From contig JAHLWX010000004.1 of the NCBI GenBank assembly GCA_019057675.1, positions 1-47,752 on the forward strand: a stretch of DNA of 47,752 nucleotides. Reading direction: 5' to 3'. Both the position numbers and the translations under genes were made by a program. The DNA is from Candidatus Jordarchaeum sp. LHC_1308. Its GTDB lineage: Archaea > Asgardarchaeota > Jordiarchaeia > Jordiarchaeales > Freyrarchaeaceae. This document shows positions 1 to 47,752 of the stretch, in pieces (within the stretch, counting starts at the first letter, position 1; the number at the start of each line of letters is the position of its first letter). Under the pieces are notes generated by a model. That model was not told the origin of the DNA, made no database searches, and worked only from the letters and a program-made list of their open reading frames with translations.

Positions 1-6
1 CTCCAT

Positions 7-1161
7 TTATGTTAGCATGTAAGTGATGGCGGTTAGTAGTGTTCGTGGGCTGGCGAGAAGTTTTTTGAGGGCTACTGCTTCGAAATCCATGTCTCCATAG
101 GATTCTAATATTTCTACTCCGCCTTGCTCACGTATAGCCCTGAAAAGCCCGTCTAAACCCCTATCGCTAATTTTGTCAAGAAATTTTCGTGCAAGTCCCA
201 TGTAGAAAAATTCTTTTCCAAGGATTTTCTTCCACAACTGCTGGTACTTTACTAGTCTGCTCACATCATCTCTTAATATAGCATCGGCGACTACTTGCCC
301 CGCTATCTTTGCGCATAGGCCACCCACGACTACGCCGCCACCAGTTGTCTGCTTTACTTGTCCTGCCGCGTCCCCGACGGTGACAACGTGGCTGGCATAT
401 GTTCGTCTCACGGGCCCTCCAGTAATTATTGTTCCAGCCGTTCTGCGGATTATCCTTGCACATGAAAACCCCCTCTTCCTCATAAAGGCTTCAAGCCTTT
501 TTCTCGGCTGAGAGATTGCCCCTAGACCTATCCTCGCCCCATCCTTGGTCGGTATGACCCAAGCGAAGAAGCCGGGCGCCAGAGCTCTTTCAAAGTGCAG
601 CTCGACGAAGTCCCTGTCTACATCCACCCCGGTTACCTCATATTGGACTGCGGGCACGCGCCTCCCAGGTCTAGGCAGACCTGCTAGTCTTGCAATTTTA
701 CCTCTACATCCTTCAGCGTCGACGACCACTTTTCCACGCGCCTCCCACTCGCCTTTAACTGTCACGGTAGCTTCGCCAGCCTTAACTCTGAGGGAAGTTG
801 CTCTCTCACCTAGGACTATATGTGCACCTGAGTCATGTGCAAGAGATGCCAGCCACTTGTCGAATGCTCTTCTGTCAAGGACGAATGCTTGCGGTGTTCC
901 TCTTCTAACTGTAAAATCGATGCCAGAGGGAGAAAAAAAGCGGGCGCCATAAACCTCATTGAGGACGCACTCTTCAGGCACCCTCAGGCCAAGTTTCTTC
1001 AGCCCACTGACGCTTACTAGCCCAGCGCAGTGATCCGGCTCCCCCACAACTTTATGTTCCTCCAGAACTAATACTTCCACACCTTTCCTAGCCGCTTCAA
1101 GGGACGCCAGCGACCCAGCCGGGCCGCAGCCTACGACGATAACATCGCTTCTCAAAGGCAA
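7..1161 (-). CDS. Geranylgeranyl reductase family flavoprotein
   Basis: FAD-dependent reductase that in archaea saturates the geranylgeranyl chains of membrane lipids, acting at the membrane surface. The N-terminus carries the dinucleotide-binding GCGPAGSLA motif (about residues 11-19), followed by the family's GEPDHCAG segment with its conserved Cys. A second FAD motif, VGDAAGQVKQTTGGG, lies near residues 260-275. Length (384 aa) is normal for the family and the gene is complete, with its stop 6 nt inside the window edge. The longest ORF begins at TTG 1161; the in-frame TTG at 1155 sits 6 nt after a GGGG Shine-Dalgarno and is an alternative. It is divergent from pth2, with less than 80 bp shared between them. 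Which reductase subfamily (digeranylgeranylglycerophospholipid or menaquinone/chlorophyll type) cannot be settled by eye. Confidence 0.88.
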   Translation of the reverse strand: MPLRSDVIVVGCGPAGSLASLEAARKGVEVLVLEEHKVVGEPDHCAGLVSVSGLKKLGLRVPEECVLNEVYGARFFSPSGIDFTVRRGTPQAFVLDRRAFDKWLASLAHDSGAHIVLGERATSLRVKAGEATVTVKGEWEARGKVVVDAEGCRGKIARLAGLPRPGRRVPAVQYEVTGVDVDRDFVELHFERALAPGFFAWVIPTKDGARIGLGAISQPRKRLEAFMRKRGFSCARIIRRTAGTIITGGPVRRTYASHVVTVGDAAGQVKQTTGGGVVVGGLCAKIAGQVVADAILRDDVSRLVKYQQLWKKILGKEFFYMGLARKFLDKISDRGLDGLFRAIREQGGVEILESYGDMDFEAVALKKLLASPRTLLTAITYMLT

Positions 1162-1238
1162 CCCCTTCCCATTCTTCTCCTGCAGTCTTTTTAAAGGTGT
1201 GGTTGCTGGTTTATGGTGCCTACAGAGGTGTGGCGGAG

Positions 1239-1595
1239 TTGTTCGAGTACAAGATGGTCATACTAGTTAGAAGCGACCTTAAGATGAGTAAGGGAAAGAC
1301 AGCGGTTCAAGTGGCTCACGCAGCTGTTTCAGCTGCTGAGGAGGCAAGGCGGATCAAGCCGGAGTGGTGGCAGAGGTGGATGGCCGAAGGGCAGAAGAAG
1401 GTTGCGCTAAAAGTCTCATCGCTCGAGGAGCTCGAAGTCTTCGAGAAGAAGGCAAAGGAAAAGGGGTTGCCCTACGCTAAGATACGTGACATGGGGCTGA
1501 CAGAGGTTCCCCCAGGAACGGTCACAGCCCTCGCCATAGGCCCTGCTCCAAATGAACTGATAGACCCGCTGACGGGTATCCTCCCATTACTTTGA
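1239..1595 (+). CDS. pth2: Peptidyl-tRNA hydrolase Pth2
   Basis: Releases peptides from peptidyl-tRNA that dropped off ribosomes. The family signature VILVRSDLKMSKGKTAVQVAH is visible at the N-terminus, and the C-terminal half carries the conserved GLTEVPPGTVTALAIGPAP block. The open frame extends back to GTG 1197, but TTG 1239 sits 8 nt after GAGGTG (1225-1230) and gives a protein starting MFEYKMVILVRSD, as archaeal Pth2 proteins usually begin. It is followed after 16 nt by truD on the same strand, so the two are probably co-transcribed. A TATA-like CTTTTTAAA lies at about 1187-1195. Confidence 0.95.
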   Translation: MFEYKMVILVRSDLKMSKGKTAVQVAHAAVSAAEEARRIKPEWWQRWMAEGQKKVALKVSSLEELEVFEKKAKEKGLPYAKIRDMGLTEVPPGTVTALAIGPAPNELIDPLTGILPLL

Positions 1596-1611
1596 TGGTG
1601 GGAGCGAAGAC

Positions 1612-2973
1612 ATGGAAGATCGCGGAGGATCTTTATTGGACTTGGAATTTGAATTGGGGATGCGCTTTTTCATGACGAAGACGCCTGGTGTGGGTGGTCG
1701 TCTCAGGTTTAAGCTGGAAGACTTCGTCGTCGAAGAGGTGACTCCTGAGGGGGAAGTTCTCCAAAGAGGAGTTAACTGGGGTATTCGTGAGGGAGAGGGC
1801 GACTACTGCATCTTCATTGTCGAACGTTGCGGGACGTATGACACGTTCGAGATGATAAGGAAAATGGCGAGGGCGCTGAGGGTTAGCAGGAAGCGATTTT
1901 CTTATGCTGGAGTCAAAGATAAGAGGGCAATCGTAGTTCAGAGGGTAAGTGCTTGGAGAGTTGACCCTGAAACCATAATGTCCTTGAGAACTAGAGGGAT
2001 TGTCGTGAGGGGGGCGTGGTGCTCTGCCGAGGAGGTCAAGCTCGGTGACCTTTGGGGAAACTTCTTCAGGGTTAACGTACGCGAGATCCGCCTACCCGTC
2101 TCGAGAACTGAGGAAAGAATAACGAGGGTGATTGAGGAGCTGAGGGCTGAAGGAGGGATGCCGAACTTTTATGGGCATCAGCGGTTCGGCATCACGCGAC
2201 CCGTAACGCACATGGTCGGCTTAAAGCTTCTCAAGGGGGAGTTTAGAGAGGCGGCGATGGAGTTTCTTTCACGCATCTACCCGGAGGAGAGTGAGGAAGC
2301 TAAGGAAGCTAGACGTTACTTGGCTGAAACAATGGACTTTAAGGGTGCGCTCAAGCGCTTCCCTAACCACTTGGTTTACGAGCGGGCTATGCTCAATCAC
2401 TTGATGAAGCTTCCAAACGACTTTGTAGGCGCCTTTAGGAAGTTGCCGAGAGGGCTGATCTTGATGTTTGTTCACGCTGCTCAATCTTACATTTTCAACC
2501 TCATTCTGAGTGAAAGGAAGAAGTTTGACCTTCCGCTGAACCGGGTTAATGCAGGAGACTTTGCAGTAACTCTGAGAAACGGGTTGCCCGAATCCGTGAT
2601 TCTGGTTGACGAGGGTAACGTGGATAGAGTCAATTACCTAATAGAGTGGGGACGGGCGGCATTAGCTCTTCCCATCGTCGGATACGACACTACTCTGCCA
2701 TCAGGCTCCCTCCAAGAGGAAATAGTTAGACGGGTTCTATCAGAACTTGAAATCCGCTTGGATTCCTTTAAGGTGAAATCGATGCCGGAGCTCGCCGCGA
2801 GAGGCAACTTCAGGCAGGCACTGGTAAATCCGCCGACGCTGAAGCTGTTGAGGGTCTCAAAGGATAGAGAAGTAGGCGGGGTCATGGCGTCACTTTATTT
2901 CTCCCTCCCTAAGGGAAGCTACGCGACGTGTCTTATGCGTGAAATAATGAAAACCGACCCAACAAAATATTAA
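1612..2973 (+). CDS. truD: tRNA pseudouridine synthase TruD
   Basis: Isomerises U13 of tRNA (and in archaea possibly other sites) to pseudouridine. The catalytic aspartate motif YAGVKDKRAIVVQR is present at about residues 99-112, and the family block NFYGHQRFG at about residues 184-192. At 453 aa it has the length of archaeal TruD, including the insertion (TRUD) domain. ATG 1612 follows a GGTGGGAG Shine-Dalgarno; an internal TTG (1636) after GGAGGA is an alternative start that would remove eight residues. It lies directly downstream of pth2 and upstream of aspS, giving a tRNA-centred run of genes. Confidence 0.95.
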   Translation: MEDRGGSLLDLEFELGMRFFMTKTPGVGGRLRFKLEDFVVEEVTPEGEVLQRGVNWGIREGEGDYCIFIVERCGTYDTFEMIRKMARALRVSRKRFSYAGVKDKRAIVVQRVSAWRVDPETIMSLRTRGIVVRGAWCSAEEVKLGDLWGNFFRVNVREIRLPVSRTEERITRVIEELRAEGGMPNFYGHQRFGITRPVTHMVGLKLLKGEFREAAMEFLSRIYPEESEEAKEARRYLAETMDFKGALKRFPNHLVYERAMLNHLMKLPNDFVGAFRKLPRGLILMFVHAAQSYIFNLILSERKKFDLPLNRVNAGDFAVTLRNGLPESVILVDEGNVDRVNYLIEWGRAALALPIVGYDTTLPSGSLQEEIVRRVLSELEIRLDSFKVKSMPELAARGNFRQALVNPPTLKLLRVSKDREVGGVMASLYFSLPKGSYATCLMREIMKTDPTKY

Positions 2974-3033
2974 TACTGGCAAGTCCCAACACCACTTAAA
3001 CTCCCCCTTTATGGAGGACAAGGGTGATAGAGT

Positions 3034-4344
3034 TTGCATCACGCCCCGTCTAAGCTTAAGAGAACGCACTACTCGAAGGACGTATCCCCTGAACTTGACG
3101 GTAAAGAAGTCGTTGTATGCGGGTGGGTTGAGCGCGTAAGGAACCTCGGCGGTCTCGTGTTCGTGATCCTGAGAGACAGAGAAGGAAGTGTTCAAGTGAC
3201 ATTCTCAAAGAAAAATGGAGAGCTGTACGAGAAAGCTAAAGACTTGGGCAGGGAGTACGTGGTTGCCGTACGAGGAACCGTTAAAGCCATAGAAAACGCC
3301 CCGAGGGGGGCTGAAATAATACCCAATGAGCTCATCGTTCTGAACTCCGCAGCCTCCCCTCTCCCACTTGACCCAGCAGGAAAGGTGGACGCTAACTTGG
3401 ACACTAGGCTTGACAACAGAGTGCTCGACCTCAGGAGACCGAAGGTGAACGCCATATTCAGGCTGAGGCACCACGTCCTCAGGTTCATAAGGAGCTTCCT
3501 GCTGGATGAAGGCTTCATGGAGGTGCAGACGCCTAAAATAATCGCTTCGGCCACAGAGGGCGGCGCCGAGCTCTTTCCAATATCGTACTACGAGCGAGAG
3601 GCTTTTCTGAGCCAGTCGGCTCAGCTTTACAAGGAGCAACTTTCGAGCGTGTTCGAAAAAGTCTTCGAGATCGGACCATGCTACCGTGCTGAGGAAAGCA
3701 GAACAGTCAGGCACCTCAGCGAGGTCTACGTGGTCGACGTCGAGGCGGCGTTCGCCGATGCCGAGGATGTGATGCTCCTCCTAGAACGGTTAATACACAA
3801 CGTCCTTCTTAGAGTGTCTGAGGAATGTAAAGAAGAGCTGAACATACTCGAAAGGCGCATCGAAGTCCCGAAGCCGCCATTTCCAAGGTACACCTACTCC
3901 GAGATAATCGAAGTTTTGAAGAAAAAGGGGATCCCTGTTGCGTGGGGGGAAGACATACCCACTCCCGCTTACCGTGAGCTTGGAGAAACCATCAAGGGGT
4001 TCTACTTCATAACGGAGTGGCCAACTAAAGGGAAACCATTCTACATAAAGCCGAGAGAAGATAATCCTGAAGTCTGCGAGGCATTCGACTTGATGCATGA
4101 ATGGATCGAGCTCGCCTCCGGCGGCACGAGGATACATGAAAAAGATTTGCTCATTAAAAGATTAAAGGAGCAAGACCTGTCCCCATCATCATTCGAGTTC
4201 CACTTGAAGACCTTTGACTGGGGGATGCCCCCACATGCTGGCTGGGGGATGGGTCTGGACAGACTCATGATGGTGATCGTGGGAGCGGAGAACATAAGAG
4301 AATGCGTGTTCTACCCCAGAGACAGGGATAGATTAATCCCCTAA
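3034..4344 (+). CDS. aspS: Aspartyl-tRNA synthetase
   Basis: Class IIb aminoacyl-tRNA synthetase of the archaeal type (436 aa, without the bacterial GAD insertion). An N-terminal OB-fold anticodon-binding domain (residues about 15-105) carries VCGWVERVRNLGGLVFVILRD. Class II motif 2 is seen as GPCYRAEESRTVRHLSEVY and motif 3 as GWGMGLDRLMM, with the archaeal ending YPRDRDRL. TTG 3034 follows GGTGATAGAG, a good Shine-Dalgarno. Whether it charges only tRNA-Asp or also tRNA-Asn (feeding an amidotransferase) cannot be decided from visible residues. The gene is 60 nt downstream of truD, with AT-rich sequence between. Confidence 0.95.
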   Translation: MHHAPSKLKRTHYSKDVSPELDGKEVVVCGWVERVRNLGGLVFVILRDREGSVQVTFSKKNGELYEKAKDLGREYVVAVRGTVKAIENAPRGAEIIPNELIVLNSAASPLPLDPAGKVDANLDTRLDNRVLDLRRPKVNAIFRLRHHVLRFIRSFLLDEGFMEVQTPKIIASATEGGAELFPISYYEREAFLSQSAQLYKEQLSSVFEKVFEIGPCYRAEESRTVRHLSEVYVVDVEAAFADAEDVMLLLERLIHNVLLRVSEECKEELNILERRIEVPKPPFPRYTYSEIIEVLKKKGIPVAWGEDIPTPAYRELGETIKGFYFITEWPTKGKPFYIKPREDNPEVCEAFDLMHEWIELASGGTRIHEKDLLIKRLKEQDLSPSSFEFHLKTFDWGMPPHAGWGMGLDRLMMVIVGAENIRECVFYPRDRDRLIP

Positions 4345-4363
4345 AGCTCCTTCTCGCCCAGGT

Positions 4364-4870
4364 CTATTCGAAAACGAACCTCACCCTTTCCCCTGTTAGG
4401 TCATAGATAAGCTTTTCCAGCACCTGTGTTGATGCTGGAAGCTTTTTACTCTCAGAATGGCGAACCCTTACCTTTTTCTCGTTACTTCCGTCAGGTAACC
4501 AAACCGTGTTCACTCCCAGAAGGCTGGCTGGAGCAATAATGTCCTCTATCGTCTTCTTTAAAGAAGATGACTTCTCTATGACGCGCACTCTCCTGCCTAG
4601 TTCGTCGCTTAAACTCTTAATCACGCGACCCTTAGGCCCTACAAGGTTCGGTATGTCGCCCTCTCCCACAACTATTACTATGAGGTTGTCGGACTCAACT
4701 GCCCTGACAAACTCTACTTCCTTGAGGCTGGAGAAGTGATCTTCAAGCTCAACGAGACGCTTAGCTATCTTTATGTCAAGATCACTAACTTCTCCCTTCT
4801 CAACCTTCTCTTGACATCGGGAACATAAAACCCCGCTCTTCAAACAGAACGTACATATCGGTGTCTTCAT
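4364..4870 (-). CDS. Zn-knuckle plus KH-domain RNA-binding protein
   Basis: Small archaeal protein combining an N-terminal Cys cluster (CTFCLKSGVLCSRC, two CxxC pairs that could bind Zn) with a single KH domain whose signature GEGDIPNLVGPKGRVIKSL lies at about residues 66-84. It resembles the NusA-like KH proteins of archaea implicated in RNA binding or transcription; the exact role is unknown. The open frame reaches back to 4906, but ATG 4870 places the first CxxC close to the N-terminus as expected. It converges on aspS, leaving 19 nt between the stops. Confidence 0.75.
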   Translation of the reverse strand: MKTPICTFCLKSGVLCSRCQEKVEKGEVSDLDIKIAKRLVELEDHFSSLKEVEFVRAVESDNLIVIVVGEGDIPNLVGPKGRVIKSLSDELGRRVRVIEKSSSLKKTIEDIIAPASLLGVNTVWLPDGSNEKKVRVRHSESKKLPASTQVLEKLIYDLTGERVRFVFE

Positions 4871-5081
4871 CCGGCCAAATCTCCACTCCAGCCTTGCGAT
4901 TAACAAAGGAGGGACTCCTTAAAAAATTTTCTTCGTTAAACATTTATAGCGATCACTCGGAAATTAACGCATTTGACAAATACTTCCCATTATTTGATTC
5001 CTCTATCTCTATAAGCAAAGAGAAGAAAGAGGGAATTAATGAATCATCCAAAAATCATCCAGCTTTTCTTTCTACCTATAA

Positions 5082-5630
5082 TTACTGCTTGAGAAGGTTG
5101 ACGAGCTCGTCCATCGCTTCTTTCCATTCTTTCGGGTTTAAGTTCGGAAAACTCCAGTCAGCGTTTGGATGATACTCTCTGTCTAAGCTTATAGTTTCAA
5201 CATCCGAGAAATGCTTTAGAGCTGAGAGAGACTGGCTTTGCGTGTAGTATAACCCGCCAAGGTAGAGCGCCAGCTCCGGCTTCCCCTCACCCTTGAACCC
5301 CTTCCAGTTTGGGTCTCTTAGGCGGTTTGATATGTCGGAGAGTCCCATAGAGATCACGTTGGTGAATCCGGCATTTATGAACTCTTTAACTACGTGCGCA
5401 GTCGCGACTATGGTCATTCCGGTTTTTCCAATCTCTATAGCGTAATCAATAAGCTTTTTGCCCTCAACTTCCCTAGTTATTTTTGGGCCTACGATTAGAA
5501 TAGGGTTCTTCTTTCTCTTTATGCGTGCCGCCACAACCTTTGCATTGTTTATGACCTTTGCCGTTCTAGGTCCTTGAACATTAGCCAACTGCCAAGGAGT
5601 GGGACCAAGAGACACCTTAACCACCTTCAA
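5082..5630 (-). CDS. cdhB: CO dehydrogenase/acetyl-CoA synthase epsilon subunit
   Basis: Epsilon subunit of the archaeal CODH/ACS complex, which partners the Ni-Fe alpha subunit in the Wood-Ljungdahl pathway and is thought to help FAD or electron transfer. Recognised from the opening GPTPWQLANVQGPRTAKVI, the KNPILIVGP strand and the C-terminal DREYHPNADWSFPNL block; 182 aa is normal. None of the other cdh genes lies in the window, so this copy is detached from any cdh operon visible here. It has its own TATA-like GTTTAAAAG at 5664-5672 and CCTAACC/GGTTAGG motifs immediately upstream. The annotation rests on whole-protein resemblance, since the subunit has no catalytic motif of its own. Confidence 0.85.
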   Translation of the reverse strand: MKVVKVSLGPTPWQLANVQGPRTAKVINNAKVVAARIKRKKNPILIVGPKITREVEGKKLIDYAIEIGKTGMTIVATAHVVKEFINAGFTNVISMGLSDISNRLRDPNWKGFKGEGKPELALYLGGLYYTQSQSLSALKHFSDVETISLDREYHPNADWSFPNLNPKEWKEAMDELVNLLKQ

Positions 5631-5702
5631 TCGTACTGATTCAAGGTTCCATTGATGAATTCCGCTTTTAAACTATACGGTTAGGAGTAGCTGGTTGCCT
5701 TA

Positions 5703-5717
5703 CCTAACCTGGTTAGG
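5703..5717. repeat. 15-bp perfect palindrome between EF-1B and cdhB
   Basis: CCTAACCTGGTTAGG forms a palindrome with 7-bp arms around a single T. It overlaps the EF-1B stop codon, and another GGTTAGG lies at 5679-5685, just upstream of the cdhB TATA-like element. It could be a terminator-like hairpin for EF-1B or an operator for cdhB; nothing here distinguishes the two. Confidence 0.5.
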
Positions 5718-5979
5718 TTCTCCTTACCATTTCCACTTCTATTTCGCTCACGTCTTCTATGCTTGTTATGGCTTTTTCGACTTGAGTAGCCGCCTTCTCT
5801 TCCTCTGGAACCAGGACGTTAACCCTTAAGGCACTTAGTCCAAATGCTATCGGAACCTTCTCTGAACTGTGTAACTCAGCCCCATCCGGCAGAGAACCCT
5901 TGATTTTCTCCAGCAATTGGTCTAAGGAAACCTCCGTTGAGACAGGGAAAACCTTCACGGTCATCAAAACTTTTCCCAT
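5713..5979 (-). CDS. ef1b: Elongation factor 1-beta (aEF-1B)
   Basis: Guanine nucleotide exchange factor for archaeal EF-1A. The 88-residue length and the pattern GKVLMTVKVFP ... FGLSALRVNVLVPEEE ... EIEVEMVRR match archaeal EF-1B. Three consecutive in-frame ATGs occur at the start; ATG 5979 is the one 8 nt after GGAGG (within 5988-5992), while upstream ATGs at 5994, 5985 and 5982 are possible. The preceding Zn-finger gene ends at 5995, so the two are translationally coupled, an arrangement common in archaea. Confidence 0.93.
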   Translation of the reverse strand: MGKVLMTVKVFPVSTEVSLDQLLEKIKGSLPDGAELHSSEKVPIAFGLSALRVNVLVPEEEKAATQVEKAITSIEDVSEIEVEMVRRT

Positions 5980-5994
5980 CATCATTTCCTCCAT

Positions 5995-6171
5995 TCATGG
6001 TCCTTCAAAATTGCAGACCGGGCACTTGTACGGGTTCCCTAACTGTCTGCACTTGTAGCAACGCCAGATGACTACCTTGCCGCAGTTGGGGCAGGGGAAC
6101 TTGACGCCTCCCCTATCGGGGTGAATTGGCTTAGAGCAGTTACTACACAAGGGGAACTTTACCTCTGACAT
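5995..6171 (-). CDS. Small four-CxxC zinc-finger protein next to EF-1B
   Basis: A 58-residue protein consisting almost entirely of two zinc ribbons: CSNC...CPNC and CYKC...CPVC. It belongs to the small archaeal zinc-finger proteins usually found immediately upstream of EF-1B, whose function is not firmly known. The frame is open from 6201, but ATG 6171 gives the compact form starting MSEVKFPLCSNC. It overlaps or abuts the following gene, suggesting a two-gene operon tied to translation elongation. Confidence 0.82.
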   Translation of the reverse strand: MSEVKFPLCSNCSKPIHPDRGGVKFPCPNCGKVVIWRCYKCRQLGNPYKCPVCNFEGP

Positions 6172-6304
6172 GATGATTCCCTTTTCCATTCGTTTTGACA
6201 CAGTTAATCATATCTCCCTTTTTAACCTTCACGGTCAGCGTAAATAAAAGTAATTTTTATTAACACCCGTTGAGCATTGTGCCCTTAAAAATGGGGTGTT
6301 ACAT

Positions 6305-7426
6305 TTGGCTAAAGAGGAATTGTTGATGATTCCAGGTCCAACGTTTCTAGCGGAGTCAACACTTAGGGCGATGAGCAGGCAGATGGTATCCCATAGAGGC
6401 AAGGAAACAGGTGCGCTCCTAACTTATTGCATCGAGAGGCTGAAGGAGGTCTTCAGGACGGAGAACGACCTCTTCATACTTACGGCATCAGGCACAGGGG
6501 CTATGGAGGCCGCGATCGCGAACATAGTGGAGCCAGGAGATAAGATTCTTTGTACGACTTGTGGAAAGTTCAGTGAAAGGTTTAAGAAGATAGCGGAGGT
6601 CTTCGGGGCACAGGTCATAGAGGTCTCATCGGAGTGGGGCGATGCAATAGACCCGGAGAAGGTCAAAGTCGCTCTAGATGAAAACGGCGACGTTAAAGCT
6701 GTTACTGTAACGCATAACGAGACATCAACAGGCGTCAGAAACCCTGTTGAGGAAATTTCAAGGATAGTTAAGAGCCATGGCACCCTCTTAATCGTGGACG
6801 CTATTTCGAGCATGGGAGGCGACCACATTCCAGTTGATGATTGGAAAATCGACTTCTGCTTGGCTGGAAGCCAAAAATGTTTCGCTATCCCTCCTGGTTT
6901 CTCCTTCATATCGGTATCCGATGAAGCCTGGGAGGTCATCAAGAGAACTAAGAGGAAAACGTTCTACTTCGACCTAGTCAGCTATAAGAAAAGCTTGGAG
7001 AAGACGCCGCCACAAACACCATACACCATCGCCATAACTCTCCTTTACGCCTTAGACGATGCGTTGAACCTTATGTTCGATGAAGGACTAGAGAATGTAA
7101 TAGCAAGGCATCACCATGTAGCAAAACTCGCGAGAGATGGAATAAAGAACATGGGACTCAAACTCTTCCCGGTAAGAGAAGAAATATGCTCAAACACAGT
7201 CACAGCAGTCAAAATACCAAAAGGAATAAATGATCAGGAGTTTCGCCAAAAGGTAAGAGAGCGCGGAGTCGTAATCTCGGGAGGACAAGATAAACTTACA
7301 GGAGAAATCTTCAGAATAGGACACATGGGACGCGTCACTGAACGTGAAATCAACATCACACTAAACGCGATTAGACAAGCCCTCTCAGAACTAAAGTTTC
7401 CCCTCAATGAAGAGGCTATCTTATAA
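6305..7426 (+). CDS. Class V aminotransferase, alanine-glyoxylate/serine-pyruvate type
   Basis: PLP-dependent transaminase of the alanine-glyoxylate (AGXT/SPT) family, likely moving amino groups between alanine or serine and glyoxylate or a related keto acid. The family opening MIPGPTFLAESTLRAMSRQM and the PLP-lysine motif LAGSQKCFAIPPGFS (about residues 186-200) are clear; ALT-like ASGTGAMEAA precedes them. TTG 6305 sits 6 nt after GGGGTG (6293-6298); the open frame extends to GTG 6296. It stands alone on the plus strand behind a TATA-like AT-rich stretch. The precise substrate cannot be read from sequence. Confidence 0.88.
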   Translation: MAKEELLMIPGPTFLAESTLRAMSRQMVSHRGKETGALLTYCIERLKEVFRTENDLFILTASGTGAMEAAIANIVEPGDKILCTTCGKFSERFKKIAEVFGAQVIEVSSEWGDAIDPEKVKVALDENGDVKAVTVTHNETSTGVRNPVEEISRIVKSHGTLLIVDAISSMGGDHIPVDDWKIDFCLAGSQKCFAIPPGFSFISVSDEAWEVIKRTKRKTFYFDLVSYKKSLEKTPPQTPYTIAITLLYALDDALNLMFDEGLENVIARHHHVAKLARDGIKNMGLKLFPVREEICSNTVTAVKIPKGINDQEFRQKVRERGVVISGGQDKLTGEIFRIGHMGRVTEREINITLNAIRQALSELKFPLNEEAIL

Positions 7427-7536
7427 GAATGGCCTCTGAAACTCAAACCTTCTCCATTTTCGTTAAAGGCATGTTAACTCGGTTGAGGGTTTTTCATCAA
7501 ATTCCGAAATAGTTGGTTTTTGGGCGCTCCGTTTTT

Positions 7537-7938
7537 TCAATCCTCAGTCTCTCTGAGGAGGGCTCTGCGTCCTTTGGCTGTTAGGGTAACCCTGTTTCCC
7601 ATAATTTCGACGAGTCCTTCCTTTTGCATTAGCAGCACTGCGCGTTCAACTTCCCAGTCGTCCGCGTCGAGTCGTGTTGCTAGTTCCTCAACTGTGCCCA
7701 CGAATTGCAATTCTCTTATCACGTCTCTGAAGGAGAAGTCGGCCTTGCCTCTACCACTTTGAACGAGTCCACATGAGCTACAGACATGAACCCTCTGAGA
7801 AGCGTCAAAGAACACTGGACCGCCACATACCTCACACCTTTGCCTTGTGTGCCTCATGGCGCGCTGCCTTTCTCCCGACAACTCAACCACCAAAAAAGGG
7901 TAAAGCAGTGACTCCTTTAATTGTTTTATCCTAAGCAT
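7537..7938 (-). CDS. Zinc-ribbon/winged-helix protein, last gene of the coiled-coil operon
   Basis: Function unknown. The N-terminal half has a zinc ribbon (CEVCGG...CSSCG, about residues 35-57) and the C-terminal half (residues 65-130) reads as a winged helix-turn-helix: VGTVEELATRLDADDWEVER followed by a wing-like strand pair. This suggests nucleic-acid binding, possibly regulation of its own operon. ATG 7938 overlaps the end of the HEAT-repeat gene by 13 nt; a later ATG (7857) just before the zinc ribbon is an alternative start. It is the fourth and last gene of the minus-strand cluster. Confidence 0.7.
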   Translation of the reverse strand: MLRIKQLKESLLYPFLVVELSGERQRAMRHTRQRCEVCGGPVFFDASQRVHVCSSCGLVQSGRGKADFSFRDVIRELQFVGTVEELATRLDADDWEVERAVLLMQKEGLVEIMGNRVTLTAKGRRALLRETED

Positions 7939-9119
7939 TGTTTTTGCCTTTCTCTCATGAACTCCATCACTTCCTCAGCTTTCTTTTTAACATCGCCATC
8001 TTTATCATTGGACGCCATTCTGGCTACTACGGGCACGTACTTCTCTAGTAGACGAGGATTGTTAGCGCTCATCCATCCTATTGCCTCTACAGCGCTTCTC
8101 CTAACCTCAGCGCTCCCGTCCCCCAAAAGCTCCGCTACTGCTCCAACCACTCCATTGGCTTCGCGTGCAGAAACATCGGGGTTGTTTCCCAAGATCCACC
8201 CTATGGTTAGCGTTGCTGTTGCTTTAACTTCGCTCTTTGGCACCTTAAGCCACTTCACCAGTTCAGCTAGCATATATGGTACAGCATCAGGGCTTCCAGC
8301 TCCTACGAAACCTAGCGTAGTAACAACTCTCCAGCTGATATTCCCCTTATTGCTAGAAATGCTTTTTAGCGCAATTGATATCAAATCTTTCGCTCTTTCA
8401 GGGGAAAACTTACAGATCTCTATTACCGCTTCCAAGGCGCTCCCCCTTATGTTTTCATTCTCCTCTTTAAGAGCTATCAACGCTACCTCCTCAAGAAAAC
8501 CTTCAACTAGGGCGGCGTCGGCATGAGAAACGGAAGCTAATGCATCTACAGCGCTAAGCCTTACTTCTTCGGAGTCACGCGACCCAGCGATTTTAACCAG
8601 TTGCGGAATGTATTTTCTTACCAGCTTTGGGCTTACACCACCCACCCAACCAATCGCCATAGCCGAAGCGTTCCTGGCGACTTCGGATTCAGACTTCAAA
8701 ATGCTCCCTACTTGGTCCATGAAGGGTGCTACTAATTCAGGGTTGCTCCCTCCAATCCACCCCAACGTCACAACCGCATTCCACGCTAAGTCACTACTCT
8801 GAGACTTGATGTTTGAAACGACCTCTGGCAAGTGTTCCCTAACCATCTCGGGCATTTTGTACGACGCTTTCCCAATCACTTCTAAGGCGTTTCCTCTCAC
8901 GTAGACGCTTGAGTCGGTAAGCGCTATTTTCAAGACAAGTGGAAATACTTCTTTTACAACCCTGTGGAATCGCTCCATTGCTGCGTCGACCACTGCCAGC
9001 GATGCCACCTTAACTTCCGGGTCATCTTCCTCCATCAGTTTTTCCAGGATTTCCAGAGCCCTTTCCTCATCGCCACTAAGAAGAAGTTCCCCCAACTCTT
9101 CAAACATTTTTTCCTTCAA
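7926..9119 (-). CDS. HEAT-repeat scaffold protein
   Basis: About 397 residues built almost wholly of roughly 40-residue helical hairpin repeats of HEAT type. Recurring phrases such as TLGWIGGSNPELV, AIGWVGGVSPKLV, TIGWILGNNPDV and AIGWMSANNPRLL mark successive repeats. Such alpha-solenoids act as protein-binding scaffolds; no catalytic residues are evident. TTG 9119 follows GGAGGT by 8 nt; ATG 9140, 1 nt after the stop of the preceding gene, is the alternative. Tight spacing to both neighbours indicates a joint operon with the two giant proteins, so it may be their assembly scaffold (inference). Confidence 0.82.
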   Translation of the reverse strand: MKEKMFEELGELLLSGDEERALEILEKLMEEDDPEVKVASLAVVDAAMERFHRVVKEVFPLVLKIALTDSSVYVRGNALEVIGKASYKMPEMVREHLPEVVSNIKSQSSDLAWNAVVTLGWIGGSNPELVAPFMDQVGSILKSESEVARNASAMAIGWVGGVSPKLVRKYIPQLVKIAGSRDSEEVRLSAVDALASVSHADAALVEGFLEEVALIALKEENENIRGSALEAVIEICKFSPERAKDLISIALKSISSNKGNISWRVVTTLGFVGAGSPDAVPYMLAELVKWLKVPKSEVKATATLTIGWILGNNPDVSAREANGVVGAVAELLGDGSAEVRRSAVEAIGWMSANNPRLLEKYVPVVARMASNDKDGDVKKKAEEVMEFMRERQKQCLG

Positions 9120-9141
9120 GGATAAACCTCCAAACTCCATC

Positions 9142-11502
9142 TTAAGGTTTTTTGATCTGCCTTAATGCTTTCATGTAGACCTCCCCTATCTCCCTTGCAA
9201 CCGCAGGAATCAAGTAACGATCCATATCGCCTTCCATCACACTTCTCTCCGTGGTCTTGGGTGAAAGCTTCCCCCTCACCCTCAACTCTGAGAAAATCGA
9301 CTTGACAGTTCTAAGCGCGTCCTTAAATTCAACCTTCTTACCGAGCTCCTTGCTTTTCCGCTCCGTCAGCTCCTCTATTATCTTGAGGGAAAGAAAGTAA
9401 AACTTGGCTAGCGCCTCCAATGGCCCCTCAGTTATCGGTTCAACGTACCCATGCTCCGGACACGAGTTACCTTTAACTACTCGGGCACAGTAGGGGCAAA
9501 TGGTTTTTCCTATTTCTGATCCTACGAATATTTTACTCATGGCCTCCAGCTTCCTCGTGTCCTTCTCACTCCACTCGAGCTCAGTCCTCCCAACTCCAGT
9601 CGGCGCCCTTAACGCTATGGTAAGCTTTCTTTCAAGTAAGCCTGTTGGGTCTATTCTCTCGTAGATTTCCTTCCTAGCGATCTCTTTAGCCTCAGCTTCC
9701 CTCTCTTTTGCCTCTTGAACAGCCTCTAAGTGCATCCTGCTAAACTCTAAGTACCTCTGTGATAAGTCATAGGCTGCCGAATAACTCACAGGGGGTAAGG
9801 CGCCAAAGTTCAGCTTTGCCTCAGCAACCCCTGAGAAAAGCGGGCTTGGGGTGCTCTTAATCTCCTCTAAGGCCTCATTCAAGGATCTATTTGTCTGACG
9901 GGCCCAGATGAATCCGCAGATCTTCTCGGCATTTAAGTGAGTGAAAACATCGTGTATTTCCCTCTGCCTACGCAGGAGCACCTCGATAAGCAACTCCTCC
10001 TTTACGCACCTAACGTTTTCGTCCTCCTCGTCGTTTATAATCTTGAAGAGCATTTTAAGTCGTTCACCGTCCTTTTTGGCTCTGTTATAAAGTTCTACCA
10101 CACGTGACGCGTGTCCCATGCACTCAAAGAGTAGTTTACTCATAATTTGCTTGGTTATCTCCTCAAGGGCAACCTCAGCTTCCACCGCTGCCTTTAACAT
10201 GCCGACGTCGAATAAACCAGTTGCTTCCATTATCTTCTGGAGCGTTTCCTCATTCTCCAGTAACCGTTTAAACTCATCGGGCGGCGGGAGCGACACGTGC
10301 TTTTTAACTTCCTCGATTACCGCTTTTTCTAGACCGCCTAGCTTGTCTGGCGGAAGCGCGAACACTTCTAAGTTAACGCCATGAATAGAGTATCCTCTAC
10401 CTCTGAGCCGCGGAATAACTTCCCGCGTCAACACCTCCCTGATTTTTTCAAGCCTCCTGCACCTTTCCAAGAGAAATGTAAGATCCCGCTTATCTATTCC
10501 GAGCTCGCCAAGCTTAACCATAATTTTACTATACGTATCACCGCCCAGAAGAGTCATTTTAAGCGCTTCAAGGTTGACTTCGATTTCCCCCCCTGCACGG
10601 TACCCGGTAATGGACGAAAGAGCCCTGTTGAGAAGTAAATCGTCATGTGCCCTGCTCTTCAAGTATGAGAGAACCCTTTCTAGTACTTTGTTGAAAAAAT
10701 CGCTTAGGCTCGTCTTCCTAGATGAATATTCTATGAGCATCTTAACAAGTTGAATCTTTACCTCATATGCATCGGCATAAAGCTTCAAGTCCCCTTCATT
10801 CTTCGGCACATAACTAAGGATGCGTGAAGCCACTTTCTTTGAAAATTGCTTTAAGTTCTTAATGTTTAACTCTTCATTTTCTGTCAACCCAAGTTCCTCT
10901 TTAACCTTAAGGTACGTCGATATCTCCACACACTCTTCCTCATGTGGTTTTCTGACTTCCTCCTCAACTTCAAGAGATAACGGCTTTAGCCCGTATGTCA
11001 TCTTTATAAACTCCGACCTAAACCTATATGAGATGCCCAGTAAGTCCCCCAAGAAATCTATTAGATGCGTTCGGGGAAAGGCGTATATCTCCGCTAGATG
11101 CCGGGTGACGACGTTTTCTATTTCCTCATCCTTCTTAGAGAGCTTAGCCTTTAGGGCTGACAGCTCCACATCTACTTTTTTCTCCAGAACACGTGTCTCC
11201 GTGTGGAAGTCGTCCCTTAACAGTTCAGACACTTCATCGAATATGTCTTTAAGCTCCCTTTCAGCAGCCCCCTCGGAAGCAGCTTCCTTAGAAGTTGGAG
11301 GTATAGTCCGCACTCCAATGTAACCATAGATATAAGTAGCCATCGCAGCCTTAACAAACTCCTGTAGAGTTGCCTGTTCTCCCACTATCCTCGTGAGTTG
11401 AGGCCAATTAGACCTTGAAGCTAAGAAGTTGCTTAAAGCCTGCCTGATGGCGAACCCGGGCGCAATCTCTCTTAATACATCCCTTTGTGCCGTAACCTCC
11501 AA
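9142..11502 (-). CDS. Unrecognised 786-aa helical protein with Zn knuckle
   Basis: I do not recognise this family. The sequence is predominantly alpha-helical and highly charged, with short coiled-coil stretches (around residues 95-140 and 605-640). There is a single C-terminal Zn-binding-like cluster ICPYCARVVKGNSCPEHG near residue 680. No P-loop, protease, nuclease or membrane segment is visible. TTG 11502 lies 9 nt after GGAGG and 4 nt beyond the upstream gene's stop; the longer frame from TTG 11535 would overlap it by 29 nt. Positioned between the coiled-coil protein and the HEAT protein in one operon, it is presumably part of the same complex. Confidence 0.7.
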   Translation of the reverse strand: MEVTAQRDVLREIAPGFAIRQALSNFLASRSNWPQLTRIVGEQATLQEFVKAAMATYIYGYIGVRTIPPTSKEAASEGAAERELKDIFDEVSELLRDDFHTETRVLEKKVDVELSALKAKLSKKDEEIENVVTRHLAEIYAFPRTHLIDFLGDLLGISYRFRSEFIKMTYGLKPLSLEVEEEVRKPHEEECVEISTYLKVKEELGLTENEELNIKNLKQFSKKVASRILSYVPKNEGDLKLYADAYEVKIQLVKMLIEYSSRKTSLSDFFNKVLERVLSYLKSRAHDDLLLNRALSSITGYRAGGEIEVNLEALKMTLLGGDTYSKIMVKLGELGIDKRDLTFLLERCRRLEKIREVLTREVIPRLRGRGYSIHGVNLEVFALPPDKLGGLEKAVIEEVKKHVSLPPPDEFKRLLENEETLQKIMEATGLFDVGMLKAAVEAEVALEEITKQIMSKLLFECMGHASRVVELYNRAKKDGERLKMLFKIINDEEDENVRCVKEELLIEVLLRRQREIHDVFTHLNAEKICGFIWARQTNRSLNEALEEIKSTPSPLFSGVAEAKLNFGALPPVSYSAAYDLSQRYLEFSRMHLEAVQEAKEREAEAKEIARKEIYERIDPTGLLERKLTIALRAPTGVGRTELEWSEKDTRKLEAMSKIFVGSEIGKTICPYCARVVKGNSCPEHGYVEPITEGPLEALAKFYFLSLKIIEELTERKSKELGKKVEFKDALRTVKSIFSELRVRGKLSPKTTERSVMEGDMDRYLIPAVAREIGEVYMKALRQIKKP

Positions 11503-11506
11503 AAAT

Positions 11507-14155
11507 CTAACCCTCCTTTCCCCCCTCTTCTCCAAGACTAAGAAGATTGTTTCCTATGGTCATCCTGAAGCTTTCATTACTCGGGTAGCTATACATGACA
11601 ATGTAGTGAAGATTGGCTTTATCATGGCTTGACAATAGAAGCCTTAGTGGTCTTAGAAGCACGTAACTAAAGGACTTAAGGAATATACGCTTAACATAAT
11701 CCTTAAACTCATTAAGGTCACTTTCCTCCATGGAAATCGACGGGGTGAACGTCAGAACCCTGTCTTGTGCAAATGCGAGCACCTCAGCCTTTAACATGTG
11801 GGCGACAAAGAGCACCTCCTCCAATGTGTGAGAATACCTTTCTAGGAACTTCGTGTAGACATTTTTAACCGCCTCTTCCCGTTCTATTTCGGCGCTGGTA
11901 ACTGCTATTTGGTTTGCTATGTCTTCTAGGTCAGCGTGAAGTTGCTTTAACGCATTCGTGAACCTTTCCTTAGTTCTAATTATTTCGCTTAACTCCTTAT
12001 CTATCCGTTCAACATCAGAAACCAGCCTCTGAGTTTTAACAGTAATCCCCCTTATCTCCTCCTCTAACCTGCTTTTCCTTTGTAGGGCGACGTCCACTTC
12101 GCCTCCCTTTAATGATGGTAACCTTTGCTCAATCTCGTCCAACTCTCTCTTCTTCGCTTCTAATGCTTCCCTTAGATCCTTAAGCGCCGCTACATTAATG
12201 CCATAATCCGTTTTCAGATTTTTCTCCATGAGCTCGGCTGAGCTCAGCTGGGATTGCAGCACGTCTATCTGCCTCTCAATGCTCATCCTCCTATCATTGA
12301 TCTCTGAAAGCTTCTTTACTAATTCGTTCACCCTTTCCTGCTGCATTTCGACTTTTGCTTCAAGAATTTCCTTAGGTTTCTTGGTAGAAATCTCCTCGTC
12401 TCTAAGCCTGTCCACGAACTCGACGAACTCGGCGACAAGCCCGTATTCACTTAGCTCTCTCTTAAAGCTTGAAGCGAATGCCTCAAGCCATGTTTTGGCC
12501 AAGCTTTTCCACTTCGGAAACTCCTCGACATCCTTCGAGACAAAATCAAAATATTTCTGGGAAAACTCTTCAGGAGAAAAAACTATCTTGCCTTGCTCCA
12601 AGAAAGCCTTGAAAACGTCGTGACTAAGAAGATAGTCCGCAAGCCCTGGCACCACCTCGGAAACGTGCTCCTTTATGTCACGGTAAACTTCCTCAATTTT
12701 AACTCGTAACTCTGAGGGTACCTCGGAAATGAACCCGTTAAACGTTATTTCCAGCAACTCAACCGTAGAGAACAATACCCCAGCTTCAAGCTGAGAGTCT
12801 AAGTCGTCCTTGATTCTGCCTCTAAAAGTTGCTAGGTCCCAGCTGGCAGGTACACTCAAACTTCTATCTTCGACGAAACTCTCTAACTTCTTCCCTATTT
12901 TTTCAACGTAAGCCTTTACCATGAGCCTCCGGATCGGATCCAGCACTTGTTTAACGTATTCTTCAAGGATCCCCTTTATGGCTTTCTTTTCAGAAGTCAT
13001 GAAAACGAAGGCGGATAAGGCCCTTTCAAAGGTTTTTATACCCCTCTCTGCGTGCTCCAAGAAAAACGTAAGTTCCTCTTTAAGACTCCAGCCCCATGCC
13101 TCCTCTTCAAGATCTTTTTCAGAAAGGAATTTAGCTAGCGTATCCTTAAATGATGCGGCTAGACCACTACCATCAACAGCATCTAAGTGCTGTCTTAATT
13201 TTCGCTTTTCCCCCGAATAAATTATCGCGTTAATATCTTCCTCTATTTTCTTGAATGCTCCTCTTACCTCGTCCACGAAAAGCTTCGCCTCTTCCATTAT
13301 TTCTTCAATTTTAACAAGATCAGGTTTAACGCGAGACCAAAATACTTCAGCTAGGCGCGTCGTAACCTCCTCTTCAACCTCATTTATCGTGTACTCGTTT
13401 ATGAGGGAAAGTATCCTCCTACCAATAAGCGTGACGTCGCCTGCAAGCACTTCAAGTGCAGTCTTGGTGAATATCAGACTTTTAAGGAACTCTAAATTGT
13501 CAGAGGCGTGCTCCTCAAAGGACATCCTATCTATCCGTGAGTTAAGCATTGGCGGCTTAATGCCGTAATCAATTTCAATACGTCCCTCAATGTTTAAGCC
13601 ACTCGTTATATTTAAATGCCCCAAAAAGTCTCTGGAATACTTTTCCCTATATTTTTTCTGTGAAGCCTCACTATACACCTTTCTCGTGAATCTTTCCACA
13701 AACTTTTGCAGCACTTCTTTCTCTTCTTCTCCACGCAGCCCCGAAGCTTTACATGCGAATGCGACATCTTTCAATTTCTCTACGAGCTCGTTGGCGACGT
13801 CGATGAACCTAAAGGCATCAACCAACCCTTTTTCATGCTCCAAAAGAACGATGAAATCCGTTCCATCCTCTCCTCCACCTGTAACCAAAACCATTGCTTC
13901 GGGGAGGTTGCCTCTCTCTCTGCTAAGCAGTTCAAACTCCGCGTAGTCCAGCTTAACCCCGCTTTCCTCCAAGAGCAAGTTGTTAAGCATATGTATCGCT
14001 TCTGCAACTTCTGATGCAAGCTTCTCAGCATAGCGCCTGCTGAGACCCATAGGACCCACCGAGAAACCAAAGTTCTCCCCATCTATTGAACATCCAAGGA
14101 CGGAGAAATCAGCAATCCTTAAGGCCTCAATGGTACTCATACTTTTTCGTGACAA
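11507..14155 (-). CDS. Unrecognised 882-aa coiled-coil protein, first gene of operon
   Basis: Not a family I can name. The first 130 residues alternate strands and helices (FSVLGCSIDG...; SEVAEAIHMLN; AMVLVTGGGEDGTDFIVLLEH) in a way that could be a Roadblock/Longin-like alpha/beta domain. This is a fold guess only. A long helical region follows, then a strong SMC/Rad50-like coiled coil at about residues 605-780, and a short C-terminal alpha/beta tail. No Walker A motif is present, so it is not an SMC ATPase. TTG 14155 is 8 nt after GGAGG; ATG 14140 is an alternative, and the frame is open to 14209. It leads the four-gene cluster and is probably transcribed from the AT-rich region near 14220. 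Confidence 0.7.
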   Translation of the reverse strand: MSRKSMSTIEALRIADFSVLGCSIDGENFGFSVGPMGLSRRYAEKLASEVAEAIHMLNNLLLEESGVKLDYAEFELLSRERGNLPEAMVLVTGGGEDGTDFIVLLEHEKGLVDAFRFIDVANELVEKLKDVAFACKASGLRGEEEKEVLQKFVERFTRKVYSEASQKKYREKYSRDFLGHLNITSGLNIEGRIEIDYGIKPPMLNSRIDRMSFEEHASDNLEFLKSLIFTKTALEVLAGDVTLIGRRILSLINEYTINEVEEEVTTRLAEVFWSRVKPDLVKIEEIMEEAKLFVDEVRGAFKKIEEDINAIIYSGEKRKLRQHLDAVDGSGLAASFKDTLAKFLSEKDLEEEAWGWSLKEELTFFLEHAERGIKTFERALSAFVFMTSEKKAIKGILEEYVKQVLDPIRRLMVKAYVEKIGKKLESFVEDRSLSVPASWDLATFRGRIKDDLDSQLEAGVLFSTVELLEITFNGFISEVPSELRVKIEEVYRDIKEHVSEVVPGLADYLLSHDVFKAFLEQGKIVFSPEEFSQKYFDFVSKDVEEFPKWKSLAKTWLEAFASSFKRELSEYGLVAEFVEFVDRLRDEEISTKKPKEILEAKVEMQQERVNELVKKLSEINDRRMSIERQIDVLQSQLSSAELMEKNLKTDYGINVAALKDLREALEAKKRELDEIEQRLPSLKGGEVDVALQRKSRLEEEIRGITVKTQRLVSDVERIDKELSEIIRTKERFTNALKQLHADLEDIANQIAVTSAEIEREEAVKNVYTKFLERYSHTLEEVLFVAHMLKAEVLAFAQDRVLTFTPSISMEESDLNEFKDYVKRIFLKSFSYVLLRPLRLLLSSHDKANLHYIVMYSYPSNESFRMTIGNNLLSLGEEGGKEG

Positions 14156-14470
14156 GAGACTTCCCTCCAACCAGGAACGACCCTTGCAAGAGAAAGCATT
14201 TTTCCTCAAGGAAATATTTTAGTTATACTATATTTTTGATTTTTAATAAAATTTGCCCACAACATTCAAGTCTATCCTTCCTTTATTGAAACTCATACAT
14301 GTCCCGAAAACATGTCTCGAAACGAACCATCTATCCTCCATTGACTTGTACACTTCATTTCCCTAACTTATCAATCAAGGATTAAGCGAAAACTTTAGTA
14401 ATGACTTTAATCCTCTTAAGATTACTTTTTAAAAACACTCCTTATCTCCTTCTTTGATGAGGATGATGCG
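14156..14470. promoter_or_regulatory. Divergent intergenic region with two promoters
   Basis: This 315-bp AT-rich gap separates the minus-strand coiled-coil operon from the plus-strand radical SAM gene. A minus-strand TATA-like AAAATATAG sits near 14225-14235. A plus-strand TATA-like CTTTTTAAAA sits near 14425-14434, placing a start site about 20 nt before the radical SAM ATG. I see no RNA gene or convincing ORF in the remainder. Confidence 0.45.
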
Positions 14471-16066
14471 ATGGTGGCATCGGCACGTTTCCTGCTGGTC
14501 GACGCTACTGGCGCTGGCAGCGGGGTCAGATGGCTCACGAGGGATGTGATAGGAAGTGGAGCGCGTGCTATAGCTGGTGTTCTTGAAAAGATGGGAGCTT
14601 TCGTTAGAATAATGGTTCCCGAAGCATTCTTCGAGGCTGGCTCAAGGCTCTCAGAGTTCAACGTTTTAATGTGTGGTGGCATGAGCATGGACGTGCCCGC
14701 GATGACAAAAATTGCTAAGATGTGGAAGCGGCATAACGGCGGCATATGCATCGCCGGTGGCCCAGCTTCTCTTGAAGCCGAGAAGCTTCTCCGAGAAGGA
14801 TATGACTTAGCCTTGGTCGGCGAGGCTGAGGACACCGTGGCGGATCTGTTCGCGAAAGGTTTGTCTGATGGATGTCTTCCAGACGAAGACGAGTTAAGAA
14901 GAATACGTGGAGTTAGCTTCATCTCAAAGTCATCGGTATTATTCAGTTCTGGCGTGAGGCGGACGACTGGCCACTGGGCGCCGTCAATTGAACGAATCAG
15001 AGACTACCCCCTTTACAAGGTCGCCAGAGTCTACGTATGGTGCGTCAGAGGCTGCTCTAACTTCTACAGAACTAGGATTCCGTTGCCAGACGGGCGAAAG
15101 TGCTTAGAGTGCGGACGATGCACTAATGGACCACTAATGGATCGGCTTATATGCCCGGCTAATATACCTCCCGGATGCGGCTACTGTTCCGTTCCTAACG
15201 TGTACGGGCCTCCGAGAAGCAGACGGGTGGAAAGCATTCTGAGTGAGGTTGAAGGACTTCTTGAGCAAGGCGTGAAAAGGATATACCTTGGAGCGAGTTG
15301 CTTCCTAGACTTTCATAGGGACGAAAAGGCCGGCGGCAGTCCTCTAACTGACCCACGCGAGCCAGAACCGAACTACGACTATATAAGTGAATTACTTTCA
15401 AACTTGAAGGACTTGACTAGAAGCAAAGCCTATGTAAGCGTCGAGAACGTTAAACCATGCCTTTTCACGAGGGACGCCGCATCGGTTATCTCAGAATATC
15501 TTCCTGGGTCAACGATACATTTTGGGGGAGAAACGGGCGATGCAGATCACGCATTTGCCCTAGGACGTCCCTCAACCCCAAGCGAAACGCTGGCCGCTGT
15601 AGGCGCTGCTGTAAGAGAAGGTCTTCGTCCCTACGTCTACTTCATTCACGGACTTCCTGGGCAAACACTTAAGTCAGCCCGTAAAACAGTCAAAATGATA
15701 CGTAAAGTGGCGGGGCTTGGAGCAGAAAAAATAACCGTTTACAAGTTTAAACCTCTTCCCATGTCGGCTTTCGAAGGATTCAAAGAAGCGCCTTCTGCAT
15801 CGAGAAGCAAGGCTGGGGGGCTCATTGTTAGAGAAGCGATAAGGGTCAACAAAGCCATGAAGAAAAAGCTGGTTGGCAAGGTGATCGATGTTGTGGTTGC
15901 TGAGAAAGGGAAAGAAGGTTTCAAGGGCAGACTTGTAGGCTACCCGCTAAGAGAGGGACCAACCGTAGTTTTTTCAGGCGTCGCGTCAATAGGAGACGTT
16001 GTCAAGGTACTGATTACAAATGTGCTGGGAGACAAGCTGGTGGAAGGTTCATCGGCGGTACCTTAA
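14471..16066 (+). CDS. B12-binding-like / radical SAM / TRAM protein
   Basis: Three-part architecture: an N-terminal Rossmann-like cobalamin-binding-type domain (residues 1-150, with GGPASLEAEKLL and LALVGEAEDTVADL), a central radical SAM barrel, and a C-terminal TRAM-like RNA-binding domain (about 460-525, KVIDVVVAEKGKEGFKGRLVG). The cluster is unusual: the best candidate reads CPANIPPGCGYC, that is C-x7-C-x2-C rather than CX3CX2C. It is preceded by five more cysteines (WCVRGC and KCLECGRC). TRAM domains are typical of tRNA methylthiotransferases, so an RNA substrate is plausible. It resembles uncharacterised archaeal B12/radical SAM families. ATG 14471 follows GAGGATG. Confidence 0.78.
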   Translation: MVASARFLLVDATGAGSGVRWLTRDVIGSGARAIAGVLEKMGAFVRIMVPEAFFEAGSRLSEFNVLMCGGMSMDVPAMTKIAKMWKRHNGGICIAGGPASLEAEKLLREGYDLALVGEAEDTVADLFAKGLSDGCLPDEDELRRIRGVSFISKSSVLFSSGVRRTTGHWAPSIERIRDYPLYKVARVYVWCVRGCSNFYRTRIPLPDGRKCLECGRCTNGPLMDRLICPANIPPGCGYCSVPNVYGPPRSRRVESILSEVEGLLEQGVKRIYLGASCFLDFHRDEKAGGSPLTDPREPEPNYDYISELLSNLKDLTRSKAYVSVENVKPCLFTRDAASVISEYLPGSTIHFGGETGDADHAFALGRPSTPSETLAAVGAAVREGLRPYVYFIHGLPGQTLKSARKTVKMIRKVAGLGAEKITVYKFKPLPMSAFEGFKEAPSASRSKAGGLIVREAIRVNKAMKKKLVGKVIDVVVAEKGKEGFKGRLVGYPLREGPTVVFSGVASIGDVVKVLITNVLGDKLVEGSSAVP

Positions 16067-16217
16067 TCAGTAGAAAACAGGGCTACACTTGTGGGAAGCT
16101 TGCAGAAGAATACAAAAACATTCTTCATGTAAAAATGTGAGCTAAGATCCCTTCCCGGGTAAGATTTAAATCAGGATTGAAAAATGAAGATATTGGCGTT
16201 CGGAAGGTGAGGATGTT

Positions 16218-16358
16218 ATGCCTTACATTTGTGGGAAGTGTGGATTAGAGTTGAAGGATGAGGAGCTGAGCGGTATTCAGGGTGTTAGGTGCAGGTGCGG
16301 CTCTAGAATCCTTTATAAGGCTAGACCTCCAGTTACCAAAAAAGTCCTAGCTAGATAA
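16218..16358 (+). CDS. rpoP: RNA polymerase subunit P (Rpb12-like)
   Basis: A 46-residue protein reading MPYICGKCGLELKDEELSGI and then QGVRCRCGSRILYKARPP. It matches the archaeal/eukaryotic Rpb12 zinc ribbon (CxxC...CxC with GxRCxxCGxRI) and the strongly conserved basic RILYKARP patch that contacts the polymerase core. ATG 16218 follows GGTGAGG by 5 nt. A TATA-like GATTTAAAT lies about 50 nt upstream. It is monocistronic here, followed after 77 bp by glyS, unlike the common L37Ae-rpoP pairing of many archaea. Confidence 0.93.
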   Translation: MPYICGKCGLELKDEELSGIQGVRCRCGSRILYKARPPVTKKVLAR

Positions 16359-16435
16359 TCTTCCTTTATCCCGTTAAACCTTAAGTTTTTATTCTTCAAG
16401 CGTTTCTTTTCCCAGTCTGATGGTGGTGAGCTCGT

Positions 16436-17986
16436 TTGGGACGCGTAGAGAAAGATTCTGAGGATAAAAGTTTCTTTGAAAAAATTTGGACTTTAGCTCT
16501 TCACAGAGGATTCGTTATCCCGTCAGCGGAGATCTACGGTGGGGTAGCCGGCGTTTATGATTTCGGTCCCTTAGGATCCCTCCTTGTTAAGAAGCTGGTT
16601 GACCTTTGGCGGAGATTCTTCATAATTGAGGAGACAAACTTTCCAGTTTACGAAATAAGCGGGGCAACAATTCTCCCCTACGAAGTTCTAGTAGCTTCCG
16701 GCCACGTTGATTCGTTCGTCGACCCAATAGTTGTCTGCTTAAAATGCAAGAAAAAGATAAGGGCAGATCACTTGGTCGAGGAAGAATTGGGCGTCCGGGT
16801 TGAGGGAGCAACCATAGAGAAGCTCACCCGGATGATACGTGAAAATAGTTTACGTTGCCCTGACTGTGGAGGCGAGCTCTCAGAGGTTTCTCTCTTTAAC
16901 CTGATGTTTAAGACGGAGATCGGCCCCCTCGGCGGTAAGACTGCTTTCCTAAGACCTGAGACTGCTCAAGTAATCTTCATAGACTTCAAAAGGATCTTTC
17001 AGGTTATGAGAGGAAAGTTGCCCTTTGGGATCGCTCAGGTAGGTAGAGCCTATAGGAACGAGATATCGCCTAGGCAAGGTTTGATCCGTCTGCGCGAGTT
17101 CACCCAGATGGAGATTGAGGTCTTCATAAATCCAAAGGAAAGCAATAATTACCCCGGGATCGAAGAGGTTGCGAACTCCAAGTTTAGGGTTTTGACGAGG
17201 GAGGGGCAGCTTAAGGGAGGAAGAGTTGTTGAAGTAACTGTTAAGGAGGCTATCGAGAAAGGTGTGGTTCCCAACGCTTACATGGCGTATTACCTCTTCA
17301 AGGAAACAGAATTCTTCGAGAGGATAGGGATCCCGCGGGATAAGTTCTACTTCAGACACATGATGCCTGAGGAAACCCCATTTTACTCTGGAGGCAATTT
17401 CGACCTTGAAGTTGAGTTAAGCATTGGAGTTAAGGAAGTTGTTGGTAACGCCTACAGAACGGACTATGACCTCAAAAGTCACATGAGGCATAGCGGCGAG
17501 GATCTTTCGGTTGACGTAGACGGGGAAAAAGTGATTCCAGAGGTCATTGAACCATCCTTCGGTGTTGAGAGAATGGTATACTGCATACTGGAGCACTGCT
17601 ACAGGGAAGATGATGGAAGAGGGTGGAGCTGGCTCCAGCTCCCGCCGGAGATAGCGCCCGTAACTGCTTTAATTCTCCCTCTGGTGAAAAGAGAGCCCCT
17701 AGTGTCCAAGGCCAAGGAGCTTTTCAGAACGATTAGGAAAAGTGGAGTCTTCGTCGAGTACGATGATAGAGGTTCCATAGGTAAAAGATATGCAAGGGCT
17801 GATGAAATAGGGGTTCCCGTTTGCGTGACTATAGACTACCAGACGATAGACGATAACACGGTTACCCTGCGTAATAGGGATACGAGAAACCAGGTTCGCG
17901 TTAAGGGAGAACTTCTTCAAAAATTGCTTCTCGACCTTTCCGAAGGCAGATTAACTCTCAGCGCTCTAGAAGCACTTCAAAGCTAA
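16436..17986 (+). CDS. glyS: Glycyl-tRNA synthetase
   Basis: Class II alpha2-type glycyl-tRNA synthetase (516 aa). The family opening RGFVIPSAEIYGGVAGVYDFG is visible at residues about 25-45. It is followed by the CxxC...CxxC zinc element (CLKCKKK, CPDCGGEL), class II motif 2 (GRAYRNEISPRQGLIRLREF) and motif 3 (EPSFGVERMVY). A C-terminal anticodon-binding domain begins near residue 410 (PPEIAPVTALILPL). The start is TTG 16436 preceded by GGTGGTGAG. Its stop lies 4 nt inside the end of the convergent beta-CASP gene. Confidence 0.96.
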   Translation: MGRVEKDSEDKSFFEKIWTLALHRGFVIPSAEIYGGVAGVYDFGPLGSLLVKKLVDLWRRFFIIEETNFPVYEISGATILPYEVLVASGHVDSFVDPIVVCLKCKKKIRADHLVEEELGVRVEGATIEKLTRMIRENSLRCPDCGGELSEVSLFNLMFKTEIGPLGGKTAFLRPETAQVIFIDFKRIFQVMRGKLPFGIAQVGRAYRNEISPRQGLIRLREFTQMEIEVFINPKESNNYPGIEEVANSKFRVLTREGQLKGGRVVEVTVKEAIEKGVVPNAYMAYYLFKETEFFERIGIPRDKFYFRHMMPEETPFYSGGNFDLEVELSIGVKEVVGNAYRTDYDLKSHMRHSGEDLSVDVDGEKVIPEVIEPSFGVERMVYCILEHCYREDDGRGWSWLQLPPEIAPVTALILPLVKREPLVSKAKELFRTIRKSGVFVEYDDRGSIGKRYARADEIGVPVCVTIDYQTIDDNTVTLRNRDTRNQVRVKGELLQKLLLDLSEGRLTLSALEALQS

Positions 17987-19293
17987 ATCTTCACGGTATC
18001 ACCATTATGAGGAGCGTAAGCTTCAATCTTCCTTATCGCTTCCAGTCTCTCGCAGAAATTAATTATCTTTTTCTCTTCTCCATGGATGCAAATAACTCTT
18101 TCAAGGTTCTTGAAAGCGCTGAGGAACCGCAATAAGCCAGGATAGTCTGCGTGTGCACTAAAGTCGAAAAACGCAACTTTAGCTTCCACCTTAACTTTTT
18201 CCCCATCAAGCTCGAGCTCTCGTACTCCGTCGTAGAGCATGCGTCCTCGCGTTCCGGGAACTTGGTATCCTGTGAGACATATCAGGTTTTTCGGATCGCC
18301 ACCAAACTTTTTCAAGTAGTAAACTATGGGACCCCCTTCTAGCATGCCAGACGTGCTAATTATTATCATGGGCTTCTTCATTTTCACTAGATCCCTTCTC
18401 TCCTCAACGTCAATGAACATCTCAGACTCTAACGGGTTCTGTCTAGTGTAGCGTATCTGCTTCCTGATTGGGTCGCTCAAGTGTTCCCAGTACATGCGAT
18501 ATACAACATTAACCTTACGTATCATGCCATCTATGAAAATGGGCACTTTAGGCACAACTCCGCTTCTTATGTATGCCTCAAGACACAGCATGACCTCCTG
18601 TGCACGCCCCACAGAGAACACCGGCATCATGACTAAGCCATCCTCTTTTAGCGTCTCAGTAACTGCTATAGCAAAGTCTCTCTCCGTTTTCTGAAGGCTT
18701 TGATGCTGGTCGGAGGGAGAAGAGTACGTCGACTCTATGATCACGGTGTCTGCATCGCTCATCGAAAGATCAACCATCGTCTGCGTCCTAGTGTTTCTAG
18801 CGCATATGTCTCCGGTGTAGAGAACGACATGTCCCTCTGTCTTAAGCCTGATCATCGCGCTTCCAAGAATATGTCCTGCTCTGAGAAGAACCGCCTCCAC
18901 TCCTCCTCCAAGCTGCATGGGTTGCTTATACAGTACGTCAACGGAGTGTTTTCTGACATTCATAATGTCGGCAAACGTATATGGTGTGTCCTCTCTTCTG
19001 AGCTTCAAGTAGTCGATGTTTAACGTCTCAGACAAGTCCTGTGTGGGCGGCGTCCCTATAAGCGGCGTCCGATACTTTGACACCACATATGGGACATATC
19101 CAGCGTGATCTAGATGTGCATGCGTGAGTAAGAGCACGTCAGGGGGGTCAGGCGGATCGAGAGGAAAAGGGTTCTCAACAGTTCCTATGGCAACCCCTGC
19201 ATCCAACATGATATTTTTTCCACCAGACTTTACAAGTACACAGGAGCGCCCAACCTGCCTAGCTCCACCCAGAAATGTGATCTCTACTGTCAA
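17983..19293 (-). CDS. Beta-CASP metallo-beta-lactamase RNase
   Basis: Metallo-beta-lactamase fold ribonuclease of the beta-CASP (CPSF73-like, KH-less aCPSF2) family, processing or degrading RNA with two Zn ions. Metal motifs are present: LLTHAHLDHAGY (motif 2), AGHILGSAM (motif 3) and TGD (motif 4). The beta-CASP motifs include TYSSPSDQH, SGMLEGGP and the C-terminal FFDFSAHAD histidine. There is no N-terminal KH domain, so it is not aCPSF1. TTG 19293 follows AGGTGA by about 6 nt; GTG 19302 abuts the stop of map, giving a two-gene operon with that gene. Confidence 0.93.
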   Translation of the reverse strand: MTVEITFLGGARQVGRSCVLVKSGGKNIMLDAGVAIGTVENPFPLDPPDPPDVLLLTHAHLDHAGYVPYVVSKYRTPLIGTPPTQDLSETLNIDYLKLRREDTPYTFADIMNVRKHSVDVLYKQPMQLGGGVEAVLLRAGHILGSAMIRLKTEGHVVLYTGDICARNTRTQTMVDLSMSDADTVIIESTYSSPSDQHQSLQKTERDFAIAVTETLKEDGLVMMPVFSVGRAQEVMLCLEAYIRSGVVPKVPIFIDGMIRKVNVVYRMYWEHLSDPIRKQIRYTRQNPLESEMFIDVEERRDLVKMKKPMIIISTSGMLEGGPIVYYLKKFGGDPKNLICLTGYQVPGTRGRMLYDGVRELELDGEKVKVEAKVAFFDFSAHADYPGLLRFLSAFKNLERVICIHGEEKKIINFCERLEAIRKIEAYAPHNGDTVKI

Positions 19294-19302
19294 GCTATTC
19301 AC

Positions 19303-20229
19303 CTAAGTTATGACCTCACATCCATTATCGGTAACTATCACGGTCTCCTCTGCTTGAGCAACGTAGCTTCCCTTCCTGTCGGAGAGCACCCTATACTGGC
19401 GCAGAGCTCCTTTGGATACCAGTTCCCTCAATGCAAGCCTTAACTTTCCCCTTGAAAAGCGGGTAGCTAGCCATCTTTCAGCGAAAGGCAACGTCTTATA
19501 TTCTTCCTCAACGATCATTATTATTCTTCTTGCTTCCTTAAGCCTTAGTGGAACGAAAAAGGGCTGTAGGCTGAAGATGTAAGCGTAGGGTGCCTCGCTT
19601 ACGCTTCCAGACCCCGTGGATGCGAATACCTCAACAGCGTAAACCTCACCCTCACTTATAGTCGCACCATGTGGTAATGCAATGTTGGGAATCACCTTAG
19701 ACCCATGGAGAACATACTGATCTAGGATGTGACCTGAAAGCTCGCGTATAGGGCGATAATCATATTCCCTTATCACCTTCTCGATTTCCCTACCCACGGT
19801 ATTCGTCTCAACCTTTGGAGCTATCAGTCCTATGGCCGTCTTTAACGCTTCCCTCGCCGCCTCCGCAAGCCTTTCAGCCTCCTTACTCGTGCAGAAAGTT
19901 ACAGCCGTGTCTGCAACATAGCCGTCCAAATGCACGCCGAAGTCAACCTTAACTACGTCTCCCTCACTTATAACCAAGCTGTCTCCAAGAGGCGAAGTGT
20001 AGTGTGCCGCAACGTTGTTTATCGAAACGTTACAGGGGAACGCGGGCTTGCCCCCCTTCTCCACTATTAAACGTTCGACGGCTTCACATATCTCGATGCA
20101 CTTAACTCCAGTCTTGACGAGTCCTCCAAGGGCTTCTTTAACCTCTTTCGCTATTTTCCCCGCTTGACGGTGTTTCTCCAACGCATTCATTCGCGCCTCC
20201 TTGTCGCTCTCAACTCTCTCGTTGGCCAC
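19303..20229 (-). CDS. map: Methionine aminopeptidase, type II
   Basis: Removes initiator methionine co-translationally, using two metal ions. The pita-bread motifs are visible: VKVDFGVHLDGYVADTAV (two metal Asp), SGHILDQYVLHGSK (metal His) and the C-terminal AEETVIVTDNG (Glu). The long insert between the metal ligands marks the archaeal/eukaryotic type II enzyme. GTG 20229 is the longest start; ATG 20190 is an alternative that would shorten a charged N-terminus. Transcription probably begins at GTTAAAAACC near 20276-20285, and the beta-CASP RNase is the second gene. Confidence 0.95.
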   Translation of the reverse strand: MANERVESDKEARMNALEKHRQAGKIAKEVKEALGGLVKTGVKCIEICEAVERLIVEKGGKPAFPCNVSINNVAAHYTSPLGDSLVISEGDVVKVDFGVHLDGYVADTAVTFCTSKEAERLAEAAREALKTAIGLIAPKVETNTVGREIEKVIREYDYRPIRELSGHILDQYVLHGSKVIPNIALPHGATISEGEVYAVEVFASTGSGSVSEAPYAYIFSLQPFFVPLRLKEARRIIMIVEEEYKTLPFAERWLATRFSRGKLRLALRELVSKGALRQYRVLSDRKGSYVAQAEETVIVTDNGCEVIT

Positions 20230-20451
20230 TTATATCACGCCCCTCTCGGTATACGTTTCCCTGTTAATTGTTGAAGGTTTTTAACCATTTTTAGCAGACA
20301 TTGGTGAGGAAGGTTAAAACATATGAGAAAAATTTCTCTTTCACTTTTCTTTCTAATGAAGAAAGGGGACAATAACTTTTTAAGATTCCGTAACCATGAA
20401 GCTGATTAGTAAAAAGTTCTCCCAAGAAAAGAGGCTGTGCGAGGGGATGCC

Positions 20452-20826
20452 TTGACAAAGATCGATGAACTTTTAGAGTTGCTTCGAAGCATGGAGGCAT
20501 CGACTCCTGGTATAGAGGCTAGTGCGGTGGTCAGCACAGAAGGCCTTCCAATAGCATCAGCCATGCCTCAGGAGGTTGACGATGCCGTTGTTGCCGCTAT
20601 GGCGTCAGCCATCCTCAGCGTCTCGGAAAAAGTAAGTAGCGAACTAGTTAGAGGGAAATTGCAACAGGTTATGTTGCAGGGAGAGTTGGGTTACGTGATC
20701 ATTAAAGGTGCCGGGGAAAACGCCTTGCTAACAGTCCTTGCGAGAAACGACGCGAACCTAGGACTAATACTTATGGTTTTGAAGCGCGTGTCGGAGGAAG
20801 TTAAAAAACTGCTTGAAGAAGAATAA
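20452..20826 (+). CDS. Roadblock/LC7 domain protein
   Basis: Single-domain Roadblock/LC7 (MglB-like) protein of about 124 residues. The domain pattern is clear: IDELLELLRSM, then PGIEASAVVSTEGLPIASAM, a long helix VDDAVVAAMASAILSVSEK, and the strands GYVIIKGAG and ALLTVLARND before a last helix. Such proteins dimerise and regulate Ras-like GTPases as activators or exchange factors. Two Rab-like GTPases lie elsewhere in the window, so pairing is plausible but unproven. TTG 20452 follows GAGGGG (20441-20446) by 5 nt; the open frame begins at GTG 20437. A TATA-like CTTTTTAAG lies at about 20373-20381. Confidence 0.9.
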   Translation: MTKIDELLELLRSMEASTPGIEASAVVSTEGLPIASAMPQEVDDAVVAAMASAILSVSEKVSSELVRGKLQQVMLQGELGYVIIKGAGENALLTVLARNDANLGLILMVLKRVSEEVKKLLEEE

Positions 20827-20951
20827 GCACCCGGGCCCGGATCCGGCTCGGAGTTTATTATTTGGCTCAGACCGCCTGTCGCTCATCATCCTTCAGAGTT
20901 TTCTAGTTCTTCATCGCCAAGGCATACTTTACGTCGACAAAAATAAGGTTT

Positions 20952-21566
20952 TCACCATTTCTCCTTCATTAATTGAAGGACAAGTCTTCTTATCTCCATT
21001 TGCACCTTCATCAAGGGAGAAGTAGCATCAATTACCGAGTAGCCTTTCCTTCTAGCCCTCTCAAGGTAAATATTCCTAACTTTTTCGAGGAAATCCCCCT
21101 CCTCGTATTTATCTCTCACCTTACTCTCCATCCTCCTCATTGCGGTTTGTACATCAACGTCGAGGAGGATTGTCAGGTCAGCGTTTAACGCCCACTTATT
21201 TATACTTTCAATCCACTCCGCATCTACGCCGTCAGCTGCCTGATAACAGATAGATGATTCAACGTAACGATCCGAGATGACGACCTCGCCTGACTCTATT
21301 CTTGGCTTTAACTCTTTCTCAATGTGTTCCATTCTATCAGCAGCGAACAGGAGGGCCAGAGTAGCCGGATGAAAATCTTTCCTTCGCAGATGCTCACGTA
21401 CTAGGTAGCCTATTTCTCCATCAGTCGGCTCTTTAGTAAGCGTTACATTATATCCCTCATTCCTCAGCCATTCTTCAAGCAACTTGGCATGAGTAGTTTT
21501 CCCAGCTCCATCTATTCCCTCAAAAACTATCAGCACGCCTCGCTTCAACCTTCTCAATTTATCCAC
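20952..21566 (-). CDS. tmk: Thymidylate kinase
   Basis: Phosphorylates dTMP to dTDP. The P-loop FEGIDGAGKTTHAK (about residues 15-28), the substrate motif TKEPTDGEIGYLVRE and the DRY-type motif VVISDRYVESSICYQ are all present, with a LID-like basic segment after LLDVDVQTAMRRM. At 204 aa the length is normal. GTG 21566 is the longest start; TTG 21557 after GGTGG is a possible alternative. The preceding plus-strand Roadblock gene converges on it with about 125 bp between stops, in which I see no feature. Confidence 0.95.
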   Translation of the reverse strand: MDKLRRLKRGVLIVFEGIDGAGKTTHAKLLEEWLRNEGYNVTLTKEPTDGEIGYLVREHLRRKDFHPATLALLFAADRMEHIEKELKPRIESGEVVISDRYVESSICYQAADGVDAEWIESINKWALNADLTILLDVDVQTAMRRMESKVRDKYEEGDFLEKVRNIYLERARRKGYSVIDATSPLMKVQMEIRRLVLQLMKEKW

Positions 21567-21656
21567 CCGAGGAGATTAACCGGGATAATAGATAAGTTTT
21601 TTACTTTTAACTTGCCCCTCACCAATTCGTCTCTCCCTTAAGGAAAGGTGAAATCA

Positions 21657-22415
21657 GTGTCTCACAGCTTAGAAGTTAACAAGTTCGCCATACTAAAGGT
21701 TATGGAAAAATCCTTAAAGGACTTATTAAGGGACGTGAAAGAAGCTATCTGCATTCAGGGGATGCCCGGAATAGCTAATGTGGGAAAAGTTGTGGTTGAC
21801 TTCCTAATCGAGTATAACAACGCGAAAGGGATACTTCAAGTCTATTTTTCGGATTTCCCTTCGCATGTTTCCGTTGATGATGCCGGACGCGTGAAGGCCC
21901 TAAAGAGCGAAGTATACTTTTACTGGGACGAAAGAGCTGAACGCAACGTTTTTCTTCTAACTGGCGATGCGCAACCTACTTCAAGCATAGGCGTGAATGT
22001 ACTTTCGAAGAATATAGCTAATCTTTTACACGAGCTAAATGTCGAGCTAGTGATCTCCTTGGGTGCGATGCCTACCGATAAACTAAGCGGCAAGTACCGT
22101 GTCTTCGTAACCGCCACAAGCGCCGACCTTCTCGAAGAATATGGCGGTTTGCCGGGCGTAGAAGTTCTAAGGGAAGGTGTCGTAATCGGGATGAATGGTT
22201 TAGTTCCATGCTTTGCCAGCAACCTCCATGGCATTAAGGGATTAATACTGCTCTCGGAAACTCTTAGTGTACTCGAAAGGGACGCGCGAGCTTCTTACGC
22301 CCTAGCTAGGATCCTGTGGGAGAAATTCAAGCTAAATGTGAACATCGAAGAATTCAAGAACAAGAATGGTCTTGCAAATAGCTATAACGGCGACCAGCCT
22401 GGGTATCTAAGCTGA
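21657..22415 (+). CDS. PAC2 family protein (proteasome assembly chaperone-like)
   Basis: Member of the PAC2 family, archaeal relatives of eukaryotic proteasome assembly chaperones. The conserved opening CIQGMPGIANVGKVVVDFLIE is cut at residue 34 or so, followed by the HVSVDDAGRVKALKSEVYFY strand region and a central GAMPTDKLSGKYRVFVTAT block. Archaeal members were shown in some species to bind proteasome subunits, but function here is inferred. GTG 21657 is 5 nt after AAGGTGA; the frame is open from GTG 21648. Its end overlaps the convergent ADP-dependent kinase gene by 9 nt. Confidence 0.87.
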   Translation: MSHSLEVNKFAILKVMEKSLKDLLRDVKEAICIQGMPGIANVGKVVVDFLIEYNNAKGILQVYFSDFPSHVSVDDAGRVKALKSEVYFYWDERAERNVFLLTGDAQPTSSIGVNVLSKNIANLLHELNVELVISLGAMPTDKLSGKYRVFVTATSADLLEEYGGLPGVEVLREGVVIGMNGLVPCFASNLHGIKGLILLSETLSVLERDARASYALARILWEKFKLNVNIEEFKNKNGLANSYNGDQPGYLS

Positions 22416-23867
22416 AGAACCTTGAGGTCTCATCGCATGCTTGAGAACGTGTTCTCCGGCTACTGTTCCTGAGCATATGGTGTCTCCAAGACCAACAGTG
22501 GCCTTAACCTTCCTCACAAGCATTGAGGGAACAAACACGATTCCTGGATCCCCGTCCACGAAACCGCGCTCCAAGAACAACCTGTAGTTTGTCTCACCTT
22601 CTGTGTCTAAAAAAGATGCCAGTTTTTCATGTTCCTTTAACCCTTCCTCGCTTATTTCGAAGCCCCCGATCATCATCTCTTTAGCCTTACTGATGGTCGG
22701 CGGCACGCCCGTAGCAGCTAGCGTGGCTGCAAGGGATGCGCCAAAAAGAAGCGCCATAAATTCCTCCTCAGGGCAAACCACGTAGCCTTGCCTCAAAATG
22801 CTCATAGAGTATTCCCTTGTGTGGATAAATATCCTCTTTAAGCGATGCCTTTCAAGGATATCCTTCGCCTTGAGATATAAATCCGGTGCTGAGTATGAGC
22901 TTAATGGTTCAACACAACTCGGCGAATGGAAGATGTGCAACTCTGTTTCGTTAACTCCGACCGAGTCCACATTCGGAAAAACCAAGTTGACTATTGCTTT
23001 TCTGACCTCGCTACTGCCAGTAAAACCCATTTCTGCGTGAATAGTTAACTCCGCATTGAGAGACCTCCACTTTCTGATGAGGCTAATAACCTTCTTTAAA
23101 GCTTCCCAACACGTTTCCCCGTCAGGATATTTTTCCCTGAGCAAGTGGTAGCCTGAAACCACGGCTGCTACAGCCTCCTCCACCTCAGAAACGCTTCCCT
23201 CCCAGAATCCAGGTGCAAGCTGAAGGCGTGCATTCACCTCGTCGAAACTTGCTATAAACCTGTTATCCCGAGGTGCCTCAAACTTTAATCCATCTAAGTC
23301 CACACTAACTCCTTTTCTAAACTCGGAAATCCAGTGGATTAATGGAGGGTCGCTTGGTCTTATAGCTTCACGTGGATGCCTAAAATTTACTCCTTCACTT
23401 GTAAGGACAGGAACAACAACGTTTTCACCATAAAAAAGCTCCGCTTGTTCGCTTGGAAGCGAGGGAACGTTAGTTATAGTTGTTTGTCCCAGCCTAGCCA
23501 ACACATTACTCATGTTACCCCCCTGTCCTCCCATGCGTGTTTCATCCCACCCTAACAGCTCCTCAAGCATTTTCGAAACTTTACCATTAGTGATAATCCA
23601 TTCCTCCCCTACACCATCTCTTAAGCAGAGAAGTAAACCGGCCAAGAAGTCCTCCAATGAGTCAACCTTCATCGGGGGACTGGAAACCTTCTTAACAACC
23701 TCGCTTAGTGATGCATGTCTCATTATACGTTCGACATCTTCTCTCGCAACATGCTTAATAGCATCTATGTTAACGTTAAACCCCACTATGAACTTGAGCC
23801 TTCTATTTTTTCGAGCTAAGGTATCTAAGCTACGGCTATAAGCCTGCACCCACTCTTTCTTTCTCAT
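22407..23867 (-). CDS. ADP-dependent phosphofructokinase/glucokinase
   Basis: Kinase of the modified archaeal Embden-Meyerhof pathway that uses ADP rather than ATP to phosphorylate fructose-6-phosphate or glucose. The 486-aa ribokinase-like fold shows FIVGFNVNIDAIKHV near the N-terminus, GGQGGNMSNVLARLG, and the catalytic GLGDTICSGT near residue 465, whose Asp is the general base. Whether the enzyme prefers F6P, glucose or both cannot be read by eye. ATG 23867 follows GGAGGA by 8 nt. It lies 23 nt downstream of the radical SAM gene on the same strand, so the two likely share a transcript. Confidence 0.93.
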   Translation of the reverse strand: MRKKEWVQAYSRSLDTLARKNRRLKFIVGFNVNIDAIKHVAREDVERIMRHASLSEVVKKVSSPPMKVDSLEDFLAGLLLCLRDGVGEEWIITNGKVSKMLEELLGWDETRMGGQGGNMSNVLARLGQTTITNVPSLPSEQAELFYGENVVVPVLTSEGVNFRHPREAIRPSDPPLIHWISEFRKGVSVDLDGLKFEAPRDNRFIASFDEVNARLQLAPGFWEGSVSEVEEAVAAVVSGYHLLREKYPDGETCWEALKKVISLIRKWRSLNAELTIHAEMGFTGSSEVRKAIVNLVFPNVDSVGVNETELHIFHSPSCVEPLSSYSAPDLYLKAKDILERHRLKRIFIHTREYSMSILRQGYVVCPEEEFMALLFGASLAATLAATGVPPTISKAKEMMIGGFEISEEGLKEHEKLASFLDTEGETNYRLFLERGFVDGDPGIVFVPSMLVRKVKATVGLGDTICSGTVAGEHVLKHAMRPQGSSA

Positions 23868-23890
23868 GGTGAAAGTCCTCCGCTTGTTTC

Positions 23891-25024
23891 TCAGTAATCC
23901 GCAAGTAAGTGCACGTTCCCTATGTTAACATTTACCAATCCTTCATCCTTCGCCGCAGCGGCACATTCTAAGGCAAGTCTTCTACTTGTCGTTGGAAGGT
24001 CGTCCATGATATAGTGAGGATGAAATGCAAGTAAGGAGTATGGTATCTCCGGGTCTACGTCAGCTATGAAGCCCGCTATGTTGCGCACCTCTTCAACGTC
24101 TATGTATCCCGGAACGAGGAGGGTGCTTGCCACGAGAAATGGTGGCTCAGTTTTTCTCATAAAGACCTTCAGCCTTGAAAAGTTTTCTAACGTGCGCTTA
24201 TTAGTCGCTCCACAAAGGGCGATGTTTAACGGCTCACTCCACGCCTTCAAGTCGAACTTTATGCAGCCTCCAGTTTCATAAGCTAGCACCGCCGCCCTCT
24301 TTAGGAGTGGCCAGTTCATGGTGCCATTCGTCTCCCAGCAGACCCTCATAATTCCCCTCCACTCCTCTGCCTTCCTTACAGCTAGCTCACTTGTCTTAAT
24401 CGAGTGAGCCATTTGAACCGCTGGGTCGCCTCCAAAGTAACAGATGCAGGAAACTCTCTCATTACATTTATCGGCCAGCTCCCACGCGCTCACCACTGGC
24501 TTAAGTCTCCTAGCATGTTCACGAAAAGTCCAGTTTTGGCAAAAAAGACAGTCGAAGGAGCATGCAGCATAAAAAACAGCTAGGTTAAAGTAACCGTATT
24601 CTGCGTTAGGCCTGTAAGCGTAGCTCGGAAAACCTGATCCCGTGCAGCCAGGGCAAACCCACGCGGCGACGCAATTAGTCGGAAGCGGATCGTAATACCA
24701 TTCCAGCAACCCCTTCGAGAAGGTGCCTCTAAGCCGAATCAGCCGTCCCTCTCTGTTCTCCACTAGACCGCAATAACCTCGCTCTCCATTAGGAATCACG
24801 CATTCATTAACGCAAAGTCGACATGAAACCCCGCTCTTGCTCTTCGGGGGAAATGATGGTAAACCAAAGTGTCTACGCCTCTCAGCGTGAACTTTCATAG
24901 CGATCGGTAGTGCATCCTCAGCTCTTTCCTTCAAACAAAACCCGCAAACACCGAGATTAGCGGAGATCAACAGGCTCTCCTTACCACAAACAAGGCACTT
25001 CGCAACTCTCCTCGGGAATGAAAT
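23891..25024 (-). CDS. Zn-ribbon radical SAM enzyme (PFL-activase-like), apparent ATT start
   Basis: Radical SAM enzyme with the canonical cluster AACSFDCLFCQNW (CX3CX2C), related to pyruvate-formate-lyase activases and the AmmeMemoRadiSam-type enzymes; substrate unknown. Two Cys-rich blocks precede the barrel: CRLCVNECVIPNGERGYCG and CPGCTG. The first standard start in frame is TTG 24970, but the frame stays open upstream and encodes KCLVCGKES, completing a four-Cys ribbon with GVCGFC that the TTG start would cut in half. No ATG, GTG or TTG lies upstream; ATT 25022-25024 stands 6 nt after a G6 Shine-Dalgarno (25031-25036). A TATA-like AGTTTAAGAG at 25062-25071 fits this start. Confidence 0.82.
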   Translation of the reverse strand: MSFPRRVAKCLVCGKESLLISANLGVCGFCLKERAEDALPIAMKVHAERRRHFGLPSFPPKSKSGVSCRLCVNECVIPNGERGYCGLVENREGRLIRLRGTFSKGLLEWYYDPLPTNCVAAWVCPGCTGSGFPSYAYRPNAEYGYFNLAVFYAACSFDCLFCQNWTFREHARRLKPVVSAWELADKCNERVSCICYFGGDPAVQMAHSIKTSELAVRKAEEWRGIMRVCWETNGTMNWPLLKRAAVLAYETGGCIKFDLKAWSEPLNIALCGATNKRTLENFSRLKVFMRKTEPPFLVASTLLVPGYIDVEEVRNIAGFIADVDPEIPYSLLAFHPHYIMDDLPTTSRRLALECAAAAKDEGLVNVNIGNVHLLADY

Positions 25025-25362
25025 GGTAAACCCCCCTTCACCTTTTCTTCGGTATTCCTTTCTCTTAAACTAGAAGAGAAAAACCTAAATGTTTGTATCA
25101 ATGCTTTCTCAAACACAATTATAGAAGTCACAGCTTTCACTTCCTTCTTTTTCTTGCTGAGAACTCGTTACTAATCTAGTAAATGCATCAAGTTTCGGAT
25201 GCCTTCAGTTGCCATATCGATGTCCGCCTGAAAAATTATCTCCCTCTCTTAAAACGTTTAATTCCGCTAGCTCGCCTGCCGTGCGTCAGGCACTTTTACA
25301 ACGCCTTAAACCCTAGTTAAAACAAATTTGACGGGGGAGCATCGTTGACTTGTTCGCTCCGC
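25025..25362. other. Intergenic region with promoter and two small hairpins
   Basis: This 338-bp gap carries the radical SAM promoter at its left end (TATA-like element within 25062-25071). A 7-bp inverted repeat, TTCTCTT/AAGAGAA (25060-25066 and 25074-25080), overlaps that element. A GCCTG/CAGGC hairpin lies at 25274-25291, and a GGAGC/GCTCC hairpin at 25336-25360 directly follows the acetyltransferase stop. No ORF or RNA gene is convincing in the rest. Confidence 0.4.
25336..25360 (-). terminator. Possible terminator hairpin after the acetyltransferase gene
   Basis: On the minus strand GGAGC (25360-25356) pairs with GCTCC (25340-25336), starting 2 nt after the stop codon. It is followed by a C-rich and then T-containing stretch. 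The stem is short and the loop is 15 nt, so it is a weak call. Confidence 0.25.
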
Positions 25363-25857
25363 TTACCCGACAAGTTTCTTGCTCATAAGGTAAGCATCTT
25401 CCCCGTCATGGTAGTATCCTTTGATTGTTTTCACCACGATGAACCCCATTTTCTTGTAAAGACTTAAAGCTGGCTCGTTGGATACTCTAACCTCTAATAT
25501 CACTTCCTCTGCTCCGTATTCTTCTCTCATGGATCTTATCCCCCACTCTAAAAGCATCCTTCCTATGCCTTTTCTTCTATGTTCAGGCATTACAGCTATC
25601 GAAACAACGTGTCCCTTCTTCACGAGGCGGAAAGGTGAGGGATTAAATGAGGACATTCCTTTCTCGATCCTGTTCATAATGTACCCTACAATTTCACCAT
25701 CGACCTCTGCGACTAAGAAGCATCCTGGATAGCGCTCCAACAAATGCTGGAAAAAATAATATGGATAGTTTTCAGGCAGGCAAATCCTGTTTATCTCAAC
25801 CACCCTAAACAAGTCTTTATGGCACGCCTCCCTGACTATGATAGCCTTTTCCTGCAA
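25363..25857 (-). CDS. GNAT N-acetyltransferase, RimI/Ard1-like
   Basis: GNAT-fold acetyltransferase resembling archaeal Ard1/RimI, which acetylates protein N-termini with acetyl-CoA. The acetyl-CoA loop is visible as VMPEHRRKGIGRMLLEW (motif A, about residues 93-109), preceded by GEIVGYIMNRIEKG and followed by ILEVRVSNEPALSLYKKMGF (motif B). TTG 25857 lies about 9 nt after GGGGG; the longer frame starts at GTG 25878. A strong TATA-like TATATTTAAAG lies near 25908-25918. The gene is monocistronic. Confidence 0.9.
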   Translation of the reverse strand: MQEKAIIVREACHKDLFRVVEINRICLPENYPYYFFQHLLERYPGCFLVAEVDGEIVGYIMNRIEKGMSSFNPSPFRLVKKGHVVSIAVMPEHRRKGIGRMLLEWGIRSMREEYGAEEVILEVRVSNEPALSLYKKMGFIVVKTIKGYYHDGEDAYLMSKKLVG

Positions 25858-26131
25858 ATTCTTAGTCCCCCAAGGCACTAACGCCGTTTTTTAAAGTAAG
25901 ATTCCTCCTTTAAATATACCTTCCGTTCAAAGCCAACTAAACAGGTTGCTTGAACGCAAAGACTGAAAAACCTGCAGCGTTCCCTCAGCATGTGTGGTAC
26001 AGTTGATTTAAAGCCAATTAAGGGTTCTTCCTAAATCTCGCTAAAACCTTCAACTTAAATAAGTGAAAAATAAATTTAAATATGAAATGAAAGAAAGAGA
26101 AAGAAGAAGGATCGATGGGGAGGATGTGACT

Positions 26132-26290
26132 ATGGGTGAAGTGACGCCTTCACGTGTGAAATGCCCCAAATGTGGTAGTGTTGACATAAAACAGACTGAA
26201 GATAAAAGTAAAGTGCTCAGCTACCTTGGAGGACGGCCGATCTACAAGAAAGTCTGGAAGTGCAAGAAGTGCGGAGAGACCTGGGAATAA
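26132..26290 (+). CDS. Small zinc-ribbon protein
   Basis: A 52-residue protein made of one treble-clef-like ribbon: VKCPKCGSVDIKQTEDK then VWKCKKCGETWE. Similar C-terminal C2-C2 ribbons occur in many small archaeal proteins thought to bind nucleic acid; function is unknown. ATG 26132 sits 8 nt after GGGGAGG; the frame is open to 26063, but that extension is low-complexity and basic. It is followed after 13 nt by a membrane-protein gene. Confidence 0.7.
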   Translation: MGEVTPSRVKCPKCGSVDIKQTEDKSKVLSYLGGRPIYKKVWKCKKCGETWE

Positions 26291-26303
26291 AACTGATCAC
26301 AGA

Positions 26304-27149
26304 GTGGCCGGGCTGATAATAGTGCCTAGCGAATACCTGTTTTTTCTCTACTTGTCTTTATTAACTTTAATTAATGATAGTTTCTCCACGTGGTATATTT
26401 ACTTGTTTGTCAACCCATACGTTGCTTACATGCTTGATCCAGCCTATTTAATTTGGGACCTGTTGGAGTTGTGGATGAACCCCCTTGCTTGGGGTATGTT
26501 CTGTTTCTCAAATTTTTTCCCAGGAGGAGATCTAGGCGTATACTTCGCCGTGTTCCTCGTCAGCATTTTCGGCAATTTATCCGTAATTTTTCCAGTTCCA
26601 TACGTGATTTTTCTATGGTTTCTGGCCATCTTTAGAGTCTGGATAAACCCTCTGCTTTTAGGAGTCGCAGCCGGCGGTGGAGCCGCTATAGGTGAAACGT
26701 CCGCTTGGCTTCTCGGTAGGGGGGCAGCCGAAGCACTGGAAGACACGCAATATGGTCTGCGTCTTAAGAGCTACGGCAACCTCATAGAGCGGGGATGGGG
26801 GATCCCTCTCATCATACTCTTCGCAGCATTGCCCTTGCCTGACGACGTCCTCCTCCTAGCCTTAGGAGCGCTTAAGTACTCTTATAAGAAGACGATTCTG
26901 GCCTGCTTCACAGGAAAAATCATAATGTGCACCGCGATATCATTTGCCGCACGGACGTTTTCAACAACGAGAATATTCGGGAAAACAATTCTCGAATGGT
27001 ACTCTGGGGAAGCAGGATTAACCACTATGCTTGCAAGCATCGCACTAATGGTCATGGTTTTCATTGCCCTGTTGTTCGTCGACTGGGGTAAAATATACCG
27101 GAAATTAAGAGAAATCGTTAAGCAGGCTCTAAGCGTAAGCAAGCTCTAA
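26304..27149 (+). CDS. VTT/DedA-like membrane protein
   Basis: Integral membrane protein with about six hydrophobic segments (for example FLYLSLLTLINDSF, YFAVFLVSIFGNLSVIFP, IPLIILFAALPLPDDVLLLA and MLASIALMVMVFIALLFVDW). The GAAIGETSAWLLGRGA and PLPDDVLLLALGALKYSYKK segments match the VTT (SNARE-associated/DedA) domain, which occurs in lipid scramblase and transporter-like proteins. Substrate and role are unknown. The longest frame starts inside the zinc-ribbon gene; GTG 26304 or GTG 26322, after that gene's stop, are more likely, though neither has a clear Shine-Dalgarno. The TM topology is read by eye only. Confidence 0.75.
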   Translation: MAGLIIVPSEYLFFLYLSLLTLINDSFSTWYIYLFVNPYVAYMLDPAYLIWDLLELWMNPLAWGMFCFSNFFPGGDLGVYFAVFLVSIFGNLSVIFPVPYVIFLWFLAIFRVWINPLLLGVAAGGGAAIGETSAWLLGRGAAEALEDTQYGLRLKSYGNLIERGWGIPLIILFAALPLPDDVLLLALGALKYSYKKTILACFTGKIIMCTAISFAARTFSTTRIFGKTILEWYSGEAGLTTMLASIALMVMVFIALLFVDWGKIYRKLREIVKQALSVSKL

Positions 27150-27344
27150 GGGCGTTTCCCTAGACTCCTAAATTGTTCCTCCTTTCCTTTAAAACGTTAT
27201 TTTGAAACGTCAATTATTAATTTGTTAAGCCTTCTTTTCACGTTCACACCCTTTCGAGAGAAAATCGTAATTGCGAGCAGGTTTGTTTCTATGTGCATTG
27301 ACGCTTTCAGATAATAAAAAAGGAGCTAACAGCCGGCGAGGAGA

Positions 27345-27500
27345 ATGAATAATTATAGGAAGGCAGTAAAAACATCCATTACGAACTCATTTCCTCCGGG
27401 CGCAATATGTGCTGCCTCATTCTTGCCCCCCTCAGGAAGCACTTTCCATCTGGTGACGGAGATCATTGAGAGACCCAAAAGATTTAAAATTCGGGTTTAA
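27345..27500 (+). CDS. Possible 51-aa small ORF
   Basis: ATG 27345 is preceded directly by GGCGAGGAG and opens a 51-codon frame, MNNYRKAVKTSITNSFPPGA onward, ending at TAA 27498-27500. It has no recognisable motif and its Shine-Dalgarno is unusually close to the ATG. It could equally be leader sequence or noise. Only conservation or expression would decide. Confidence 0.25.
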   Translation: MNNYRKAVKTSITNSFPPGAICAASFLPPSGSTFHLVTEIIERPKRFKIRV

Positions 27501-27550
27501 ATCCAAGCTTCATGACTCATCGTTACTTGTTGCTGGTTTAAAGCGCTTAC

Positions 27551-27560
27551 TTTATAAAAG
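27551..27560 (+). promoter_or_regulatory. TATA box of rps6e
   Basis: TTTATAAAAG preceded by GCTTAC reads as a good archaeal BRE/TATA element. A start site is expected about 25 nt downstream, leaving a leader of roughly 25-30 nt before GTG 27609. Confidence 0.6.
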
Positions 27561-27608
27561 GGGTGTTTTATTCTGACTCTTACAAGAGTGTTTGGGAGTG
27601 GTTGAAGA

Positions 27609-28016
27609 GTGAAGCGTGCAGGTGACGAATATACACATAAGCTAATTATAAGTGATCCTGAAACAGGTAGGAGCGTTACGATAGGTGTTGATGATGTGAA
27701 GTTTAGAAGTCTGATAGAAGTAAAGATAGGAGAGATCGTTAAGGGGGATCCATTTGGATTGGTTGGCTACGAGTTGCAAGTTACAGGTGGCTCCGACAGA
27801 GACGGCTTCCCTATGAGGTCTGACATTGAGAGTTCAGGACGCAAGAAGGTGTTGCTCAGCTCTGGTCCTGGGTTTAAGCCCAGAAAGAAAGGTGAACGAA
27901 GGAGAAAGTTGGTTAGGGGGAACACTATCTCTGGCGACATATACCAAGTGAACATGAAGGTAGTGAAAAAGGGAGCTAAGGACATCTTTAAGGTAGAAGA
28001 AGCTGCATCCTCATAG
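27609..28016 (+). CDS. rps6e: Ribosomal protein S6e
   Basis: Small-subunit ribosomal protein of the archaeal/eukaryotic S6e family, 135 aa. The conserved core is visible: KLIISDPETGRS, GDPFGLVGYELQVTGGSDRDG, then FPMR and the basic KKGERRRKLVRGNTI segment. GTG 27609 follows GGAGTGG. Mut7-C follows 23 bp downstream on the same strand. Confidence 0.96.
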   Translation: MKRAGDEYTHKLIISDPETGRSVTIGVDDVKFRSLIEVKIGEIVKGDPFGLVGYELQVTGGSDRDGFPMRSDIESSGRKKVLLSSGPGFKPRKKGERRRKLVRGNTISGDIYQVNMKVVKKGAKDIFKVEEAASS

Positions 28017-28039
28017 TTTTAAGTACTCTTCTTCGTGGG

Positions 28040-28531
28040 GTGCCTACCATTCTCCTGTTTGTTTGTGATGCCATGCTTGGCAGGATTTGTCGTTGGTTAA
28101 GGCTACTGGGCTATGTGGCTTATTATGACCCTAAGGAAGACGATGAATCCTTGCTTGAGAAAGTTGCGGCGTCAGGGGGTTTTCTCCTAACAAAAGACCT
28201 ACATCTTTTCAAGCGTGCTCTAAGGCATGGAATAAAAGCCTTCTACGTGAATGGCATCTCCTTCTACGACCAGCTTTGGAGCATTGCCCGCGAGTTTAAG
28301 TTGAGGTTGGACGTCAACCCCGAACGTTCTTTCTGTCCAAAGTGTGGGGGAAAAATAAGAGAAGCAAAAAAAGACGAGGTTGTAGGGCTTGTTCCCCCAA
28401 GCACACTGGAAAGATACGATGAGTTCTGGATTTGCGCGTCTTGCGGTAAAGTTTACTGGAAAGGCGCTATGTGGAGGTCGATGAACAGGGTGTTGGAAAA
28501 AATTAAGTCCGAAATTCCGGCGTCATGCTGA
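28040..28531 (+). CDS. Mut7-C RNase domain protein
   Basis: Mut7-C (DUF82) family: a PIN-like RNase domain with a C-terminal zinc ribbon. Candidate acidic active-site residues lie in FVCDAMLGRICRWLRLLGY (Asp near residue 10) and LLTKDLHLFKRAL (Asp near 54). The ribbon is CPKCGG...CASCGKVYW, followed by the family's typical WKGAMWRSM motif. The protein probably cleaves RNA, but its substrate is unknown. The start is GTG 28040, and it follows rps6e closely, so co-transcription is likely. Confidence 0.9.
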   Translation: MPTILLFVCDAMLGRICRWLRLLGYVAYYDPKEDDESLLEKVAASGGFLLTKDLHLFKRALRHGIKAFYVNGISFYDQLWSIAREFKLRLDVNPERSFCPKCGGKIREAKKDEVVGLVPPSTLERYDEFWICASCGKVYWKGAMWRSMNRVLEKIKSEIPASC

Positions 28532-28596
28532 GAAATATTTAAAGTTAACTAATGCGGTAATCTTTTCAGCTGAATTTCGGAGAAGGGGCGGTTCAA

Positions 28597-29226
28597 TTGG
28601 CTGAGGGCATCATTAACATAAGTGATGATGACGGTGTTTTTCTCGTTAAGCTTGCGAGGGAAACTATAGAACGATTTGTCCGGACGGGGAAAATTGGCTC
28701 CCCCCCGTTAGATGTCTCGTCAAGGCTCAAAGAGAAGAAAGGGGTCTTCGTTACAATAAACAAGCTGATCCATGGAAGTAAACATTTAAGAGGATGTATC
28801 GGCTATCCCCTCCCTCACTTCCCGCTTGTGGAAGCCACTATGAGGTCTGCTGTTGAGGCGACACGCGACCCTCGCTTTCCTCCTTTAAGAGAAGACGAGC
28901 TTGACAGCATAGTCGTCGAGGTAACTGTCTTATCGGTTCCAGAGTTACTCAAAGTTAAGAACCCTAAAGATTACGTTGAAAAAGTTAAAGTTGGCCGTGA
29001 CGGCCTCTTGGTTGCAAGGGGACCATTTAGGGGTCTCCTTTTGCCTCAAGTTCCCGTCGAGTGGAATTGGGACGCCGAAACCTTTCTCTGCGAGTGCTGT
29101 ATGAAAGCTGGGCTGCCACCTGACGCCTGGCTCGACAGGGACACTGAGGTCTACGTGTTTCGCGGGGTAATATTTGAAGAGGAAGAGCCACGTGGAAAAA
29201 TAGTCCGTAAAGAACTTTCTGACTGA
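28597..29226 (+). CDS. AMMECR1 family protein
   Basis: Archaeal AMMECR1-domain protein, 209 aa. Signatures include GVFVTINK, the strongly conserved LRGCIGYPLPHFPLVEAT (about residues 65-82), RDPRFPPLREDEL and the C-terminal LLPQVPVEWNWDAETFL with CMKAGLPPDAW. Molecular function is unknown. In many genomes it partners a Memo protein and a radical SAM enzyme; a related radical SAM gene lies 3.6 kb away but no Memo gene is visible. TTG 28597 follows AGGGGCGG. The glycosyltransferase follows after 14 nt. Confidence 0.93.
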   Translation: MAEGIINISDDDGVFLVKLARETIERFVRTGKIGSPPLDVSSRLKEKKGVFVTINKLIHGSKHLRGCIGYPLPHFPLVEATMRSAVEATRDPRFPPLREDELDSIVVEVTVLSVPELLKVKNPKDYVEKVKVGRDGLLVARGPFRGLLLPQVPVEWNWDAETFLCECCMKAGLPPDAWLDRDTEVYVFRGVIFEEEEPRGKIVRKELSD

Positions 29227-29240
29227 GAGGGGAGTAACTA

Positions 29241-30437
29241 ATGAGAGTTTACTTTGCGCCTAATGGAATGGCTTTAGGCCATGCGGGTAGATGTGCTCCA
29301 ATAGCCAGAAGGCTAATGGAGCATGGTGTCCAAGTCCTATTTTCCACGTATGGTGACGCCGTCGCTTTCGTCTCCGCTCTGGGATTCCCCGTAGTTAAGG
29401 TGCCCGAGATGAAGCCGGTTGAGGGCAAAGACGGATCAATTGAGATGCTGCAGACAAGCATAAGGTGGCCGAAATATATTGTGACCTTCCTTAAGCAGCT
29501 CATTTGTGAGATAAGAAACATTAAATGGTTTAAGCCAGACGTGGTCGTATCGGACTCGCGTCTTTCACCGATCCTTGCATCCGTTCTACTGGGGGTTCCT
29601 TGCCTCCTCCTCCTTCACCAGATCAAGCTTTTCATCCCTCACAAGAAACCTCTAAGTAAAATTAAAATGAAGCTTAAAGCCTTCGGTGAATGGAACATAC
29701 TGTACGTGTTGTGGCTTATGTGGAGTAGAAGCACGTCAATAATAGTCCCCGACTTTCCGCCGCCATACACCATTGCTAGGGAGCATGTTGACGTTCCCGC
29801 GAAGTTTCTGAGGCGGGTCAAGTTCGTAGGACAGATAATAGATAAGCTTCCTAATGAGCTTCCGAGCAAGGAGAAGGCTAAGCTCATGTTGGGCTTCGAT
29901 GATCGCCCCCTAATTTATATCGGGATTTCCGGCACCAAGGCTGAAAGGGAGGCGATAAACAGAAAACTCTTAAACGTCGTTTCAACATTTTCCGAAAAAT
30001 ATCAGGTGATAATGAGTATGGGGGATCCGGGAGAAGTAAGAGAACTTTTTAGGAAAGACGGGGTAAGAGTATACAACTGGGTTCCTGACAGGTACCTCGT
30101 GCTTAAGGCATGTGACATGGTCATATCTCGTTCAGGTCATAACACTATCGCGGAGTCAATGTATTATGGCGTGCCGTCTATACTTATTCCGACGCCAGCC
30201 CACACAGAGCACGAGATGAACGCCCGGTCGGCTGAAGCGATGGGGGTGGCGAAGGTTATACGTCAAAGCGACCTTAACCGCGAAACCCTTCTAGAAGCCG
30301 TAAAAGAAGTGCTGGAAGACGGCTCCTACCGATCCAGAGCCTTGTCCATTCAGAAAAAGATTCTTAGAAACGATTCAGTTGAGTCGATCATACACGAAAT
30401 AGTTTCCCTTGCAAACCTCAAGGAGGGAAAAAGATGA
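29241..30437 (+). CDS. GT-B glycosyltransferase, MurG/UGT-like
   Basis: GT-B fold sugar transferase, 398 aa, likely using a UDP-sugar. The N-terminus has the glycine-rich entry YFAPNGMALGHAGRCAPIAR. The donor-binding C-terminal half shows YNWVPDRYLVLKACDMVISR, then SGHNTIAESMYYGVPSILIP and HTEHEMNARSAEAMG, typical of GT28/GT1 enzymes. In an archaeon the acceptor may be a lipid or protein glycan; this cannot be specified. ATG 29241 follows GAGGGGAG. Its stop overlaps the nadC start by ATGA, indicating translational coupling. Confidence 0.85.
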   Translation: MRVYFAPNGMALGHAGRCAPIARRLMEHGVQVLFSTYGDAVAFVSALGFPVVKVPEMKPVEGKDGSIEMLQTSIRWPKYIVTFLKQLICEIRNIKWFKPDVVVSDSRLSPILASVLLGVPCLLLLHQIKLFIPHKKPLSKIKMKLKAFGEWNILYVLWLMWSRSTSIIVPDFPPPYTIAREHVDVPAKFLRRVKFVGQIIDKLPNELPSKEKAKLMLGFDDRPLIYIGISGTKAEREAINRKLLNVVSTFSEKYQVIMSMGDPGEVRELFRKDGVRVYNWVPDRYLVLKACDMVISRSGHNTIAESMYYGVPSILIPTPAHTEHEMNARSAEAMGVAKVIRQSDLNRETLLEAVKEVLEDGSYRSRALSIQKKILRNDSVESIIHEIVSLANLKEGKR

Positions 30438-31300
30438 ACAGCCTCAAGGAGATTTTAACTTCTTTCCTCCTCGAGGATCTAGGGTTCGAGGATGCGACTA
30501 GTGAAGCCATCATCCCTGAAGGAGTCATGGTTGAAGCTAGAATTGTCTGCAAGGAGGACGGTGTGATAGCTGGGGTTTCTGAGGCGAGCGAGATATTCAA
30601 GATGATCGGGGTAAAAGTTACGGCGAAGGCCCGGGACGGGGAGAACGTTAAGAAGGGAGATGTCGTGATGGAGTTGAGGGGTGAAGCGAGAGCGATTTTA
30701 GGAGCTGAGAGAACTGTTCTCAACTTAATGATGATCATGAGTGGCGTAGCGACGGAAACGGCGAAGCTCGTGGAGAAAGCCAGAAAAATCAACGAAAAAG
30801 TTAGGGTGGCAGGTACTAGAAAAACAACTCCCGGCTTTAGGTACTTCGAGAAAAAGGCAATCAAGTTGGGCGGGGGGGATACTCACAGACTTCGCCTCGA
30901 CGACATGATCCTTATAAAGGACAATCACATTAAAGTAGTTGGAAGCGTGGCTGAAGCAGTTAAAAAAGCTAAAGAGAAAGCCAGCTTCTCGAAAAAAATA
31001 GAAGTAGAAGTTTCCTCCCCTAATGAGGCATTGGAAGCTGTTCTCTCAGGTGCAGAGATAATAATGCTTGATAACATGAGCGTAGACAACGTGGAGAAAA
31101 CAATCCGAACACTGGAAGAGCATGGGTTGAGGGAGAAAGTTATCATAGAAGTCTCAGGAGGAATCAACTCTCAAAACATAGAGGCTTACGCGGCGTTGGG
31201 CGTCGACGTTATTTCAACAGGCCACATCACTCATTCGTCGAAAGCCTTAGATTTAAGCTTGGATATAGTTAAAATTATAAGCTTAAAAGCGGATGATTAA
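30434..31300 (+). CDS. nadC: Nicotinate-nucleotide pyrophosphorylase (carboxylating)
   Basis: Quinolinate phosphoribosyltransferase, making nicotinate mononucleotide from quinolinate and PRPP in de novo NAD synthesis. The motifs AGTRKTTPGFRYFEKKA, then IKLGGGDTHRL and MILIKDNHI (catalytic and phosphate-binding basic residues) are clear, as is the C-terminal VSGGIN...GVDVISTG. Length (288 aa) is normal. The four-base overlap with the glycosyltransferase puts it third in an AMMECR1-GT-nadC run; nadA and nadB are not in the window. Confidence 0.95.
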   Translation: MNSLKEILTSFLLEDLGFEDATSEAIIPEGVMVEARIVCKEDGVIAGVSEASEIFKMIGVKVTAKARDGENVKKGDVVMELRGEARAILGAERTVLNLMMIMSGVATETAKLVEKARKINEKVRVAGTRKTTPGFRYFEKKAIKLGGGDTHRLRLDDMILIKDNHIKVVGSVAEAVKKAKEKASFSKKIEVEVSSPNEALEAVLSGAEIIMLDNMSVDNVEKTIRTLEEHGLREKVIIEVSGGINSQNIEAYAALGVDVISTGHITHSSKALDLSLDIVKIISLKADD

Positions 31301-31432
31301 CTCAAAGAACTCAAAAAAGTAAAATAACTAGAAGTAAACCCTATATGTTTTATTAATGAAAAGACGTTTGAAACTAGTAATTGTGTTCTTGGAAAAATGA
31401 GAGTCTAATTTGGATCTGGAGGTTGTTTTATT

Positions 31433-32695
31433 TTGGAGCTACTATTTCTCGGAGGATGCCAAACAGTAGGCGGCTCAGGAGTATTAGTGTCTGATGGAGA
31501 AACGAACATTCTGATAGATTACGGTGTTTACGTGGGAAAGAAAGATAATCTTATACCTGAGTTGCCACCGGATGATGTAGATGCTGTCTTCCTCACACAC
31601 GTCCATTTAGATCATGCGGGAGGAGCTCCAGCCCTCTACGCTGACAATTACTCTGATAACCCACCAGTATACGTGACGCCGCCAACTGCGAGCCTGCTCT
31701 CGCTGCTCATAGACGACATGCTAAAAATCAAAAAGCTCCCCTTCGGTAAAAAGGAGAAAAACAGGATGCTCAGAAAAACTCGGATCGTAAATTACGGTGA
31801 TACAATCAAAGTGGATGGAATGACTGTTGAAATCATAAACTCAGGCCACATACCTGGCGCCTATTCTACGGTAATAAGGGTTAACGGGAAATGCGTTCTG
31901 TACACGTCAGACTTTAACACGAACGAAACACGCCTCGTCGAAAATGCGGATTACAGTAGGTTGAAGCCCGACGTGGTCATAACGGAAAGCACGTACGCGT
32001 TAGAGGAACATCCTGAAAGACTCCAGACAGAATATGAATTTGTAAATGCAGTGCATAACGTTGTTGAAAACGGCGGCGTAGTTCTGATTCCGGCATTCGC
32101 AGTTGCTAGGTCTCAGGAAATTCTATGCGTCCTCGAGAAGTACAATGTTGAGTACAGCATAACGCTTGACGGAATGGCACGTGATGCCAGCCGGCTATTA
32201 CTTCAGCATCCAGACTACCTTAAAAACTACGAGACCCTTCTAAGGGCCCTAAGCAAGTGTAGATGGGTGCGTGGCTTCCATGACAGGGTTGAAGCGACAA
32301 GTCGGCCAGGCTTAATAATCTCGCCAGCAGGAATGCTTAAGGGCGGACCAACAATCCACTACATGAGAATGCTCGCAAAGGATAACGAGAACGCCATCTT
32401 CCTCGTCAGCTTCCAAATACCTGGAACCCCCGGAAGAATACTTCTCGACACAGGATACTTCCCCCTCTACGGGAAACCTGAGCGCGTCGATGCGCAAGTC
32501 AAATTCTTCAACTTCTCGTCCCATGTGGATAGAAAACAGTTGCGCTCCTTCATAGAGCACGTCAACAACGACTCAGTAGTCTTTTTCACAGTTCACGGAG
32601 AGAAAGAAGCCTGTTATACTCTAGCGAGAGAAATAGAAGAAAACTACGGTAACCAAGCAATAAACCCCAAAGTAGGCGAAACGTACGAACTCTAA
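31433..32695 (+). CDS. Second beta-CASP metallo-beta-lactamase RNase
   Basis: Beta-CASP RNase paralogue, 420 aa, shorter than aCPSF1 and without KH domains. Metal motifs: LTHVHLDHAGGAPAL, SGHIPGAYS (where most relatives have GHxxGS) and TSDFN. Beta-CASP motifs include ITESTYALEEHPER, PAGMLKGGPTIHYM and the C-terminal FFNFSSHVDRKQL with VHGEKEA. It probably trims or cuts RNA. TTG 31433 lies 9 nt after GGAGGT. It is monocistronic, preceded by 130 bp of AT-rich sequence. Confidence 0.9.
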   Translation: MELLFLGGCQTVGGSGVLVSDGETNILIDYGVYVGKKDNLIPELPPDDVDAVFLTHVHLDHAGGAPALYADNYSDNPPVYVTPPTASLLSLLIDDMLKIKKLPFGKKEKNRMLRKTRIVNYGDTIKVDGMTVEIINSGHIPGAYSTVIRVNGKCVLYTSDFNTNETRLVENADYSRLKPDVVITESTYALEEHPERLQTEYEFVNAVHNVVENGGVVLIPAFAVARSQEILCVLEKYNVEYSITLDGMARDASRLLLQHPDYLKNYETLLRALSKCRWVRGFHDRVEATSRPGLIISPAGMLKGGPTIHYMRMLAKDNENAIFLVSFQIPGTPGRILLDTGYFPLYGKPERVDAQVKFFNFSSHVDRKQLRSFIEHVNNDSVVFFTVHGEKEACYTLAREIEENYGNQAINPKVGETYEL

Positions 32696-32747
32696 AACAA
32701 AAATATTATTAAAAATTGGAATAACATTTGTAAAAACTAGGGGCGCA

Positions 32748-32966
32748 TCAGCGAGGCTTTATCTTACGGGCCTCACGCTCGGTTTCTCTTAACAAGACGA
32801 TATCTCCCACTCTGACTGGCCCACGTACGTTCCTAGTGAGTATTCTGCCCCTATCCGGTCCTTCAAGTATACGAACACGACATTGAATTATCTCCCCATA
32901 GATTCCCGTCCTGTCAACGATAGCTATTACTTCAGCCGGAGTTGCGGTATCTTGCTGTGTGCTCAT
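32748..32966 (-). CDS. rps28e: Ribosomal protein S28e
   Basis: Small-subunit protein S28e, 72 aa, recognised from [20 protein letters not shown], the [20 protein letters not shown] block and the C-terminal [16 protein letters not shown] 32966 follows GGAGG by 9 nt. In many archaea S28e lies in a cluster with L7Ae, L24e and NDK; here L24e and NDK lie about 5 kb away, so the cluster is broken up. The gene is preceded by a TATA-like TTTTTAATGG near 33000-33010. Confidence 0.96.
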
Positions 32967-33128
32967 CTCGTTAAACCTCCTTCTTCATCCATTAAAAAGC
33001 ACCATTAAAAACTTTTCTCATACCGTGTCTTGCAGCCTCCCTGGTCACGTTAAAGGTTCGAGAAGCAATTTTTCAAGAAAACCTGCGAACCTGTGAATTT
33101 AGGTTTGTGTTCCACATCAAACGGTAAG

Positions 33129-34661
33129 TTACATTGTGACGTGCTTCGCCTGTTTCTCTGTATCGCCCATTGCTTGGGGTATGTGGTTTATTACGTCTGT
33201 TGCTGTTATATGGTATCCTTTTTGTTGAACTGCTAGGTCTCCAGCTCTCCCATTTATGAAGGCGGCTGCTGCGGCGGCCGTGAACGCGTCCTTTCCCCAT
33301 GAAAGAATGGCGGCGCAACACCCAGTAAGCACATCTCCTGTTCCACCCACAGTCATTCCAGGGTTTCCTGTAATGTTAACCTTTACCTTTTCCCCGTTTG
33401 ATATAACATCCCAATGTGCCTTTAGCAGTATTGTTGCTCTAAGCCGCTTGCTCCATTCCTTCACCAACTCCATTTTTTCCCTTAATGATTTGCCGGGGAG
33501 TTTTTCTCCTGTTATGGCGAGGAATTCACCTTGATGAGGGGTTAGCACCATGTTGCCGTCTGCGACGGAGTCCGGCTTCTTAGCGATGGCTTTAAGTGCA
33601 TCCGCATCGACGACGGTCGGGATCCTACTTTTTCTTGCGAGTTCCAATGTCTCTATAACCGCATTAAATGTTTCATCTTCGAGACCGAGGCCAGGCCCTA
33701 TAGCTAGGGCCGTCACCCGCTTCATGATTGATTCGACTTTCTCCACAGATTCCGGACTGTAAGTTTCTCCAGGGAGAGGATTAACTATTAAATTTGGAGA
33801 GTAGGAGCGTATAACATTCGCAACACTTGACGGTGCAGCCACAATAACTATGTCTACTCCAGTTGCTAGCGCTGCTAGTGCGGTTAGAGCTGGAGCTCCC
33901 GAATAATTTATCCCTCCTCCGACAACGAGGACCCGTCCGTGCTCTCCCTTGTAGGACTCGGCTCTGCGGGTTATCTTGGCAGCCTCTAGGTCTCCGGGGC
34001 CAACTATGATCTCTGCTTCCGGGGGTATTCCTATCGGGTAAACCTCCAGCTCGCCCGTAAATGGAGAAGTGGAGAGGGCGGGTTTAAGCGAGTGAAGACA
34101 AACAGTTACGTCTGCTTTAACCGCTCTCCCTCCAACTTCACCTGTGTCAGGGTTTATTCCTGATGGAACGTCCACGGAAACCTTGAAACCCTTAATCCTG
34201 TTGATCAGGTCTATTACTGAGGCTATGGGCTCTCTCACCTCGCCTCTCACTCCTGTTCCGAGCAATGCGTCAACGATAACATCCATTTTACTCAGCTCCC
34301 CCTCGAGCTTCTTTACGTCACTGGAGTCCCTCACCACTATTTTTTCAACAGTGAACATCGCCTTAACCGCGTTCCAGTTAAGCTTAGCTTCATCTGTTCT
34401 GATGTTTTCCTCATCGCCAACGAGAATCACTGTTACTTTGGCTCCGAGGGATGCGAGGTGTCTTGCCGCGACTAGGCCATCCCCTCCATTGTCACCTAGG
34501 CCGCAGAAGACGGCAACCCGCTTCCCTTCAACGTTCATTCTCTTAGAGACTGCATCCGCAACGCTTCTACCAGCGTTTTCCATGAGAAGAAGATGGGGGA
34601 CGCCCAGGAACTCAGCGTTCAAGTCAGCTATTCGTGTCTCCATGCTTGTCATGATCTTCAA
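33129..34661 (-). CDS. nnr: Bifunctional NAD(P)HX epimerase/dehydratase
   Basis: Repairs hydrated NAD(P)H. The N-terminal YjeF_N epimerase domain (about 1-215) shows LLMENAGRSVADAV, CGLGDNGGDGLVAARHLA and DALLGTGVRGEV. The C-terminal ADP/ATP-dependent dehydratase domain (about 225-500) shows the ribokinase-like GMTVGGTGDVLTGCCAAIL and VLTPHQGEF. TTG 34661 follows GGAGGG by 7 nt; the frame is open to TTG 34676, and ATG 34652 or 34643 are further options. It is divergent from the YkgJ-type gene, with a short shared promoter region. Confidence 0.94.
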   Translation of the reverse strand: MKIMTSMETRIADLNAEFLGVPHLLLMENAGRSVADAVSKRMNVEGKRVAVFCGLGDNGGDGLVAARHLASLGAKVTVILVGDEENIRTDEAKLNWNAVKAMFTVEKIVVRDSSDVKKLEGELSKMDVIVDALLGTGVRGEVREPIASVIDLINRIKGFKVSVDVPSGINPDTGEVGGRAVKADVTVCLHSLKPALSTSPFTGELEVYPIGIPPEAEIIVGPGDLEAAKITRRAESYKGEHGRVLVVGGGINYSGAPALTALAALATGVDIVIVAAPSSVANVIRSYSPNLIVNPLPGETYSPESVEKVESIMKRVTALAIGPGLGLEDETFNAVIETLELARKSRIPTVVDADALKAIAKKPDSVADGNMVLTPHQGEFLAITGEKLPGKSLREKMELVKEWSKRLRATILLKAHWDVISNGEKVKVNITGNPGMTVGGTGDVLTGCCAAILSWGKDAFTAAAAAAFINGRAGDLAVQQKGYHITATDVINHIPQAMGDTEKQAKHVTM

Positions 34662-34727
34662 TAAGGAGCCCTCCAATCTTTATAAGAGGAACCTTCGTAT
34701 TAATTGTTACATGTCCATAGGTTTTAA

Positions 34728-35336
34728 ATGCGTTTAGTGGATGATAGCTTGAAGGCTAAGTTTAATCCAAGCGTTCTGGTCAGAGCTTTAAGAGTAGCGC
34801 TTAGACCTAGACACTTTGAGTGTCAGAAATGTGGTTTATGCTGCTCGACTTATACCGTTTGTGTGACAGATTCGGATGCTAATAGAATAGTTAACCTTTA
34901 TGGTGCCCCTCCCCATAGCTTCTTGGCGGGCGTGATCGTCCCTCACAATGTGGCTCACACTTACATCGGCATCCCGAGGTTCATAGGCGACAGGGGACAG
35001 GAGATGGTCTTAGCCCTTAAAGAAAAAAATGGGCGCTGCATCTTTAACGACGGGGAGTGCAAAGTGTATCCTGCTAGACCGTTAAACTGCAGGGCATTTC
35101 CCTTCCTTTGGCTTGGAGGACGTAAGTTTAAGCTTAACTCGGATGCTCTCTTCATCTGTAATGGTATTGGTAGGGGTAACAAGTTCAACTTCGAAAAAGT
35201 TCTCGAAGAAATGGCACTACTGGAAAAAGAGTGGAAGCAGTACTGCGTGCTAGTTGAAAAGTGGAATAACCTTGTAAGGTCGGGGGATGCTGTTCCAAAC
35301 ACGTATAACTTCATAAGATTTCTTTTTGGAGGATGA
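34728..35336 (+). CDS. YkgJ-type CxxCxxCC cluster protein
   Basis: UPF0153/YkgJ-like protein, 202 aa, defined by the N-terminal Cys motif FECQKCGLCCSTYTVCVTD and a second set around CIFNDGECKVYPARPLNCRAFPF. The family is thought to bind Zn or an Fe-S cluster; its reaction is unknown. ATG 34728 is preceded by a TATA-like CTTTATAAG at 34677-34685. It lies 3 nt upstream of the agmatinase gene, so the two are translated from one message. Confidence 0.85.
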   Translation: MRLVDDSLKAKFNPSVLVRALRVALRPRHFECQKCGLCCSTYTVCVTDSDANRIVNLYGAPPHSFLAGVIVPHNVAHTYIGIPRFIGDRGQEMVLALKEKNGRCIFNDGECKVYPARPLNCRAFPFLWLGGRKFKLNSDALFICNGIGRGNKFNFEKVLEEMALLEKEWKQYCVLVEKWNNLVRSGDAVPNTYNFIRFLFGG

Positions 35337-35339
35337 GAA

Positions 35340-36194
35340 ATGGGATACAAGAAACTCTACTTAACCGCCAAAGAGATCTTCTTAGGTTGCTCCAAGCCTT
35401 ACAGCGAAGCATTAGTAGTAATAATAGGTGTCCCCTTCGATGCTACTAGTACGTATAAGCCGGGCGCCAGGTTTGCTCCATCAGCTTTAAGAGATGCTTC
35501 TTGGAACATGGAGAGCTTCAGTCTTAGGCGCATGGCTGATGCTTGCTCTCTTCGCTTCTGCGACCTTGGCGACCTAGATGTGGTTCCGGGGGACGTGCAC
35601 CAAACCCTCCAGCGGCTAAAGGCAGTTGTCTCTGAAGTTATTGACGAAGGTAAAAAGCCCCTCGTTTTGGGTGGAGAACACACTTTAACGCTGGGCGTAG
35701 CCAAGTGCTTCAGCGAAGTTGGAGTGATACAGTTCGACGCCCACATGGATTTAAGAGATGATTACGAATGTCAAAGAATATGCCACGCAACTGTTGCCAG
35801 AAGAATGCATGAAGCAGGAATCCCGATTCTTCAAGTGGGAGTTAGAGCGTGCTCAAAGGAGGAATATGAGTATGCCGAGGAAAACGGCATTGCCTTGGTG
35901 CCGGCACATGAGGTTCACCTTTCCCCAAGTTACGCTGTGGATCGCATAAGAGAATTTCAAGAGAAGCATGGGAAATTATACGTGACCGTTGACGTGGACG
36001 TTCTAGACCCAGCATTTGCACCCGAAGTTGGAAACCCTGAGCCAGGAGGCTTAACCACGACAGAGCTCATCAGCCTACTAGAGGAATGCCACAACGTCGT
36101 TGGCGGAGACGTCGTGGAAGTAGTGCCCTCAGGCAGCTTCACCGCATTTACCGCTGCCAGAGTAGCGGTCGAGCTCATGTTTCAAATGCACTAG
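35340..36194 (+). CDS. speB: Agmatinase/arginase family ureohydrolase
   Basis: Mn-dependent ureohydrolase, most likely agmatinase producing putrescine and urea for polyamine synthesis. Metal ligands are seen in GGEHTLTLG, FDAHMDLRDDY (usually DAHTDLRD) and VTVDVDVLDPAFAP, followed by PEPGGLTTTE. At 284 aa it matches archaeal agmatinases rather than longer arginases. The start ATG 35340 is coupled to the YkgJ-type gene. Its 3' end overlaps the convergent radical SAM gene by 4 nt. Confidence 0.92.
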   Translation: MGYKKLYLTAKEIFLGCSKPYSEALVVIIGVPFDATSTYKPGARFAPSALRDASWNMESFSLRRMADACSLRFCDLGDLDVVPGDVHQTLQRLKAVVSEVIDEGKKPLVLGGEHTLTLGVAKCFSEVGVIQFDAHMDLRDDYECQRICHATVARRMHEAGIPILQVGVRACSKEEYEYAEENGIALVPAHEVHLSPSYAVDRIREFQEKHGKLYVTVDVDVLDPAFAPEVGNPEPGGLTTTELISLLEECHNVVGGDVVEVVPSGSFTAFTAARVAVELMFQMH

Positions 36195-37006
36195 ATTAAA
36201 TCCACCTTTCTTGCTTCCCGCTTTTTCAGTTCCTCGAGCCCAATCATAAATCCAACATCAGCCTTCCTAATGTATACCCTAGGCAATCCAACCGACTCAC
36301 CAGCCTTCATCATTTCCTCAAGCGTAGGCCGCCTCAGCCTTTTCACCTCCTCCTTCCATGCTAAGCTCGGCTCAAGCTCCTGTAACGTGTAGCTTGCCTC
36401 CCCCTTTAGCGCCTTATCCACATATCCCAGCCTAGTGAGGCTTTCACCAATGTTTTTCATGCATCCTTCTCCGTCGTTGACTGTCGGGATAAGCGTGGTT
36501 CTAACGTCCACGTAGACGTTACTCAAGAAAAGCATCCTCAAAGTTTCCTTCAGCCTATTTATGGCCTCCATCCCCTTATCGATCCCTATAATTCTACTGT
36601 AGAGGACGGGATCATTAAATGCTGCCTTTACATCCACCGAAACAAGGTTGACGCGTCCTAAAAGAGCCTTTACGACATCCGGAAAATAACCGTTGGTGTC
36701 AAACCCGAAAAGTAGCCCATGATCCCTACAGAACTCTGAAAGCCTAAGCAGGAACTCTGGATAAAGGGTGGGCTCACCCCCAGAAACCTTAACTGCATCC
36801 ACCGTGTCCAGCGCCACCCTAACCTTGGAAAGAAACTCGTCAAGCTCCTTCTCGTGCTCAGGCTTAGCTTCGAGTATAGACCAATTCTGACACATTGGAC
36901 AACGAAAGGGACATCCCGGAACAAAAATCACTAAAGCTGGGCTACTAGGGTAATCCATGAGGCTTAACTCGACTATTCCCGCAACCATAATCTTCATCAA
37001 AGACAC
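36191..37006 (-). CDS. Radical SAM activating enzyme, NrdG/PflA-like
   Basis: Radical SAM enzyme with cluster motif GCPFRCPMCQNW (CX3CX2C) near residues 32-41 and the family SAM-binding VKVSGGEPTLYPEF. It resembles activases of the anaerobic ribonucleotide reductase or of glycyl-radical enzymes (COG1180 type). No nrdD or other glycyl-radical gene lies in the window, so the partner is unknown. M1 is an ATG; internal ATGs (MKIMVAG) offer alternative starts. It overlaps the convergent agmatinase gene by 4 nt. Confidence 0.87.
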   Translation of the reverse strand: MSLMKIMVAGIVELSLMDYPSSPALVIFVPGCPFRCPMCQNWSILEAKPEHEKELDEFLSKVRVALDTVDAVKVSGGEPTLYPEFLLRLSEFCRDHGLLFGFDTNGYFPDVVKALLGRVNLVSVDVKAAFNDPVLYSRIIGIDKGMEAINRLKETLRMLFLSNVYVDVRTTLIPTVNDGEGCMKNIGESLTRLGYVDKALKGEASYTLQELEPSLAWKEEVKRLRRPTLEEMMKAGESVGLPRVYIRKADVGFMIGLEELKKREARKVDLI

Positions 37007-37111
37007 CGGAGCACTTCTCGATTCAAACCTCTTGGAAGAACACTTTTAAATATTCATGTAATCTACTCATTGAGTATGCAGTGCTTAACGGAAGAGAGGA
37101 GGAACTAGGCT

Positions 37112-37531
37112 TTGAGCCAGAAAAAGCCATTCATAACGGAGTTTATTCATGTTGGAAAGAATAACTCCTTCACTCTCCCCTCAAGTGTGGCTTCATCGCT
37201 CAAAATCAAGGAAGGGACCCGTCTTCTGATCGTGGCAGACGTTAGCAAGATGAACTTTGTGGCTTACCCAATAATCAAAGAAGAGCGAATGCTAGCAGAA
37301 ATAAGAGTGAAAATGCTAGATAAGCCTGGAGCCTTAGGCGAAATAGCCACAGAACTCGGAAAAATGAACATAAACATACAAACAACGGTGATCCCTCCAG
37401 GTGCTACAGGTATGGCTGATGCATACTTCATAGTGGACTGTACGGGAAGCAAGACACCATTATCCGAGGTTGAAGAAAGACTAAAAAGGCTCAGCAGCAC
37501 TGTTGAGGTCAAGATCAACCCTCTAGAGTGA
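37112..37531 (+). CDS. AbrB-like plus ACT-domain regulator
   Basis: Short two-domain protein: an N-terminal SpoVT/AbrB-like swapped-hairpin segment (about residues 8-50, ITEFIHVGKNNSFTLPSSV and LKIKEGTRLLIVAD) and a C-terminal ACT domain (about 60-135, AEIRVKMLDKPGALGEIATE, then LGKMNINIQTTVIPPG). This would make a DNA-binding protein sensing an amino acid or similar ligand. No known name applies. TTG 37112 follows AGGAGG by 9 nt, downstream of a TATA-like CTTTTAAATA near 37043-37052. The NDK gene begins 6 nt after its stop. Confidence 0.8.
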   Translation: MSQKKPFITEFIHVGKNNSFTLPSSVASSLKIKEGTRLLIVADVSKMNFVAYPIIKEERMLAEIRVKMLDKPGALGEIATELGKMNINIQTTVIPPGATGMADAYFIVDCTGSKTPLSEVEERLKRLSSTVEVKINPLE

Positions 37532-37537
37532 CTTAGA

Positions 37538-38179
37538 ATGGAAGCAACCCTCGTAATACTGAAGCCCGACGCAACAATAAGAGGCTTCGTCGGAGCATAT
37601 GCTCTCAAGGCTATACTGGATCAAGGGTATGAAGTGACATCCTTTAAATTGGTTAAAGTAACTGATGAGCTTGCGGAAAAACACTACGAGGAACATGCGG
37701 GAAAGCCTTTCTTCAACTGGCTTGTGTCGTACATTAAAGCCGCTCCAGTCGTGGCGTTGAAAGTGGAAGGGGAAGACGTAATACTGGGAGTGAGACGCCT
37801 TCTCGGGGCAACATTAGCCCATAAAGCGGATCCGGAGACGATTAGAGGGAAATATGGAATATGGGGTGGCATAAATGTGGCACATGCCTCAGACTCCCCT
37901 GCAACCGCGGAGAGAGAACTTGCCCTCTGGTCAACTCAGGCAGGTTTAGAAGAAGACGGGCAGGAAAAGGCAGAGGAATACATTAACCTTCAACGTTTCA
38001 CCAAGGATCACACGAAGAAACTCAGGGAAACTTGCAAAAACCTAGCAGAAGGAAAGGTCGATGTCGAACACGCATATGTCCTAATAAAATGGCTCCTGAC
38101 AGAGGAAAACCCCAGCGCTCTCCCCCACCACATATTCAGCCTCACCGAAGCGATAATTCAGAACTGCCTACTACCATAA
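37538..38179 (+). CDS. ndk: Nucleoside diphosphate kinase with C-terminal extension
   Basis: Transfers the gamma phosphate between NTPs and NDPs through a phosphohistidine. The core (residues 1-138) shows LVILKPDATIRGFVG, GATLAHKADPETIRG and the active-site NVAHASDSPATAERE. A further 75 residues, rich in helix (EEYINLQRFTKDHTKKL ... HAYVLIKWLLTEENPSAL), follow where most NDKs end at about 140-155 aa. The extension has no name I recognise. The gene is 6 nt after the AbrB-ACT gene and converges on rpl24e with 11 bp between stops. Confidence 0.92.
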   Translation: MEATLVILKPDATIRGFVGAYALKAILDQGYEVTSFKLVKVTDELAEKHYEEHAGKPFFNWLVSYIKAAPVVALKVEGEDVILGVRRLLGATLAHKADPETIRGKYGIWGGINVAHASDSPATAERELALWSTQAGLEEDGQEKAEEYINLQRFTKDHTKKLRETCKNLAEGKVDVEHAYVLIKWLLTEENPSALPHHIFSLTEAIIQNCLLP

Positions 38180-38190
38180 AAACCAAGTAT

Positions 38191-38388
38191 TCATCCTTTC
38201 TTTTCGTAAAACTCAGTCCACTTAAGCTTCCTCGGCTTCCTCCCAAGGTTGAGCGCATTTTTACGACATTTACTGGAGCAGAACCTTAGTACGACACCAT
38301 CATGTCTCACATAGCTAATGCCCGTACCAGGACTAATTTCTCCACCACAAAATGAACAGGAATACTTCTTCAACTCAACCACCACCAC
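38191..38388 (-). CDS. rpl24e: Ribosomal protein L24e
   Basis: Large-subunit zinc-ribbon protein L24e, about 60 aa. The ribbon [20 protein letters not shown] and the second half [20 protein letters not shown] are diagnostic. Three GTG codons and a TTG (38373) compete as start, preceded by the purine-rich GGTGGTGGTTGAG; the GTG at 38388 gives the longest form. It lies 35 nt downstream of the Rab-like GTPase gene on the same strand and may share its promoter. Confidence 0.95.
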
Positions 38389-38423
38389 TACGAAAAACCC
38401 TCGAAACTTAAATTTTTCCCCTT

Positions 38424-38963
38424 TTAAACCGCCTGAGCACTTCGTCCAATAATGATCATTCTAGCTAGGTCGGTGAATGCCTCATTAACATTCATACCCG
38501 TCTTAGCGCTAGTTTCAAAGTAAAGCAGGTTATGCTTAATTGCGAACTCGAGCGCGTCCTCAAGGGGAACGCTTCGGGGCATGTCATGCTTGTTTCCGAT
38601 TAAAATCAGCGGTACATTGCCACAGTGCGCTCTAACCTCCTCAATCCAGAAGGGTAATCTTTCGAAGCTCTTCAAATTAGTCACGTCGTAAACGCAGAGG
38701 CCCCCAACAGACCCCCGATAATACAGAGGTCTAATGTGACTAAACCTGTCCTGTCCCGACTGATCCCAGACCTGAAACTTGACAACAGCGCGGCCAAAAG
38801 GCGTATCAACTTCAATGCTCTTCACGGCAAAGTCGACTCCAACAGTCATCTTGTAGCTTTCTGAAAACACGCCCTCACTGAAACGCCTTGTTATGGAAGT
38901 TTTACCGACGCCCCCGTCTCCAACTATTACCACCTTAAACAAGTAAGCATAGTCCGCCGCCAT
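38424..38963 (-). CDS. Rab/Ras-like small GTPase
   Basis: Stand-alone small GTPase of the eukaryote-like Rab/Ras type, 179 aa. All G motifs are intact: GDGGVGKTS (G1, residues 15-23), MTVGVDF (switch I Thr), [10 protein letters not shown] (G3), GNKHD (G4) and ETSAKT (G5). The switch II glutamine is present, so intrinsic hydrolysis is expected. No C-terminal cysteine is available for prenylation, so membrane attachment must occur another way or not at all. ATG 38963 follows GAGGG. Partners could include the Roadblock protein at 20.5 kb (inference). Confidence 0.93.
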
Positions 38964-39094
38964 GCTTTTCCCTCTTTCTTTCTCTCCCTCCTAAACACCA
39001 TTAACGGCTTTACATATTACCAACCGTTTAGTATCCACGGTAAACAAAAATTTAACTTCCCTATTAATTATTTTTTATGTCCTTTTTATGTTTC

Positions 39095-39796
39095 TTAGAA
39101 CTGCTTCCTTTCTAATGTTTTGCCTTGTCCTACATATGCTATTTTCGCCATCTCGACAAAGAGCCCGTTTTCGACCACGCCTGGTATGTTGTTTATTTTT
39201 TCTTCCAGAGTTTTAGGCTGGTCTACGCGGGGAAACTTTGCATCCAGTATAAAGTTCCCGTTATCGGTCACTACCGGTCCAACTTTTCCGCTTCCATGGC
39301 GCAGCTCAACTTTGGATCCAAGCTTCGCCAGTTTCTCCGCGACGGTTTTCCAAGCCATCGGTATAACTTCAACTGGGATCGGTGTTTTTACACCGAGGAC
39401 TTCCACGAGCTTCGAGCTGTCGGCTATAACCACCATTTCCTTTGAGGAAGCTGCCACTATTTTCTCCTGTGTCAGTGCCCCTCCCATGCCCTTAATCAAG
39501 TTCAGGTTCGGGTCTATCTCGTCCGCCCCATCCACGGTTAAATCCAAGGTGGGGTGTTCCGTGAGGGACGTCAAGGGTATACCATGGCTTGCCAGCAGTA
39601 TCGCCGACTGATAAGACGTCGGAACACAGATTACCTCCACCTCCTTTTCTCTCACTAGAGACGCCAGAGCTTCTACGAATATTGCGACAGTTGACCCCGA
39701 ACCAATGCCTAGAACCATGCCGTCCCTAACGCGCTTAACAGCAGCAAGCGCCGCCGCCTTTTTTTCGTCCTCCAGCCTCATTAAAACCTCCTCCAC
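39095..39796 (-). CDS. rpiA: Ribose-5-phosphate isomerase A
   Basis: Interconverts ribose-5-phosphate and ribulose-5-phosphate. Conserved segments are GMVLGIGSGSTVAIFVEAL, VDGADEIDPNLNLIKGMGGA and ALTQEKIVAASSKEMVVIAD, with catalytic acidic and Lys residues of RpiA. Length of 233 aa is normal. GTG 39796 follows GGAGG; ATG 39781 follows a second GGAGGAGG and is an equal candidate. The gene is monocistronic and lies between the GTPase and the tRNA. Confidence 0.96.
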   Translation of the reverse strand: MEEVLMRLEDEKKAAALAAVKRVRDGMVLGIGSGSTVAIFVEALASLVREKEVEVICVPTSYQSAILLASHGIPLTSLTEHPTLDLTVDGADEIDPNLNLIKGMGGALTQEKIVAASSKEMVVIADSSKLVEVLGVKTPIPVEVIPMAWKTVAEKLAKLGSKVELRHGSGKVGPVVTDNGNFILDAKFPRVDQPKTLEEKINNIPGVVENGLFVEMAKIAYVGQGKTLERKQF

Positions 39797-39947
39797 GAAA
39801 GCCTCCTAACAATGGTCCTGAAATAAATCTGTCGCTACCATCCTTTCTTAATATAAATAGCTTCACGTCAGTAAAAAAGACATGAAACTTAAGGTTAATC
39901 GTCCAAAAAGGAAGGGACTAAAAACTTAAGCTAATATAATTGGTAGA

Positions 39948-40041
39948 TGGAGCCCCGGCCGGGCTTTGAACCCGGGACCTTCTCATTACCAGTGAGACGC
40001 TCTAACCAGGCTGAGCTCTCCCGCAGTCGAGGTACCGGGGC
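39948..40041 (-). tRNA. tRNA-Thr (GGT anticodon) with apparent 16-nt intron
   Basis: Read on the minus strand, GCCCCGG (40041-40035) pairs with CCGGGGC (39958-39952); T73 and an encoded CCA follow (39948-39950). After U8-A9 the D stem GCTC should begin, but 16 extra nt (40032-40017) intervene. Removing them gives a standard cloverleaf: D arm GCTC/GAGC, anticodon stem TCTCA/TGAGA with loop CTGGTAA (anticodon GGT at 39988-39990), variable loop AGGTC, and T arm CCGGG/CCCGG with loop TTCAAAG. U73 suits archaeal tRNA-Thr. A second GCCCCGG occurs 12 nt upstream (40053-40047) but would not place U8 correctly. Confidence 0.85.
40017..40032 (-). other. Apparent non-canonical tRNA intron (position 9/10)
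   Basis: The 16-nt insert CCTCGACTGCGGGAGA separates A9 from the D stem; it could equally be shifted by one nt because A flanks both ends. A classic bulge-helix-bulge with a 4-bp central helix is not obvious by eye; the best local pairing is a short C-C-T/G-G-G helix. Splicing therefore remains to be shown. Confidence 0.65.
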
Positions 40042-40077
40042 GGCTTCCGGGGCTTCAATCCTTAAGGAAAACCGTTC

Positions 40078-40087
40078 GGTATAAAAA
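40078..40087 (-). promoter_or_regulatory. Probable TATA box of the tRNA-Thr gene
   Basis: The minus strand reads TTTTTATACC centred about 42 nt upstream of the mature tRNA 5' end. This would give a primary transcript with a 5' leader of roughly 15 nt to be removed by RNase P. Confidence 0.45.
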
Positions 40088-40151
40088 CGTTTTCTGAGGA
40101 ATTGCTGCGATTTATTGGCTGCCGCCTTCTCCTTAAGCTGTTTTGTCATTT

Positions 40152-41927
40152 TTAGACTCGTATTTTCTGGTTTTGTATTCGAGGCTGTTGTTTGGCTTGT
40201 GATAGCAAGTCCAGCACTGTTAGGGCGATTATCTTGGCGGCTTCCAGTATTTCCTTTATTGATACCTTTTCGTTTGGTTTGTGTTTTTGTTCTCTTTCAC
40301 CTGGCCCGAAAGAGACTGCCGGGATCCCGTTTAGTATGCAGATCTTAGTCGATGAGGCTTCCATTTCACCTATGAGCCTAGCCTCTTCTCCGGTTATCTC
40401 ATTCACGTTCTTTTTTAAAGCCTGTATTAGGAAGTGGTTTTGGGGCATCTCCGTCGGTGGCTCTGAAAGAATTACGTCGAGTGATATTTCGACTCCTTTA
40501 ACCTCCTCTTCTGTTTCTCTTACGATCTCTGTTAAACGGGAAATTATTTCCTCCTCGCTTATAGCTGGATTGTACCTTACGTCTATCGTGGCCTCAGCCT
40601 TATCGGGCACGATGTTTACCCCTATGCCTCCCTGAATTGTTCCTATGTTCAAGGTTACTTCTCCCATGAGAGGGTGAGGTGGCACGTCAAACTTAACCTC
40701 GGATATTTTCCCCAAAAGCTTTATTAATGCCTGCACGGCATTTACTCCCCCCTGCAAGGGGGACGCATGGGCGGGGGCGGAGTAGCCTCTGCAGATGACC
40801 TTAAACCAGATCAAGCCTCTTTCCGCGATGCATATATCTCTGCTTCTCGTGCTTCCTCCGACTATGGCGTAGTCCGCCTTTATTTTTCCCTCCCTCAAGA
40901 GAAATTTTATTCCGAGTTCTCCGGCTGCTTCCTCGTCAGCTGTTGCTGCAAGCAGTACTGTGCCGTCGAGTTGCAGGTTTAGCTTTTTGATAGCGCGTAA
41001 AGCGAGCAACATGGCAGTCAGAGAACCCTTAGCGTCCACGCTTCCTCTTCCTATTACATATCCATCCTTCACTGTTGCTCTAAAAGGTGGATAAATCCAC
41101 CCGTCCCCCGGTGCAACGACGTCAAGATGAGCCGACAGCATCACAGTTGGCTCACCCTCTCCCAGTCTTCCTATAACGTTGGTTCGCCCCTCCTTTTTCT
41201 CGTAAATTTCCGTTTGGGCTCCTATCCTATATAGCTCCCCCAATACTATTTCAGCGGAGCTTCGTTCGTACCCTGGAGGGTTAAGCGACTGGGCGGATAT
41301 GAGGTCTCTCAGCAAGTTAACCGCGTAGTCCTCGCTTTCGTCTATGACTTCCATGAGGCGCTTTCTTAGTTCCGGCGTCAACCTTAACGGAACCATCTTC
41401 ACCTTCTCTTCTTCCCTGATCCCTAAGATGAGTCTAGCTACGGCCTTGAAGGACTCGTCAACCATGTACCTCGTCTTTGCGCTCGTCTCAAAATAGAGTG
41501 CGCCAAGCTTTCTAGCTACTTGTTCTGCTTCATACCTTGGAACCCTCCGCTCACTAATCAAGTCATGCTTGTTCCCTATCAAGATTATCGGTATCTTGCC
41601 ACATGTGCTTGTGAGCTCATTATACCACTTTTCAATGTTCTCAAAACTTTTCATATTCGTTAGATCGAAGACTATTACTCCCCCCTTTGCTTCAGTGTAG
41701 AAAAACGAGCGAAGGTGGGCAAAACTTGGCTGTCCTCCCAGATCCCAAAGTTGCAGTGTGACAAGCTTATCGTCCAGATCAATTTTGTAAGAGGCAAAAT
41801 CAGCTCCTAGAGTTGGACGGTAATCCGTTGGAAATCTATTTTCAGTAAGAACTAAGATAAGACTTGTTTTTCCAACACCACCGTCTCCGATAACGACAAT
41901 CTTGAAAACATATTCCTCTTGTGCCAC
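40152..41927 (-). CDS. Rab-like GTPase fused to an M20 (ArgE/DapE-type) peptidase
   Basis: One continuous 591-aa frame. Residues 8-170 are a complete small GTPase: GDGGVGKTS (14-22), PTLGADF (switch I T39), WDLGGQ (61-66), GNKHD (118-122) and ETSAKT (147-152). After a charged linker, residues about 190-590 are an M20 metallopeptidase/deacylase: SAHLDVV (H267), GRGSVDAKGS (D298), TADEEAAG (E332/E333) and C-terminal QKHKPNE. The ligand motif usually written GEPT reads GGST (residues 357-360), so one metal-binding Glu is missing. GTG 41927 is 4 nt after AGGTGA; the frame is open to 41957. An internal ATG (41396) behind AAGGTGA might also yield a separate peptidase. Confidence 0.9.
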   Translation of the reverse strand: MAQEEYVFKIVVIGDGGVGKTSLILVLTENRFPTDYRPTLGADFASYKIDLDDKLVTLQLWDLGGQPSFAHLRSFFYTEAKGGVIVFDLTNMKSFENIEKWYNELTSTCGKIPIILIGNKHDLISERRVPRYEAEQVARKLGALYFETSAKTRYMVDESFKAVARLILGIREEEKVKMVPLRLTPELRKRLMEVIDESEDYAVNLLRDLISAQSLNPPGYERSSAEIVLGELYRIGAQTEIYEKKEGRTNVIGRLGEGEPTVMLSAHLDVVAPGDGWIYPPFRATVKDGYVIGRGSVDAKGSLTAMLLALRAIKKLNLQLDGTVLLAATADEEAAGELGIKFLLREGKIKADYAIVGGSTRSRDICIAERGLIWFKVICRGYSAPAHASPLQGGVNAVQALIKLLGKISEVKFDVPPHPLMGEVTLNIGTIQGGIGVNIVPDKAEATIDVRYNPAISEEEIISRLTEIVRETEEEVKGVEISLDVILSEPPTEMPQNHFLIQALKKNVNEITGEEARLIGEMEASSTKICILNGIPAVSFGPGEREQKHKPNEKVSIKEILEAAKIIALTVLDLLSQAKQQPRIQNQKIRV

Positions 41928-42108
41928 CTTTTCACCTACTTTTCCAAAAATCACCAAGAAAATGTTTTAATTCTGGAAGAGATTACCTGATAAAAGAATT
42001 GTATTCGAATTGTTATAAAGTTTAGGAGCTCCCTTATAAGGGGACTCTTTTTCAACGTTCCTGCCTTCAACAGCGTTCTAGGTGTACATGTGGTGCTTTA
42101 GAGGATGG

Positions 42109-42507
42109 CTACAGGTATACCTTTAAGTCTTCATGCTTCTTGATTTCTCTCCATTTTTTCGAGAGCCTAACCAGCCTGAGCGTCTCAGGGTATCCTGCTC
42201 TTTCTCCAACCTCTTTTTCAGTGATCCAATCACATTTAAGTGATCCCTCCCCGACTTTATCCTTCACCTTTCCCTTAAAGCAGAATACTACAGGCGCCAC
42301 CGGATCATCTACTTGCTGATAGATGCATACCACCCCCTGCACCTCCACGTCATACCCAGTTTCCTCTCTCACCTCACGTCTTGCAGCCTCGATAAGATCC
42401 TCCCCGATTCTAACCTTTCCTCCGGGAAGAGCCCAGAAACCATCCCTCTCCTCCACAAGAAGATACCTTGCCCCCTCCTCCACCACAACAACCACCACTA
42501 AGCTCAT
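42109..42507 (-). CDS. Nudix hydrolase
   Basis: Nudix-fold pyrophosphohydrolase, about 132 aa, probably acting on an NDP-X compound such as ADP-ribose or an oxidised nucleotide. The Nudix box is complete: GGKVRIGEDLIEAARREVRE followed by ETGYD. The substrate cannot be assigned. The frame is open to 42543, but ATG 42507 (MSLVVVVVV) starts at the first strand of the fold. It is divergent from the flavoprotein gene; the 80-bp gap holds both promoters. Confidence 0.9.
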   Translation of the reverse strand: MSLVVVVVVEEGARYLLVEERDGFWALPGGKVRIGEDLIEAARREVREETGYDVEVQGVVCIYQQVDDPVAPVVFCFKGKVKDKVGEGSLKCDWITEKEVGERAGYPETLRLVRLSKKWREIKKHEDLKVYL

Positions 42508-42588
42508 ATGCCCACCAACATAACTACATCTTCCTTGAGGCACAATAATGTTTATTAGACGTTATTACGTCATCGCTAAAAGGTCACC

Positions 42589-43578
42589 TTGAAGCGTGGA
42601 GGACGAGATTTGTTTGACGTCGTAGTGATCGGGGCAGGTCCTGCCGGACTTGCAGCTGCAACCTTTGCGGCTAGAAGGAAACTTAAAACTCTAGTGCTTG
42701 AAGCCGCTCCAACAGCTGGGGGAAAGCCCGCTCTCCTCTACGCGGATAAAGTGGTAGATGATTTTATCGGGCTCCCCGATGGGGCAACAGGACTCAAGAT
42801 AGGGCAAGCCCTCGAACGTCACGCCAAAAAGTTTGGGGCTGAGGTTAAATGCAATTCGAGAGTTGTCGCCGTCAGTAGCACCAAGGAAGGATTCTTCTTA
42901 GTGAGAGATGAAAAAGGGGAAGAATATCAATCTAAGGCAGTCATAATAGCGTTCGGCGTCCAGCCCCTTACCCACGTGGGGGTTAAAGGAGAAGACAAGT
43001 TTAAGGGAAAAGGGGTAAGATACCTGCTGGAAGATGCCTCTGAGGTTAAGGGAAAGAAGGTCGTTGTCGTGGGCGGGGGAGAAACTGCTGTCGAGTCAGC
43101 TCTTAGAGCCAGCGAAGTCGCCGCTTCCGTTGTGCTCGTCCACAGGCGCGGGACATTGCGGGCTGACGAGTCCGCCGTAGAAAAGTTGACGGGTAGAGTT
43201 GAGTTTCTCTACAACTCCGTCGTTGAAGAAGTAAGAGGAGAAGAATGTGTGGAAGAAGTTGTCGTGCTAAACTGCAAGACAGGGGAGAAACGCGCCATAA
43301 AAGCCGATGAGGTCATTTTCTGTGTAGGACACACGCCCGAAACAGATCTGCTTGAGCGTCTAGGTGTGAAGCTCTCGGAGAAAGGCGAAGTTTTAGTAAA
43401 CAAAAGACAGGAAACTAGCATTCCCGGAATATTCGCCGCCGGAGACGTGACGGGAGGAGTCATGCGCATTTCAGCCGCCATAGGAGAAGGCGTCGTAGCG
43501 GCTCTAAGCGCTTATAACTACATAAAAAAACCTTACTGGAGTAGCAACTTGGAACATACTAGCCTCGACACCTCCTGA
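42589..43578 (+). CDS. Thioredoxin-reductase-like FAD/NAD(P)H oxidoreductase lacking CxxC
   Basis: Two-dinucleotide-binding-domain flavoprotein, 329 aa. The FAD site is VVVIGAGPAGLAAATFAARR and the NAD(P)H site VVVVGGGETAVESALRAS with a following VHRRGTLRADE. A second FAD motif is IPGIFAAGDVTGG. Where thioredoxin reductase has its redox CxxC, this protein reads VRYLLEDASEVKGK, so it cannot reduce thioredoxin the usual way. It is closer to ferredoxin/flavodoxin-NADP reductases of the TrxR-like type. TTG 42589 is 5 nt after AAGGT. It is the last clearly intact housekeeping gene before the integrase region. Confidence 0.9.
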   Translation: MKRGGRDLFDVVVIGAGPAGLAAATFAARRKLKTLVLEAAPTAGGKPALLYADKVVDDFIGLPDGATGLKIGQALERHAKKFGAEVKCNSRVVAVSSTKEGFFLVRDEKGEEYQSKAVIIAFGVQPLTHVGVKGEDKFKGKGVRYLLEDASEVKGKKVVVVGGGETAVESALRASEVAASVVLVHRRGTLRADESAVEKLTGRVEFLYNSVVEEVRGEECVEEVVVLNCKTGEKRAIKADEVIFCVGHTPETDLLERLGVKLSEKGEVLVNKRQETSIPGIFAAGDVTGGVMRISAAIGEGVVAALSAYNYIKKPYWSSNLEHTSLDTS

Positions 43579-43880
43579 TAGAACTCACAAGAATCGTCCT
43601 TCTCAAGCACCCTGGAAAGCAACTCTCTAAACTCGATTCGAAATGAGAAGGCCCCCCCGAGTAATTTACCGGTTAATGGTGCAGCGGAGAAGATTTAAAC
43701 ATAAATTTACTAGTACTTTTTCGGCTCAACCGTTTATTTTTTACTCGTAATGTGCTTCATTAATCTTTTATTTTTTAAGAGACATAAGACTCTTAAAAGC
43801 TTCTGCCATTTTTAAAGCAAAAAAGTAAAGTTAAGGATAATCTTTATAAACCTATAGGCAGGCTCCTAAAAGGAGAGAAC
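43579..43880. promoter_or_regulatory. AT-rich upstream region of the integrase remnant
   Basis: This 302-bp gap carries a perfect 9-bp inverted repeat TTTTAAGAG (43773-43781) and CTCTTAAAA (43790-43798). It also has a TATA-like CTTTATAAAC near 43848-43857 and an AAAGGAG Shine-Dalgarno directly before ATG 43881. The Shine-Dalgarno is itself the right arm of a small CTCCT/AGGAG hairpin. No tRNA or att-like duplicated sequence is apparent. Confidence 0.45.
43773..43798. repeat. 9-bp inverted repeat upstream of integrase
   Basis: TTTTAAGAG and CTCTTAAAA are exact reverse complements separated by the 8-nt spacer ACATAAGA. It could be an operator, a recombination arm site or a hairpin terminator for the flavoprotein gene. 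Confidence 0.5.
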
Positions 43881-45159
43881 ATGGCCCCAACCGCAACCAG
43901 CGCCAGCACCTCGACAGGCCCCCTAGCCTTCCTCACCATGCTGGAGAAGAGCACGCGGAAGGCCTACCGCTCGCTTTTGAAGAGATACCTCTCCCACTTC
44001 TACGAACAGGTGGAGGACCTAGAAGCGGTGGCTACCCGATATCTGAGGGAGATGGTCGAGAAGGACCTCCAGGACTTCTTTGCTTCCCAGAAGGAGAAGA
44101 AAGTTCCAGGTTTGACTTTGAGGCAGTGCCAGTCGGTGGTGAGATGTTGGCTGATGGAAAACGACATAGAACTTCCAGCAAAGTTCTAGAAAACCCTAAA
44201 CAGGCGGCTGGGCCCGGCAAGGTCGTGGACCCAGGACAAAGCTCCATCTCCCGGCGAGTTGAGGAGCATACTCTCCCACATGGACCTCAAGGTGAGGGCT
44301 TTCTTCCTGTGCCTAGCCTCATCCGGCATGCGGATAGGGGAGCTTGTGCAGGTGAAGGTGAGGGATGTCGAGTTGGAAAAAGACCCCCCAGAATCCGCAT
44401 CAGAGCCGAATACACCAAGACGAGGGTTCCAAGGGTGGCTTTCATATCCCGAGAGGCAAAGGAAGCGGTTCAAGAATACTCAAGGTCAGGGACCAGTATC
44501 TGGGTTTGGCGGTGAAGAGGAGCAAGCGACACAAGAAGACCCCCGAGGATGATAGGCTATTCCCCTTCACCGAAACCAACGCCCGCTCCGTTTGGGACAA
44601 CGCCGTGGGGAAGGCTAAGCTCGACGAGACAGACCCCAGCACAGAAAGGAGGGTTTTCCACCCCCACGTTCTTAGGAAGTTCTTCAGAACAAGAATAGCT
44701 ACGGCTATACCAGTAGACATGGTAGAGGCTATGATGGGCCACGAGGAATATCTGACCAGGGCCTACCGGAGGCACAGCGAGGAAGAGCTGGCGGAGCAAT
44801 ACAAGAGGGGCGAGCACACTATCCTGATCTTCGAGACCGGGAATATCGAGGAGGTAAAAAAGGAGATGGAAGAAAAAATGAAGAATATTCAGAGGAGGTT
44901 GGAAGTTGCGTTGGAGCATAACCGTGAGGTGGAGAGAAAAGTAAAAGAGCTAGAGCCATCTCTCATGGATTTGGCGTTAGATATTGGACTGGAGGCAGGG
45001 ATTTGGGCAGCGGCTCGCTATCTTGAGGAAGGGGTTGAGGAAGGGGGCCTCGATGAGAAGGAGGCTCTTAGGGTGTTTGAACAAATGAAAAAGGAGCTTA
45101 AGTTGCGTCGAATGGGGGGACAAAATGGAGACCCGGCATCAAGGAAGGGTGAACTATGA
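43881..45159 (+). pseudogene. Broken tyrosine recombinase (integrase)
   Basis: A tyrosine-recombinase-type integrase in three reading frames. The N-terminal core-binding domain runs 43881-44186 to a TAG (44187-44189) whose context suggests a former TGG. The same frame continues with LSHMDLKVRAFF and the box I arginine ASSGMRIGEL. A frame change at the C6 run 44384-44389 leads to the beta-hairpin Lys segment RIRIRAEYTKTRV. A second change near 44477-44481 leads to HPHVLRKFFRTR, then GHEEYLTRAYRR with the catalytic Tyr. A C-terminal coiled coil ends at 45159. All catalytic residues survive, so decay is recent or the lesions are sequence errors. The region is visibly more GC-rich than its neighbours. 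Confidence 0.85.
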
Positions 45160-45219
45160 GGCGCGAGAGCAACGGTTTAAAAAATGACAAAAAGTTAACC
45201 AGCTATAGAGGTGTCTAAT

Positions 45220-46119
45220 TTGAAGCGGAAAGGCACAAGAACAAGTAGGTTCGGCGTTTCAAAAAGGGAGGGACATGATTCCACACCTTTTTACAGCAGC
45301 AGACTATATCATGGATTAAAGTTAGATGAGCGGAAGCCTGAAATTGAAAATCCTGTTCCTTTTGAAGTGCTTGACAAGATTTTATGTCAGGATGCTAGAA
45401 AAATGGACAACATCCCTGATTCAAGTGTCCATCTTATTGTCACCTCTCCTCCCTACAATGTGGGTAAAGAGTATGATGAAGATTTAGACTTAAATGAATA
45501 CTTTGGAATGCTAAAGGACGTTTTTTCTGAAACATATAGAGTTTTGGTTAATGGAGGAAGGGTATGTGTGAACATAGCTAACGTTGGCAGGAAACCCTAC
45601 ATTCCATATCATAAATTTGTGATAGATGCCATGCTAGAAGTAGGTTTCCTAATGAGGGGGGAAATAATTTGGAACAAGGGAGCTGGTGCTGGAGCCTCCA
45701 CAGTTTGGGGCAGCTGGAGGTCAGCCTCCAACCCAGTTTTAAGGGATACGCATGAGTATATTCTCGTTTTTTCAAAGGGAAAATTTGGAAGAAAATGTAA
45801 GGGAAAGAAGAGCACTATAACAAGGGAGGAATTCCTAGAGTTCACAAAGAGCGTTTGGGAGTTTCCGCCAGAATCCGCCAAGAAGGTTGGGCATCCTGCG
45901 CCGTTCCCAGTAGAGTTACCCTACAGATGCATTCAGCTGTACACTTTTGCCGGTGAGGTTGTTTTAGATCCGTTCTGTGGAGTCGGAACGACGGCGATAG
46001 CAGCAATAAAAAGCGGGAGACACTTCATTTGCATCGACATAAACCCAGAATACGTAGAAAAAGCAAGGAGAAGAATAAGTGAATACTTAGCCCAGACAAA
46101 GTTGTTTTCCTATTTTTGA
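45220..46119 (+). CDS. DNA methyltransferase (N4-cytosine or N6-adenine), RM type II
   Basis: Amino-methyltransferase of a type II restriction-modification system, about 299 aa. The catalytic motif IV reads VTSPPYNVGKEY (near residue 78) and precedes the SAM motif VLDPFCGVGTTAIAAIKSG with CIDINPEY near residues 250-275. This order is the beta class. The TSPPY form is commonest in N4-cytosine enzymes, though N6-adenine methylation is not excluded. TTG 45220 is 6 nt after GAGGTG; the frame is open from GTG 45211. A TATA-like GGTTTAAAAA lies near 45174-45183. It converges on the endonuclease remnant with a 10-nt overlap of the coding ends. Confidence 0.92.
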   Translation: MKRKGTRTSRFGVSKREGHDSTPFYSSRLYHGLKLDERKPEIENPVPFEVLDKILCQDARKMDNIPDSSVHLIVTSPPYNVGKEYDEDLDLNEYFGMLKDVFSETYRVLVNGGRVCVNIANVGRKPYIPYHKFVIDAMLEVGFLMRGEIIWNKGAGAGASTVWGSWRSASNPVLRDTHEYILVFSKGKFGRKCKGKKSTITREEFLEFTKSVWEFPPESAKKVGHPAPFPVELPYRCIQLYTFAGEVVLDPFCGVGTTAIAAIKSGRHFICIDINPEYVEKARRRISEYLAQTKLFSYF

Positions 46120-46759
46120 AAGAAACTTAGAACATTCTCTTTCCAAAGCTTAATCCATCTCTCATATGGGTTAAACTTCACAAATGGCCGCGTCCAGAAT
46201 ATTCGTATCTTCTTGGTTTCCACATCTGTCATAAGGTCTCTCAACGCATCTTTGCTGAACTCCACTCCCCTAGGATTTGTTCCCGGCTTAGGAAGTTTGA
46301 AGTATTTATGTGTACCAAGTCTTCTAAAAACTTCTTGTTGAGCTTCTAATGGAATGTGATAAAGCCCACCGTAGTCTTCCCATTTGTAACTGTGCGAGAA
46401 GAATATCACATTTCGGTTCGTAGCTTTCCACAAACTCCGAAGCTTTTTTAGCGTTGACAGTCCATATAGCCTTGACACCGCCACTACCCGTAATTGTTTT
46501 TATCGACAGTGGTTCTCCAAATAATTTAAGGTCAACGGCGTATTCAGTTATGGGAATATCTGTTTCAACATTTTCTTCCCCAAACCTTATAAATCAATAA
46601 CGCAATCAAGATGTGTTCTCTTAGAGTTCCAACCTCCATGCCTACCTTTCCAGCCCTTGAAAGTTCAAGTTCAGCAAGATGGAAAAGGTAAGGTAGCTTT
46701 GTTTGGACTTCTTCGGCAAATTTGCCGTCTTTGAACAATTCGGCTAAACGACTTATCAT
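46110..46759 (-). pseudogene. Frameshifted type II restriction endonuclease, ThaI-like
   Basis: Three frames together read as one protein of about 215 aa. Segment one (46759-46585) ends LREHILIALLIYK; segment two, after a +1 shift near 46577-46588, reads FGEENVETDIPITEYAVDLK, then PLSIKTITGSGG and CDILLAQLQ. Segment three, after another +1 shift near 46378-46392, reads WEDYGGLYHIPLEAQQEVF and continues to FNPYERWIKLWKENV. The D/E...SIK pattern suits a PD-(D/E)XK nuclease, and the overall text resembles the ThaI family (CGCG cutters), although that is from memory. Pairing with the convergent methyltransferase supports a restriction-modification locus. It is inactive as sequenced. Confidence 0.72.
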
Positions 46760-46785
46760 TTAAGTTCCCTGCTAGGATTAGGTGC

Positions 46786-46809
46786 CAAAAAAGTATACAA
46801 AAAAGTATA
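46786..46809. repeat. Perfect 12-bp tandem repeat in the endonuclease promoter
   Basis: CAAAAAAGTATA is repeated exactly twice in tandem (46786-46797 and 46798-46809). On the minus strand it reads TATACTTTTTTG twice and overlaps the likely TATA element 30-50 nt upstream of the endonuclease ATG (46759). It could be a regulator-binding site or a promoter slippage product. Confidence 0.6.
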
Positions 46810-46855
46810 AATAGATAACGTCAGTATTTACGCTTCTTCCTGCTCCATTGGTGAC

Positions 46856-47143
46856 TCACTCCCTATAACACCTCGGACAGATGAGAAACGTTCTCTCTTT
46901 GGTCCTCTTCCAGTAGATGGTCTCCCCGCTTGGAACCTCCTCCCGCACAGGAAGCAGGTCCCCCTTATACCAGGCCTTAATTTTCTTGAACCCTGCCTTT
47001 TCGATGGTCTCCTTGGAGAACATGGCCCTCGAAATAATTTGCGCTGAGACTTTTAAATCATCGGTTAAAGTGTTCGCTTTTTTGTATTTAGCCGTGCTGA
47101 AGGATAGAGCCGGAGTTCGCCCCCTATCAGTTTCAACCCTCAT
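46856..47143 (-). CDS. Hypothetical 95-aa protein with C-terminal CxxC
   Basis: I do not recognise this protein. It is basic, with an N-terminal half reading SAQIISRAMFSKETIEKAGF and a C-terminal end TFLICPRCYRE with one CxxC pair. A stop codon lies just upstream of ATG 47143, so the frame cannot be longer. It sits between the endonuclease remnant and the FN3-type gene on the same strand. Given the damage to both neighbours, it could itself be a fragment. Confidence 0.4.
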   Translation of the reverse strand: MRVETDRGRTPALSFSTAKYKKANTLTDDLKVSAQIISRAMFSKETIEKAGFKKIKAWYKGDLLPVREEVPSGETIYWKRTKERTFLICPRCYRE

Positions 47144-47179
47144 TTTCAGAGGCTATCTACTGCAACCCGAATCTCCCCC

Positions 47180-47752
47180 TCAGTATATCGTATTTTCCAC
47201 GAGGATAAGATTAAGGGGAACCCACTTGAGCGATACTTTGTCTCCTCTCTTGAGCGGTGTATCCAGCTGAATCCTTATCCAGTTTCCCGGCACCATAGAG
47301 TAATACCCATATCCCTGGCCGAAGGCGCTTCTTCCCTCAGAGGCGAAAGTTATTATCTTCTCCGCGGGCACGATTACTCCGTTTAGCCTAAGCTCAAGGT
47401 TCTTCCAATGGAATTTACCATCGGCAGGGCTATTCTCCACCACATTCTCTGCCCTATACCCGTACCAATAGACTATGACGACCCCGGTCTTCCCGCTCTC
47501 TATGTTTTCCAGCCTCCAGCCGCCCCGGTAAACGAACTTTGTGGTGAAGCTCCAGACTGAACTCCAGCTGCTGAACTCGACAGAACCCTTAGCGGCACGG
47601 ACACGCCAGTAGTAGGTGGTGTGCCAGAAAGTGACTCGCGGAGGGTGTAGGGAGGGCGGCAACTTGGAAGAGCAAGGGGGAGGAAAAGTCGGGCGAGGTC
47701 GAAAGCTGGAGGTAGTAGGAAAGGGCGTCGGAGGCGGGAGACCAGTTAAAGG
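47180..47752 (-). pseudogene. C-terminal part of an FN3-domain (probably extracellular) protein, frameshifted
   Basis: The gene runs off the right edge. From the edge one frame reads FNWSPASDALSYYLQLSTSP, a typical fibronectin type III/PKD-like strand set. Near 47620-47645 the same domain continues one frame over as HTTYYWRVRAAKGSVEF and WSSVWSFTT, the usual FN3 ending. A C-terminal beta-rich segment (LRLNGVIVPAEKI, WIRIQLDTPLKRGDKVSLKW) follows and the protein ends at 47180. Such repeats occur in archaeal surface proteins. The single extra base is either a mutation or a sequencing error. The N-terminus is not visible. Confidence 0.65.

Follow-up and report, generated by a model that had tools for sequence, protein, structure and literature searches.

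The window, a stretch of 47,752 nucleotides, lies on contig 4 of a metagenome-assembled Asgard genome (Candidatus Jordarchaeum sp. LHC_1308, here G000; 1.9 Mb). On its reverse strand we found a single frame of 591 codons, stop-free on translation. The one protein that it encodes combines a Rab-like GTPase with its complete set of motifs and a full M20 fold of the ArgE/DapE type, joined by a short flexible linker (Table 1). A first-pass annotation had described a complete small GTPase fused in frame to an ArgE/DapE-type M20 hydrolase, and domain searches bore this out. Besides Pfam Ras, the protein matched Peptidase_M20 (PF01546, residues 263-572, E=1.6e-33), and its score of 273.9 bits with the NCBIfam model TIGR01910 (ArgE/DapE family deacylase) exceeded the cut-off of 217.6. 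Among the NCBIfam models listed, it stayed below all DapE and ArgE equivalog cut-offs, with a best score of 203.7 for DapE (cut-off 381) and 153.4 for acetylornithine deacetylase, ArgE (cut-off 297.7). The Foldseek top match of the larger half was H. influenzae DapE (5vo3, TMt 0.84), which shares the full catalytic and lid subdomains and differs from the fusion protein by having no GTPase added at its N-terminus. Both the catalytic and the dimerisation subdomain of peptidase family M20 were thus recognized, by PF01546, PF07687, TIGR01910 and Foldseek. AlphaFold2, given 22 aligned sequences from the window and the loci, predicted two confident domains with a weak linker at residues 173-180 (mean pLDDT 85.5, pTM 0.67). 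Both the sequence and the length of the linker differed among orthologues.

Table 1. Position of the fusion gene, its parts and a separate GTPase gene in the window.
Feature	Position	Strand	Basis
Fusion gene, 591 aa	40152..41927	-	GTG start at 41927; Pfam; single-frame orthologues in 7 further genomes, one more truncated at a contig end
Rab-like small GTPase domain, residues 9-167, five G motifs	41427..41903	-	Pfam Ras (PF00071), E=3.9e-51; 7ezb nearest
Linker, residues 168-193	41349..41426	-	Flexible at 173-180 (AlphaFold2 pLDDT <50), then beginning of helix 185-196
Internal ATG (Met178) after AAGGTGA	41394..41396	-	Candidate second start of the first-pass annotation; not conserved in the genus
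M20 ArgE/DapE-type domain, residues 194-576	40200..41348	-	Pfam; TIGR01910 above cut-off; Foldseek 5vo3
M20 dimerisation/lid subdomain, residues 367-475	40503..40829	-	M20_dimer (PF07687), E=6.8e-18; alignment
Codon of Gly358, which replaces the presumed metal-ligand Glu (DapE Glu163)	40854..40856	-	Alignment to H. influenzae DapE (3ic1)
Rab-like GTPase of 179 aa, stand-alone gene outside the fusion	38424..38963	-	Pfam Ras, E=2.8e-51; syntenic in G001, G002 and G003

Inspection of the GTPase half showed that all motifs from G1 to G5 were present (GDGGVGKTS, the switch I Thr, DLGGQ, NKHD and ETSAK). The nearest solved structure was the Thorarchaeota Rab 7ezb (E=1.7e-38), and in its fold and its complete set of G motifs the domain resembled the Asgard Rab-like GTPases, from which it differs in lacking a free C-terminus, being joined to the M20 domain instead. 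The C-terminal prenylation Cys motif of true eukaryotic Rab proteins was not present in the fusion protein, where the GTPase continues into M20, and we therefore use the name Rab-like rather than Rab. The N-terminal half is thus predicted to be a complete Rab-like GTP switch that lacks a lipid anchor at its C-terminus, and the M20 module on its short flexible linker would take the place of that anchor. Fusions of Asgard GTPases to longin, roadblock or unknown domains have been described before (PMC10933270), so that the novelty here lies in the type of effector covalently attached to a Rab-like GTPase rather than in the occurrence of a fusion as such. The first-pass annotation knew of no described GTPase-M20 fusion, and we likewise found no description of one, nor of an M20 pseudopeptidase, in the literature searched, which comprised open-access papers without subscription papers or preprints. 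Our searches also returned five long Asgard frames (L043, L045, L046, L051 and L052) in which a Rab-like GTPase was followed by several hundred C-terminal residues; these C-terminal regions had no Pfam match except for a zinc ribbon in two of them, and none contained M20.

The same architecture was searched for in 228 Asgard genomes. All eight genomes examined of the order Jordarchaeales carried the fusion gene, namely four of Jordarchaeum (G000-G003) and four of its sister family (G004-G007). It was an uninterrupted single frame in seven of these, and in G001 a contig end fell inside the M20 part. Full-length orthologues were 49-81% identical. For some of them the genome search listed stops, but these sat at the ends of the matches, and the translated frames were stop-free. 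Two separate genes at the junction, which the first-pass annotation had named as the finding that would speak against a fusion, were looked for throughout the order and not found. Joining of two genes during assembly could be suspected with a single metagenome assembly of 120 contigs as the source, but we rejected it as having practically no chance of being correct, because such divergent orthologues in two families carry the identical junction. Beyond the order there was only one additional full-length match, in G184. This fusion gene (L042, G184:C59) lay on a contig of 4389 bp, and the genes around it resembled those of the sister family. The genome is placed outside the order and has 9% contamination. 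The L042 protein was 82-88% identical to the sister-family proteins, domain by domain. Misbinning or transfer could account for it, the contig may be misbinned, and we treat this case as unsure.

The nearest matches outside the order were otherwise stand-alone M20 proteins (~40% identity) or stand-alone GTPases, and no other Asgard archaeon had an independent GTPase-M20 fusion among the matches listed. In a tree of the M20 half all fused proteins formed one clade (support 100), with the stand-alone M20 proteins of family f12 as its sister (support 88). These stand-alone Asgard proteins (L016-L018) were the closest relatives of the fused half, about 40% identical to it. The GTPase-half tree likewise united the fused proteins (support 95), and both trees divided them into the same two families. 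Both trees together with the order-wide distribution indicate, as the simplest reading, that the fusion formed once, before the two families separated, and was then inherited vertically.

The first-pass annotation had left room for a separately made peptidase, with translation starting at the internal ATG in the linker. The flexible linker and the AAGGTGA ahead of this ATG would be compatible with halves that are made separately from an internal start or matured separately by linker cleavage. However, Met178 was absent from the other readable Jordarchaeum linkers (G002 and G003), the sister family had only irregular start-like codons, and no conserved cleavage motif was seen in the linker. We rejected the internal start, since it is not conserved and sits in a variable, poorly conserved stretch, and separate production or maturation of the halves in general appears very unlikely.

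Operon context was considered as a clue to a substrate and gave nothing firm, as the neighbours of the fusion gene were housekeeping genes, encoding ribose-5-phosphate isomerase, thioredoxin-reductase-like flavoproteins and Nudix proteins, with NikR and a tRNA synthetase in the sister family. In both families, most loci had thioredoxin-reductase-like and Nudix genes near the fusion, in support of the orthology of these loci. Directly behind the sister-family fusion gene (L038-L042) a NikR-type nickel-responsive regulator (RHH and NikR_C) was encoded, which was absent from the corresponding place in Jordarchaeum. This absence agrees with the fact that a presumed metal ligand is lost in Jordarchaeum, as described below, although this is only a correlation.

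Further observations concerned other genes in the window and in related genomes. Stand-alone Rab-like GTPases were encoded directly downstream of, and in the same direction as, an M42 aminopeptidase at three loci, L002 (G000:C12), L048 (G003:C2) and L049 (G001:C1), and this GTPase-M42 pairing as separate genes thus occurred in three of the four Jordarchaeum genomes. M42 aminopeptidases belong to the same metallopeptidase clan as M20. No M42 aminopeptidase was found beside those sister-family GTPases that were inspected. A tRNA-Thr(GGT) at 39959-40017 on the reverse strand of the window was matched by Rfam without its acceptor stem and was missed by ARAGORN. A candidate 5' acceptor strand, AGCCCCGG, reaches to about position 40058, and the roughly 25-30 extra bases between this strand and the D arm are a candidate non-canonical intron in an unusual place. 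On the forward strand, frames with Pfam similarity to tyrosine recombinases (Phage_integrase) were located at 43881-45159 beside a flavoprotein gene and possibly represent a small integrated element.

The catalytic residues of the M20 half were numbered by alignment to H. influenzae DapE (3ic1), whose His67, Asp100, Glu134, Glu135, Glu163, His194 and His349 correspond to residues 267, 298, 332, 333, 358, 387 and 549 of the window protein. The sister family kept all seven of these catalytic and metal residues. The window protein did not have the full set: it kept the equivalents of His67, Asp100, Glu134, Glu135, His194 and His349, the equivalent of His194 (His387) lying in the lid subdomain behind an insertion of two residues, and Gly358 stood in the place of Glu163. 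We take Glu163 to be a metal ligand, as in the M20 family, in keeping with the alignment; a text search for papers stating this role found none. Position 358 was glycine in all four Jordarchaeum genomes, and each of the 15 other M20 domains in the alignment had glutamate there; the unfused M20 proteins of family f12 also kept the glutamate. Residues P272 and A304, invariant elsewhere in the M20 alignment, were altered in all four Jordarchaeum proteins as well. Two of the genomes showed additional, separate losses, each drawn from one metagenome assembly, namely E332G (DapE Glu134) in G002, and H387Y (DapE His194) together with N438G in G003, the Asn at 438 being shared by all 15 other M20 domains. 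Glu134 of DapE has been proposed to act as general acid/base, and His194, provided by the other chain, is a key catalytic residue (PMC5919655).

The two halves of the protein also differed in their rate of change. Among the four Jordarchaeum genomes sampled, the ratio of M20 to GTPase amino-acid divergence per residue was 1.85-2.44 (Fisher p 0.005 to 8e-7), while in the sister family it was about 1 without reaching significance in any comparison (p 0.17 to 1). Nei-Gojobori dN/dS values within Jordarchaeum were ~0.08-0.13 for the M20 half versus 0.04-0.05 for the GTPase half, these values being rough as dS was near saturation. Such low dN/dS values argue for purifying selection on both halves, and for the M20 half they indicate constraint and not free decay. 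So the constraint on the enzyme half would seem to be relaxed and altered in Jordarchaeum only, with the fold retained. One might take the Jordarchaeum M20 half for a remnant that is fading and has little function left, with selection acting on the GTPase and the C-terminal part only tolerated, which would agree with the catalytic losses and the faster change of M20. We consider this improbable because the readable frame was uninterrupted in each of the four genomes, most of the fold-defining invariant positions were kept, and the dN/dS value is low.

With regard to a possible pseudoenzyme, what was observed in Jordarchaeum is the loss of the presumed metal ligand in four of four genomes, extra losses in two of four, and an M20 dN/dS of ~0.1. 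In known metallopeptidase pseudopeptidases the fold is likewise kept while catalytic residues are lost, and the proteins take binding or scaffold roles; a text search of a review of these proteins found no M20 member, and none with a GTPase (PMC11266112). In the main rival reading, the window protein has remained an active M20 amidohydrolase, perhaps with a single zinc ion, and the fused GTPase determines its activity or position. Catalysis in a weak or altered form is conceivable because six of the seven classical active-site residues are kept and DapE with one zinc ion retains >60% activity (PMC5919655). The sister family, moreover, retains all residues, and its fusion gene is closely followed by the metal-responsive regulator of the NikR type. 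However, the residue lost in the window protein is invariant in all other aligned M20 domains and has no conserved acidic substitute nearby, close relatives lack the general base (G002) or the trans-acting His (G003), and the M20 half is accelerated in Jordarchaeum only. We therefore regard continued enzymatic activity of the window protein as rather unlikely, although it is the strongest competitor.

With moderate confidence we prefer to view the Jordarchaeum protein as a GTP switch whose M20 module is catalytically impaired and serves pairing and the binding of a ligand or partner, derived from the single, order-wide fusion. With its metal ligand gone, the M20 half would be decaying catalytically while its fold is kept, and its hydrolase activity is probably reduced or absent. 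As M20 lid domains dimerise, the GTP switch might use the module for pairing of two chains, and the module, being non-catalytic or weakly catalytic, might also bind a ligand or partner. The two halves are presumably coupled.

For the sister family a different prediction can be made from the residues that are present. We predict its M20 half to be catalytically active as a metal-dependent amidohydrolase, and the whole protein is plausibly a switch-linked deacylase. The GTPase could set the location of the hydrolase, its partners or pairing, or the closure of its lid. An effect on pairing or closure is conceivable because DapE-type enzymes are dimers in which the lid closes over the active site of the partner chain (PMC5919655). 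The earlier suggestion of a hydrolase under the control of a molecular switch therefore holds up for the sister family, where the catalytic residues are intact, but not well for Jordarchaeum, where Glu163 is replaced by Gly in all four genomes and a further residue is lost in two. Taking both families together, we tentatively propose, as a possibility still short of an even chance, a single-chain switch-effector that is an intact GTP-controlled enzyme in one family and carries a pseudo-hydrolase as dimerising or ligand-sensing effector in the other. If true, the two families would display both ends of a change from enzyme to effector.

Asgard archaea are the group closest to the eukaryotes and are rich in Rab-like GTPases, yet to our knowledge the downstream partners of these GTPases are almost unknown. 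The covalent fusion identifies a partner of one such GTPase without guesswork, and this partner is an amidohydrolase fold. With the active site kept in one family and lost in the other, control of an enzyme by a GTPase becomes directly testable, and the same pair of families also makes testable the conversion of an enzyme into a non-catalytic switch effector.
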